Positions 1 through 44,843 of a DNA stretch of 44,843 bases are shown in pieces. The notes under the pieces are model-generated. The model saw only the letters and a list, made by a program, of their open reading frames with translations, was not told the origin of the DNA and made no database searches. The stretch's first letter is position 1. Every line of letters begins with the position of its first letter. The position numbers were made by a program, and so were the translations under genes. The stretch is from NCBI GenBank assembly GCA_028866945.1, contig JAGWHE010000006.1, positions 1 to 44,843 on the forward strand, given 5' to 3'. This DNA is from Nitrososphaerota archaeon (GTDB lineage: Archaea > Thermoproteota > Nitrososphaeria > Nitrososphaerales > Gagatemarchaeaceae).

Positions 1-200
1 TCCAAAGTCAGGGTGAACGACCTGTCCGCAGCCACGACCGCCCTCAGCGCGTTCTCCTTCCTCGCCTGCACCACGTGGCTGGACTCCCGCCTGCCGCTCT
101 GGGTGCGGTAGCCCCTCGTCTCGAAGTACTCCTCTATCGCCGTAGCCAGCCTCAGGAGGTCGCAGTCCCGCCCGATGTACTTCCTCGAAGTGGAAGCCAT
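1..200 (-). CDS. Unrecognised protein, N-terminal part (3' end outside window)
   Basis: An open frame begins with ATG at 200 on the minus strand and runs off the left edge; 66 residues are visible, starting MASTSRKYIGRD. The visible part is charged and soluble, with no signal peptide or membrane segment and no motif I recognise. A TATA-like box (TTTTATCG on the minus strand, 223-230) sits 24-30 bases before the ATG, which supports a leaderless start here. It is divergent from the small zinc-ribbon gene. I cannot assign a function. Confidence 0.6.
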   Translation of the reverse strand, partial: MASTSRKYIGRDCDLLRLATAIEEYFETRGYRTQSGRRESSHVVQARKENALRAVVAADRSFTLTL

Positions 201-222
201 CACCTGCGAAAAGGAGATTCTT

Positions 223-239
223 CGATAAAAGGCTAAATC
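223..239. promoter_or_regulatory. Divergent pair of TATA-like boxes
   Basis: Minus-strand TTTTATCG (223-230) lies 24-30 bases before the ATG at 200. Plus-strand GCTAAATC (232-239) lies 27-34 bases before the TTG at 266. Both spacings fit leaderless archaeal promoters. The two boxes are back to back, so only one may be occupied at a time. Confidence 0.5.
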
Positions 240-265
240 CGAAAGCAAATCGGGGCATTTCCGGC

Positions 266-415
266 TTGACCGAGTGCAAGCATAGCGAGCTCGAGTTCGT
301 CGGAGAGCAGAAGACCGATGACGGCGTCAACACGTATTTCCGCTGCAAGGCCTGCAGCGAGGTCGTAGTCACCACTCCTGAGCGCAAGGTCTTCGGCGTC
401 AAGGGGCGCAACTGA
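266..415 (+). CDS. Small zinc-ribbon-like protein (49 aa)
   Basis: This short frame starts at TTG 266 and encodes 49 residues. Metal-ligand candidates are an early Cys-Lys-His (C4, H6) and a later CKAC knuckle (C33, C36), followed by a basic tail ending VKGRN. Small proteins of this build are common in archaea and may bind RNA or protein partners; the role of this one is unknown. The start is chosen because a TATA-like box at 232-239 is correctly spaced for a leaderless TTG and no better start exists. It precedes the radical SAM gene by 44 bases. Confidence 0.55.
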   Translation: MTECKHSELEFVGEQKTDDGVNTYFRCKACSEVVVTTPERKVFGVKGRN

Positions 416-459
416 GCACGAGATTAACTTTTCACCCTCTGAAGTGTTAAAAGCCTTAA

Positions 460-2172
460 ATGGACAACTGGTCCATACTCGATTCGATCAAACGTCGCTT
501 GACCCAAGTCGTTGACGTAAGTTTAGAGCTCAAGAAGGAGGTCACCAAGGGCAACTTCATCAGACAGACGCAGTCGATATGCCCCGACTGCAACAGGATA
601 CTACCCGCGCTCGTCTTCGAGAGGGAGAACAAGGTCTGGATGACCAAGACCTGCCCCGAGCACGGCGAGACCGAGGAGCTCTATTTCGGCTCCTACGAAA
701 TGTACAGCAAGTTTTCGAGATATTGGAAGGACGGCAAGGGCACCCACGCGGCCAACGTCCCGATGGACGTCTGCTCCTGCCCGGCGAACTGCGGCCTCTG
801 CAGCAACCACCTCTCCCACACGGGTCTTTCGAACATCATAGTCACCAACCGCTGCGACCTGACCTGCTGGTACTGCTTCTTCTACGTCAAGAAGGGGCTC
901 GAAGGCGCCTACGTCTACGAGCCGACCCTCGACCAGATCAGAGAGATGGGCCGCTCCCTGAAGGCAGAGAGGCCGGTCGCAGGGAACTCGGTCCAGATCA
1001 CCGGCGGGGAGCCGACAATCCGCGAGGACCTGCCCACGATCATCAAGATCCTCAAGGAGGAAGGGGTCGATCACATCCAGCTGAACACCAACGGCATCAA
1101 CCTGGCACTCAACCCGGGGCTCGCCAAGCGCCTCAAGGACGCAGGGGTCTCAAACCTCTACATGAGCTTCGACGGCGTCTCGCCCAAGACCAACCCGAAG
1201 AACCACTGGGAGGCACCCTACGCCATAGACGCCTGCCGCAAGGTGGGGGTCGGTGTCGTCCTGGTCCCGACCGTCATAAAGTCAATCAACGACCACGAGC
1301 TAGGAGACATCATCCGCTTCGGGCAGACGAACATCGACACCGTCCACGCGGTGAACTTCCAGCCGGTCTCCCTCACGGGTCGCCTCACGAAGACGGAGAG
1401 GGCGAAGTATAGGATTACGATACCTGACTGCATTGAGCGCATCGAGGAACAGACGAACGGGATGATATCGAAGGACGGCTGGTTCCCGGTCCCCTCCTGC
1501 TCGCCGGTGACGGGCTTCATCGAAGCCTTCACGAAGAAGGAGCAGTACGAGCTTTCGATACACTTCGCCTGCGGCGCAGGCACCTACGTCTTCAACGACC
1601 CAGACAAGCACAGGCTGGTCCCGCTCCCAGAGTTCGTCGACATCCCAGGGATGATCGAGTACCTGGATGAGAAGCAGGAAGAGATTTACTCGGGCACCAA
1701 CCGCTACATCGTAGCCGCCAAGGTCCTCACCAAGATCTCCTCCTTCGTGAACAAGGAGAAGCAGCCCAAGAGCCTGAGCTTCGCCAAGCTACTCACCGAC
1801 GCCCTGGTCAAGCACGACTACGCCGCGGTGGGCCAGTTCCATCTGAAGAGCATGTTCCTTGGAATGATGCACTTCCAGGACAAGTACAATCAGGATGAGG
1901 AGAGGCTCCAGCGCTGCGACATCCACTATCTGACCCCCGACCTGAGGATAATCCCCTTCTGCAGCTTCAACGTGATCCCCGAATGGTACAGAGACAGGAT
2001 CCAGCAGAAGTACGGCATGCCCATCGAAGCGTGGGAGGCTAAGACAGGCAGGAAGCTGGAGGACGGCCTCTACCGCGGGACTCTGAGGCGTGGCGGCCAC
2101 GTCCAGGGGTGCGGTTGCGCGGCGGGCGAGCACGGCGAGCCTCTGCCAATCCAGCCCATCACCGGAACCTAA
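460..2172 (+). CDS. Radical SAM protein, tetraether lipid synthase (Tes)-like
   Basis: The 570-residue protein carries a radical SAM CxxxCxxC motif (C132, C136, C139) that would hold the SAM-cleaving [4Fe-4S] cluster. Before it are cysteine pairs at C41/C44 and C65 followed by PEHGE, and a C105-C107-C111-C114 cluster leading into NHLSHT. After the core come GGEPT and further cysteines near the C-terminus (GCGC). This N-terminal arrangement is what I recall for the archaeal Tes/MJ0619 family, which joins archaeol chains into tetraether (GDGT) lipids. Assignment to that family is from recall; another radical SAM alkyl-coupling role is possible. A UbiA-type lipid gene lies at 23.7 kb. The ATG at 460 follows a weak A/T-rich box near 421-430. 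Confidence 0.65.
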   Translation: MDNWSILDSIKRRLTQVVDVSLELKKEVTKGNFIRQTQSICPDCNRILPALVFERENKVWMTKTCPEHGETEELYFGSYEMYSKFSRYWKDGKGTHAANVPMDVCSCPANCGLCSNHLSHTGLSNIIVTNRCDLTCWYCFFYVKKGLEGAYVYEPTLDQIREMGRSLKAERPVAGNSVQITGGEPTIREDLPTIIKILKEEGVDHIQLNTNGINLALNPGLAKRLKDAGVSNLYMSFDGVSPKTNPKNHWEAPYAIDACRKVGVGVVLVPTVIKSINDHELGDIIRFGQTNIDTVHAVNFQPVSLTGRLTKTERAKYRITIPDCIERIEEQTNGMISKDGWFPVPSCSPVTGFIEAFTKKEQYELSIHFACGAGTYVFNDPDKHRLVPLPEFVDIPGMIEYLDEKQEEIYSGTNRYIVAAKVLTKISSFVNKEKQPKSLSFAKLLTDALVKHDYAAVGQFHLKSMFLGMMHFQDKYNQDEERLQRCDIHYLTPDLRIIPFCSFNVIPEWYRDRIQQKYGMPIEAWEAKTGRKLEDGLYRGTLRRGGHVQGCGCAAGEHGEPLPIQPITGT

Positions 2173-2229
2173 GGACGCCCGGCGCAAGTCTGACAGCTTA
2201 TCTACCCTCCGAGAGGCTCTGTTGCAGCC

Positions 2230-3162
2230 TTGGCAATCAAAGCTAACCTCCGCGCCCGGCAGAGGCGGAGGCGCATACTGTGGGTCTCGATACTCGCGGT
2301 CCTCGTCGGCCTTCTTGTCCTGGTCTATTTCGTCGCCGCCCTGGGCACCAACTCCTACGACAAGTACATCGGTCAGCCCGTCCCTGGCTCCCTCCAGCAG
2401 CAGATCACCGGGGTGAGCGACTCCACCCTCGCCGCCGTCGGCGCCCCGACGGGGGTCAGCCCCCCTGTCAAGATCTCAGGCACCCTGCTCACGTCGGGAG
2501 GGAAGCCCGAGGTCCTCTACATCGGAGGGGACTTCTGCCCTTACTGCGCCATCGAGCGCTGGAGCCTAATCGTCGCCCTCTCCCGCTTCGGGACCTTCCA
2601 GGGCCTCGAGTACATGCTGTCTTCCAGCACCGACGTCAACCCCAGCACCCCCACTTTCACGTTCACCAACGTCACGTACACCAGCAACTACATCGCCTTC
2701 GTCCCGGTCGAAGAGTTCGGGCGGGCGGGGCAGTCTCAGTTGATTCAGCCGCTCACCTCTGAGCAGCAGACGATAGTCTCCCAATTCGATACCTGTTCCA
2801 CCTCGGGCCAGAATGGCGGGATCCCATTCGTCGACGTCGCAAACCTGTACGCGGTCAACTGCGGAGCCCAGTTCACCCTCTCGAACACGCCCGGGAGCGC
2901 CTCCCCCAACATAGTCGGGATGAACTGGACGCAGATTGCGTCGCAGCTGAACAACCCGAACAGCGGGGTCGCCCAGCGGATAGACGGAGGTGCCAACTTC
3001 CTGATCTCCGCCATCTGCAAGGCCACCAATAACACGCCGAGCGCAGTCTGCACCCAGAGCTACGCCAACCAGACGCTGGCCTTCGTCTCTATCCCCCCTG
3101 CAGGCTCGCAGGCTCTCCTAGCCGTCCCCGCCCGCACCACTGACCAACATTGGACAGACTGA
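2230..3162 (+). CDS. DUF929 membrane-anchored thioredoxin-like protein
   Basis: The 310-residue protein has a basic N-terminus, one membrane helix (about residues 17-38) and an extracytoplasmic domain containing GGDFCPYC (C103, C106), a CxxC motif of thioredoxin-fold type followed by an acidic-aromatic helix. This matches DUF929 proteins of archaea, thought to work in extracytoplasmic thiol-disulfide exchange. The next gene, a VKOR-type oxidase, overlaps it by 13 bases, so the two likely form a disulfide-generating pair, with VKOR reoxidising this CxxC; that pairing is inference from context. TTG at 2230 is used, about 30 bases after a TATA-like CTTATC near 2195. Confidence 0.75.
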
Positions 3163-3602
3163 GCAGGGCCTTCGTGGCGCTGGCCGCCATTGGGTTCATC
3201 ATCGCGATATACCATGGCTACGACGAGGCTACGGCCTTCACGGGCCCCGGCTCGAACGCATGCAGCCTGTTCACCGGCGTCAACCCCTTCCTATCCTGCT
3301 CGTCCGTCTTCGCCAGCGGCTACGCTACGCTCCCGCCCAACACCAACGGCCTCCCACTGTACGTCCTCGGGCTAGTCTGGTTCCCACTGCTGATGGGACT
3401 GGGCGTCTGGTTCTCCAGGAAGAGAGGCTCCCTCGACCCCGAAGTCATGGTGCCCCTGCTCATGGTGGGGAACATCTTCACTCTCTACCTCTGGTACGTC
3501 GAGCTCGGGGTGATCCACGCGCTCTGCCCCATCTGCGTCGGGATGTACCTCGTCAACTACGCCCTGACTGCGCTAGCGGTCAGAGGCCTGCTCGCGTCCT
3601 GA
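3150..3602 (+). CDS. Vitamin K epoxide reductase (VKOR) family protein
   Basis: The 150-residue integral membrane protein has about four hydrophobic helices. A loop cysteine pair (C38 and C50, the latter followed by SS) and a CPIC motif (C126, C129) in the last helical region are the VKOR signature. VKOR proteins pass electrons from a thioredoxin-like partner to quinone and so drive disulfide formation outside the membrane. The TTG start at 3150 lies inside the end of the DUF929 gene (13-base overlap), so translation is probably coupled. Confidence 0.8.
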
Positions 3603-3610
3603 CCCCGCCC

Positions 3611-4069
3611 CTACCCCACCGACTTGCGCAGGTAGATTATCACAGGTTCCCCAATCTTCGCCAGCAGCTCCCCCTTCTTGGAGAGGGAGTACCTGACCTT
3701 GGCGGGCCTGGCGCGGATAACCTCTCTTTGCACGAAGCCGAGCCCCTCCAGGTCCCTGAGCTTCCTGGAGAGCACCTGGGACGTGATCCCCGGGAGCAGC
3801 CTCCTCAGGTCCCCGAACCCCGCTGACTTCAGGGAGTAGATGGTGAGGATGATCTCGACGGACCACTTGCTGAAGACCTTCTTGGCGATGCTGACGTTGT
3901 CCTTGACCGACCGCTGCTCCCCGCGGTAGGAAAGAGCCCCCCTGGCGCTCGTCCGCCTCACGAACGCGGTCGCAGACTCCGCGTACTCCTGAAACTGGCT
4001 CTCGAGCAGTCCATCTCCTTCCTGCGCCAGGGCGTCCGGGGGTGACTTCTCGCCCTCGCGGTGCAACAA
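3611..4069 (-). CDS. HxlR-family winged-helix transcriptional regulator
   Basis: The 152-residue protein has a variable first 60 residues and then a winged-helix domain (about 63-150) with the HxlR pattern: a W-x-IL helix, GFGDLRRLLPGIT, and a recognition helix around SQVLSRKLRDLEGLG. HxlR proteins bind palindromic DNA as dimers. A minus-strand TATA box (4091-4099) sits 22-30 bases before the TTG at 4069, so the mRNA is probably leaderless. It is divergent from a secreted-protein gene whose promoter carries GGAAC/GTTCC palindromes, which makes it the nearest candidate for the protein that binds them; that link is inference. Confidence 0.75.
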   Translation of the reverse strand: MLHREGEKSPPDALAQEGDGLLESQFQEYAESATAFVRRTSARGALSYRGEQRSVKDNVSIAKKVFSKWSVEIILTIYSLKSAGFGDLRRLLPGITSQVLSRKLRDLEGLGFVQREVIRARPAKVRYSLSKKGELLAKIGEPVIIYLRKSVG

Positions 4070-4090
4070 GTCGCATGACCTCGCTGCCGC

Positions 4091-4099
4091 TTATAAAAG
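4091..4099 (-). promoter_or_regulatory. TATA box of the HxlR gene
   Basis: TTATAAAAG on the plus strand reads CTTTTATAA on the minus strand, 22-30 bases before the start at 4069. This is the clearest TATA element in this block and implies a leaderless transcript. Confidence 0.6.
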
Positions 4100-4151
4100 A
4101 AGGGAGCCGGAGACGCACGGCCAGGCTTCTGGCGCCGCGCCCCGAAGCCTC

Positions 4152-4206
4152 GTTCCATCGCCGTTCCAAACCGTTCGGGAACGCCTGTTCCCCGGGGTTC
4201 CTAATC
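4152..4206 (+). promoter_or_regulatory. GTTCC repeat promoter of secreted-protein gene
   Basis: GTTCC occurs at 4152, 4163, 4187 and 4197 (with GTTCG at 4173), mostly 10-11 bases apart, so on one face of the helix. GGAAC at 4178-4182 pairs with GTTCC at 4187-4191 as an inverted repeat with a 4-base spacer. The last copy runs into CTAATC, a TATA-like box about 27-32 bases before the ATG at 4232. The same GGAAC-N4-GTTCC-N5-GTTCCTWATC layout recurs at the same distance before the gene at 5546. Confidence 0.65.
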
Positions 4207-4231
4207 TCCCCCGGCCGGCGAACACCCCCCG

Positions 4232-5257
4232 ATGAAGAAAACATACGTCGCTTCAGTAGCGATCGCAGTGGCCCTTGTGATGGTACTGGCGGCCGCGGTC
4301 GCACTAACCAACCCAAGTCAGGCGAAGTCAGGGACTTTGGCGATCATGGGCACGGACCCGGCAGTGGCCTCGTCCGGGGTCAGTGACGCCACGGTGGCCT
4401 ACAGCTCGGTCTACGCCCACCAGTCCGGCCAGGACATGGCAAGCGGGTGGACGCAGGTCAGCGGCTCGGGGACCATGGACTTGATGGCCTCCCAGGGCAC
4501 CGCCCAGACACTCGCCACCTCCCAAGTCAGTGCAGCCAGCTATGATGCCTTCAGGTTCAACGTCGACTCCTGCAAGGTGGTCTATCAGGGGCAGACCTAC
4601 GCGGCAACCGTAGCGTCGAGCACCCTGACGGCCCAGTCGCAGAGCAAAGTCAACGTCAACGCCAGCTCATCGGCAGCTGCGCTGGTGGACCTCAGGACCT
4701 TCATAGAGAACACGGCGACCACTTCGAGCCCCCAGTTCGTCTTCAGCGCGACCGCGGTGGCCACCACCGTGCCGCCGCAGACCACCGCATCCCTCGCCCT
4801 CCAGGTCGGGGCCACCCTCGACCTCTCGAGCCAGGCGTGGTGGAGCACCTTCATGTCCCAGACGAGCACCAACCTGAACGTCCAGGCCATAATCTCAGGC
4901 AACACCATGTCCCTCACCCTGCAGAACGCGGGGAGCGCCGACGCCCAAGTCCAGGAGATCATCGTGACCCCTGTGTCTGGGACGGCCTTCCTCTCGGCAA
5001 GCCTCCCGGCTTCGCTGAGCGGCTCCGCAGTCTTCACGGTCACAAGCTCAGGTGCGGTCCAGCAAGCCTCCTCCCTCCAGGCCTCGGCACTCCTCAACGG
5101 GGGCGCCACGGTCTCTTCGGGGAGCTCGGCGAACCTCGACTACACCGGGAGCGCCATAACGGGCGCCCAGCTGACCGGGATCCTTACGGGGGAGCAGTAC
5201 GTGGTCACCTGCATCGGCGCCAACACATACGCCAGTACCACAGTGGTGGCCTCCTAG
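4232..5257 (+). CDS. Secreted DUF4382-like protein
   Basis: The 341-residue protein starts with a signal peptide or membrane anchor (MKKT then a hydrophobic stretch to about residue 27). The next 140 residues contain GTLAIMGTDPAV, a Y/H segment, GW, a DLM segment and SYDAFRFNVDSCKVVYQG, which resembles the DUF4382 beta-sandwich of exported proteins; this is a moderate match from recall. The rest is Ser/Thr/Ala-rich and predicted beta. It ends without an obvious C-terminal anchor. The function is unknown, probably at the cell surface. Its promoter shares a palindromic layout with the gene at 5546, and a hairpin plus T-tract ends the transcript. Confidence 0.75.
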   Translation: MKKTYVASVAIAVALVMVLAAAVALTNPSQAKSGTLAIMGTDPAVASSGVSDATVAYSSVYAHQSGQDMASGWTQVSGSGTMDLMASQGTAQTLATSQVSAASYDAFRFNVDSCKVVYQGQTYAATVASSTLTAQSQSKVNVNASSSAAALVDLRTFIENTATTSSPQFVFSATAVATTVPPQTTASLALQVGATLDLSSQAWWSTFMSQTSTNLNVQAIISGNTMSLTLQNAGSADAQVQEIIVTPVSGTAFLSASLPASLSGSAVFTVTSSGAVQQASSLQASALLNGGATVSSGSSANLDYTGSAITGAQLTGILTGEQYVVTCIGANTYASTTVVAS

Positions 5258-5273
5258 GCCACCCCCCGTTTTT
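5245..5273 (+). terminator. Hairpin and T-tract terminator
   Basis: GGTGGCC (5245-5251) and GGCCACC (5257-5263) form a perfect 7-bp stem around a 5-base loop, followed by CCCCG and five T (5269-5273). The stem spans the stop codon of the secreted-protein gene. Archaeal termination relies on the T-tract; the hairpin makes the element stronger than most here. Confidence 0.6.
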
Positions 5274-5286
5274 GGTGATCCGTCTT

Positions 5287-5478
5287 ATGGTCCCCGGCGA
5301 CAGCCCTGCGGTGACCCTGGTCGAAGTCCCATGGGGGGCCCTGCCCGAATCTTCGAGGGCCCTCCGGGAGTCACATCTCCGGCTCCTGCTGAAGGAGAGG
5401 GAGGCTACCGTGGCCAAGCTGGTGGACCTCGACTACGCCATCTGGGCGCTCGAGGAGTGTTTCAGAGGGGAACCATGA
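5287..5478 (+). CDS. Small hypothetical protein (63 aa)
   Basis: An ATG frame of 64 codons fills most of the gap between the two secreted-protein genes. The product is soluble and mostly helical, with a charged middle (RLLLKEREATVAKLVDLDY) and no signal peptide or recognised motif. The preceding terminator implies that it would need its own promoter, and none is clear. It may be real or chance, since GC-rich DNA keeps spurious frames open. Confidence 0.4.
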   Translation: MVPGDSPAVTLVEVPWGALPESSRALRESHLRLLLKEREATVAKLVDLDYAIWALEECFRGEP

Positions 5479-5490
5479 GTCCCCGAGCGT

Positions 5491-5520
5491 TGGAACGCGC
5501 GTTCCAGAGGGTTCCTTATC
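5491..5520 (+). promoter_or_regulatory. Palindromic GTTCC promoter of secreted protein
   Basis: TGGAACGCGCGTTCCA (5491-5506) is a perfect 16-base palindrome. A further GTTCC starts at 5511, ten bases after the one at 5501, and continues as TTATC, a TATA-like box 24-31 bases before the ATG at 5546. GGAAC, the two GTTCC copies and WATC fall at the same distances from the ATG as in the promoter at 4152-4206. Confidence 0.65.
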
Positions 5521-5545
5521 CTACCCTCGGAGGTGACCTCAAGGC

Positions 5546-7402
5546 ATGACCGCGACCGCAGGAACGAAGCGGATGGCAGCCACCATGGTCTGCCTCCTCC
5601 TCGCCGGCCTCGCCACTCCCATCTTCCTGGCCGCGGGCTCCGGCGCCTCCGTCCAGACCCCTGCCCAGCTTTCGGTTCTGATCTCGGCGGGCCAGGGTTC
5701 GGCGGTGTATGCGAAGTCCGTCGTGGACTTCGCCGCGTCTCACGGCCTGGCCGTATCGCAGGCCAAGTCGCTCCTCAGCGAGGGAGACACCCTCCTGGCG
5801 GCCGCCCAGGCGGACGCCCTGGCAGGGACTGACATCTCCGGGGGCATCCAGTCGGTCCAGGCTGCGATGAAGGACTACACCGCAGCAGCGGCCTCGGCGA
5901 GCGTCGCAATCGGGGACGCCGGGCTCTCCGTCGGTTTCGACGTCGCCACCGTGGAGCAGGCGATAACACAGGTGAACGCAAGCGTCGCGGTGGTGGTCTC
6001 CGCCGCCGCTGCCGTCTGCGCCCAGGCGTCCGGGTCCTCCACGGGGACGGCCACACTGGCCCAGGCGTGCGCGCAGCTGGACGCCCAGGTCGCTTCCGCC
6101 GCCCTCAGCCTCTCTCAGGCTGCTTCCCTCTCCGCCGCGGCCCAGGGGCAGGCTGGGGCGAGCGCAGACCTCTCGCAAGCCGTGGCCCTCGTGGGGGCCG
6201 CAAGGGCCAGCCTGAACTCCACGCAGTCGGCGCTCCAGGCCATCGCATCCTACGGCTACGTGCAGAGGTCTGACGCGTACGTGAACTCAGTCGTCGTCCC
6301 GCTCATGGCCCAGGCCAACTCGACCATTTCAGCAGAGGGCTCGGTCAACGCGAGCTACGCGGAGTTCCAGCATGCTTACTCCTCATTCACTCAGGCGCAG
6401 GCGTCATCAGAGGGCCAGGTGGCCCCCGGCGCGTCCGCGCTGGCGGGAGCGATCGCAGCCGTTGACATGGGCTCCGTCAGCTCGACGGCTTCAGCGGCGG
6501 TCTCGGTCGCCTCGCAGGTCGGCTCGAACCTATCGGCGCTGCTGGGGCTCCCAGGCATCACGCCCCTTCAGGGGGTCGTCTCAGACATCGAGGGGTGCCA
6601 GTCCGCCACGACCTCGTTCATAGCGGACGCCGACGCCGCCTCCTCAGACGCCTCCGCCTACTCTCAGACGAAGCTCTCCGCTTTCCAGGCCTACGCGGCA
6701 GCCACCTCCCAGGACGCGTCGAACGTGCAGACGAGCGGGCGCGCCTACGTGGCCGCCTACCAGAAAGTCCTCTCTGACCTCTCTGCCCTCACCAGCGTCC
6801 CGGGGGTCTCGGCGATCTATGCTAACCTCGCGGGCCTCCAGGTCTCGGGGAACGTGAACGGGATCACGGGGTCGCTGAGCCAGGCGGCCACTGCGACCGC
6901 GACGGTCCAGGGAGACATCACGGCGTTCGAGAACGTGGTCGCCGGCCAGGCGCCACAGATCACCATGCCTTCGAGCCTCCTCGGCGCGGCGGCCTCGCAG
7001 ACCGTGGCCGCCCAGGCCTACCTGAACGCCACCGGTTCCGCCGCCATGTCACAGGCTTCGTCGTCGGTCCAGGCGCTCTCGCAGGCGGCCTCCCTCTTCA
7101 CGGCCAAGGCGAACTCCAGCGAAGGGGGAACAGTAGGTACCTTCGCTTCCAGTGCGAGCGGGCTCGCGGCCGACGGCTCCGCGCTGGTCGCCCAGGCCAC
7201 AACCTCCGTGAGAACGACCTCGACCGCGGGTGCCTACCTCGGTTCCGACCTGGGCTCCAGGATCGCGGACAGGCTTTCTGCCCAGGCCGAACTGAGCGCC
7301 GCAGTCCGGTTCTTTTCGGGCCTTGACATAGCGGACGGGGTCACGGCCATCGCGCAGGCTTCTCTAGAGCTTCAGGCCGCCGCATCAGTGGGCGGCCAGT
7401 AG
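5546..7402 (+). CDS. Secreted Ala/Ser-rich helical protein
   Basis: The 618-residue protein has a signal peptide (hydrophobic about residues 11-30, then SGASVQ). The mature part is very rich in Ala, Ser, Gln and Val with long heptad-like helical stretches, suggesting an elongated coiled-coil or helical-bundle surface protein. Cysteines are few and no enzyme motif is visible. There is no clear C-terminal membrane anchor, so it may be released or bound non-covalently. It shares its promoter layout with the gene at 4232 and meets the membrane-tethered winged-helix gene tail to tail with one base between stop codons. Family unknown to me. Confidence 0.75.
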   Translation: MTATAGTKRMAATMVCLLLAGLATPIFLAAGSGASVQTPAQLSVLISAGQGSAVYAKSVVDFAASHGLAVSQAKSLLSEGDTLLAAAQADALAGTDISGGIQSVQAAMKDYTAAAASASVAIGDAGLSVGFDVATVEQAITQVNASVAVVVSAAAAVCAQASGSSTGTATLAQACAQLDAQVASAALSLSQAASLSAAAQGQAGASADLSQAVALVGAARASLNSTQSALQAIASYGYVQRSDAYVNSVVVPLMAQANSTISAEGSVNASYAEFQHAYSSFTQAQASSEGQVAPGASALAGAIAAVDMGSVSSTASAAVSVASQVGSNLSALLGLPGITPLQGVVSDIEGCQSATTSFIADADAASSDASAYSQTKLSAFQAYAAATSQDASNVQTSGRAYVAAYQKVLSDLSALTSVPGVSAIYANLAGLQVSGNVNGITGSLSQAATATATVQGDITAFENVVAGQAPQITMPSSLLGAAASQTVAAQAYLNATGSAAMSQASSSVQALSQAASLFTAKANSSEGGTVGTFASSASGLAADGSALVAQATTSVRTTSTAGAYLGSDLGSRIADRLSAQAELSAAVRFFSGLDIADGVTAIAQASLELQAAASVGGQ

Positions 7403-7403
7403 C

Positions 7404-8282
7404 CTAGCCCTCCGTCCTTCTTTCCTTCAGCGCCTCGATCTGGTTCAGGGAGCCGACCTTGGTGACTTTCACGTAGCCCATCCTCTCGAGGCGCTTGATC
7501 TGCCGCCACGCCGACGTCTTGGGGAGCGCGAACCTGGTCCTGATCTCAGGCTCCAGCACCTTCCCTCCCTTCTCCCTGATGAAATTGAGGACCTGGACGT
7601 CGTCCGGGCGCAGCTCCCCTTGGTTCGGGATCCTGCTCCGGAGCCGCCAGAAGGCGAGCACGGCCACGGCCAGGGCGCCGGCCGCCCCGGCTTCCACCGC
7701 CAGTTCGTACTGGTTGTTCCCCGGGAGGCCCGGCTGGGTCGTAGGGCCGGAGGTAGTAGTCGCGCTCCCGACGAACGGGACGCCATAGTCGACCACCCAG
7801 CTCCCCGGAGGGAGCGAAAGCTCGGGAGACGTCCCCGTCTCGTTGACCGAGTACGGCGTTCCCGACGCCGAGGTGAGCGTCGAGAGGGGTGGGAGGATCA
7901 CCGTGGAGTTGTAGCCGGTGCCGAAGCTCAGGGTCCAGATCGTGCCGTTCTTCGAGGTGAGGGAGCCCGTGTCGTAGCTCAGGGTGACGGCGCTCGCCCC
8001 GAGAGTGTAGACCGTGACGTTCCCGCCGCCCGGCGCGAATCCGTAGGACAGAGGGGACCCTTCCTGGTCGGTTGCGACCAGGTCTGAGACCGCCGCAGAC
8101 AGGAGGGGGATCTGGACGGAGGTCGCCTTGGGGTCGACGGAGAAGGCCTGGTGCACGTGCACGTAGCCGTCGGCGTAGACCGCCAGTGAAAGGGACCTGC
8201 TCGCGGGCCCGGCTGCGAAGGCGGGAGTCGAAAGCAGTATGGCTATGCCTGCGGCGAGGACCAGCAGTCCTAGACGCTTCAC
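7404..8282 (-). CDS. Membrane-tethered winged-helix protein
   Basis: The 292-residue protein has a signal peptide (to about residue 24, AFA), a predicted beta-rich extracytoplasmic domain (25-190), one membrane helix (about 193-212, ending before RLRSRIPNQ) and a cytoplasmic winged-helix domain (about 220-292: DDVQVLNFIREKGG, LPKTSAWRQIKRLERMGYV). This is the layout of archaeal one-component transmembrane regulators (COG2512-like), where the outer domain would sense the surface and the inner domain bind DNA. The targets are unknown; the adjoining surface-protein genes are candidates by position. The ATG at 8282 follows a TATA-like box near 8312-8318. Confidence 0.75.
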   Translation of the reverse strand: MKRLGLLVLAAGIAILLSTPAFAAGPASRSLSLAVYADGYVHVHQAFSVDPKATSVQIPLLSAAVSDLVATDQEGSPLSYGFAPGGGNVTVYTLGASAVTLSYDTGSLTSKNGTIWTLSFGTGYNSTVILPPLSTLTSASGTPYSVNETGTSPELSLPPGSWVVDYGVPFVGSATTTSGPTTQPGLPGNNQYELAVEAGAAGALAVAVLAFWRLRSRIPNQGELRPDDVQVLNFIREKGGKVLEPEIRTRFALPKTSAWRQIKRLERMGYVKVTKVGSLNQIEALKERRTEG

Positions 8283-8335
8283 TTGGTTCGGTCCCTTGCG
8301 GCGGCGCGTCTGCTAAAAGCCTGATGGCAGGTCTC

Positions 8336-8818
8336 TCACTCGACCACAGCAGGTTGCTGGCAGGAGATGTTCGAAGGGATGATGTTCCCGTTGGTGGCCG
8401 AGATCGAATTGACGTTGTAGACGACTGTGAACTCGGTCCCAGTCGCAAGGGCCCTGACCGCGATGGCGAGATTCACGTTGGACAGGGACGCCGAAGTCGG
8501 ACTGATGGAGAACGGCATGAATATCGACTGCCCGCTCGAAACAGAAGACAGACCGACGTCGCAGACGGGGGTGTTAGCCGCATCGGAAGACGGCGAGTTG
8601 ACCTGGGCGTAAAGCGGAAGCGCGCTCGCGTTCTGCCACACGACGCGGAAAGCGATCTCGGTTCCATTGAAGCTCGCTGACTGCACCACGGCGTAGTTCC
8701 CGAAAGGCTCCCTCTGCGCGGGAAAGCTGTCGTTCACGTACAGCAGATACCCGACGACCAGCCCGAAGGCGACCGCCCCGACGATGACTGCGAAGACTGC
8801 GAGCTTGGCGGTCGACAG
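8336..8818 (-). CDS. Single-pass membrane protein, probable CTG start
   Basis: The conventional GTG start at 8737 gives a 133-residue beta-rich protein without a membrane helix. The same frame is open further upstream and encodes a textbook membrane helix (STAKLAVFAVIVGAVAFGLV) directly before it. Between that helix and the in-frame TAG at 8846-8848 there is no ATG, GTG or TTG; a CTG at 8816-8818 preceded by GGGAGG is the best start and gives 160 residues. The outer domain has two cysteines (VCDVG, SCQQ) that may pair. It follows the metalloprotease gene by 27 bases in the same frame. Function unknown. Confidence 0.6.
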   Translation of the reverse strand: MSTAKLAVFAVIVGAVAFGLVVGYLLYVNDSFPAQREPFGNYAVVQSASFNGTEIAFRVVWQNASALPLYAQVNSPSSDAANTPVCDVGLSSVSSGQSIFMPFSISPTSASLSNVNLAIAVRALATGTEFTVVYNVNSISATNGNIIPSNISCQQPAVVE

Positions 8819-8845
8819 CGCTCCCGGCCTCCCAGTCGCCGACGG

Positions 8846-9598
8846 CTATCTGAGGTCGTCCAGCTTGCTAGACGATCTCATGAGCGAGAGCATCCTGTCG
8901 AAGTAACTCTCCAAGGCCTCCCTGAACTTCTCCTGGCCCCACTCCGAGTCCGACTTCTCAAGGAACCCCTCTATCCAGTCGAATTCGTCTTTGGACTTGG
9001 TCCCCAGGGCGGACACGAACGACTCGTTCCTGTAGTACATCTCGCTCCCCTTCTCGAACAGGGCCCGCCGCCTCAGCGAAGCGACGGCGAAGGCGTTCCT
9101 GCAAAGCAGGCCGGCGTCGGTCACAGGGTCCCCGGTCGGCCTGTCGGAGACCCATTCCGCGAAGAACTTCTTCGTCATCTCCCTCTCCTTGTCCCCCATG
9201 ACCGCGAACACGATGTCGTCTACCATGACGTTCTGCAGGTGGTTGAACGCGTCGACCAGGTACTCCGTCTCCTTGGCCCTCAGGCCGTCCCTCTCTCTCA
9301 GATCGGTGATGACCTCCTCGAGGATGGCGCTGTCGTGGGAGCTCGCCCCCTTCTCGGTGAAGTATACGTGAGAAAGCTCGTGCAACACGAGACCTCCGAG
9401 CATCTCGGAATCCAGCGCCCATTCAGAAATCATGATCCTGTGGGCTTCCCCCTCCTTCTTGGCGTACCCCATGATGGCGAGGTTAGGTTCGACGTTCAGG
9501 GTCACCTTCGAGCGCACGACGTACCCTTTCTGTTTCATCCTCTCCATCGCCCACTCCAGCGTGTTCTGCAGCTGCTTGTCACTGCTTGCGGCCCGCAT
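8846..9598 (-). CDS. Putative zinc metalloprotease (HELSH)
   Basis: The protein (250 residues from ATG 9598) contains HELSHVYF, an HExxH zinc-binding and catalytic motif, with an acidic helix (EEVITDLRERDG) downstream that could give the third ligand. There is no signal peptide or membrane helix, so it should be cytoplasmic. The exact peptidase family is not clear to me; archaeal DUF5781-type proteins are one option. A TTG at 9625 would add nine residues, but a minus-strand TTTATT box at 9624-9629 overlaps it and is correctly spaced for leaderless initiation at ATG 9598. The membrane gene downstream is probably co-transcribed. Confidence 0.65.
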   Translation of the reverse strand: MRAASSDKQLQNTLEWAMERMKQKGYVVRSKVTLNVEPNLAIMGYAKKEGEAHRIMISEWALDSEMLGGLVLHELSHVYFTEKGASSHDSAILEEVITDLRERDGLRAKETEYLVDAFNHLQNVMVDDIVFAVMGDKEREMTKKFFAEWVSDRPTGDPVTDAGLLCRNAFAVASLRRRALFEKGSEMYYRNESFVSALGTKSKDEFDWIEGFLEKSDSEWGQEKFREALESYFDRMLSLMRSSSKLDDLR

Positions 9599-9694
9599 TC
9601 GTCCCGCGCGCGCCCGGCCGCGCAATAAACATCTCGGTCGGCCCGGCGCCCTTTAGCAGAGAAAAGCACAAGGCTATTGAACAGGGGCGGGAAT

Positions 9695-10129
9695 ATGCGG
9701 CACATGGGAATCCGGGCGTACGCCGCGGGGGCTCTGGCCGTCGTCGGCGGGCTCCTTATGCTCGCAAGCGGCTACACATCGCGGGGGTTCCTCTACACGG
9801 CCCTCGGCTTCGCCGAACCGCGGTTCTCCGACTTCCTAAGCGGCGCCGCCCTGGGCGCAGCGGTGGTCGGGGTGACCGTCCTGGAGCTTGTGATCGCCCT
9901 GGGAGGCCTGACCGTCCTTGCCGGGGGGCTGATGGTCATCCTGCATCACACTACCACAGGGAGGGTCCTCATCTGGCTCGGGGGCGGCGCTGGGTTCCTC
10001 GGGCTGCTCGTAGGTTTCGGCTACTCCGTCTACCGGCTCGGAGGGGTCGACCCGGTCCTTGCATACCTCCCATACTGGATCGGGCTCGCGATGGCCATCG
10101 CCGGGAGGCGCCTGGCGAAGGGCGCCTAG
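9695..10129 (+). CDS. Small integral membrane protein, unknown
   Basis: A protein of 144 residues (from ATG 9695) with about four hydrophobic helices rich in Gly, Ala, Leu and Val, a short polar loop around YTSRGFLYT and a positively charged end (RRLAKGA). I recognise no family. A TTG at 9677 would add six residues; the ATG is preferred because it has a purine-rich GGGGCGGG just upstream. A TATA-like CTTTAG lies near 9651. It overlaps the PAC2 gene tail to tail by 4 bases. Confidence 0.6.
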   Translation: MRHMGIRAYAAGALAVVGGLLMLASGYTSRGFLYTALGFAEPRFSDFLSGAALGAAVVGVTVLELVIALGGLTVLAGGLMVILHHTTTGRVLIWLGGGAGFLGLLVGFGYSVYRLGGVDPVLAYLPYWIGLAMAIAGRRLAKGA

Positions 10130-10851
10130 TGGTAGATCGTCCCGTTGCCTGGCTTCCTGGGGGGCGTGACGGGGAGCGCCTTGGACTTCAGTTCCGACAG
10201 GTCGACCTCGAACCCGGCCATGGCCCCGAGGATGTCGAGCAGCTTGATCACGGACCTGGTGTGCGGGCTAGGTTCGCCGTGGTCCACCGACAGCTTGAAC
10301 CCCCTGACGCCGTAGTCCTTGGCCATCGCCACGACCATCGAGGCGAAGAAGGGCGCCGGCTCTTCTCCGAGGATCTTCACGCCGTGCCTCTTCAACTTGG
10401 CTACCCCGACCGCGTCCGTGGAGAACCCCGCCGCCTGCGGCTCCGCTTCTGGGGGGAGCGGGTTCTCTGCCCACCTGGCCCCCACCGAGTAGAGCTCCTT
10501 CACCCCCATGCTCTGGGCGCGTCGGAGCAGGAACTGGGCGAACTCGTACTGCTCGTCCATGGGACTGGTGTCCCCCGCGAACAGGAGGACGTCGTGCTTC
10601 CCGCGAATGCGGTAGAAGCTGCACTCCGGCAGGGAGGACACCCCGTCCCCTCTGACCAGCACTTCAGGGGGGAACGCCGACGTCCTCACCGTCCCGAGCT
10701 TCTCCGCCTGCATCTTGCGAAGCATATACTCGCCCATCTCCTTCGCCTGGGAGTAGAGCGCCTTGTACTGCGGCATGGAGGTTGACACCGCGACCACCAG
10801 CGACGGGTCGTCCAGCCGGGCCTTCACCAGCTCCTCGAAGTCGATCCACAT
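10126..10851 (-). CDS. PAC2-family protein
   Basis: The 241-residue protein has the PAC2 fold pattern: an alternating alpha/beta core with DVLLFAGDTSPMDEQYEFAQFLL (about 87-109), the GVKELYSVGARW strand, a GFSTDA stretch and a C-terminal helix pair. PAC2 proteins are related to proteasome assembly chaperones; archaeal members (COG1938/COG2047) are conserved, but their roles are not firmly known. Leaderless expression from a TATA box at 10880-10887 is likely. It is divergent from topoisomerase IB. Confidence 0.75.
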   Translation of the reverse strand: MWIDFEELVKARLDDPSLVVAVSTSMPQYKALYSQAKEMGEYMLRKMQAEKLGTVRTSAFPPEVLVRGDGVSSLPECSFYRIRGKHDVLLFAGDTSPMDEQYEFAQFLLRRAQSMGVKELYSVGARWAENPLPPEAEPQAAGFSTDAVGVAKLKRHGVKILGEEPAPFFASMVVAMAKDYGVRGFKLSVDHGEPSPHTRSVIKLLDILGAMAGFEVDLSELKSKALPVTPPRKPGNGTIYH

Positions 10852-10879
10852 GAGTGAAAACGAAACGCGGTGCGTCGCT

Positions 10880-10923
10880 TATTTTAACCATTGGCCGATG
10901 AAAGGCTGTAACGATTTTAAATA
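10880..10923. promoter_or_regulatory. Divergent promoters, PAC2 and topoisomerase IB
   Basis: Minus-strand TTAAAATA (10880-10887) lies 29-36 bases before the PAC2 start. Plus-strand TTTAAATA (10916-10923) lies 32-39 bases before the ATG at 10955. The latter spacing supports the ATG rather than the GTG at 10931, which is only 8 bases after the box. Confidence 0.6.
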
Positions 10924-10954
10924 GAAGAAAGTGGGAAACCGTCCCAACCGATTC

Positions 10955-12532
10955 ATGAGCGCCTACTGGACGACGCTTTCTCACAATGGGGTGAACTTCC
11001 CCGAGCAGTATCAGCCCGAAGGGCTCTCCATCCGCGTCAAAGGGAAGCAGGTCCTACTCTCCCCGATGGCCGAGGAGATGGCATACGCCTTCGTCAAGAA
11101 GAAGGACACTCCCTACGTCCAGGACCCCGTGTTCAGGGCGAACTTCACGTCCGACTTCCTGCGGACGCTCCCCGACCACTGCAGGGGCGCCAAGTTCGAG
11201 GAACTGGACTTCTCCAGCCTGTACAAGAAGGTCGACGAGGAGAAGGCGGCAAAGGAGAGCATGACGAAGGAGGAGAAGAAGGCACTCGCAGCGTCGAGGA
11301 AGGAAAGGCGGGAGTCGCTGAAGGCGAGGTACGGCAAGGCTGTCCTCGACGGCAAGGAGGTGGACATCGCCAACTGGCTTGTGGAGCCCCCGGGGCTCTT
11401 CATGGGAAGGGGGCAGCACCCCCTCCGGGGAAAGTGGAAGCCGAGGGTCGGCCCCTCGGACGTCGTGCTCAACCTCGGCGAGTCTGCCAAGGTCCCTCCT
11501 GGTGAATGGAAGCAGGTGGTCAACGACCACAACTCAATGTGGATGGCGAAATGGGTCGACAAGCTGACTGACAAGGAGAAGTACGTATGGCTCCACGAGA
11601 GCTCCCCGCTTCAGCAGTCCAGGAGCAAGGCGAAGTACGACAACGCGAAGAAAGTGGGGAACAACCTCCAGAAGATCAGGTCAAAGATACAGAAGGACCT
11701 CGAGTCCAAGGACGGGACTGCCAGGCAGGTGGCGACGGTCTGCTATCTCATCGACGCCCTCGGGATGAGGGTAGGGGACGAGAAGGACGAAGACGAAGCC
11801 GACACGGTCGGCGCGAGCACACTCCGGGTAGAGCACGTGGCCCTCAAGGGCGACCTCGGCGAGTTCAAGTTCCTCGGGAAGGACAGCGTCAGCTGGCACA
11901 AGTCGGAGAGCCTTCCTCCCGCGGTCGCGAGGAACCTGAGGGAGTTCATGGCAGGCAAGAAGCCAGGGGACGACATCTTCCACAACGTAAGCTCCAGCAT
12001 GGTGAACCAGTTCCTCTCATCCATCGTCCCCGGCGTCACCGCCAAGGTGTTCAGGACGTATCACGCGACCGCCACCACCAGGGCCGCGCTCGGTTCGAAG
12101 GACATGCGCGACGCCGATGACCTGGACAAGCTCTACTTCGCCAAGGAGGCAAACCTCAGGGCCGCCGTCTTCTGCAACCACCAGCGGACCCCCCCGAAGA
12201 CCTGGGAGGATTCGCACCAGAAGAGGGTTGAGAAGCTCCAGGAGGCGGTCGCGAAGGGGGACCAGAAGAGGGTCCCGAAGCTCAAGCGCGAGCTCGACTT
12301 CTACGAGCGGACCAAGAACTACAACCTGAACACTTCGATGAAGAACTACATCGACCCCCGCGTCTTCAAGGCCTGGTGCGACCACGTCGGCCTCGACTGG
12401 GCGAAGGTGTACAGCAAGTCGCTGCAGAAGAAGTTCGCGTGGGTCCTCAGTTCGTCCGCCAAGTGGGAGCCGGTGAACCCGGAGCCCAAGCCACTACAGC
12501 GCTCACCGGGGCCGAGAGAGCACTCGCCATAG
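10955..12532 (+). CDS. DNA topoisomerase IB (eukaryotic type)
   Basis: The 525-residue protein relaxes supercoiled DNA through a 3'-phosphotyrosine intermediate. The N-terminal DNA-binding cap is seen from NGVNFPEQYQP through GLFMGRGQHPLRGKWK, as in eukaryotic Top1. The catalytic core includes ALGMRVGDEKDEDEADTVG, FLGKDSVSWHK and VFRTYHATATTRAAL (the RTY arginine region). A basic helical linker follows, then NYIDPRVFKAWC, in which Y465 is the expected nucleophile. Full-length family members of this type in archaea are known from Thaumarchaeota and relatives. The ATG at 10955 is preferred over GTG 10931 on promoter spacing. The 3' end overlaps the AIR-synthase-like gene by 30 bases, tail to tail. 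Confidence 0.9.
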   Translation: MSAYWTTLSHNGVNFPEQYQPEGLSIRVKGKQVLLSPMAEEMAYAFVKKKDTPYVQDPVFRANFTSDFLRTLPDHCRGAKFEELDFSSLYKKVDEEKAAKESMTKEEKKALAASRKERRESLKARYGKAVLDGKEVDIANWLVEPPGLFMGRGQHPLRGKWKPRVGPSDVVLNLGESAKVPPGEWKQVVNDHNSMWMAKWVDKLTDKEKYVWLHESSPLQQSRSKAKYDNAKKVGNNLQKIRSKIQKDLESKDGTARQVATVCYLIDALGMRVGDEKDEDEADTVGASTLRVEHVALKGDLGEFKFLGKDSVSWHKSESLPPAVARNLREFMAGKKPGDDIFHNVSSSMVNQFLSSIVPGVTAKVFRTYHATATTRAALGSKDMRDADDLDKLYFAKEANLRAAVFCNHQRTPPKTWEDSHQKRVEKLQEAVAKGDQKRVPKLKRELDFYERTKNYNLNTSMKNYIDPRVFKAWCDHVGLDWAKVYSKSLQKKFAWVLSSSAKWEPVNPEPKPLQRSPGPREHSP

Positions 12533-13525
12533 CTCGTCCTCGGGAGCCTCCCTGATATTCTCCTCAGTCCCATCCCTCCTGCGGAAGCTGCGCCCGCGCT
12601 GGCGGAACTCGCCGACCCGCGTCACCCTGCTGGTTGGGCTCACGGCGTCCATGACCAGCGCCTCGGACCCCTTGGCGACCGCGATAATGAGCGACCCGGA
12701 GCCTATGAGCCGCAGGGGGTCGATGGAGAGCGCGTCGCAGATTTCCCTGGTCTCGGGGGACACCGGAACCGCGTCCTCCTCGAGCACGAAGCCCAGCCCC
12801 GACGCGACCGACATCTCGTACACCGCGCCTAGGACGCCCCCCTCGGTGCAGTCGTGCATCCCGTGCACCCTGCCGGTGCCGAAGGCCGCCGTGGCTTCGG
12901 GCGTGACGTCTAGCAATTCGATGAGCCGCCTCGCAGAGCGCAGGGTCGCAGCCGGAAGCAGCCCCTCGAAGTCGTGCTCCCTGGCGAGTTCGCTGGTCCC
13001 TTCGAGCCCAGCCGTCTTCGTCATCAGGATCACGTCTCCGGCCTTGGCGCCGCCAGACGTGACGTACTTCTCGGCGAAGGCGAAGACGGTGACGACAACA
13101 ATCGGGTGGCTGAGCCCCGGAGTCACCTCGGTGTGGCCCCCGAGTATCGCGATGCCCGACTCCTTCGCCGCGGCGTCGACCTGCTTAGCAATGGCCCTGA
13201 GGTCCGCTTCCGACGACCCCTCCGGCAGCAGCACCACCGATTCGGCGAATTCCGGCCTGTTCCCACTCGTGGCTACGTCGTTGGCGCTCACCTTCACCGC
13301 GTACCTTCCGATCTGCTCCGTGACCCCTGAAATCGGATCGGACGACACGATCATGAAGCCGCGGGCAACCTTCACCGCCGCGAAGTCGACCCCTGCCCTG
13401 GGGGGCGTAGCCACCCTGTCAGACTCCCCACCAGTGAGCCTAAGCACTGTCGAGTCTAGCAGGTCGATGGGGATCTTCCCCAGCGGGAGGCGTCTCGTTG
13501 TCTCACTCCTTCGGCCCCGATTCAA
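12503..13525 (-). CDS. AIR synthase/HypE-like protein
   Basis: The 340-residue protein has the two-domain ATP-binding fold of the PurM/HypE/ThiL group: an N-terminal domain with DFAAVKVARGFMIVSSDPISG and YAVKVSANDVATSGNRPEF, then GGHTEVTPG, and a C-terminal domain with KAGDVILMTKTAGLEGT, a CTEGG motif and a late GSGSLIIAV. It is closest to the archaeal AIR-synthase-related proteins of unknown substrate rather than to PurM, ThiL or HypE proper; no HypE-type C-terminal PRIC is seen. The TTG at 13525 overlaps the end of the ECF gene by 23 bases, so the two are probably co-translated and may act on the same vitamin or precursor. Confidence 0.7.
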   Translation of the reverse strand: MNRGRRSETTRRLPLGKIPIDLLDSTVLRLTGGESDRVATPPRAGVDFAAVKVARGFMIVSSDPISGVTEQIGRYAVKVSANDVATSGNRPEFAESVVLLPEGSSEADLRAIAKQVDAAAKESGIAILGGHTEVTPGLSHPIVVVTVFAFAEKYVTSGGAKAGDVILMTKTAGLEGTSELAREHDFEGLLPAATLRSARRLIELLDVTPEATAAFGTGRVHGMHDCTEGGVLGAVYEMSVASGLGFVLEEDAVPVSPETREICDALSIDPLRLIGSGSLIIAVAKGSEALVMDAVSPTSRVTRVGEFRQRGRSFRRRDGTEENIREAPEDELWRVLSRPR

Positions 13526-14336
13526 TTCCCCCCATCCTCCTCCCCATGACGCTCCTGATGCTCCTCGTGAGGGGCACCGAGACCAGGAGGCCGATGAGCG
13601 CCTGGGCTACATTGAACGGGACTTCTGCGGCGGGGGCCAGTGAGGCAACGACTGCCGCGGGGGCGATAAGGGTAAGCACCGCTGACTCGTACAGGTAGTA
13701 CCCAGCCACCATCTCCGCCCCCCCAGCCAGGACCGACATGATGCTCTGCCCCGACTTCATTTCCACCCGGAGCCCGACGTACGAGATCACCACGAAGACC
13801 AGGGCGGCCGCGGCCGGCCAGAAGAGCGGCGGGACGTAGAGCTCGAGGGTCCATGCGGGTATGTTCCAGGCGCCGCCCAGGGTGATGGCAAAGCCGCCGG
13901 AGAGGAACGTCCATCCGACAAGCGCGAGGGCGACGGAGAAGGCGAGGCCGAACCCCACTGTGACGATGCGCCAGCCGCGTCTGGTCAACATGGGGAAGCT
14001 CCTCGTCCCCAGGTACCCCACGATGAACCCCTCCAGCCCCTTGATCACGAGGGTCCCCGGCGCGTAGTATGGATATCCCAGCGAGAGGTCGGAGATCATG
14101 GAGCCCACCCCACCGGCGAAGGCCCCGACATAGGGCCCCATGAGCAGGGCGCTCACGTAGACCATGATCTCGCCGACGTTGAAGTAGCCTGTCGTCGCCG
14201 GGATGTAGACCGAGAAGACAGACGTTGCCGCAGCGACGAAGGCGGTGAACACAGCCGTGGCGGCGACGGTGCGTGCGTCCGTCCTCCTGCGGTGCACAGT
14301 GGCCTCCTGAGGCTGAACCGGTTCGACGTTGGCCAT
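13503..14336 (-). CDS. ECF transporter S component-like membrane protein
   Basis: The 277-residue protein has six or more membrane helices. The region from GEIMVYVSALLMGPYVGAF through GYPYYAPGTLVIKGLEGF is typical of substrate-binding S components of energy-coupling factor vitamin transporters. The ATPase and T subunits are not in the window and would be shared modules elsewhere. The substrate cannot be read from sequence; coupling to an AIR-synthase-like gene hints at a vitamin or its precursor. The ATG at 14336 is 29-36 bases after a TATA box at 14365-14372; the frame continues upstream without stop, but that extension crosses the promoter and is rejected. Confidence 0.7.
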   Translation of the reverse strand: MANVEPVQPQEATVHRRRTDARTVAATAVFTAFVAAATSVFSVYIPATTGYFNVGEIMVYVSALLMGPYVGAFAGGVGSMISDLSLGYPYYAPGTLVIKGLEGFIVGYLGTRSFPMLTRRGWRIVTVGFGLAFSVALALVGWTFLSGGFAITLGGAWNIPAWTLELYVPPLFWPAAAALVFVVISYVGLRVEMKSGQSIMSVLAGGAEMVAGYYLYESAVLTLIAPAAVVASLAPAAEVPFNVAQALIGLLVSVPLTRSIRSVMGRRMGGIESGPKE

Positions 14337-14364
14337 TGAACAGACGGCCAGCGGTTCCCCTGGA

Positions 14365-14388
14365 CATATAAGTTCCAACCTATATATC
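14365..14388. promoter_or_regulatory. Overlapping divergent promoters
   Basis: Minus-strand TTATATGT (14365-14372) serves the ECF/AIR-synthase-like pair. Plus-strand TATATATC (14381-14388) lies 22-29 bases before the GTG at 14410. Only eight bases (GTTCCAAC) separate them, so the TFB recognition elements must overlap and the promoters probably exclude one another. The flanks look alike: AACTTATATG on one strand and AACCTATATA on the other. Confidence 0.65.
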
Positions 14389-14409
14389 AGCGCGCCCCCC
14401 CGTTCCGCC

Positions 14410-15843
14410 GTGCCCCGGTTCAGGTGCGTAGCCTGCGCCCATGTCGCGGAGTCCCAGCGGCTCGCCCCCAGCTGCGTAAGGTGCGGCTCAGCCGTGGTCC
14501 TTTCCGACCCTCCCCCAGGCTCCCTCAGCCGCAGGCAGTTCGAGGACCTCCCTCCCGGGGTGTGGAGGTACGGGGCCCTGCTCGCCGGCGGAGGCCCGGA
14601 CGACGCTGTGTCACTCGGGGAAGGGGGGACGCCCCTACTGAAGGCAGAGCGCCTCGGAGCAGAGCTCGGGGTCGGGGGTCTCATGATCAAGGATGAGAGT
14701 CGGAACCCCACGGGTTCCTTCCTTGACCGCGGGTCCACTGTGCTGCTCACCCTCGCAAAGCGCCGCGGGGTGAAGGAGTGCGTCTGCCTCACCACAGGGA
14801 ACCTTGGGGCTTCCCTGGCTGCCTACTGCGCCAAGGCGGGGATCGACGCTCGCATCAGGGTGCACCCGAGCACCGACCGGGGGAAGCTCTACCAGATGCT
14901 CGCCTACGGCGCGGACATACAACCTTCGACCCGCCCGCTGCAAGGCGAGAGCTCTGGCGTCCTCCCGGTCACGGCAGGGAACCCCTACCTCCTCGAAGGG
15001 GAGAAGACCACCGGATTCGAGATCGTGCAGGACCTCGGTTGGGCGGCTCCCGACGTCATCGTCGTGCCTGTGGGGACGGGGGGTCACCTAAGCACCATCT
15101 GGCGCTCGATCGCCCTCCTCAGAGAGGCAGGATTGGTGGAGAGGTCCGAGTGCCGGCTCCTGGGAGTCCAGGTCAAGGGGGCCCAACCAGGGCCACGCGG
15201 CACGAAGAAGCCGACTGCTCGCAGACCTGGCGCCCCCCTCCTGACTGACCTGGAGGAGTCACTGCCCTACTTTGCGGCCGAGGCCGCGAAGGCGGTCGAA
15301 GAGTCGGGTGGGACGACCGTCTCGATCACCCCGGCTCAGACCATCGAGTCCACCCGTCTCCTCGCCGCCACAGAGGGGATCTTCGCCGAGCCTTCGTCCG
15401 CGTCGGTCGTGTCGGCGGTCAGGGACGCGGTTCAGAGGGGGATCGTAGGGGCGTCGGAGAGGGTGGTCTGCGTGGTCACCGGAGCCGGCCTGAAGGACAC
15501 GACCGCGGTTTCGCGCCTCGCGAGGGAGACCCGCAGGGTCGCGGCCGGGGAAGGCTACGCGCTCCCTTCACCCAAGATCGGAGACACCAAGCTCGCCCTG
15601 CTGCGGCTGCTCAGGGAGGGCCCGAGCTACGGGTACGAGATGTGGCAGGAGATAGGCTCCAGGCGCGAGATATCCACAGCGAGCATCTACCAGCACCTCC
15701 TGGAGCTCGAAGGGTTCTCGATGGTGAGGAAGAAGGGCGCGACGATCTCGAAAGGGAGGGAGAGGGTGGTGTATGAGCTGACGAGGAGGGGCGCCGACTT
15801 CCTCACGATCACAGGGAAGCTCAGAGCTTCGGAAAGTCGATGA
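14410..15843 (+). CDS. Threonine synthase-like protein lacking PLP lysine, fused to PadR
   Basis: The 477-residue protein starts with a four-cysteine ribbon (RCVACAH, SCVRCG) as in archaeal threonine synthases. A fold-type II PLP-enzyme domain follows with GEGGTPLL, KDESRNPTGSF, GNLGASLAAY, the phosphate loop VGTGGHLS and TGAGLKD. In the family the motif reads NPTGSFKDR, with the lysine forming the Schiff base to PLP; here residue 105 is Leu (codon CTT, 14722-14724). Residues about 390-477 are a PadR-type winged helix (LALLRLLREGPSYGYEMWQEI, STASIYQHLLELEGF). The likely role is a ligand-sensing transcription factor rather than an enzyme; this is inference. GTG 14410 is chosen because a TATA box ends 22 bases upstream; earlier in-frame codons precede that box. 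Confidence 0.8.
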   Translation: MPRFRCVACAHVAESQRLAPSCVRCGSAVVLSDPPPGSLSRRQFEDLPPGVWRYGALLAGGGPDDAVSLGEGGTPLLKAERLGAELGVGGLMIKDESRNPTGSFLDRGSTVLLTLAKRRGVKECVCLTTGNLGASLAAYCAKAGIDARIRVHPSTDRGKLYQMLAYGADIQPSTRPLQGESSGVLPVTAGNPYLLEGEKTTGFEIVQDLGWAAPDVIVVPVGTGGHLSTIWRSIALLREAGLVERSECRLLGVQVKGAQPGPRGTKKPTARRPGAPLLTDLEESLPYFAAEAAKAVEESGGTTVSITPAQTIESTRLLAATEGIFAEPSSASVVSAVRDAVQRGIVGASERVVCVVTGAGLKDTTAVSRLARETRRVAAGEGYALPSPKIGDTKLALLRLLREGPSYGYEMWQEIGSRREISTASIYQHLLELEGFSMVRKKGATISKGRERVVYELTRRGADFLTITGKLRASESR

Positions 15844-15854
15844 CCGTTCGCGGT

Positions 15855-16511
15855 CTAGTCGATGATGCCCGAGAGCTCGGCCAGGCTGTCCACGATCAGG
15901 CCCGGTGACGCGTCTGCGGGGAGAGGTTCCCGGTACCTGTTGACCCAGACCGACTCGATCCCGAGCCGCTGCGTCGGAATTATGTCGTGAAAGACGCTCT
16001 GGGCGACGCGCAGCACCTCCTCCCTCCTGGCGCCAGTGCGCGCCATGAACTCCGTCCAGTGCCCCGGCCTGGGCTTGTAGCTCCCGATCTGCTCCGCCGT
16101 CACGAACCCGTCCACTTCCAGGCCGTTCCTCCGGATGGTCCCTTCCAGGAGGTCGTCGTCGACGTTTGAGAGTATGTACCTCTTGTACCCCCTGGCGCCC
16201 ATCTCCTTCAAGAAACGTTCCGTGTCGCCGAAGGCGGGCCAGTCGGGGACTGACCCTGCGAAGGCGCTCGCCGCCCCAAGGTCGACCTTCCGACCCAGTG
16301 TTCCCGACAGGGAGACCGCCGTGTCGCGCAGCACCTCCCTGTACTTCTTGTAGCCTGACTCCTCCTTCTGCTCGGCTTCGACGTAGGCCCGGAGGAGCTC
16401 CTGCCCGCCTACCCTGATCTCTCCCAGGGCGGAGCGGAGTCCCGCCTCGATCCCTGCCTTCCAGTCGACGAGGGTGCCGTAACAGTCGAAGGTCAGGTAC
16501 CTGTGCTTCAC
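15855..16511 (-). CDS. HAD-superfamily hydrolase
   Basis: The 218-residue protein contains the HAD motifs in order: FDCYGTLVDW (motif I, the nucleophilic Asp), ILSNVDDD (motif II Ser), SYKPRPGHW (motif III Lys) and a late VFHDIIP (motif IV region). The spacing and the DCYGTLVDW form fit the haloacid dehalogenase type II group, but a phosphatase role is equally possible. The GTG at 16511 overlaps the stop of the SpoIIM-like gene (GTGA), so translation is coupled. Longer upstream in-frame starts lie inside that gene and are unlikely. Confidence 0.75.
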   Translation of the reverse strand: MKHRYLTFDCYGTLVDWKAGIEAGLRSALGEIRVGGQELLRAYVEAEQKEESGYKKYREVLRDTAVSLSGTLGRKVDLGAASAFAGSVPDWPAFGDTERFLKEMGARGYKRYILSNVDDDLLEGTIRRNGLEVDGFVTAEQIGSYKPRPGHWTEFMARTGARREEVLRVAQSVFHDIIPTQRLGIESVWVNRYREPLPADASPGLIVDSLAELSGIID

Positions 16512-17161
16512 CCTGGCATCCGCCTCGCGAACAATATCCCTCCCGCGACTACGAGCCCCGTCGGAAGCCAGAGCGCGAGCCCAAGGACCGGGGATATCCG
16601 CACAGTGGCCGCCTCCATTGCGGCCGCCACGAGGAGGATCCCGGCTATGGCTATCCCTTCCAGCAGGAAGACCTTCGCCTCCCTCCTCAGCCTTCTCTTC
16701 CGCCAGGCTGCCACCAGGGAGAAGCCGGAGACCACGGCCAGTGCGTAGGCGGTGAGCTCCACCAGGGAATACGGAAAGGCGAAGATCACCGCCCCCCACT
16801 GGGCCGGCAGCCCCTGATAGGCCACCAGCGCCTGGGCCGCCAGACCGGTGCCGTAGACCGAGAATCCGAACAACAGGGCCCCGGCCACCGGGACCATCTC
16901 GAAGAGGGCGATGGCTAGGTTGTGGGTGAAGATGAAGGCGGTCAGCCCGGCGGGGGACCCCGACTGGAAGTTCCCGAACTGGGTGCTGGTCTGGTTCGCC
17001 AGCTGCTGGCGGGCGGCGTCAGACATGGGGGTGAACAGGCCCGCGAGGTATATCGCGACCTCGATCAGTAGCACGAGCAGGACAAAGGCGATCCGTCGCC
17101 TGCTGAGGATCTCGGCAGCCGCGCTCGGCGAGGGGGTTGCCTCGGGGGCCTCCGAAGTCAT
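16508..17161 (-). CDS. SpoIIM/DUF95-like membrane protein
   Basis: The 217-residue protein has about five membrane helices. The segment FTHNLAIALFEMVPVAGALLFG, then a GTG-AAQ stretch and FAFPYSLVELTAYALAVVSGF, matches the stage II sporulation M (DUF95) family, which is widespread in archaea that do not sporulate; its molecular role is not established. A minus-strand TATA-like TTCATAAGG near 17184-17194 gives it its own leaderless promoter, and the HAD gene downstream overlaps its stop. Confidence 0.65.
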   Translation of the reverse strand: MTSEAPEATPSPSAAAEILSRRRIAFVLLVLLIEVAIYLAGLFTPMSDAARQQLANQTSTQFGNFQSGSPAGLTAFIFTHNLAIALFEMVPVAGALLFGFSVYGTGLAAQALVAYQGLPAQWGAVIFAFPYSLVELTAYALAVVSGFSLVAAWRKRRLRREAKVFLLEGIAIAGILLVAAAMEAATVRISPVLGLALWLPTGLVVAGGILFARRMPG

Positions 17162-17200
17162 GATTCTTCCCGATGCTGCGTTGCCGCCTTATGAACCTCT

Positions 17201-17905
17201 TCAGAGGTTGGCGACGAGGAGACCTGTCAGATAGAGCACGGCCGCCGCCAGCAACCCTATCCCCGCGGACTCGAGCCCTCCCTTCAGCCTGAAGTTGTGG
17301 GGGATGAAGACCCTGGACCCGAGCGCGAAGAGGGCGACCAAGGATACGGTGACGGAGGTCGCGAGGGCTCCGACGCGCGTGACCGCAAGGACGTAGGGAG
17401 AGACCGCGAGCAGGGCTAGCAGCAGGAACGAGACTCCGGCCGCGGCCGCACCGCGATAGTTCAGGGCCTCCACCTCCCCTGCGTCCACCTTCAGCTCCCG
17501 CCTGAGGGTCTCCCTCAGCCACAGGTCCTTGTCCTTCGACAGCCGCTCCATAATCACCTGGATTTCACGTTCGGCATACCCATCGCCCCTGAGTAGCTCG
17601 ACCATCTCTCTTCTCTCCTCCTCAGGCTCGGTCTCTATCTCCATCCTCTCCCTGGCCATGTCTGTCCTGAGCGACTCGAGCTCGGACCTCCTCGAGAGGT
17701 AGTAGCTGAAGAACATCGAGATGGCGCCAGCTATGGCGAAGGCCAGCCCTGCAAGGGCGACGGTGCTGAACCCCACCCCCGCTCCGTTTAGCGCCGACGT
17801 CATGGCAATGCCTTCGATGGTCCCGTCGCTCCCACCAAGGACTATGCTGTCGAGGAGCTTTCGCGCTGGTATGTGGGGGTGCCTTTCCCCCTTGTAATCT
17901 TCCAG
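17201..17905 (-). CDS. VIT1/CCC1-family transporter, probable CTG start
   Basis: This membrane protein resembles VIT1/CCC1 iron/manganese transporters: first helix region SIVLGGSDGTIEGIAMTSAL, then AGAISMFFSYYLSRRSE, an acidic cytoplasmic metal-binding-like segment (ERMEIETEPEEERREMVELL) and three C-terminal helices. The first conventional start, ATG 17803, would cut off half of the conserved first helix. The frame is open back to a TGA ending near 17912 and has no ATG, GTG or TTG in that stretch; CTG at 17903-17905 gives 234 residues. A TATA-like CTAAATAAC (17936-17943, minus strand) is spaced for initiation close to this CTG. It may transport Fe(II) or Mn(II); the substrate is not proven. 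Confidence 0.7.
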   Translation of the reverse strand: MEDYKGERHPHIPARKLLDSIVLGGSDGTIEGIAMTSALNGAGVGFSTVALAGLAFAIAGAISMFFSYYLSRRSELESLRTDMARERMEIETEPEEERREMVELLRGDGYAEREIQVIMERLSKDKDLWLRETLRRELKVDAGEVEALNYRGAAAAGVSFLLLALLAVSPYVLAVTRVGALATSVTVSLVALFALGSRVFIPHNFRLKGGLESAGIGLLAAAVLYLTGLLVANL

Positions 17906-18050
17906 ATCCGGTCAGGGCGGGAGCCTTGCTTTCGTTATTTAGGGGTTGGAGCTGCCTTGTCTCAGCCCGGCACGGCTTGGAGGCGCCCAGCTGTCGCTGG
18001 AAAAAGGTAGGCTTTATTAAGAATACGCATGGGGGAAATCAACAGCAGAC

Positions 18051-18899
18051 ATGCGTTATCCAAAGGACATCGAAATCTGGGAACACGCTCCTGGCCGGCG
18101 GCTAGCTGAGGTGGTCGTCAGGCTGAGGAACAAGAAGGGTGCCCTTGCGAAGTGCAGCCAGGCGATAAACGACTGCAATGTGAACATGCTTACAGGCTTC
18201 TTCACGGCCCCGGGGAAGGCCGACACCGCAACCCTGAGCTTCTTCGCCGACGTCACCGACTCCGTCTCTGGCCTTGCCGGGCTCAAGAGGTCGCTCCTCG
18301 ACATCGACATCGTAGAGTCAGTCGACGCCTTGGCCGCCGAGGACGGGTTCATGGTCGACAGGCAGCACTTCCCGGTCCAGTGGGCGGGCAGGAAGGCAGT
18401 GGTGATGCGGGCAGAGGCCCTCAACGAGATGCTCAACAGGCTCTGGGAGGTCTTCGGCACCGGAGCGGCAACGATAATTGACCAGATGGCCGAGGCGATG
18501 GGGAAGCACTCGGCGAGAGAGATAGTCGAGGACTTTGGGGCGAAGTTCGCGGCGAGCCAGCTCGACGAGCTCCTGGGCACCTACTCCGCCCTGGGGTACG
18601 CGGACGTCTCCCTCGAGCGGTCGAAGTCCTCCGACTTCCCCATAGTGATCAACGCCAGGGAGCTCTTTGAGTGCGGCACCAACGCGAAGCAGCGGCAGCA
18701 CCGGCGAAGCGCCTTCTTCAGGGCCCACCTCAGGGGTTTCATGTCGGTCATCTTCGACAGCGTCTTCGACGTGAACGAGGTCCAGTGCGCCACCGAGGGG
18801 GACGAAGTCTGCTCCTTCAGGGTCACCCTGGCTGAGACCGCCCCCGCCAGCGTGGCCGCCCGGCTCTCCGGCCGGACCGAGAGGGCTTCAAACCTTTAA
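18051..18899 (+). CDS. ACT domain plus V4R domain sensor protein
   Basis: The 282-residue protein opens with an ACT-like domain (about 18-90: AEVVVRLRNKKGALAKCSQAI), a fold that usually binds amino acids. The C-terminal half (about 120-265) is a V4R (4-vinyl reductase) domain: VFGTGAATIIDQMAEAMGK, a long amphipathic middle, then a CATEGDEVCSFRV ending. V4R domains bind small hydrophobic ligands or tetrapyrroles in sensors and enzymes. There is no DNA-binding domain, so it may signal to a separate partner. A TATA-like TTTATTAA near 18013-18020 supports the ATG at 18051. A second V4R protein lies at 29.1 kb. Confidence 0.7.
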   Translation: MRYPKDIEIWEHAPGRRLAEVVVRLRNKKGALAKCSQAINDCNVNMLTGFFTAPGKADTATLSFFADVTDSVSGLAGLKRSLLDIDIVESVDALAAEDGFMVDRQHFPVQWAGRKAVVMRAEALNEMLNRLWEVFGTGAATIIDQMAEAMGKHSAREIVEDFGAKFAASQLDELLGTYSALGYADVSLERSKSSDFPIVINARELFECGTNAKQRQHRRSAFFRAHLRGFMSVIFDSVFDVNEVQCATEGDEVCSFRVTLAETAPASVAARLSGRTERASNL

Positions 18900-18925
18900 T
18901 CGGCAGCCGACGGCGCCCGGCTCCG

Positions 18926-19489
18926 TTGCCTCTCAAGAACAGGCGCGGAGAATACTCCTGGCCCCCGACCAGGATCGGCAGCGTCACGGTGGTCGCGGAC
19001 CGGAAGTCCTACGCGCCAGACGAGACCGTGAAGGTGAACGTGTCGTTCAGGGTGGTCGGAGGGCTCCGCGAGGCGTTCCACCCCGACGTCTGGACGGTCG
19101 CCTGGGAGGACTTCGACAAGATACTGAGGTTCACGATCGGCACCGCGCTGAAGGCCCAGGGAACGGTTTCATCCAAGAAACTCGCTGGAATCAAGAAGGA
19201 GGTGCGCAAGGCGAGCTTCTACTGGAGCCGCGACCCCGACCTCCCTTACAGGATCTGGGCGATGATCGTCCCGGAGGACGGCGGCCCTCCAAAGATCCCC
19301 CGCAACGTGGAGGACGCGAAGTCGAAGATGCTCGACGTCGAGAAAGAGTTCAGCTTCCCTGCTTCCGTCCTGGGGCCAGGCTCGCACAAGCTGGTGGCCG
19401 ACGTGAAGGGCAAGTGGGGCCGCCGGAGCTTCATAGAGAAAGGGGAGGTCGCCTCGAGGTCGAGGCCGCTGGTGATCAGAGTCGAGTAG
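18926..19489 (+). CDS. Unrecognised protein, predicted beta-sandwich
   Basis: A 187-residue protein with no signal peptide or membrane helix. The central pattern (GSVTVVADRKSYAPDETVKVNVSF, later ASVLGPGSHKLVADVKGKW and a terminal RSRPLVIRVE) suggests an immunoglobulin- or arrestin-like beta-sandwich as seen in Spo0M-type proteins; this is a weak structural guess. TTG 18926 is supported by a TATA-like CTTTAAT at about 18894-18900 inside the end of the previous gene. The OsmC gene follows closely. Confidence 0.6.
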   Translation: MPLKNRRGEYSWPPTRIGSVTVVADRKSYAPDETVKVNVSFRVVGGLREAFHPDVWTVAWEDFDKILRFTIGTALKAQGTVSSKKLAGIKKEVRKASFYWSRDPDLPYRIWAMIVPEDGGPPKIPRNVEDAKSKMLDVEKEFSFPASVLGPGSHKLVADVKGKWGRRSFIEKGEVASRSRPLVIRVE

Positions 19490-19499
19490 CGGGGAGTGG

Positions 19500-19901
19500 C
19501 TGGCCGAGGTCAACTGGACCGCCGGGAACGTGTTCCTTGGTTCGGACACTTCCGGCCACACGGTGGTGTTCGACTCGACGGAGGGGGTCCAGAAGGGCAT
19601 AGGTCCGATGCGGGCGGTGCTGACCGCTCTCGGAGCGTGCACCGGCATGGACGTCGTGGCAATCCTGAACAAGAGGAAGCAGAAGCTGACCTCGCTGAAG
19701 ATCCAGCTCTCCGGCGAACGGCCAGAGCACGGTCTCCCAAAGCCCTGGACCTCGATTCACATCAAGTACATACTCACGGGCGTGGACCTGGAGAAGAAGC
19801 ACGTGGAGGAGGCGATCAGGGACAGCACAGAGAAGTTCTGCAACGTGGGTGCCACTCTGCAGCCGACCGCGAAGATCACCCACTCGTACGAGATCCTCTA
19901 G
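19500..19901 (+). CDS. OsmC-family protein, probable CTG start
   Basis: The 133-residue product has the OsmC/Ohr arrangement: an N-terminal strand (AEVNWTAGNVFLGSD), the first redox cysteine in LGACTGMDVVAIL and a second in FCNVGATL, about 80 residues apart. These proteins reduce organic hydroperoxides. The first conventional start is GTG 19530, which would remove the conserved first strand. The frame is open back to a TGA inside the end of the previous gene, and the only initiator-like codon is CTG at 19500-19502, preceded by GGGGAG. It overlaps the alcohol dehydrogenase gene by 4 bases tail to tail. Confidence 0.75.
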   Translation: MAEVNWTAGNVFLGSDTSGHTVVFDSTEGVQKGIGPMRAVLTALGACTGMDVVAILNKRKQKLTSLKIQLSGERPEHGLPKPWTSIHIKYILTGVDLEKKHVEEAIRDSTEKFCNVGATLQPTAKITHSYEIL

Positions 19902-20926
19902 GCAGTAAGGACAATCTTCCCGAAGTGCCTGCTCCCTTCCATCTTCGACTGGGCCTCGGCCGCCCTCTCCAGCGGGTAGACGGAGTCGACCACCGTCTTC
20001 AGCCTCCCATCTTTGAAGAGCTTCACCACCTCGAGCAGCTCCCCCATCCCCGCCATGAAGCTCCCGTAGACCGTAAGCTCCCTGTTGTACACGTACCTCA
20101 GATCCGTGGCCACTTCGGCCCCGGTGGTGGCCCCGCACGTCACCAGCCTGCCCCCCTTGGCGAGTGCCTTCACGCTCCCCGCCCAGGTCGCCTTCCCGAC
20201 ATGTTCGACCACCACGTCCACCCCGCGCTTCTCCGTCAACCTTCTTACCTCTGCGAGGACGTCCTGCTTGTAGTGGTCGATCACATCGTCGGCTCCCAGG
20301 GCCCTCGCCCTGCTCAGCTTGTCCTGGTCACCGGCCGTCGCTATGACCCTGGCCCCGTAAAGCTTCGCGACTTGTATGGCCGCCGAGCCCACCCCTGAGT
20401 TCGCCCCCAGCACCAGGACGGTCTCCCCTGGGGCCACGCTCGCCTTGGTTGCCAGCATGTGGTATGCCGTCTCGAAGACCAGGGGAAACGACGCCGCCTC
20501 CTCGAACGACATCTTATCCGGCTTCCTGATGAGGTGGTCCCTGCGGACCTTCACGAGTTCCGCGTACCCACCGTCAGGTCCGTACCCGATTATCGTGTAG
20601 TCCCTGCACTGGTTGTCCTTCCCCGCCAGGCACTTCGCGCACCGCCCGCACCCGATCCCCGGGTTGACTATCACCTCGTCTCCCTTCGCCAGCGCCCTTT
20701 CTTCCTGCGGGACCCACTCCACTATCCCTGCGATGTCGCTCCCCGATACGTGCGGGAGCGGGATTTCGACGTTGGGGAGCCCGTTCCTCGCCCAAAGGTC
20801 CAGGTGGTTCAGCGCGCACGCCTTCACCCTCACGACCGCTTCGTCCGCGTTCGGGACCGGGTCCGGCGCCTCTTCGTACTGCAGCACCTCGGGGCCTCCA
20901 TGCCTGTGGAACCTGACTGCCTTCAA
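19898..20926 (-). CDS. Zinc-binding alcohol dehydrogenase / quinone oxidoreductase-like
   Basis: The 342-residue medium-chain dehydrogenase has an N-terminal catalytic domain (KACALNHLDLWARNG), a four-cysteine structural-zinc lobe (GCGRCAKCLAGKDNQC, C at about 94-106) and a Rossmann domain with VLGANSGVGSAAIQVAKL. The usual catalytic-zinc cysteine is replaced: the motif reads ALNHLD instead of ICGTD, as in many zeta-crystallin-like oxidoreductases, so catalysis may not need zinc. The substrate is unknown. The minus-strand box CGGATAAAGG (about 20958-20967) is a little far from the ATG at 20926. Confidence 0.8.
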   Translation of the reverse strand: MKAVRFHRHGGPEVLQYEEAPDPVPNADEAVVRVKACALNHLDLWARNGLPNVEIPLPHVSGSDIAGIVEWVPQEERALAKGDEVIVNPGIGCGRCAKCLAGKDNQCRDYTIIGYGPDGGYAELVKVRRDHLIRKPDKMSFEEAASFPLVFETAYHMLATKASVAPGETVLVLGANSGVGSAAIQVAKLYGARVIATAGDQDKLSRARALGADDVIDHYKQDVLAEVRRLTEKRGVDVVVEHVGKATWAGSVKALAKGGRLVTCGATTGAEVATDLRYVYNRELTVYGSFMAGMGELLEVVKLFKDGRLKTVVDSVYPLERAAEAQSKMEGSRHFGKIVLTA

Positions 20927-21054
20927 CCCCCCAAGCCTCCGCCGCTCGTCTTTTCTCCTTTATCCGAATACTTTCGGTGAACCCTCTTCCGCTCGTTCAA
21001 TCAAACGCATAATCAAGGTTATAAGATGAAACCGAAGAATCGTTCAGTCTTCTC
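20927..21054. other. Intergenic region upstream of orc1/cdc6, candidate origin
   Basis: This 128-base gap is A/T-richer than its surroundings and precedes the initiator gene. TCGTTCAATC (20993-21002) and TCGTTCAGTC (21040-21049) form a direct repeat 47 bases apart. CTTTCGGTGAA (20971-20981) and TGAAACCGAAG (21027-21037) form an imperfect inverted repeat. A TATA-like GGTTATAAG (21018-21026) serves the initiator gene. Archaeal origins often lie next to cdc6, but I see no convincing G-rich ORB element, so the origin call is weak. Confidence 0.3.
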
Positions 21055-22230
21055 ATGACACCCCCCCGTTCGGTCTTCAGGGACGAAGCGATACTGCTCC
21101 AGGAGTATCTTCCGCACCAGATCCCGCACCGCGAAGCCCAGCTCAGAAAGCTGGAGCTGTACTTCCAGAGCGTCGCCCAGAACGCGTCCAAAGCCAGCCA
21201 GAACGTCATGATCACCGGGCCCAACGGCTCGGGCAAGACGATGCTTGCCAAGAAGCTCCTCTTCGAGTCGCTGCCGAAGAAGGCGGCGCTCTATGGGAAC
21301 CTCGTGAAGGCCGTGCACGTCAACTGCAGGATAGACAGGACGCTCCAAGCCATAATGGTGAAGGCGTTGAAGGCGCTCGGCCAGAACTATCCTACCAGGG
21401 GGTACAGCTTCGAGGAGCTCCTGACCGCCCTGGTGGAAGAGCTCAGGAGCAACAGGACGCACCTGGTGATGGCCTTCGACGAGGTAGACAACCTGGTCCT
21501 GTCCGACCCGTCTTCCCTGTATACGATAACCCGGCTAAGGGAGATGGCTCCTGGAAGCCAGGTCCTGTCCTCCCTTCTGATCTCAAAGACCACGGACTAC
21601 CTGAAGAAGGTGGACCTGAGCACCCTCAGCTCGCTGCAGTGGAACGAGATCCAACTGGAGCGCTATCCCTCTGAGCAGCTTGCCGACATCCTTGCCTCGC
21701 GCGCCGAGGCTTTCAGCGACGGCGCCCTGGACGACGACGCCATCGCGCTGGCCGCCGACATAGCCGGGACATACGGCGACGCGCGCTACGCCCTGGACCT
21801 TGTCTGGCGGGCAGGGAAGCTCGCGGACGACTCGGGGTCTCCCAGGGTCCTCCCCGAACACATGCGGGCCGCCAAGGCCACCCTCCCTCCGCAGCTCAGG
21901 AAGGAGGAGCTGTCGTACCTCACGACCCATCAGAAGGTTATGCTGATGGCCATCTCCGCCCTCCTGAAGAAGGGCGACTCGACCTACGTCACCATAGGGG
22001 AGGTGGAGAAGAGCTACACCGCCCTCTGCGAGAGCAAGGGCATCACGGCTTATCGCCACACCCAGGTATGGAGCGACGTCAACGAGCTCGCAAGGAAGGG
22101 GATCATCGAGGCGCAGCTCTCCGGCAAGGGGGTGAGGGGGAGGACGACCATGATCGGGCTCTCCCTGGTCTCGGCCAAGGAGCTGATGGGCGAGCTCGAG
22201 AAAGGGATGGTAGCCGACGTTAGAGCTTGA
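21055..22230 (+). CDS. cdc6: Orc1/Cdc6 family replication initiator
   Basis: The 391-residue AAA+ protein has a leading basic stretch (PHREAQLRKLELYF), Walker A GPNGSGKT (about 54-61), Walker B MAFDEVDNL (about 139-147), a sensor region (SSLLISKTTDY), the arginine-rich lid (GDARYALDLVWRAGKLA) and a C-terminal winged helix (about 300-391). Such proteins bind origin DNA and load MCM. Walker A is GPNGSGKT where many Cdc6 proteins have GxxGTGKT. The ATG at 21055 follows TATA-like GGTTATAAG (21018-21026) by about 30 bases. A small winged-helix gene starts seven bases after its stop. Confidence 0.85.
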   Translation: MTPPRSVFRDEAILLQEYLPHQIPHREAQLRKLELYFQSVAQNASKASQNVMITGPNGSGKTMLAKKLLFESLPKKAALYGNLVKAVHVNCRIDRTLQAIMVKALKALGQNYPTRGYSFEELLTALVEELRSNRTHLVMAFDEVDNLVLSDPSSLYTITRLREMAPGSQVLSSLLISKTTDYLKKVDLSTLSSLQWNEIQLERYPSEQLADILASRAEAFSDGALDDDAIALAADIAGTYGDARYALDLVWRAGKLADDSGSPRVLPEHMRAAKATLPPQLRKEELSYLTTHQKVMLMAISALLKKGDSTYVTIGEVEKSYTALCESKGITAYRHTQVWSDVNELARKGIIEAQLSGKGVRGRTTMIGLSLVSAKELMGELEKGMVADVRA

Positions 22231-22237
22231 GAAGCTG

Positions 22238-22510
22238 ATGTCCTCCTACGGGAGGACGAAGGTGCTGACTGTGATGTTGGAGACCGGGGAGCTCAACATC
22301 TCCGAGATCATGAGGAGGGCGGGGCTCTCCCACGGCGCGACCGCAAAGCACCTGGAGTTCCTCACTCGGTCCGGCATCCTCACCGAGAAGAGGTTCAACA
22401 GGATACGGATCTTCCAGCTCGACCAGTCGAGCCCCTTTACCGGCGCCCTCTCCCGCTTCTACTCCGACTGGAAGGAGGCGGCCGAGTCGGAACCTGCTGC
22501 CTACAACTAG
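22238..22510 (+). CDS. Small winged-helix regulator (ArsR-like)
   Basis: The 90-residue protein is essentially one winged helix: SYGRTKVLTVMLETGELNI, then MRRAGLSHGATAKHLEFL as the recognition segment and RFNRIRIFQL as the wing. Homologous small archaeal regulators usually begin with an ELEK-type helix; the same residues are encoded upstream of ATG 22238 (LELEKL) but have no standard start, so initiation may lie a few codons earlier. The gene is likely co-transcribed with orc1/cdc6. It overlaps rfcL tail to tail by 4 bases. The effector is unknown. Confidence 0.7.
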   Translation: MSSYGRTKVLTVMLETGELNISEIMRRAGLSHGATAKHLEFLTRSGILTEKRFNRIRIFQLDQSSPFTGALSRFYSDWKEAAESEPAAYN

Positions 22511-23682
22511 GAACGGGCGAATCTCGACGCTTCCTTGGCGAGGAAGACGTCGTAGTTCTCCCCGAGGTCGAGGCTCTTCAGCAGCTCCTCACGGTACTTC
22601 CTGTCCGAGCAGAAGAGGATGAGGAACGGCATGTCCTGTACCAGGAACCCCTTCTGGCTCGTCCCCACCCTCTTGGCGGCGATGGCGGCTATCTCCTTCA
22701 GCTTCTTCGAGTCGTTCCATATCCTGAGCTGGAGGGGCCAGGGCGCCCCGTCGAGGGTGTACCGCGGGCCGCCGTCCCCCAACGCCCTCCAGAGCTCTGC
22801 CGCGAGCATCGGGTCGAGGTACCGGAGGAGCCGCCAGTCCTTGCCGCGCATGATCCTCCCCATCACCATGTCGGCCTTCGACAGCACGTCGAGCGCCCCG
22901 GCCTTCCTCTCCTCGTGGACCCTCGACTTCACCACTGCGGTGAAGATATCCCTCAGCTTCTCCCGCGGCTGTCCCGGGTAGGACCTCAGGGCGCGCAGCG
23001 CCGACTTCTCGTCGGGGGCGTCGAAGAAGGCGTTCACCGCCTCCGACGCGGTGCGCTCCTCGTCCTTCATCGCCGGGATCCCGGCCTGGAGGAAGTTGAC
23101 TGCGGCCCTGAGGTCGCCGTTGGCCGCCCTGGCCAGCTTCTCCACCTCGTCCTTGGTGACAGAGATCCCTTCCATCCTGGCCACGGCCTCCAGCCTCCGT
23201 TCCACCACCCCCTGCTCCGGTCTGCGGAACTCGATCTTGACCACGGCGCTCCCGAGTTTCTTCACCTCGTCCGACTCCGGGTCGTTGGCCGCCATGACGA
23301 CGGGGTTCTCGCTCTTCTTGACCGCCTCCTTGATGAAGTCGATGGCCCCGTAGTCGGACCTGCCGGCAAGCCCGTCCACCTCGTCGAGGAATATCAGCGA
23401 AGCGCCGCCGAAAAGGCTGGTGCTGGCGATGACCTCCCCTATCTTCCTCGAGAGCTTGTCCTTGGTGCGGGTGTCGCTGGCGTTGAGCTCCACCAGGTTG
23501 AGCCCAAGCTTCCCAGCCACCAGGTGGACGGTCGTCGTCTTCCCTGTCCCCGGCGGGCCTACGAGCAGCGCCGCCTTCCCTCCTGGCTTCCACCTCTTCA
23601 CCCACAGAGAGAGTTTGGCCCTGCCTTCGTCGTTGCCCACCATCTCCTCGAGGCTCTTCGGCCTGTACTTCTCGGTCCACAT
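22507..23682 (-). CDS. rfcL: Replication factor C large subunit
   Basis: The 391-residue clamp-loader subunit opens the PCNA ring with the small subunit. It begins WTEKYRPKSLEEMVG, then Walker A LVGPPGTGKTTT (about 41-52), a DTRTKDK segment, Walker B LIFLDEVDGL (about 96-105), a sensor AANDPES and a conserved FRRPEQ. The C-terminal collar follows. Many archaeal large subunits end in a PCNA-binding box (QxxLxxFF-like); here the end is KEASRFARS and no such box is seen, making it relatively short. It is the last gene of an EndA-UbiA-RfcL unit with gaps of 4 bases. Confidence 0.9.
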   Translation of the reverse strand: MWTEKYRPKSLEEMVGNDEGRAKLSLWVKRWKPGGKAALLVGPPGTGKTTTVHLVAGKLGLNLVELNASDTRTKDKLSRKIGEVIASTSLFGGASLIFLDEVDGLAGRSDYGAIDFIKEAVKKSENPVVMAANDPESDEVKKLGSAVVKIEFRRPEQGVVERRLEAVARMEGISVTKDEVEKLARAANGDLRAAVNFLQAGIPAMKDEERTASEAVNAFFDAPDEKSALRALRSYPGQPREKLRDIFTAVVKSRVHEERKAGALDVLSKADMVMGRIMRGKDWRLLRYLDPMLAAELWRALGDGGPRYTLDGAPWPLQLRIWNDSKKLKEIAAIAAKRVGTSQKGFLVQDMPFLILFCSDRKYREELLKSLDLGENYDVFLAKEASRFARS

Positions 23683-23686
23683 CTGC

Positions 23687-24532
23687 CTAGAGCGCGCCCC
23701 CTATGAACACCAGGAGCCCGACCGTCATGCCGGCCAGGGCGATCTTCTTGACCCTGTAGGCGCTGGCAGGCTCATGGTGGGCTACGATGGCCACCGCCAG
23801 GTAGACGAAGATCGCGTCGGGGGCCACCACCCCGAGGGTGTAGATTTCGTTGGCGAGGCCGGTGATGAGCGGGACCCAGCTGGTGAGCACCGCGAGGGCG
23901 AAGAACGCGGCCCCGACCCAGGCGGCGGTCGCCATGCCACGGCTCCTTGCGACGGAGTTGACCTCCCTCTTCGCGTCCCCTTCGACGTCCGCCATCGCCT
24001 TCACCACTTCCCTCCCCACGCCTGAGAAGAACGCGGTGAGGGCCATCATGAGCAGCAGCGAGCCTCCGATCGCGCCCCCCACGACCGCCCCGCCGTAGAC
24101 GAATGGAATCGCCAGCGACGAGGCCACGATGAGGTTCCCTGGCAGCCCGGTCTTCTTCGCCCGGCTGTTGTAGAGCCAAGAAAGGAACGCGTAGATGGCG
24201 GCCACGGCGAACGCGAGGGGGTTGAACGAGAGCGCGGCGCATCCGAGGCCCAGGGCCAGGGTCGAGTAGGAGAGCAGATTCGCCTCCCTGACGGTGGCCT
24301 TCCCGCTCGGGATCGGGCGCTCCGGCCTGTTGACCCTGTCCACATCGAGGTCGTAGACATCGTTCACCACCATCGAGTAGGCGCAGATGAAGAACCCGGT
24401 GAGGAATCCCAGTGCAAGCTGCGTCGGGGAGACCGCCGCGGGCCTGGACACGAACGCCCCGACTATCACCGCGAACCCAATCATCGCGCAGTTGACCGGC
24501 CTGATCAGGCTCAGCGCGGAGCGGAAGCCCAA
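23687..24532 (-). CDS. UbiA prenyltransferase, probable DGGGP synthase
   Basis: The 281-residue protein has about eight membrane helices and the two aspartate motifs of UbiA enzymes: NDVYDLDVDRVNRPERPIPSG (about 62-82) and a second acidic motif, MADVEGDAKREVNS (about 183-196). The first motif with the RPxRPIPSG run is typical of archaeal (S)-2,3-di-O-geranylgeranylglyceryl phosphate synthase, which adds the second geranylgeranyl chain to the glycerol backbone of membrane lipids. Context gives no other substrate. The TTG at 24532 follows the endA stop by 4 bases. Confidence 0.8.
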   Translation of the reverse strand: MGFRSALSLIRPVNCAMIGFAVIVGAFVSRPAAVSPTQLALGFLTGFFICAYSMVVNDVYDLDVDRVNRPERPIPSGKATVREANLLSYSTLALGLGCAALSFNPLAFAVAAIYAFLSWLYNSRAKKTGLPGNLIVASSLAIPFVYGGAVVGGAIGGSLLLMMALTAFFSGVGREVVKAMADVEGDAKREVNSVARSRGMATAAWVGAAFFALAVLTSWVPLITGLANEIYTLGVVAPDAIFVYLAVAIVAHHEPASAYRVKKIALAGMTVGLLVFIGGAL

Positions 24533-24536
24533 CGGC

Positions 24537-25082
24537 TCAGAACCTGGCCCTGCTGACCTTGTAGTAGATCACCTCCCCCCGCCTCTCTATCACCGCTATG
24601 ATCGCCTCCTTCCCCATCTTGGCCATCTCTTTCACCGACTTCTGCAGGTCATCCATCCCCTTCTCGATGCCTTCGTCCAGGGCGAACACCACATACTTGG
24701 CCGCCTTCTTCGGATAGTCCCCCCTCTCGTACACCCTGAGGTCCGTCCCGAACCCGAACCCCTCTCTGACTATGTACCCCCTGCTCTTGAGGTCCCTGTA
24801 AATCACGAACTTCGTCCAGGAGTCGTGGGCCCTCTTCTGGCAGAGTTCCGCAAACCTCTCGAACGTCACCTCCTTCCCCTCCTCCCTGAGGTCGAGCTTC
24901 CGGGCGTACAGCAGGTAGAGCGCCTCGTAGTCCCTGAGGGTGAGCTCGTGCCCCTCCTTGGAGCCGTACCCTGACTCTTCGAGCTCTCCGAACCTGTCCT
25001 TCACCGTCACCCTGACGACGCCGCCCGCCAGCGACGCCCGGTACGGCTCGACCTGCGCTTCCTCTCCAGGAGCCTCCTGCAA
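24537..25082 (-). CDS. endA: tRNA-splicing endonuclease subunit, catalytic His absent
   Basis: The 181-residue protein has the two-domain EndA build: an N-terminal domain with ALYLLYARKL and a C-terminal nuclease domain with FVIYRDLKSRGYIVREGFGF, DLRVYERG, then KYVV and IIAVIERRGEVIYYKV. The family's catalytic triad is Tyr-His-Lys. The Tyr (Y118) and Lys (K158) are in place, but where HSxYLV is expected the sequence reads AAKYVV, so the His is Ala (about A127). It may be the structural partner in an alpha-beta enzyme, with the catalytic subunit elsewhere. TTG 25082 follows a minus-strand TATA-like box at about 25109-25116. Confidence 0.8.
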   Translation of the reverse strand: MQEAPGEEAQVEPYRASLAGGVVRVTVKDRFGELEESGYGSKEGHELTLRDYEALYLLYARKLDLREEGKEVTFERFAELCQKRAHDSWTKFVIYRDLKSRGYIVREGFGFGTDLRVYERGDYPKKAAKYVVFALDEGIEKGMDDLQKSVKEMAKMGKEAIIAVIERRGEVIYYKVSRARF

Positions 25083-25173
25083 AGCTTTCGGCGCCTGACG
25101 CCTCCCACTCTATTTGAAGATGATGAGGGCTCCCCCGGAAATCCTATAGAGCAGACGCGAGCCGTCGCGCCCC

Positions 25174-26214
25174 TTGGCCGACTTCTTCACCCTCAGGACC
25201 GTCACCTGGGCCGACGGCAAGGTGAAGATGATAGACCAGACAGCCCTCCCCACCAGGCTGTCATACGTTACCTATGCCGCCCCGGACCAGGTGGCGGCTG
25301 CGATCAGGACCATGGTCGTCAGAGGGGCGCCAGCCATCGGCGTGGCGGCTGCCATGGGAGTCGCTCTGGCTGCCCGCAGGTCGAAGGCGGCGAAGCTCCC
25401 GGAGCTAATGCGCGACCTCGAGGACGCCGCCGCCATGCTCCGCTCCACCCGGCCGACGGCAGTGAACCTCTTCTGGGGGATAGACAGGGTGATGGCCAGG
25501 GCGCGCGCAGCGACCTCGGTCAGGGAGGCGAGGGAGGCGGTCGCCGAGGAGGCGCAGGCCATGGAGGAGGAGGATGTGGCAGTGAACAGGAAGCTCGGGG
25601 CCAACGGGGCCGAGCTGATCCGGGACGGAGAGACGGTCCTGACGCAGTGCAACGCCGGGGCGCTGGCGACCGTGGGCTATGGCACTGCCCTGGGCGTCGT
25701 GAGGGCTGCCGTCGAGAGCGGGAAGCTCGTCAAGGTTCTGGTCCCCGAGACCAGGCCCGCATTGCAGGGGGCGAGGCTGACTGCCTACGAGCTGGTCCGT
25801 GACAGGATATCCTGCACTCTCATCTCCGACACAGCCGTCGGCCACATGCTGAGCCTCGGCAGAGTCGACCGGGTCATCGTCGGCGCCGACAGGATCACCA
25901 GGGACGGCTACGTCTTCAACAAGATAGGGACCTATCAGGAGGCGGTCCTGGCGAGGAGGCACGGGGTCCCGTTCCACCCCGCAGCCCCGCGCTCCACCTT
26001 CGACCTCGGCCGGTCCCACGACCAGGTGACCATCGAGGAGCGGGGCGCAGAGGAGGTGGTCAAGGTCAGGGGGAGGCGGATTGCCCCGAAGGGGATCCCG
26101 GTGGCGAACCCGGCCTTCGACATGACGCCGCCCGAGCTCGTCACTTCGATGATCACCGAGCGGGGGGTGCTCGCTCCGCCCTTCGAAGAGACGATCCCGC
26201 GCCTCATGTCTTAA
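25174..26214 (+). CDS. mtnA: S-methyl-5-thioribose-1-phosphate isomerase
   Basis: The 346-residue protein has the eIF2B-like isomerase signatures: VVRGAPAIGVAAAMGVAL, a helical domain, TQCNAGALATVGYGTALG with the catalytic Cys, VPETRPALQGARLTAYEL and GADRITRDGYVFNKIGTY with the catalytic Asp. This enzyme isomerises the aldose 5-methylthioribose-1-phosphate to the ribulose form in methionine salvage. Archaeal paralogues acting on ribose-1,5-bisphosphate belong to a neighbouring family; the sequence here is of the MtnA type. TTG 25174 follows a TATA-like CCTATAGAG near 25143. No other methionine-salvage gene is in the window. Confidence 0.85.
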   Translation: MADFFTLRTVTWADGKVKMIDQTALPTRLSYVTYAAPDQVAAAIRTMVVRGAPAIGVAAAMGVALAARRSKAAKLPELMRDLEDAAAMLRSTRPTAVNLFWGIDRVMARARAATSVREAREAVAEEAQAMEEEDVAVNRKLGANGAELIRDGETVLTQCNAGALATVGYGTALGVVRAAVESGKLVKVLVPETRPALQGARLTAYELVRDRISCTLISDTAVGHMLSLGRVDRVIVGADRITRDGYVFNKIGTYQEAVLARRHGVPFHPAAPRSTFDLGRSHDQVTIEERGAEEVVKVRGRRIAPKGIPVANPAFDMTPPELVTSMITERGVLAPPFEETIPRLMS

Positions 26215-26239
26215 TTAGCCAGCCTTGCCGCGGCACTTC

Positions 26240-26330
26240 GGGCCCGTAGCCTAGCACGGATTAAGGCGTCAGCCTTCGGAGCTGAAGAGGCGTGCCTCAG
26301 ACACCGTGGGTTCGAATCCCCCCGGGCCCG
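26240..26330 (+). tRNA. tRNA-Arg (anticodon UCG) with extra hairpin in variable region
   Basis: The acceptor stem pairs GGGCCCG (26240-26246) with CGGGCCC (26323-26329), and the discriminator is G. The D arm is GCCT/AGGC with GG in the loop. The anticodon stem TCAGC/GCTGA encloses CTTCGGA, giving anticodon TCG at 26276-26278. The T loop is TTCGAAT. Between anticodon and T stems lie 20 bases containing GAGGC-GT-GCCTC, far longer than a normal arginine variable loop, and the T stem has one T-C mismatch (26307/26321). A short non-canonical intron is possible. CCA is not encoded. A TATA-like TTAATTA (26211-26217) precedes it by 23-29 bases. Confidence 0.85.
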
Positions 26331-26422
26331 CCTGATTACTCATCCGCGCCTAGTCCGCCCGGAATCCCTCCGACCTTTCGGAGCCTCGCCGGCGCGAGCC
26401 CTCCGTGGTGGCCGCGGCCTGC

Positions 26423-26728
26423 TTACCTGAGGATGTCGCCCACCGACGGGTACCGCCTTGCGTCCCGGGGCGCGACGGCCACCCCCCCGTCTGCGCACTG
26501 CGCCACGCACGCCATGCACCCGAAGCAGAGCTCCTCGTTGACCACCTCGCATCTCCCTGCAAAGTCGGTCCCGAACACCCCCACGGGGCAGACAGCCGAG
26601 CACTCTCCGGCGCCGCTGCACCTCTCGACCCTCACGGTGTACGCATGAAGCGGGCACTCCACGAGCTGCGACCTCGCAGTCAACCCCTCGAACAGCGTCG
26701 GCTTCCGGGGATCGATCCAGCTCGCCAT
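26423..26728 (-). CDS. Ferredoxin-like 2x[4Fe-4S] protein
   Basis: The 101-residue protein has two cysteine clusters: CSGAGECSAVCPVG (about 37-48) and CFGCMACVAQCADGG (about 68-78), enough for two [4Fe-4S] clusters, although the Ala-Asp after the last cysteine replaces the usual Pro. It should be a small soluble electron carrier. A minus-strand TATA-like CTTATTAG at 26752-26759 is spaced for leaderless expression from ATG 26728, so it can be made separately from the ferredoxin gene just upstream. Confidence 0.75.
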   Translation of the reverse strand: MASWIDPRKPTLFEGLTARSQLVECPLHAYTVRVERCSGAGECSAVCPVGVFGTDFAGRCEVVNEELCFGCMACVAQCADGGVAVAPRDARRYPSVGDILR

Positions 26729-26790
26729 AGGCTTGGCTTCACTGCTCCGGGGCTAATAAGAGCGGGACGCGATTTCCAGACTTGAGAAGG

Positions 26791-27309
26791 CTACCCAACC
26801 TTCTGTTCCGGCTCCGGGGCCACGGCCTTCTTCTCCGGTGCCTCCCGGACTTTCTTCTTCATGCTCCGCCAGACTTCGGCGGGGGACGGAGGCTCGGTCA
26901 CCGGCCGCCAGTCCGAAATGCTTGACCACATGCTGGTCACCGGGCGCTTCAGGTACTCCTTGGTGTACTCCGAAAGGGGGTGCCATCGCCCGTCGTCGAC
27001 GAGCCTCTCCCTCCTGATTATGACCGGCTTGGGCCGCGCCGTCGCAGGCTTGCTCGGGTCCAGCACTACTTCGATGGCGTTGGTCGGGCACTCCCGCACG
27101 CAGATCTGGCACCCTGTGCACCTATCCTGGTCGATCAGGTACGGCTTCTCCATCATCCAGTCCCTGGGGCGGGAGCCCTCCATGATGGCGCCGTAGAATT
27201 CCATGTCCGTCGGTCTTGTGAACTCAATACAGGTGGAGGGGCAGAGGTCCATGCAGGCTCCACAGTTCATGCACTTCGTCTCATCGACGACGAACTTGTA
27301 GAGCCCCAT
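26791..27309 (-). CDS. 4Fe-4S ferredoxin, NuoI-like
   Basis: The 172-residue protein carries CMNCGACMDLCPSTC (about 13-27) and CTGCQICVRECPTNA (about 69-83), each with the CxxCxxCxxxCP pattern of a [4Fe-4S] cluster, separated by about 50 residues including an aromatic segment (EFYGAIMEGSRPRDWMMEKPY). The C-terminal 80 residues are charged and end in a Pro/Lys/Glu tail. The gene starts 12 bases after the stop of the multi-pass membrane protein and is probably its electron-transfer partner; the physiological donor and acceptor are unknown. Confidence 0.8.
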   Translation of the reverse strand: MGLYKFVVDETKCMNCGACMDLCPSTCIEFTRPTDMEFYGAIMEGSRPRDWMMEKPYLIDQDRCTGCQICVRECPTNAIEVVLDPSKPATARPKPVIIRRERLVDDGRWHPLSEYTKEYLKRPVTSMWSSISDWRPVTEPPSPAEVWRSMKKKVREAPEKKAVAPEPEQKVG

Positions 27310-27321
27310 CGTTCCTCTCCC

Positions 27322-28200
27322 CTATTGTATGTACTCGACACCTTCCACCTGGGAAGGCGCCGAGGCTTGCAGAGAGCCGGCAGCGGGCCCAGCCTGCTGG
27401 TGCGCTGGGCGCAACTGCCTCGAGGGTGCTGACGCCGGAAGCCCGGCCGGGGATGCGGGTCCCTGGGCGTGGGTTATCTTGGGCGTCTGCTTCCCGATTC
27501 TGGAGTGGAGTATTGGGTGTGCGAACCCGAAGAGTCCGATGACTCCGAGGGCAGCGAACGTGATGTTGAACGTCGTCATCGCCAAGTTGACGTTCGCCTC
27601 TGAGCTGAAGGTGTTGTAGACCGTGTACCAGAAGCCACTGGTGCTGCTCACGCCCGCCGGGAGCGTGGTGAGTGCCAGCGGGGTCTCGGTCACGAAGATG
27701 GTTCCGGTTATCCAGAGGGCTGTCCCCAAGAAGACCAAGATGGTGACTGCGCGGAAGGCGTTCCTGTTGTCGTCCGCGTCGAAGTACAACTTGGTCACCA
27801 GGGCAACCCCGAAGAGGACCACGGACACCGGCATGAACGGGACCGCCATGGCGTAGTCCTGGAATGTGCCGGGGAAGAAGACCAGAAGTCCCATCACGAA
27901 GGACATGAAGATCAGCGCGTCTCTGATGAGGACGTATGCAAGCCACCAGATGTCGGCCCCGAGTCTCAGGGTGAACTTCTCAAGTGTCCTGAGGAAGTAG
28001 CCGCGGGCTATCTGGAGAGAGAAGGCCATGGCCGTCACGAATACCATCGCGACTGCTATCGTCGTCTCCAGCCAGATCGAGCCTCCGGCTACAAGGCCGC
28101 TCTGATCTATGGCGTAGGTGGGCGCTGTGCTGACGAGCACGAAGGAGGCTGCTGCGAGAATGATTCCTGCAAGCTTTCCGTTTTTTCTAAGGAAGCTCAT
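27322..28200 (-). CDS. Multi-pass membrane protein of ferredoxin module, unknown
   Basis: The 292-residue protein has a signal-like N-terminus (to about residue 31, TYAIDQ) and about six further membrane helices. Conserved-looking features include WWLAYVLIRDALIF and KLYFDADDNRNAFR. The C-terminal 50 residues are Ala/Pro/Gln-rich and cytoplasmic or exposed. I see no haem or quinone motif I can defend, so I do not name it. Operon position with a NuoI-like ferredoxin suggests a membrane redox complex subunit. Upstream, the palindrome CCTAA-CGCA-TTAGG lies 38-51 bases before the ATG, with a TATA-like CTATCT between. Confidence 0.65.
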   Translation of the reverse strand: MSFLRKNGKLAGIILAAASFVLVSTAPTYAIDQSGLVAGGSIWLETTIAVAMVFVTAMAFSLQIARGYFLRTLEKFTLRLGADIWWLAYVLIRDALIFMSFVMGLLVFFPGTFQDYAMAVPFMPVSVVLFGVALVTKLYFDADDNRNAFRAVTILVFLGTALWITGTIFVTETPLALTTLPAGVSSTSGFWYTVYNTFSSEANVNLAMTTFNITFAALGVIGLFGFAHPILHSRIGKQTPKITHAQGPASPAGLPASAPSRQLRPAHQQAGPAAGSLQASAPSQVEGVEYIQ

Positions 28201-28237
28201 ACCAGTCCTTAGGGCAGGAGCGGAGATAGCGTCGCTC

Positions 28238-28251
28238 CCTAACGCATTAGG
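28238..28251 (-). promoter_or_regulatory. CCTAA-N4-TTAGG operator of membrane/ferredoxin operon
   Basis: A perfect inverted repeat, CCTAA (28238-28242) and TTAGG (28247-28251), occupies -51 to -38 relative to the ATG at 28200. A TATA-like CTATCTC (minus strand, about 28223-28230) follows it. The position just upstream of the TATA box favours an activator. An identical-spacing copy precedes the V4R gene at 29122. Looser half-sites occur at 28269 and 28311. Confidence 0.65.
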
Positions 28252-28296
28252 CCTCGGGCAGCGGGATTCCTAACGCTTTCAAAAATAAACTGCAGA

Positions 28297-28309
28297 CCGC
28301 AAACTGCGG
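28297..28309. repeat. Short inverted repeat CCGCA-AAC-TGCGG
   Basis: Five-base arms around a 3-base centre lie in the gap between the Bat-type regulator's stop and the membrane/ferredoxin operon. It could be a second operator or part of a weak terminator for the regulator gene. No neighbour shares it, so significance is uncertain. Confidence 0.35.
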
Positions 28310-28342
28310 GTTAGGTTTCTGACAGCGCCGGCGTGCGGGCGC

Positions 28343-28987
28343 CTAGTCTTCCTGGAACGGAACGCCCAGGGCGTTCGCCATGATCCTGCGCTCTGCGCTC
28401 CTCAGTATCTCGCTGAGCGTGGATGGTTTCACGCCCACGAGCTGGCTCAGCCCGGTCAGGCTGATCTTCCTCGGGAACTCGAAGTATCCGCTCGCCACAG
28501 CCGTGGCCATTATCTCCTTCTGCCTCCCCGTCAGCGTAGGCCTCCTCTCGAGAGGGGCTACGTCTTCGATCCTGGTCTCGATGCCTTCCTTCTCCAGATG
28601 GGCCAGTATCTGCCGGAAGTCGCTTGTCCTCCTTGCGATGAACCTCCAGGACGCCGGCTGGTCGTCGGCGTTCAGAGGGCAGTCGAGGCAGACTATCGCC
28701 GCGTCGTTGGAAGCCTTACAGATGGGGGGCCTGTCCATGACGACCAGGACCGGGCTCACATCGGACTCCGATTCGCCTTCGACCACCTGTCTGACGCCCG
28801 GGATCTTGCGTATCTCTGACGTCGCGGACCTGACCGCGTTCGCCCCACCCCGGAGCTCAAGCAGTAGCGACATCCCAGTCTTGTTGAACGACTTGCAGTC
28901 GACGACGGTGAGCTTGGCGTCATGGGCCCTCGCGGCCTCCTGCAGCCTGTTGTCCGCCTTCACCTGGAGCGTTATCTGCCTGAGCAT
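28343..28987 (-). CDS. Bat-type HTH-10 transcriptional regulator with sensor cysteines
   Basis: The 214-residue protein ends in the bacterio-opsin-activator HTH (about 158-207: LTGRQKEIMATAVASGYFEFP, LTGLSQLVGVKPSTLSEILR). The N-terminal region is an ACT- or PAS-like alpha/beta sensor with four cysteines, C31, C90, C100 and C103; the last two are in CLDCP, which looks suited to a metal, an Fe-S cluster or a disulfide. It is divergent from the V4R gene and lies just upstream of the ferredoxin module. Its own start is overlapped by a palindrome (28994-29008), suggesting autorepression. ATG 28987 follows a minus-strand TATA ATTAAATAT (about 29013-29021). Confidence 0.75.
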   Translation of the reverse strand: MLRQITLQVKADNRLQEAARAHDAKLTVVDCKSFNKTGMSLLLELRGGANAVRSATSEIRKIPGVRQVVEGESESDVSPVLVVMDRPPICKASNDAAIVCLDCPLNADDQPASWRFIARRTSDFRQILAHLEKEGIETRIEDVAPLERRPTLTGRQKEIMATAVASGYFEFPRKISLTGLSQLVGVKPSTLSEILRSAERRIMANALGVPFQED

Positions 28988-28993
28988 CTGAAC

Positions 28994-29008
28994 CCATTAG
29001 GGTAATGG
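28994..29008. promoter_or_regulatory. Palindrome CCATTA-GGG-TAATGG at regulator start
   Basis: A perfect inverted repeat with 6-base arms lies between the TATA box (about 29013-29021) and the ATG (28987) of the Bat-type regulator. Binding here would cover the transcription start, so it is a likely repressor site, possibly autoregulatory. Its ATTAGG core resembles the CCTAA/TTAGG arms nearby. Confidence 0.6.
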
Positions 29009-29070
29009 AGGGATATTTAATGCGGAAAGACGATTCCCAGAAGTGGAAATATGCCCTAATCTGCGCCCCT

Positions 29071-29084
29071 CCTAACAAATTAGG
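29071..29084 (+). promoter_or_regulatory. CCTAA-N4-TTAGG operator of V4R gene
   Basis: CCTAA (29071-29075) and TTAGG (29080-29084) form a perfect inverted repeat at -51 to -38 relative to the ATG at 29122, exactly as before the membrane/ferredoxin operon. A TATA-like GTTTAAC (29091-29097) follows. A half-site CCTAA lies at 29055-29059, 16 bases upstream. Confidence 0.65.
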
Positions 29085-29121
29085 GAGCCCGTTTAACGTG
29101 GTCCCCTCCCATTGACCGGGC

Positions 29122-29595
29122 ATGGCCAAAGCTGCAATCAGTGAGAAGAACGAGGAGGCCTTCTGGCGCGAGTACCCGGCCATGACCGACTACTTCGCTC
29201 CAGGGATCACCCCCCTCCTGAAGTACCTGGGCCTCAACTCAAAGCAGGTGATGCACGAGTTCGGGGAGCAGGTGGGCAGGGCGGCCGCCTCCAAGCTGGC
29301 CCACATGTCCATGGACCAGATGCTGGCCGAGTTCAGCAGGATTTGGCAGGAGTACAAGATCGGCTCCCTCACAGTGGAGAGCCAGGCCCCGCTGGTCCTG
29401 CAGATCTCCAACTGCACGGTCTGCGGCCAGCTTCAGGGGACGGGAGAGATGTTCGAGTGCGCCTTCCACGAGGGGTTCTTTCAGGGAGCCCTGGAGGCAC
29501 GCCTGGCCAAGTCCGTGACCGTCAGGCAGGAGACCAACTACGAGGGGGAGGCGGGCACCTGGTGCAGGCGCCTGGCCGTCGACGTCTCCGAGTGA
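29122..29595 (+). CDS. V4R-like cysteine-containing sensor protein
   Basis: The 157-residue soluble protein matches the V4R/hydrocarbon-binding pattern in its last two thirds: GEQVGRAAASKL, a long helix, then NCTVCGQLQGTGEMFECAFHEGFFQGAL and GTWCRRL. C98, C101, C113 and C148 with H116 are well placed to bind a metal or an Fe-S cluster, or to form disulfides. No DNA-binding domain is present. Divergence from the Bat-type regulator and a shared palindrome with the ferredoxin operon suggest a redox- or ligand-sensing partner. The 3' end overlaps the methyltransferase gene by 58 bases tail to tail. Confidence 0.7.
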   Translation: MAKAAISEKNEEAFWREYPAMTDYFAPGITPLLKYLGLNSKQVMHEFGEQVGRAAASKLAHMSMDQMLAEFSRIWQEYKIGSLTVESQAPLVLQISNCTVCGQLQGTGEMFECAFHEGFFQGALEARLAKSVTVRQETNYEGEAGTWCRRLAVDVSE

Positions 29596-30158
29596 CCTGA
29601 TCCGGCACCCTCGGAAGTGCTCCGCGGACGAGTATGGCCCTCCGCCGAGGCCGCTTCATACACCGAGAGGACTTCGAAGAACAACCGCAAGGTGGCGACG
29701 CGACGAAGCTCGAACCCGCGCACGCCGCACGCCCTCTCGAACACTCCGAGGTCGGCCTCTTGGTTCAGGAGGAACAACACCGAGCCGTCGCCCCTGACCA
29801 CCCGCAGGGCTTCCTCCAGGAAGGCCAGCGGCACCTCGAGTTCTGCCCCCCCGTCCACGGCAAGATCGCCCGTCCCCGCGCCGGCCAGATACGGGGGGTT
29901 GAGTACCACCAGGTCGAAGACCCCGTCCCTGAAGCAGCCGGCCCGGTCGGCTAGAACCACGTTAGAGCTTTCGGCCCAGTCTCTCATCGAAGGCCTTGTC
30001 AAGTCGGTCCCGGCCGTGGTCTCGAACCCCTTGGCCAGCTCGACCAGGTTCCCGCCGTTCCCTGCTCCTATCTCCAGGCAGGCGCCCCCGGACCGTCCAC
30101 GGATGGCCCCGCGGAGCAGGGCCGAGTCGTCTGACGAGATGTACGGGGTCCCGCTCAA
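29538..30158 (-). CDS. HemK/PrmC-type N5-glutamine methyltransferase
   Basis: The 206-residue class I methyltransferase has CLEIGAGNGGNLVELAKG as the SAM-binding loop, an acidic end of strand 2 (TDLTRPSM) and the catalytic NPPY (VVLNPPYLAGAG). NPPY enzymes of this short type methylate the GGQ glutamine of release factor aRF1 (Mtq2-like) or similar targets. The last 35 residues lie opposite the V4R gene and look unstructured. The TTG at 30158 overlaps the stop of the upstream small gene (TTGA), so translation is coupled. Confidence 0.75.
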   Translation of the reverse strand: MSGTPYISSDDSALLRGAIRGRSGGACLEIGAGNGGNLVELAKGFETTAGTDLTRPSMRDWAESSNVVLADRAGCFRDGVFDLVVLNPPYLAGAGTGDLAVDGGAELEVPLAFLEEALRVVRGDGSVLFLLNQEADLGVFERACGVRGFELRRVATLRLFFEVLSVYEAASAEGHTRPRSTSEGAGSGHSETSTARRLHQVPASPS

Positions 30159-30418
30159 GGCGACAGGTCGTCGTCCTTGAACGACTTGTACTCGTCGGGG
30201 GTGAGGACCTGCGTGATGTTCTGCGTCGTGTAGAAGTACGCTGGGGTCCCGTCCGGCGAGAACGCAGGGCTGTTGTCGGGGTTCTGGAGCCTGTACACTT
30301 TGACCATGGCAGGCTTGATCCCGAGCACAGTCCCGTCCTCAAGGGCGTAGTAGCTGAACCTCTCCTGCAGAGGCTTGAAGCCGACCAGCTTCCCCCTCGG
30401 CTGCGGCGATGGTATCAT
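30155..30418 (-). CDS. Small conserved-looking protein, unknown (87 aa)
   Basis: The product is soluble, with three or four predicted strands (KLVGFKPLQERFSYYALEDG, VLGIKPAMVKVYRL) and an acidic end (EYKSFKDDDLSP). I do not know the family. ATG 30418 is favoured over longer in-frame starts because a minus-strand TATA-like TTTTAAC (about 30441-30447) lies 23-29 bases upstream, giving a leaderless mRNA. It is translationally coupled to the HemK-type methyltransferase, which suggests a translation-related role, but that is inference. Confidence 0.65.
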   Translation of the reverse strand: MIPSPQPRGKLVGFKPLQERFSYYALEDGTVLGIKPAMVKVYRLQNPDNSPAFSPDGTPAYFYTTQNITQVLTPDEYKSFKDDDLSP

Positions 30419-30440
30419 GGGCCGGCGTCGGCCGGGGGCG

Positions 30441-31211
30441 TTAAAAGCGTGAGCCGGCGACCAGCTTCTGCATCCCTGAGCTGTACTGGGCCGCCTTCTT
30501 GGCGGACGCCGCAATCTCCTCGGGCACCCCCAGGATGACCGCAGCCCTCCGCAGCACCGCCTTCCTGGTCGAAGATGTGATCTTGAACGACAGCGGCAAC
30601 GTGGCGGCAAACTCCTTGACTTCGGGGTCCCCGAATGGGAACATTGGCTGCACCCACCGGGAGCACGCCCCCACGTCTCTCACCCTCCCCCGGCCATCAT
30701 ACCCGCCAATGTCGGCATCCATCATCGCCTTCGCCTCGGCCTGACCGCCCGCGCCGAGCGCCCTGGAGTACTTTGCATATCCACCGAACAGCTCGTCTGC
30801 CAGTTGTCCCAGGAGCATGACCCGGGCACCCGCCGCGGCCGCACTCTGGGCTGCCAGCGAGTAGAGGCACCAGAGGCTCTTGTCCATGATCGTCGGCTCG
30901 AATGGGAGGTCCAGCCTCGCAAGCTCCCTCGCCACCGCCCTTTCAGTCACCTTCGTAGTGACAATCTCGACGCCCATGCTGGCGGCCGCGCTCTTCGCCT
31001 TCGCCCCGTCCCCGGAGGCGTCAGAGTAGTCCGTGTATGCCACCACGCGGGCGCTCCGCTTGGCGCAGACGGCGAGCACGGAGCTGTCCACCCCCCCTGA
31101 AAACGCGACAGCAACCATGTTTTCACCGGCCACAGCCCTGGCCACCGAGCGGTCGATCCTCCTAGCCAGCTCGGATGCTGCTCCCTCGAACCCCTCGGGA
31201 CCCTCGCTCAG
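30441..31211 (-). CDS. Asparagine-synthase-like ATP pyrophosphatase, probable CTG start
   Basis: The protein has the PP-loop FSGGVDSSVLA and the LLGQLADELFGGYAKYS motif of asparagine synthase C-terminal domains, but no glutaminase domain, so ammonia or another protein would supply nitrogen, or the substrate differs. The first conventional start, GTG 31145, gives 234 residues but leaves out a helix that is encoded in frame upstream (AASELARRIDRSVARAV). A CTG at 31209-31211 overlaps the Hel308 stop as CTGA, in the manner of ATGA couplings, and would give 256 residues. The exact amidation target is unknown. Confidence 0.7.
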   Translation of the reverse strand: MSEGPEGFEGAASELARRIDRSVARAVAGENMVAVAFSGGVDSSVLAVCAKRSARVVAYTDYSDASGDGAKAKSAAASMGVEIVTTKVTERAVARELARLDLPFEPTIMDKSLWCLYSLAAQSAAAAGARVMLLGQLADELFGGYAKYSRALGAGGQAEAKAMMDADIGGYDGRGRVRDVGACSRWVQPMFPFGDPEVKEFAATLPLSFKITSSTRKAVLRRAAVILGVPEEIAASAKKAAQYSSGMQKLVAGSRF

Positions 31212-33349
31212 TACTTCGACACCTGGTCCTTGATCTTCCTCGCGACCGCCGTCCCGACCTTCTCCACGGAAGCGAGCTTGTCGGCGGGGGCCTCCTTGAT
31301 GTCTTCGAGGGTCTTGAACCCTGCCGAGTACAGGGCCCTGGCCCTCACCCTCCCCACCCCGCTCAGGTTCGTCAGTTCAAGGAGCTCCGCGCTCACGCCG
31401 CTCGACACCCTCCTTCGGAGCGTGTCCGCCTGCTTCAAGACGTCAGGCGCCTTGAACAGCCTCCCCAGCTCCACCAGCGCATGCAGCAGCCAGTCCGCGT
31501 TGTCCACGGCCCTGTGCATGTCCCCGGGTTCGACCCCCAGCCTCGACAGCAGCTGCTCCTCCCTCCACTCGTCTACCCACCCGTGGAGCGCCATCACGCT
31601 CCTCATGTCCTGGAGGACCCGGTCATAGTCCGCGAACTCCTTGGTGGTGTGCCTCTGCAGCATCTCCTGCGCATGCTCCTCCAGGAACGCCATCGCCTCC
31701 TCGTAGTCCTTCGAACGCAGAGGGAACTTGGGCTCGAAGTCCGGGGTCGAAGCGACCAGGTGGAGGAGTCCGGCGGTGTACCCCTTCCCCGGCTCAGCGC
31801 GCCTTACCCCGTCCCTGAACATCACCGCGGTCACCGGGTCGATGTAGAGCATCGAGACCCTGAGCCCGAAGTCGGTCGCGTAGAAGAGCCCGCCCTGGGA
31901 CTCCAGGAGCCTCTCAGACAGGAGGTATCCGAGCGCCTTCTCCGTCATCCTGGTCAGCTCGGCCGGGCGCACCTGCATGGCGAGGAGCGTCTTGCCGAAG
32001 AGGCTGTCGAGGTCCGCCTTCGACAGCCCCCTCGCCGTGGCTATCGTCGCCAGGGTGTGGGACCTCATCGCCGCCTCGTCCGCCAGCCTTGACCTGATCG
32101 GCTCCGGGGGCTCCTTGGTGTAGTGCTCGAGGAAGTCGGCGGCGGGCTGAGATGGCGGCGGGACCATCACCGTCTCTCCGTGGTCGTCGAACTGGGGCCT
32201 CCCGGCCCTCCCTGCCATCTGCCTGTACTCGAGAACCGAGATCTCTGCGTTCCCGCCCTGCTCCACGTCGTACCTCGTCATGTCCGCGATCACCACCCTC
32301 CTCGCCGGGAGGTTGACCCCGGCAGCCAGCGTGGGGGTGGCAGCGAGCAGCTTGATCGCCCTCGCCCTGTAGTACTCCTCCACGATGCGCCTGTGCTCGC
32401 CCTCGAGGCCTGCGTGGTGGAACGCGGATCCCTTGGCGACCACCTCGGCCAGCAGCCTGCTCAGGCTCGTCTCCTCCCCCGCGCCGAGGATCCTCCTGGA
32501 CGCCTCCGAGACCGCCTTCTTCTCCTCCGGGCTGAGGCGCTTCTGGGTGAGCTCCGCCGCCCGGGTGGCCAGGCTCACCGCCCTCCGCCTGGTGTTCGCG
32601 AAGACGAGGGCCTGCCCCCCTTCCTTGATGGTCTCCATGGCCACGTCGATGGGGGAGCCATAGGTCGACCTGGGGACCTGCCTCTCCTCCCCGTCGGTGA
32701 ACAACACCCTTCCGTAGTCGTACACCCCTTCCCTCAGGGGGACCGGCCGCCAGTCCATCTCCACCGGGGTAGCGTGCAGCCACTCTCCCAGGGTCTTCGC
32801 GTTGCTTATGGTGGCGGAGAGGGCCAGCAGCTGGGCGTCGATCCCCAGGTGGAGGACCTTGGTCAGGATCATCTCGAGGGTGGGCCCCCTGCTGTCGCTC
32901 CCCGCGAGGTGAACTTCATCAGCGATGAACAGCCCGACCGTGTTGATCCAGGCGACCCTGTGCCTCATCACCGAGTCGAACCTCTCGTTCGTCAGCACTA
33001 TGATGTCCGACCTCCCGAGGGACTCTCCGCTGGAGTCGTAGTCCCCGGTCGATATCGAGGTCCGTATCCCGAACCTGCCGAGCTCTGAGAACTCGGCATA
33101 CTTCTCAGACGCCAACGCCCTCAGGGGGGCCAGGTAGACCACCTTTCGCCCCTGCTTCGCTTTCAGGTATGCCGCCATGAGCGCCAGCAGGGTCTTCCCA
33201 GACGCAGTGGGGGACGAGACGACCAGGCTCTTCCCTTCGAGGAGCCCCGCCAGGATCGCCTGCTCCTGGGGCGGGTACAGTTCCGTGATCCCCTTCTCCC
33301 TGATGTAGTTGATCAGCTCTTCAGGGACCTTGGCTTCCTCTATCCTCAA
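31208..33349 (-). CDS. hel308: Hel308-type superfamily 2 DNA helicase
   Basis: The 713-residue helicase acts on stalled or branched replication forks. Motifs: a Q-motif region (ELYPPQEQAI), Walker A SSPTASGKT (about 44-52), PLRALASEKY (Ia), a TNERFDS segment (Ib), DEVH (II), LLALSATISN (III), ANTRRRAVSLA (IV), TPTLAAGVNLPARRVVI (V) and QMAGRAGRPQFDDHGE (VI). A winged helix, ratchet domain and C-terminal helix-hairpin-helix (LSGVGRVRARALYSAGF) follow as in archaeal Hel308. It sits just after MCM (17-base gap) in a GINS-MCM-Hel308 unit. TTG 33349 is the start. Confidence 0.9.
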   Translation of the reverse strand: MRIEEAKVPEELINYIREKGITELYPPQEQAILAGLLEGKSLVVSSPTASGKTLLALMAAYLKAKQGRKVVYLAPLRALASEKYAEFSELGRFGIRTSISTGDYDSSGESLGRSDIIVLTNERFDSVMRHRVAWINTVGLFIADEVHLAGSDSRGPTLEMILTKVLHLGIDAQLLALSATISNAKTLGEWLHATPVEMDWRPVPLREGVYDYGRVLFTDGEERQVPRSTYGSPIDVAMETIKEGGQALVFANTRRRAVSLATRAAELTQKRLSPEEKKAVSEASRRILGAGEETSLSRLLAEVVAKGSAFHHAGLEGEHRRIVEEYYRARAIKLLAATPTLAAGVNLPARRVVIADMTRYDVEQGGNAEISVLEYRQMAGRAGRPQFDDHGETVMVPPPSQPAADFLEHYTKEPPEPIRSRLADEAAMRSHTLATIATARGLSKADLDSLFGKTLLAMQVRPAELTRMTEKALGYLLSERLLESQGGLFYATDFGLRVSMLYIDPVTAVMFRDGVRRAEPGKGYTAGLLHLVASTPDFEPKFPLRSKDYEEAMAFLEEHAQEMLQRHTTKEFADYDRVLQDMRSVMALHGWVDEWREEQLLSRLGVEPGDMHRAVDNADWLLHALVELGRLFKAPDVLKQADTLRRRVSSGVSAELLELTNLSGVGRVRARALYSAGFKTLEDIKEAPADKLASVEKVGTAVARKIKDQVSKY

Positions 33350-33366
33350 GGGGCCGGCTCCCGGGT

Positions 33367-35415
33367 CTAGGTGCCCAGCCTGCGGATGAATCCGGGCTTC
33401 GACTCGTAGACCATGCCTTCCCTGAACATCGTCCGGATCATCTTCTCCGCGTCTTCGTCGGAGAACTTCGCCTTCACCAGCTCCTCCTTGAACGCCTTGC
33501 GCTCCACCGGCTTCTTCTCGGCCCCTTCGAGTCCCTTCAGTATCTCGAGTGCAGCCCTCAGGTTCTTGGCCTCGCCCGCAGGCTTGCCCAGCTGTATGCC
33601 GAAGTCCGTCTTCTTGGTGGTCGCATCGGTGAGTATGTCCTCCACCATCCTGTTCATCAGGGCGATGGCCGCCAGGGCGTCTTCCTCGGTCACCTCGTCC
33701 CTAAGGAGCACCCTGGCCCTGGCCGTGGCGATCCTGATGAGCGCCTCCAGGGTCCTGGGGGTCGGAGGAATCGAGTCTTCGGTGGTGCTCGACCGCCTCA
33801 GCTCGAGGTAGAACTCCCTGATCCTGTCCATGGCCCCCTTGGTGAGGTTCGGGGAGATCCGCTTCGCGTAGGTGAGGTACTTCTTGAGCAGGCTGAACTC
33901 GATGGGCGGGGGCGCCGTGTACGACCGCCGGGCGTGGACGGAAAGGATGTGGGTGGCAAGCCGCTCGTCGTCCGCCGGGCTCGGCTGGTCCCTGAAGACA
34001 AAGATGATGTCGAACCTGGTCAGCAGCGGGATGGGGAGCGTCCCGATGTTCTCAATGAGGTTCTGGAAAGGGTTGTACCTCCCCAGCACCGGGTTGCAGG
34101 CCGCGAGTATCGCAGTCCTCGCGTTCAGGGTCGCGTAGATGCCCCCCTTCGCGATGGTGACCGTCTGCTGTTCCATCATCTCGTGGAGCGCGGTCCTGTC
34201 CTCCGGCTTCATCTTCTCGAACTCGTCTATGGCCGCGATCCCCAGGTCGGCGAGGACGACTACGCCCGCTTCGAGCATCAGGACGTTCTTCTCCCTGATC
34301 ACCGCCGCGGACAGCCCGGCGGCGGTGGTCCCCCTCCCTGACGCATACAGTCCCCTCGGCGCCACCTGAGACGCGAACTTCAGCATCTCGGACTTGCCGG
34401 TCCCCGGGTCGCCGACGAACAGGGCGTTGATGTCTCCCCTGAGTTTGGTCCCGTCCGGGAGGACGGTCGCGCTCCCGCCCGCCAGCAGGAGCAGGATCGC
34501 CTCCTTCTCAGGCTGATGTCCGAGTATCACCGGAGCGACCGAGCTGACCAGCCTGTCGTAGGCGTCTGGCGACGCCGCGATCTTCTTGATCAGCTCCTCA
34601 TCCTCCTTGCTCACCAGCACCTGATCGGGCTCCTTCCCCTTCACCTCGACGTGGTTGCAGTCCACCTGTGACCTGAAGAGCCTCGTCTTCACCTGGCCCA
34701 GGGTGTAGTCCGGCACGGCCCTGACCACCCCAGTCAGCACCACCCTGTCCCCGGGTCTTGCAGTGTTCACCAAGTCCCCGTCGACGTTGACGTCGAAGAA
34801 CTGCGGCAGCTGCCCCGGCGGGAGCTCTTCCGGAAGCTCCTGCACGCGCACCACCTGGAAGTCGATGAACCTGCTGTGCCTCCTGTCCAGCTCGAAGTTC
34901 CTCGCCTCTCCGCACAACTCGCACTTCGGCGGTCGCTTTAGCGCCATGTCGTCCTGCTCCTGGTACGTCAGGTGCCCGCTCGGGCAGACCCAGGCGGCCT
35001 CGGTCATCAGCGGCCTGAGCTCAGACGTCCTGACGACCATCCCTGAAATGGCAAGCATCTTGTCGATGTACGACGTGTCCACCTTCCGGAGGGGGACCAG
35101 GTCCGTCAGCCCCCTGAGCCTGACGGTCAGCTCCCTCTTGACCCTGTCCGCATAGAGGGCGTTCTCGCTTCTCATGGTCTCGAAGGCAGCGATCTTGAAC
35201 GACGCAAGGGACGAGTCCGGCTCGAGGAGCACCCTGTTGGCCAGGTCGTTGTTGTACCTCAGGAGGTCGCCGAAGTCGACCACCAGCGACTTGCCCTCCT
35301 TGGAGATCAGCTGAGATATCTTCTCCCTGTATACCGGGTCCCCTGACTTGTCTTTCACCGACTTCAGGAAGTCTTCGAACTGTTCTGACAGCTTGCCGCT
35401 GGCGAGGGTGGCCAA
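33367..35415 (-). CDS. mcm: MCM replicative helicase
   Basis: The 682-residue MCM has an N-terminal domain with a zinc-binding region (WVCPSGH and CELCGEARN, about 153-180), the OB-fold hairpin region, and an AAA+ core: Walker A GDPGTGKSEMLKF (about 339-351), Walker B LADLGIAAIDEFEKM, sensor-1 AACNPVLGRYNP and the arginine finger LTRFDIIFV. The C-terminal winged helix follows (about 600-682). The hexamer unwinds DNA at the fork with GINS and Cdc45/RecJ. Its TTG start abuts the GINS stop without a spacer, so the two are co-translated. Confidence 0.95.
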   Translation of the reverse strand: MATLASGKLSEQFEDFLKSVKDKSGDPVYREKISQLISKEGKSLVVDFGDLLRYNNDLANRVLLEPDSSLASFKIAAFETMRSENALYADRVKRELTVRLRGLTDLVPLRKVDTSYIDKMLAISGMVVRTSELRPLMTEAAWVCPSGHLTYQEQDDMALKRPPKCELCGEARNFELDRRHSRFIDFQVVRVQELPEELPPGQLPQFFDVNVDGDLVNTARPGDRVVLTGVVRAVPDYTLGQVKTRLFRSQVDCNHVEVKGKEPDQVLVSKEDEELIKKIAASPDAYDRLVSSVAPVILGHQPEKEAILLLLAGGSATVLPDGTKLRGDINALFVGDPGTGKSEMLKFASQVAPRGLYASGRGTTAAGLSAAVIREKNVLMLEAGVVVLADLGIAAIDEFEKMKPEDRTALHEMMEQQTVTIAKGGIYATLNARTAILAACNPVLGRYNPFQNLIENIGTLPIPLLTRFDIIFVFRDQPSPADDERLATHILSVHARRSYTAPPPIEFSLLKKYLTYAKRISPNLTKGAMDRIREFYLELRRSSTTEDSIPPTPRTLEALIRIATARARVLLRDEVTEEDALAAIALMNRMVEDILTDATTKKTDFGIQLGKPAGEAKNLRAALEILKGLEGAEKKPVERKAFKEELVKAKFSDEDAEKMIRTMFREGMVYESKPGFIRRLGT

Positions 35416-35979
35416 CTACTTCTGCCCCCCCAGTAGCCCGCTCTTCCACTCCTTGGAAAGTGACTGGGAGATGGCGAAGAATGAGTTCTCTTCGGGCGTG
35501 AGCTTGTCCGTCAAAGTCGACGCCGACGCAGAGGAACCTGAAAGCGAAAGCAGCTTGCTGAGCCTGATCCCCACCAGGTCGTAGCATACGGCCCTCAGGC
35601 GGTCGAAGTCTTCCCTCCTGACCTTGCCTTCAGAGGCCCCGGCTGCGAGGGCCCCGAGTCTCCTTCTCATCTTGACGTAGAAGTCTGGAGGGAGGCCGGA
35701 CAGCTGAAGCGGCCCCATCATCTTCTCCCTGCCGAGCGCGCTGAATATCTCGTTCTCGAACGGCGTCTCCGCGACGTCTGCCATCCCCTGGGTCACGAGC
35801 TCGTCCAGCACGTACCTGGGGAGCTCGACCGTCTCTCCTTCGGCGAGCTTCTCAATGTGGAAGTCGCCGACGGTCAGGTCCTCGATCGAAGAGCGCATCT
35901 TCGCCCTCGCCGTCCCGAGAAGGTACTCCCTCTCACGGCGTTCGAGCATCTGCCTTAGGGCGATTTGCTCTTCGGACAA
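35416..35979 (-). CDS. GINS subunit, Gins23-like
   Basis: The 187-residue protein fits a GINS subunit with the small beta-rich B domain first (about 34-72: LTVGDFHIEKLAEGETVELP, YVLDELVTQGMADV) and the helical A domain after (about 80-165: LPPDFYVKMRRRLGALAAG, CYDLVGIRLSKLLSL). That B-then-A order is the Psf2/Psf3 (Gins23) type. A Gins23-MCM pair is also known in Sulfolobus, which supports the call. A minus-strand TATA TTTATTAT (36005-36012) lies 26-33 bases before ATG 35979 and should drive the GINS-MCM-Hel308 unit. Confidence 0.7.
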   Translation of the reverse strand: MSEEQIALRQMLERREREYLLGTARAKMRSSIEDLTVGDFHIEKLAEGETVELPRYVLDELVTQGMADVAETPFENEIFSALGREKMMGPLQLSGLPPDFYVKMRRRLGALAAGASEGKVRREDFDRLRAVCYDLVGIRLSKLLSLSGSSASASTLTDKLTPEENSFFAISQSLSKEWKSGLLGGQK

Positions 35980-36004
35980 AGCGGACGCCGACGACCCCGT
36001 GTCG

Positions 36005-36012
36005 ATAATAAA
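36005..36012 (-). promoter_or_regulatory. TATA box of GINS-MCM-Hel308 operon
   Basis: TTTATTAT on the minus strand lies 26-33 bases before the GINS start. No other strong box is seen before MCM or Hel308, whose gaps are 0 and 17 bases. Confidence 0.6.
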
Positions 36013-36033
36013 CCTTGGGCGGTCGCCGGGGCC

Positions 36034-37227
36034 CTAGTGCTGGCCCGGGCTCGCGTCCGCGGACTCCCCTCGGCCTCCGCGGCCCCGCCTCAGGCGCCCC
36101 ATCACCCTGGCGAGGAGTCCGTCCTTCCCCGAAGTCCGGCTGGCGCCCCCGGACCCCTTTGACTTGGCTATCGCGTTGAGCACCTTCTTCGGGAGGGTGA
36201 ACGACGATTTCTCTCTGATGATCCCTTCCGGCCTGAGGTACAGTATCGCCAACAGCATCCCGGCGAACAGCAGGTCCTGGACCCAGTTCACGAATCCGGG
36301 CGAGAAGGAGACGTACTTCTGGAGCGCCTGCTGCTCCTGCTGCAGCCCCTTGAAGATGGCGGAGAAGAAGAAGGCTCCCAGGGCCGCCCCAGTGTTGTTA
36401 CCCGCGCCCCCGATGATGACGATGAGGAAGGGCCAGAACGTCCAGGCGAACCTCGTCCAGGTGTCGTATTCGAAGGACCCGATGTAAAGCGAGTACAGGG
36501 CCCCTGCCATCGCTGCCATGGCCGAGGCCACGATGAGCACGTTCCTCCGTATCTTGGTGTTGTCCTTGCCCAGGGCGGCAGACGCGTCCTCGTTGTCCCT
36601 GACTGCCCGCAGGGTCCTCCCCATGGGGGACCTGACCACCTTCTCGATGAAGACGTAGACCGCTATCAGGAACCCTACCATGATGGCGTCGTCCACCAGC
36701 CCTTCCACCCCTGGCCCGAGGGTCGAGAAGTAGTAGGCGGGGTCGGGGATGGCGATGGGGGAAGACGAGTAGGTCCTCACGGCGACGTCGAAGAACTGCG
36801 CCATGGCCAGAAGGAGCATCCCGAGGTAGTCCTCCCTGAGCCTTATGGCAGGATACGATGCGAGAAAGCCGAGCAGCGCGCCGATGAGCGCCGCGATGAG
36901 CAGCGCGAAGCCCATGAGCTCGATGGCGAGGATGGGGTTGTGCACCAGGTTGAGGTCTATCTGGTTCACGATCCTTCCGCTCAGCGCGAGGTAGTCCTGC
37001 CCCTTGCCGATGCCCGTGATCTGGACCGCCAGGAACCCAGAGAGGATCCCTCCGAACGCGGCCCCTCCGGCGATGAATAGAACCTTCCCGAAGTTGGGGA
37101 CGCCGGTGTACCCGAACTCCAGGTTCAACGAAAGGCTGATCGCGAGGTAGAGGGCGTAGAATTCGATGAAGTCGATGGTGAACGGGACGAGGTTGACCCC
37201 GAACAGGATCACGGACGGAAGGCCCAT
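36034..37227 (-). CDS. livM: Branched-chain amino-acid ABC permease LivM
   Basis: The 397-residue protein has about ten membrane helices. LNLEFGYTGVPNFGKVLFIAGGA is the LivM first-loop signature, and the EAA-like loop reads VRSPMGRTLRAVRDNEDASAALG (about 198-220). With LivH it forms the channel for leucine/isoleucine/valine or other amino acids. A basic Gly/Ser-rich tail of about 50 residues is unusual in length. It follows livH by one base. Confidence 0.9.
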   Translation of the reverse strand: MGLPSVILFGVNLVPFTIDFIEFYALYLAISLSLNLEFGYTGVPNFGKVLFIAGGAAFGGILSGFLAVQITGIGKGQDYLALSGRIVNQIDLNLVHNPILAIELMGFALLIAALIGALLGFLASYPAIRLREDYLGMLLLAMAQFFDVAVRTYSSSPIAIPDPAYYFSTLGPGVEGLVDDAIMVGFLIAVYVFIEKVVRSPMGRTLRAVRDNEDASAALGKDNTKIRRNVLIVASAMAAMAGALYSLYIGSFEYDTWTRFAWTFWPFLIVIIGGAGNNTGAALGAFFFSAIFKGLQQEQQALQKYVSFSPGFVNWVQDLLFAGMLLAILYLRPEGIIREKSSFTLPKKVLNAIAKSKGSGGASRTSGKDGLLARVMGRLRRGRGGRGESADASPGQH

Positions 37228-37228
37228 T

Positions 37229-38338
37229 CTAGCTCTTCACCCTCTTCAGCAGCCGCCTGAAGTCGATGGAGAATATCCCCTCGGGTATGATCATCAGCGA
37301 GAACGCCATGATCAGGAGCGGTATCGCCTGCTGGTAGGGGGTGACGTTGGGCCCGAAGCCGAAGACCAGCTCCCCGGAGAGGAAGTCAACGGGGAAGCCG
37401 GCCGCCATGTCGATGAGAATCCATGCCCCGAAGGCGGCCAGGACCGCCCCTGCGATCCTCGCCTGCACCTTCTTCATCTTGAACACGAAGACCCCCGCGA
37501 GGATCAGCAGCACCGAAATGACCACCGCCCCGGCGTAACCGAACCCGAGGCCGAGGTCCAGGGTCAGGAGGATCTCGCTCCCCCCTATCAGCAGCCCTCC
37601 GACCGCCGCTCCGAAGATGCTGTTCAGCCCGCCAAGGACGCTCGCCGAAAAGATCTCCACGATGAGGTTCGACCCGGTCGCTGTGCCTGCCGGGAGCTGC
37701 AGGGTCAGCAGGGCGCCGGCGTAGGCCGCGAGTCCGCCCGCCAACATCCATGATATGGTGTTCACCAGGTCCACGTTGATGCCAAGGACCCGAGCGAGCG
37801 GGGGATTCTCCACTGCCGCCCTCATCGCCACCCCGAACTTCGTCCTCGTGAACAGCAGGTAGATGGCGGCCACCGTCGCTATGACTGAGATGGGGGCAGC
37901 GTAGACCACCCCGGCGTAGCCGCCGAAGCTGAAGTCGGGGCCGAGCTGGTAGAACTGCGCCGCGTCGATGAGCCTCTGCACGTACTGCAGGTAGTCCGTG
38001 TAGATCCCGATCAGACCGACGAACCCGATGTCCACCCCGAAGGTCGCGATCATCAGCGAAACCATCGACGAGCCTCGCTTCGCGAGGGGCCTCAGGACCC
38101 CGAGGTACATGATCGCCGAGGCGACTGCACCGATGGCGAACCCGAAGACGCTCCCCACATAGGGGTTCGAATGGAACACCTTCGACGCGGTGTAGGCCGA
38201 ATACACCCCCAGGGCGACGAAGTCCCCATAGGCGAAATTCGGCACCTTCGTGGTCATGTAGGTGAGGGTCAGCCCCATGCCCATCAAGGCGAACAGACAC
38301 GCGTAGACGAGGGCCGAGATCAGGTACTGTGGTACCAA
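37229..38338 (-). CDS. livH: Branched-chain amino-acid ABC permease LivH
   Basis: The 369-residue protein has the LivH pattern: QYLISALVYACLFALMGMGLTLTYMTTKVPNFAYGDF at the start and the coupling loop FTRTKFGVAMRAAVENPPLARVLGINVD (about 180-207), then GGLNSIFGAAVGGLLIGG. TTG 38338 is used because it starts directly before the first membrane helix and lies 35-42 bases after the minus-strand TATA at 38373-38380; the longer frame to 38425 runs across that promoter. It is divergent from livK. Confidence 0.85.
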   Translation of the reverse strand: MVPQYLISALVYACLFALMGMGLTLTYMTTKVPNFAYGDFVALGVYSAYTASKVFHSNPYVGSVFGFAIGAVASAIMYLGVLRPLAKRGSSMVSLMIATFGVDIGFVGLIGIYTDYLQYVQRLIDAAQFYQLGPDFSFGGYAGVVYAAPISVIATVAAIYLLFTRTKFGVAMRAAVENPPLARVLGINVDLVNTISWMLAGGLAAYAGALLTLQLPAGTATGSNLIVEIFSASVLGGLNSIFGAAVGGLLIGGSEILLTLDLGLGFGYAGAVVISVLLILAGVFVFKMKKVQARIAGAVLAAFGAWILIDMAAGFPVDFLSGELVFGFGPNVTPYQQAIPLLIMAFSLMIIPEGIFSIDFRRLLKRVKS

Positions 38339-38372
38339 GTATGAAGGGCTCGCGCTTTGGGCCAGAGAAGTG

Positions 38373-38381
38373 TTAAAATAC
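38373..38381. promoter_or_regulatory. Shared TATA box of livK and livHM
   Basis: TTAAAATA reads as a TATA element on both strands (TATTTTAA in reverse). It lies 26-33 bases before the livK start at 38407 and 35-42 before the livH start at 38338, with no second box between, so one element may fire both ways. Confidence 0.5.
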
Positions 38382-38406
38382 TTTCGGCTTGCAACAGACG
38401 GTTCCG

Positions 38407-39792
38407 TTGAAAAAGAGAGGTGCATCTACTGCATCGCTTATCGGAACACTGATAGTGGGACTTCTGATTGGCGCAGGGATTCTCTACGCAGCAGCTCCAA
38501 CACTCGGTCTCGGCGGCGCCGGGGCCACCACGACAGTCACAACGACTGTCACCACTTCCAACGCACAAGCAGCAGGACTCTGCAACGGGCAGACAATCAC
38601 CATCGGTGCCCTGAACGACCTCAGCGGAGGTCTTTCCGCGCAGGGCAAGGGTGAGCTCGCCGCAGAGCAGCTGGCAATCACAGACGTCAACAGCTTCGTC
38701 GCATCGTCCGGATGTAGCTTGACGTTCGCGCTCAACAACCAGGACTACAAGCTCGACACGCCTACCGCGCTGTCCGAGCTTCAGGCCATGGGTGCTTCAG
38801 GAATCCAGGTGGTCGTCGGGCCGCTTAACAGCGGCACGGCTGCCGGCATCCTGAGTTACGCGAACCAGAACCACATCGTCCTGATCAGCCCGTCTTCGAC
38901 ATCCATCGCACTTGCAATTCCTAACGACTACCTGTTCAGGACCGCGCCCAACGACGCGGCCCAGGGACAGGCGGACGCCAAGGAACTGCTCGCGTCTGGT
39001 GCCAAGGCGGTCATCGTGGTCAACAGGGACGACACCTACGGCGACGGTCTAGCGAACTCAACCATCACATGGCTCAAGCAGGATGACCCAAGCATAGTCA
39101 TCGGCGGGCCGACAAAGTACGACATCTCCACCAGCGACTTCACGTCGATCATATCGACGATGAATAGCCAGTACTCTACACTTTCGAGCCAGGTCGGGGC
39201 TGCGAACGTCGCGATATACATCGTAGCGTTCCAGGAGTATGGAAGCATACTCAGCCAGGTACACACCCAGGCACCGAGCCTGCTCGGCACACATCTTCCC
39301 TGGTTCGGCATGGACGGAATCGCCCAGAACTCTGACCTATCCAATTCATCTACCAGCGTTGCCAGCCTAGCAGCCCAAGTCGGCGTCTACTCGACGCTCT
39401 TCGGCGTGCTTAGCAACAACTCAAAGGCATCTGCCTTCTACGCTAGGATCCAGGGTACATCGGCAGGAGCAGCCATCCTCGGCGGCGGCGCCTTCTACAC
39501 GTTCGAAGGCTACGACGACGTCTGGCTCGCGGCCCTATCGATACTACAGTCCGGAAGGAACTCTGGCCAAGCCATCCAAGCAATACTCCCGACCGTAGCA
39601 GGCAACTTCTACGGCCTAACAGGCGCAGAAACCCTCACACCCGCAGGAGACCGTGCCCTATTCGCCGGCTCTGGCTACCAGATCTGGAAGGTGGTATCCA
39701 CCGGAGCTAGCTCTTGGGGATGGATCCTCGCTGGTCAATGGGACTACGCCACCAATTCTGTAAGCTGGACAACAGGCAACGCCCCTGCATAG
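38407..39792 (+). CDS. livK: Branched-chain amino-acid ABC substrate-binding protein LivK
   Basis: The 461-residue lipoprotein-like or anchored binding protein starts KKRGASTASLIGTLIVGLLIG, a membrane anchor, followed by a Thr-rich linker. The two-lobed Peripla_BP_6 fold shows as TITIGALNDLSGGLSAQGKG, VVVGPLNSGTAAGIL, LISPSSTS, FRTAPNDAAQGQA and VIVVNRDDTYGDGLA. It captures amino acids outside the cell for LivHMGF. TTG 38407 is chosen over 38389 from the TATA spacing. Codon use is less GC-rich than in its neighbours, which may reflect high expression. A hairpin/T-tract separates it from livG. Confidence 0.9.
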   Translation: MKKRGASTASLIGTLIVGLLIGAGILYAAAPTLGLGGAGATTTVTTTVTTSNAQAAGLCNGQTITIGALNDLSGGLSAQGKGELAAEQLAITDVNSFVASSGCSLTFALNNQDYKLDTPTALSELQAMGASGIQVVVGPLNSGTAAGILSYANQNHIVLISPSSTSIALAIPNDYLFRTAPNDAAQGQADAKELLASGAKAVIVVNRDDTYGDGLANSTITWLKQDDPSIVIGGPTKYDISTSDFTSIISTMNSQYSTLSSQVGAANVAIYIVAFQEYGSILSQVHTQAPSLLGTHLPWFGMDGIAQNSDLSNSSTSVASLAAQVGVYSTLFGVLSNNSKASAFYARIQGTSAGAAILGGGAFYTFEGYDDVWLAALSILQSGRNSGQAIQAILPTVAGNFYGLTGAETLTPAGDRALFAGSGYQIWKVVSTGASSWGWILAGQWDYATNSVSWTTGNAPA

Positions 39793-39796
39793 GATA

Positions 39797-39818
39797 GGAG
39801 TCCCCCACTCCTCTTTTT
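39797..39818 (+). terminator. Hairpin and T-tract between livK and livG
   Basis: GGAGT (39797-39801) pairs with ACTCC (39807-39811) around CCCCC, followed by TC and five T (39814-39818). It stands 11 bases before livG. Partial termination here would make more binding protein than ATPase, as is common for liv operons. Confidence 0.6.
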
Positions 39819-39828
39819 CGTGGTTCCG

Positions 39829-40587
39829 ATGGAAGAGCTCCTCCGGATCAACGACGTGGCGAAGTCCTTCGGGAGCCTCCGCGCTCTCGACGGAGTCACT
39901 TTCGGCATCAAAGACAAGGAAGTCCACATACTGATTGGGCCCAACGGGTCGGGGAAGACCACCCTCATCAACGTGGTGAGCGGTTTCTACAAGCCCGACG
40001 CCGGCAGCATCCTCTACCAGGGGAGGGAGATAGGCGGACTGCCCCCTCACAAGCTGTACGCCATGGGCATATCGAGGACCTTCCAGATCCCGAGCCTGTT
40101 CACCAAGCTGACGCTCCTTGAAAACGTCCTCGTCGCCGACAAGGGGAACCCCGGCGAGTCGTTCGTGAAGTCACTGGTGAAGCGCGCCTGGGTCAAGAAG
40201 GAGACCGAATCGACCGAGAGGGCCATGTCCATACTCACCCTCCTCGGGCTCGACAAGCTCTGGGACGGCCCTGCGAACACCCTGAGCGGCGGACAGATGA
40301 AGCTCCTCGAGCTAGCCAGGGCACTGATGACCGGCGCCAAGCTCATTCTCCTGGACGAGCCGATCTCCGGGGTGAACCCGACCCTGGCCCACGAGATATT
40401 CGGGAGGATACTCAAGCTGAGGGACGACCTCGGAGTCACCTTCCTCATCGTGGAGCACAGGCTGGAGATTGCGCTCAGCTACGTGGACACTGTCACCGCC
40501 ATGGCCCTTGGCAAGGTGGTGGCGGCTGGAAAGCCAGACCAGGTGATGACCGACCCCAAAGTGATCGAGGCTTACCTAGGTGCCTAG
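39829..40587 (+). CDS. livG: Branched-chain amino-acid ABC ATPase LivG
   Basis: The 252-residue ATPase has Walker A GPNGSGKTT (about 39-47), the Q-loop region (FQIPSLF), the LivG-type insertion (NPGESFVKSLVKRAW), signature LSGGQMKLLELARAL, Walker B LILLDEPISG and the H-loop (VEHRLE). It powers LivHM with LivF. ATG 39829 is preferred over GTG 39820, which lies 3 codons upstream close to the T-tract. Confidence 0.9.
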   Translation: MEELLRINDVAKSFGSLRALDGVTFGIKDKEVHILIGPNGSGKTTLINVVSGFYKPDAGSILYQGREIGGLPPHKLYAMGISRTFQIPSLFTKLTLLENVLVADKGNPGESFVKSLVKRAWVKKETESTERAMSILTLLGLDKLWDGPANTLSGGQMKLLELARALMTGAKLILLDEPISGVNPTLAHEIFGRILKLRDDLGVTFLIVEHRLEIALSYVDTVTAMALGKVVAAGKPDQVMTDPKVIEAYLGA

Positions 40588-40590
40588 CCC

Positions 40591-41310
40591 ATGCTGAAAG
40601 TCGACAGCATCTCCGCGGGATACGGGAAGCTGCAGATACTCACCGACGTCTCCCTGGACGCATCCCCCGGCGAGCTCACGATAGTAGTCGGTCCGAACGG
40701 GTCGGGGAAGAGCACTCTGCTGAAGAGCGTGGCAGGCCTCACAAACATCTACAAGGGGTCGGTGACGATGGACGGGAAGACGCTGAACGGCCACCCGCCG
40801 CACGTCATCGCGAGGTCGGGCCTCGCCTACCTCCCCCAGACCGAAGGGGTCTTCACGAAGCTCAGCGTGAAGGAGAACTTCAAGATGGCTGCCTACATGA
40901 TAGCGAAGTCCGAGTACGAGTCGAGGTTGAAGGACACCCTCGAGATTTTCCCCCAGTTGAAGGCATACCTCGACTCCAGGGTGGTCAACCTCAGCGGCGG
41001 GGAGAGGCAGATGGTCGCCATGACCATGGCGCTGCTGAGGAAGCCTCAGGTCATAATGTTCGACGAGCCCACGGCCAACCTCTCACCCAAGTACGCCACC
41101 ATGGTCCTCAAGACCATCCAGTCGCTGGGGAAGGAGAGGGGAATGACCATCGTCCTGGTGGAGCAGAACGCCAAGCGCGCCCTTGAGATAGGGGACAGGG
41201 CCTACCTCCTTGTCGGAGGCAGGAACGCCTTCATCGGCACCGCCAAGGAGCTGCTATCTCATCAGGAGCTGGCGAAGCTCTACCTTGGCATGAAAGTGTC
41301 CGGCGTCTAG
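40591..41310 (+). CDS. livF: Branched-chain amino-acid ABC ATPase LivF
   Basis: The 239-residue ATPase shows Walker A VGPNGSGKSTLL (about 34-45), the LivF-type YLPQTEGVFTKLSV Q-loop, signature LSGGERQMVAMTMALL, Walker B IMFDEPTANLSP and an H-loop position occupied by Q in VLVEQNAKRAL, the usual LivF form. It starts 3 bases after the livG stop. Confidence 0.9.
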   Translation: MLKVDSISAGYGKLQILTDVSLDASPGELTIVVGPNGSGKSTLLKSVAGLTNIYKGSVTMDGKTLNGHPPHVIARSGLAYLPQTEGVFTKLSVKENFKMAAYMIAKSEYESRLKDTLEIFPQLKAYLDSRVVNLSGGERQMVAMTMALLRKPQVIMFDEPTANLSPKYATMVLKTIQSLGKERGMTIVLVEQNAKRALEIGDRAYLLVGGRNAFIGTAKELLSHQELAKLYLGMKVSGV

Positions 41311-41330
41311 ACAGGTTTTCCCTTCAACGG

Positions 41331-41337
41331 ATAAATA
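41331..41337 (+). promoter_or_regulatory. TATA-like box before rfcS
   Basis: ATAAATA lies about 65 bases before the GTG at 41401, which would leave a leader of roughly 40 bases, unlike the leaderless pattern of most genes here. The leader holds no obvious structure. Confidence 0.4.
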
Positions 41338-41400
41338 AGAACGGGAGTCGAGTCCGTGCAGAAATTGTCCAGAGGCTACGATAGGGCGGCTGAACCCTAG

Positions 41401-42369
41401 GTGCCGCTCGAAGACCTGATGTGGGTCGAGAAGTACCGCCCGGCGTCTCTGACGGAGCTCGTGGACCAGGAGATGATCAAGCAGAGGCTGCGCGCCCTCC
41501 TGCAGAAGAAGCAGCAGCTCCCCCACCTGCTGTTCGCCGGCCCCCCAGGCTCGGGGAAGACCACGACGGCGGTCATCCTGGCGAAGGAGATACTGGGCGA
41601 GCAGTGGCGCGACTACACCCTGTCGCTGAACGCGTCGGACGAGAGGGGGATTGACGTCGTCCGCGAGAGGGTCAAGACGTTCGCCCGGTACGCTGACAGG
41701 AGGGAAGGGATCCCCTACAGGCTCGTCATCCTTGACGAGTCCGACGAGATGACGTCGGACGGCCAGACGGCACTGCGCAGGATAATGGAGGAGAACTCGG
41801 AGCACACGAGGTTCATACTCATCTGCAACTACTCATCGGGGATAATCGAGCCGCTCCAGAGCCGCTGCGCCATATTCAGGTTCCAGAGGCTGGACGAGGC
41901 TTCCGTGACCGACCACCTCAAGGTGATCGCGAAGAAGGAGAAGCTGAAGCACCCTGGCGACTCCGTGTTCGCCGCCATCTATGAGGCGACGCAGGGGGAC
42001 CTCAGGCAGGCCATCAACCTCCTGCAGGCGGCTGCCGCCTCGGGGGAGGTGACCGCCGACGCGGTGAAGTCAGTCTCGGGCGCCGCCGCCAAGGCGAGGG
42101 TCGCCGAGGTCATCGCCGCGGCGCTCGAAGGGAATTTCGAAGCCGCCAGGACCAAGATGCTGGAGCTTACGCGAGTGTATGGAGTTCCTGAAAGGGACTT
42201 CCTGAAGTATGCGAACGAAGCCCTCAGCTCGCAGAAGGTCGCTGACATGGCCGGGGCGGTTTCCATCCTCGCAGAGTACGACTATCGGCTGGTGCAGGGC
42301 TCCCAGCCGGAGCTGCAGCTCACTGCGATGCTGGCCCAGCTTTCAGCCCTGAAAGGCAAAGGGGACTAG
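41401..42369 (+). CDS. rfcS: Replication factor C small subunit
   Basis: The 322-residue clamp-loader subunit starts MPLEDLMWVEKYRPASLTELV, with Walker A FAGPPGSGKTTTA (about 46-58), Walker B LVILDESDEMT (about 108-118; DESD in place of the more usual DEAD), an SRC motif (QSRCAIFRFQ, arginine finger) and the C-terminal collar. Four copies with one RfcL load PCNA. GTG 41401 directly follows an in-frame TAG; ATG 41419 is an alternative giving a start at WVEKY. hisS begins two bases after its stop. Confidence 0.9.
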   Translation: MPLEDLMWVEKYRPASLTELVDQEMIKQRLRALLQKKQQLPHLLFAGPPGSGKTTTAVILAKEILGEQWRDYTLSLNASDERGIDVVRERVKTFARYADRREGIPYRLVILDESDEMTSDGQTALRRIMEENSEHTRFILICNYSSGIIEPLQSRCAIFRFQRLDEASVTDHLKVIAKKEKLKHPGDSVFAAIYEATQGDLRQAINLLQAAAASGEVTADAVKSVSGAAAKARVAEVIAAALEGNFEAARTKMLELTRVYGVPERDFLKYANEALSSQKVADMAGAVSILAEYDYRLVQGSQPELQLTAMLAQLSALKGKGD

Positions 42370-42370
42370 G

Positions 42371-43642
42371 TTGGACCTGTCAGTCCCGCGGGGCATCGAC
42401 GACATCGAGCCCGACCGGTTCGCCAGGCAGGCGCGGGTGGAGTCGGCCTTCGAGTCAGTCGCTGGGACGTACAACTTCCAGCTGATGGAGCCGGCGTCAT
42501 TGGAGCACCTCAGCGTGCTCCGGGCGAAGAGCGGGGAAGGGATCGACCAGGAGATCTACGCGTTCAAGGACAAGGCGGACCGCGACGTCGGCCTCCGCTT
42601 CGACATGACCGTTGGCATCACGCGCTACGTCTGCTCTCGCAAGGACCTCCGGCTCCCCGCCAAACTCGCAGCCTCCGGAGGGATATGGCGGTACGACGAG
42701 CCCCAGTACGGGAGGTACCGCTGGTCGCACCAGTGGGACCTTGAGGTCTTCGGGCCCCCCTCGGTCGAAGCGGACGCGGAGGTCATCGACGCCGGTGCCG
42801 CAATACTGAGGAAGCTGGGACTCACAAACACGACCATCAAGGTGGGCGACAGGAGGGTCGTGGAGGAGTTCATCCGGGCAAAGTTGGGCATCTCCGAGGG
42901 CGGGCGCGTGGTCGAACTGATGCGGGCGCTCGACAAGGTCGAGAAGAAGTCGCCTTCCGACCTCAGGAAGGAGTACATGGAGAAGGGCTTCGGGGGCGAC
43001 AAGGTGGATCGGCTGCTCGAGTTCGGAGGGCTCAGGGGGCGCCCCGACGAAGTCCTCTCGAGGGCCGCCGAGAACCACCTCGAGTCTGTGAAGGAGCTGA
43101 CCCTGCTGGCAGATATGCTCGACGCCAGGAACCTCAGGAACGTGGAGTACAACATGAGCATAGTGCGCGGCATCGACTATTACACCGGCATCGTCTTCGA
43201 GGCCTCGGATAACGCGAACCCCCGGCTAGGCTCCCTGTTCGGCGGCGGGAGATACGACGCCCTGCCCAAGATCTTCGGTCGCCCAGACCTGTCGGCCACC
43301 GGCGCGGCTGGCGGGATCGAGAGGATGGCCATGTCGGTCGAGCCGGACGACGCCTCGCGTCGGGGCCTGGCCTACGTCGCCTCTCCGGGCCCTGCCACGT
43401 CGAAGGACGCCCTGCGGGTGGCGAGCGCCCTGCGTGAGAGGGGGTTGGCCTGCGAGGTCTCGCTCCAGCCGAGGTCTCTCTCGAAGCAGATGGAGGATGC
43501 GAGCAAGCTGGGGGCGGCCTGGACCGTCATAGTCGGAGAGAAGGAGGTCAAGGCGAAGGCCGTGACCCTGAGAGACATGAGAAGCCGGAAGGAGGAGCTG
43601 CTCTCCCTGGAGGACGCCATGGGGCGCATGGCGGGGCTCTGA
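42371..43642 (+). CDS. hisS: Histidyl-tRNA synthetase
   Basis: The 423-residue class II synthetase charges tRNA-His. Motif 1 region: VESAFESVAGTYNFQLMEPAS. Motif 2: SGGIWRYDEPQYGRYRWSHQWDLEVFG. HisA motifs include VRGIDYYTGIVFEA. Motif 3: GAAGGIERM. The anticodon-binding domain follows (about 330-423). The N-terminus VPRGIDDIEP is the archaeal form of the usual KGTRD region. The TTG start is two bases after the rfcS stop, so the genes form an operon. Confidence 0.9.
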   Translation: MDLSVPRGIDDIEPDRFARQARVESAFESVAGTYNFQLMEPASLEHLSVLRAKSGEGIDQEIYAFKDKADRDVGLRFDMTVGITRYVCSRKDLRLPAKLAASGGIWRYDEPQYGRYRWSHQWDLEVFGPPSVEADAEVIDAGAAILRKLGLTNTTIKVGDRRVVEEFIRAKLGISEGGRVVELMRALDKVEKKSPSDLRKEYMEKGFGGDKVDRLLEFGGLRGRPDEVLSRAAENHLESVKELTLLADMLDARNLRNVEYNMSIVRGIDYYTGIVFEASDNANPRLGSLFGGGRYDALPKIFGRPDLSATGAAGGIERMAMSVEPDDASRRGLAYVASPGPATSKDALRVASALRERGLACEVSLQPRSLSKQMEDASKLGAAWTVIVGEKEVKAKAVTLRDMRSRKEELLSLEDAMGRMAGL

Positions 43643-43694
43643 CCACGCTTAGCAAAATCTTTAATCCAAGCCCCTCTCTTAACGCTGTCGCAGC

Positions 43695-43925
43695 ATGGAA
43701 AGAGCGATAGTCCTGGTGAACCTGAGCCCGGGCACCGAGGAGCAGAGCATGTCTGCCCTCCGCGGGATGACAGGGATCACCTCCGTCTACCAACTCTACG
43801 GACTCTACGACCTGCTGGTCATGGTCGAGGGCCCTGACGACCAGGCGGTGAAGTCGATCATCGCGGACCACCTTAGGTCAAAGCCGGGCGTAGTCTCGAC
43901 CATCACGATGAAGATACTCACGTAG
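43695..43925 (+). CDS. Lrp/AsnC ligand-binding (RAM) domain protein
   Basis: The 76-residue protein is a stand-alone RAM domain: RAIVLVNLSPGTEEQSMSAL, GITSVYQLYGLYDLLVMVEG and VVSTITMKIL. It lacks the DNA-binding half of Lrp. Such proteins form ring oligomers that bind amino acids and may modulate full-length Lrp regulators or enzymes. ATG 43695 follows TATA-like TTTAATC (about 43660-43666). Confidence 0.8.
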   Translation: MERAIVLVNLSPGTEEQSMSALRGMTGITSVYQLYGLYDLLVMVEGPDDQAVKSIIADHLRSKPGVVSTITMKILT

Positions 43926-43968
43926 CGCCCTCAACCCTTAAACGGGGTCGTCCTCTCATGGGAACCGA

Positions 43969-44843
43969 ATGCCTCCAAGGGTTCTGGTCACAGGTTCTGC
44001 GGGACAGATCGGAGCCGAACTAGTCCCCCACCTCCGCTCACTCTACGGCAAGGACAACGTCGTCGCCGCCGTCCACCGGTCCCCTGGAAGCCCGTCTCTG
44101 AAGGACGGCCCTCTTGTCTCCCTAGACACTGGAGACCGCGACGCGGTCGCGATGGTCGTGAAGGAGTTCAAGGTCGACACCGTCTATCACCTGGCCGCCC
44201 TCCTTTCCGCAGTGGGCGAGAAGGACCCGGAGCTGGCTTGGACTGTCAACATTGACGGCCTAAGGAACGTCCTCGAGGCCTCGAGGACCCATGGAGTCTC
44301 CAAAGTCTTCTGGCCCAGCTCGATCGGCGCCTTCGGCCCAGACGCGCCGCGGACAAACGCTCCTCAGAACGCCCCCCTCAACCCCACCACCATCTACGGG
44401 GTGACCAAGGTCGCCGGGGAGCTCCTCTGCAACTACTACTTCGTGAAGTACGGCCTGGACACGAGGGTCCTCAGGTATCCGGGGCTGATCAGCAACGTCG
44501 CGCCCCCCGGTGGCGGCACTACCGATTACGCCGTCGAGATATTCTACGCAGCCCTGCAGAAGGGTTCCTACATCTGCTTCCTCAGGGAGGACACGGTCCT
44601 ACCTATGATGTACATGCCCGACGCCTTGAAGGCGACCGTCCTCCTGATGGAGGCGGACAAGTCCAGGGCGAGGCGCCACCTGGGGTACAACCTGGCAGCC
44701 ATCAGTTTCTCAGCAGGCGAGATTGCGAAGGAGATCCAGCGTCGCGTCAAGGGGTTCAGCGTCTCCTATTCCCCTGACTCTCGGCAGAAGATAGCCGACT
44801 CATGGCCGATGTCCATAGACGACTCCAAGGCCAGGCGCGACTG
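43969..44843 (+). CDS. L-threonine 3-dehydrogenase, SDR type (3' end outside window)
   Basis: 291 residues are visible. The start VLVTGSAGQIGAELVPHLR is the GxxGxxG NAD-binding loop, followed by HLAALLSAVGEKDPELAWTVN, WPSSIGAFGP with the active-site Ser, YGVTK with the Tyr-Lys pair, RYPGLISNVAPPGGGTTDYAVEIFY and LPMMYMPDALKATVLLMEAD. This closely follows epimerase-like threonine dehydrogenases (for example of Thermoplasma), which oxidise threonine to 2-amino-3-ketobutyrate. ATG 43969 follows TATA-like CCTTAAAC (about 43936-43943). Confidence 0.85.
   Translation, partial: MPPRVLVTGSAGQIGAELVPHLRSLYGKDNVVAAVHRSPGSPSLKDGPLVSLDTGDRDAVAMVVKEFKVDTVYHLAALLSAVGEKDPELAWTVNIDGLRNVLEASRTHGVSKVFWPSSIGAFGPDAPRTNAPQNAPLNPTTIYGVTKVAGELLCNYYFVKYGLDTRVLRYPGLISNVAPPGGGTTDYAVEIFYAALQKGSYICFLREDTVLPMMYMPDALKATVLLMEADKSRARRHLGYNLAAISFSAGEIAKEIQRRVKGFSVSYSPDSRQKIADSWPMSIDDSKARRD

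Follow-up and report, generated by a model that had tools for sequence, protein, structure and literature searches.

A threonine synthase fold joined to a PadR winged helix

The window, by which we mean the whole 44,843-nucleotide stretch of contig JAGWHE010000006.1 from a Nitrososphaerota archaeon that was analysed, contains a gene for a fusion of a threonine synthase-like (ThrC-like) domain to a PadR-type winged helix. It lies divergent to a gene for a predicted S component of an ECF transporter (ECF-S), with an imperfect palindrome between the two starts and an AIR-synthase-fold (AIRS-fold) gene downstream of the ECF-S gene (Table 1). The fusion frame begins with GTG and encodes 477 residues with no internal stop. 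An alternative start is the TTG at 14329; TATA-box spacing favours the GTG at 14410, and would also fit a leaderless fusion transcript.

Table 1. Features at the fusion locus (positions in the window)
Feature	Position	Strand	Basis or remark
AIR-synthase-fold (HypE/ThiL/SelD-like) protein, downstream of ECF-S	12503..13525	-	candidate B6 salvage enzyme
ECF transporter S component (PF07155, PdxU/HmpT family), predicted target	13503..14336	-	profile match
Predicted operator GACATATAAG-N6-CCTATATATC, imperfect palindrome	14363..14388		sequence, conservation
Putative TATA box of the divergent ECF-S promoter, inside the predicted operator	14365..14372	-	inference
TATA box of the fusion promoter, inside the predicted operator	14380..14387	+	sequence
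ThrC-like/PadR fusion regulator (predicted), 477 aa	14410..15843	+	ORF, Pfam, NCBIfam, AlphaFold2, Foldseek
Cys4 zinc-ribbon-like start (Cys6, 9, 22, 25)	14425..14484	+	sequence and alignment of 56 fusions
PALP fold-type II domain, residues 67-358	14608..15483	+	Pfam, E 1e-60
Codon 105 CTT (Leu) replacing the Schiff-base Lys	14722..14724	+	sequence, orthologues, relatives
PadR winged-helix domain, residues 397-465	15598..15804	+	Pfam, E 1e-12; model

An earlier note on this DNA had described a protein that keeps the sequence marks of threonine synthase, has Leu in place of the PLP-binding lysine and ends in a PadR-type winged helix, and this description proved correct throughout. The Cys6/9/22/25 ribbon, TTGNLGAS, VGTGGH and GAGLKD are all found; residue 105 is Leu within NPTGSFLDR (canonically NPTGSFKDR); and Pfam places the PadR domain (PF03551) at the C-terminus with 48.4 bits against a cut-off of 27. 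In 56 aligned fusions, Cys6, 9 and 25 are invariant and Cys22 is present in at least 90%. An AlphaFold2 model of the protein (mean pLDDT 84, pTM 0.72) has the helices and wing strands of a winged helix at residues 392-476, and in Foldseek it falls on threonine synthases, with 2zsj as the top match (TM 0.81 by target length). The lysine-less ThrC-like/PadR fusion is real.

Its domain order is already represented in a public model, since NCBIfam NF004170 (PRK05638, 'threonine synthase') matches the protein end to end at residues 4-465, albeit with 241 bits and thus below the cut-off of 421. The name of this model appears doubtful and is likely a misannotation, because all nine loci that exceed the cut-off in the 299 genomes of our phylum sample carry Arg in place of the lysine. 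The window genome itself, which is 92% complete, has six PALP genes including the fusion, and we read the remaining five as dehydratases or racemases of the serine/threonine type, tryptophan synthases and a gene of the cysteine-synthase type. The earlier note had suggested looking for another, canonical thrC; none was found among the PALP genes of this 92% complete genome, and thrB was likewise not found. With both undetected, threonine is probably not made by the ThrB/ThrC route in this organism. Elsewhere, thrB was over its cut-off in 5 of 18 chosen genomes, and in G001, G015 and G020 it adjoins a Lys-bearing ThrC separate from the fusion. Among the matches listed, 68 of the 78 fusion genomes hit the fusion profile at least once more (at 1e-70); in G166 the extra match is a second fusion, and the others were read in part.

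Loss of the Schiff-base lysine across the fusion family

Searching 31 genomes of the window's genus yielded full-length orthologues in 11 others, with 51-64% identity to the window protein; a fragment in G010 (residues 3-75) is uncounted. At residue 105 the twelve genus proteins, the window's included, have Met (7), Ile (4) or Leu (1), and none has Lys. A further 76 fusions from the phylum bring the number read to 88: 37 of the 76 have Arg, 38 have Leu, Ile, Met, Val, Thr or Ala, and one (L126) has Lys, so that the whole family divides into 37 Arg-type, 50 with one of these six residues (hereafter hydrophobic-type) and one Lys protein. The earlier note had proposed aligning this residue in archaeal fusions, and the loss it described holds in 87 of the 88, the lysine being kept in L126. 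A sequencing slip or a pseudogene as the source of Leu105 is ruled out by this conserved loss, since lysine is found in 0/11 of the other genus orthologues as against 61/61 complete stand-alone relatives, counted without a Lys-motif filter.

Some border cases affect how these numbers are to be read. The relatives without a winged helix comprise 65 different sequences. The lysine is present in 61 of them; the remaining four are a truncated Arg-type gene of G124, present twice, and two Vulcanisaeta copies that are broken and have Met. The contig of the G124 gene (L128) ends before the winged helix, and the gene is still counted among the 88 fusions and the 78 fusion genomes. Three Vulcanisaeta drafts (L057-L059) contain fusion homologues with Met at the lysine site and a frame that is broken at a different place in each; the breaks are probably assembly errors, and these three fusions are excluded from the 88.

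We also built a tree of 99 sequences from the PALP part of the alignment, with column 105 removed, by a quick search with SH-aLRT supports. In this tree 42 ThrC split off with a support of 94, 29 hydrophobic-type fusions lie on one side of a branch with a support of 98, and the Arg-type fusions together with L126 make up the remainder; three state changes suffice for residue 105. The 42 ThrC of the tree and of the pocket counts below were picked by their Lys motif, a filter that removed six rows, all of them Arg-type fusions; alignment A1 leaves out L126, L128 and near copies. The tree, which is unrooted, is compatible with a single fusion event and with lysine loss along two routes. The sole fusion read with a lysine, L126 (L194, G223), has neither an adjoining ECF-S gene nor the operator described below. 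Its lysine codon is AAG and the Arg codons at the site are AGG or AGA in 31 of the 36 read, so the lysine could be either a relic or the result of a reversion.

In the threonine synthase of Thermus, roles are assigned to the Schiff-base Lys, to Arg160 at the substrate phosphate, to a Thr at the pyridine nitrogen and to an Asn at O3'. The positions that we take to correspond to the PLP-holding ones are kept in the fusions: Asn131 in 28/29 hydrophobic-type and 27/27 Arg-type proteins, Thr357 in 29/29 and 25/27, Gly222 in 28/29 and 27/27, and Gly224 in 56/56. The Arg of ThrC that aligns with residue 194, presumably the substrate-phosphate Arg, is present in 32 of the 42 ThrC (Tyr in the other 10) and in 0/56 fusions, the window protein having Leu194. 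Asn188 and Ser189 of ThrC are also mostly lost in the 56 fusions. Since the PLP contacts are kept and the substrate-side Arg is gone, the site looks, as judged from the alignment, fit for the cofactor and not for the substrate. The fusion thus shares with ThrC the whole fold and the PLP contacts, and differs from it in lacking the Schiff-base Lys and the substrate-side Arg, in its additional winged helix and in its vitamin B6 gene context.

Neighbouring genes linked to vitamin B6 and a predicted operator

The divergent gene of the window matches PF07155 with 109 bits (cut-off 26.7), and the sole solid sequence match in the PDB is 4hzu_S (E 1e-9), which we take to be HmpT. At HmpT pocket positions, 25 S components have Glu in 22 (Glu41), Lys in 23 (His84) and Glu in all 25 (Gln87). 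Pyridoxamine has been identified as the substrate of HmpT, earlier thought to carry hydroxymethylpyrimidine (PMC4860826). PdxU and PdxU2/HmpT, both PF07155, are listed among three characterised B6 transporters, with PdxST given as the only route of archaeal PLP synthesis (PMC9997740).

We then compared 61 gene contexts of fusions, a set that excludes loci L151-L154 and one further batch of loci. An ECF-S gene lies no more than about 650 bp from the fusion in 39 of them (11/13 Arg-type, 28/47 hydrophobic-type, 0/1 Lys), and in three more, L165 from the window's genus, L176 and L204, the divergent neighbours are pdxS-pdxT. Counting PF07155 as B6 transport, B6 genes thus adjoin the fusion in 42/61 contexts. 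The other 19, with neither ECF-S nor pdxST adjoining, include contexts with an APC permease (L158-L160) and with genes of no evident bearing.

The predicted operator of the window reads GACATATAAG-TTCCAA-CCTATATATC. We searched for it as GAYATATARG-N6-CYTATATRTC with at most three mismatches, and because this pattern was drawn from the genus, only contexts outside the genus test it independently. The operator was found at 11 of the 12 genus fusions and in 24 of 35 other hydrophobic-type contexts, and was absent from the remaining 11 of the 35. It occurs in none of 13 Arg-type contexts and not at the Lys fusion, and a shared operator of the Arg clade was sought and not found. For the 29 sites of the first scan, 0/100 shuffles did as well; the seven remaining contexts were scanned over a wider stretch without shuffles and gave 6/7 at three mismatches or fewer. 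The spacer is 6 nt in every first-scan site at this threshold, across several families.

A scan of 36 whole genomes, chosen since most had shown the motif, found a site in 34, each time including the fusion promoter, together with 11 extra sites, 3 with one mismatch and 8 with two. The two-mismatch extras are at chance level, since a reversed-pattern control gave 19 matches, and the one inspected has no B6 gene. The one-mismatch extras comprise one inside an ORF (G184) and two before pdxS (G026, G076). In both of the latter genomes the site is the sole extra one and directly precedes pdxS on another contig than the fusion, in G076 at a contig end. None of the four extra sites inspected of the 11 stands before thrC. 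The fusion of G026 (on C48) adjoins a topoisomerase IB gene and the operator precedes pdxS-pdxT on C4 (L245), which by sequence suggests regulation at a distance. PdxS is found in 4 of the 31 genus genomes: the fusion-bearing G026 and G028 carry the site before pdxS, and the pdxS genes of G022 and G027 (no fusion found; 78 and 67% complete) have no operator site. A weaker site with three mismatches precedes pdxS of G052. G036, G052 and G034 have ECF-S genes that do not adjoin the fusion, and no site with up to three mismatches stands before these.

Co-occurrence and a candidate PLP-responsive repressor

In the phylum sample of 299 genomes, all at least 80% complete, the fusion is present in at least 78 (G211 and G232 by profile match alone), PF07155 in 162 and PdxS in 149. 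Among the matches listed, PF07155 is found in 78/78 fusion genomes versus 84/221 others, and PdxS in 10/78 versus 139/221; PdxS is further found in 30/162 PF07155-positive versus 119/137 PF07155-negative genomes. With 55 genomes of the same order removed, the figures become 78/78 versus 84/166 for PF07155 and 10/78 versus 84/166 for PdxS, again for fusions among the matches listed. The Fisher p-values of the three contrasts (3e-26, 5e-15 and 1e-34) are guides only, and overstate the case because the genomes are related. By these counts PF07155 behaves like a B6 importer across the phylum, and the fusion mostly accompanies genomes unable to make PLP. The association is looser within the window's genus, which contributes one genome to the 299: here PF07155 is found in 6/12 fusion genomes versus 6/19 without fusion, and PdxS in 2/12 versus 2/19. 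Six fusion genomes of the genus lack PF07155: in two of them (G026 and G028) the operator precedes pdxST, in three (G006, G012 and G025) the fusion adjoins an APC permease gene, and G030, which is 72% complete, shows neither arrangement.

We consider it likely that in archaea the fusion is the counterpart of bacterial PdxR, built on a fold-type II domain without the lysine, and that it represses the uptake or the synthesis of B6 at high PLP. PLP or a close B6 vitamer would bind non-covalently in the kept cofactor pocket, where a threonine-synthase fold without its lysine would be unable to form the internal aldimine; such a non-covalent hold would suit a sensor, which must let go of its ligand. 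The PLP-bound dimer would grip the palindrome through its PadR winged helix and block TBP at both divergent promoters, so that in the window both the ECF-S B6 importer and the fusion's own gene would be shut off; a drop in PLP would release both promoters. In PLP-making relatives (G028, G060, G184, G026, G076) the fusion would instead stop the synthesis genes pdxS-pdxT. Here we infer ligand and DNA binding, the direction of control and the substrate of the ECF-S protein.

The earlier note had left the ligand open between threonine, O-phosphohomoserine and PLP. Gene context, the swap of pdxST for ECF-S, the operator before pdxS and the kept PLP contacts favour PLP or vitamin B6, and the lost substrate-side Arg speaks against the threonine compounds. 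A sensor of threonine or O-phosphohomoserine that controls thrC, with substrate or product bound in the old active site, would agree with the threonine-synthase fold and with six Arg-type fusions of one group (L101, L102, L105, L108, L115, L150) that stand divergent to a Lys-bearing thrC. However, at the four such loci viewed wider (L250, L251, L252 and L105) an ECF-S gene lies downstream, no more than 1.2 kb from the fusion, the window genome has no detected thrB or Lys ThrC, and the operator stands before pdxS and at none of the four inspected extra sites before thrC. With context, operator and the Arg lost in 56/56 fusions (together with most of Asn188/Ser189) against it, we set such a sensor aside as first choice and regard it as unlikely. 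It is quite unlikely that the fusion senses another ECF-S vitamin, be it hydroxymethylpyrimidine, thiamine or riboflavin. PF07155 is named after riboflavin, ThiL is among the proteins that the AIRS-fold neighbour resembles, these S components mostly have Lys where HmpT has His84, and HmpT was first thought to carry hydroxymethylpyrimidine (PMC4860826). Yet it is pdxST that replaces ECF-S beside the fusion and bears the operator, PF07155 and PdxS are largely mutually exclusive, and the putative sensor domain has a PLP-enzyme fold in which the PLP contacts are conserved.

Two further alternatives concern the palindrome and the activity of the protein. The half-sites read as archaeal TATA boxes and some contexts lack the palindrome, so the palindrome could be merely two such boxes back to back. 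This we find very unlikely, given that the 6-nt spacer is constant across several families at sites with three mismatches or fewer, that all 34 genomes with a site (chosen with the motif in mind) have it at the fusion promoter, and that in the genus pdxS has the site in two fusion genomes and lacks it in two without fusion. The fusion might also be a working if unusual threonine synthase whose added winged helix serves structure or autoregulation, as the coverage by NF004170 and the lysine of L126 would allow. Against such activity are the lost lysine (kept in 1/88 fusions), the lost substrate-side Arg and the lack of a detected thrB in the window genome, as well as the separate Lys ThrC beside thrB in G001, G015 and G020, the further profile matches in 68/78 fusion genomes among the matches listed, and the Arg at 9/9 loci over the NF004170 cut-off; it is highly improbable.

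The proposed lysine-less repressor resembles known systems in parts. MocR proteins have a GntR winged helix ahead of a fold-type I aminotransferase domain and keep the lysine. PdxR of this family shares with the fusion a PLP-enzyme fold, a winged helix and a tie to PLP synthesis genes, whereas in the window protein, where PALP and PadR stand in place of aminotransferase and GntR, a fold-type II ThrC-like domain comes before the winged helix and the lysine is lost. The fusion would therefore act in the manner of PdxR without belonging to the MocR family. Enzyme domains joined to a helix-turn-helix that sense their own vitamin are a theme in archaea (RbkR, ThiR and BirA-type regulators), with other vitamins and other folds. 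PadR proteins typically bind palindromic operators at their own or a divergent promoter. Between the divergent starts here lies a conserved palindrome that is a candidate operator; the PadR domain, though over the PF03551 cut-off, here sits C-terminal to a 390-residue ligand domain. PdxR binds PLP, and MocR regulators are reported as 'not present in Archaea' (PMC5320631). In the open literature we found no paper describing a ThrC-PadR fusion as a regulator and no described archaeal vitamin B6 regulator. The earlier note had envisaged a separate invention, analogous to MocR/PdxR, from a fold-type II PLP enzyme without its lysine; a regulator of this kind is supported, and it belongs to a widespread archaeal family instead of being singular to this genome.

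Taken as a whole, a somewhat broader proposal appears to us rather more probable than its contrary: that lysine loss made a fold-type II enzyme into a reversible, non-covalent PLP-responsive repressor of B6 uptake in auxotrophs and of PLP synthesis in prototrophs, convergent with PdxR, and that the operator points to an APC permease as a new B6 transporter and the neighbourhood to an AIRS-fold salvage enzyme. Many archaea would then seem to use an enzyme-derived B6 switch where bacteria use a quite different protein family, two unrelated PLP folds would each have been recruited as a B6 sensor, and a lysine-less PLP fold would have a use. The annotation model named 'threonine synthase' would be corrected, and predictions of B6 auxotrophy and transporters would follow for many uncultured archaea. 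The defined operator, the swap of target between importer and synthase and the single-residue signature make the question directly testable.

Lastly, several neighbouring genes deserve mention. In L158 (7541-9082), L159 and L160, from relatives without detected PdxS or PF07155, an APC-type permease gene takes the place of ECF-S behind the same operator, and is a candidate for a new B6 transporter. The AIRS-fold gene lies beside ECF-S in both clades (L155, L156, L157, L163, L164, L172, and also L184, L185, L186, L189 and L191); its product may be a kinase of B6 vitamers that has gone unrecognised, or some other salvage enzyme. G166 has two fusions, an Arg-type one beside ECF-S (L186) and an Ile-type one with the palindrome (L166) that adjoins acetyltransferase-like and EamA-like genes, perhaps two sensors with different regulons.
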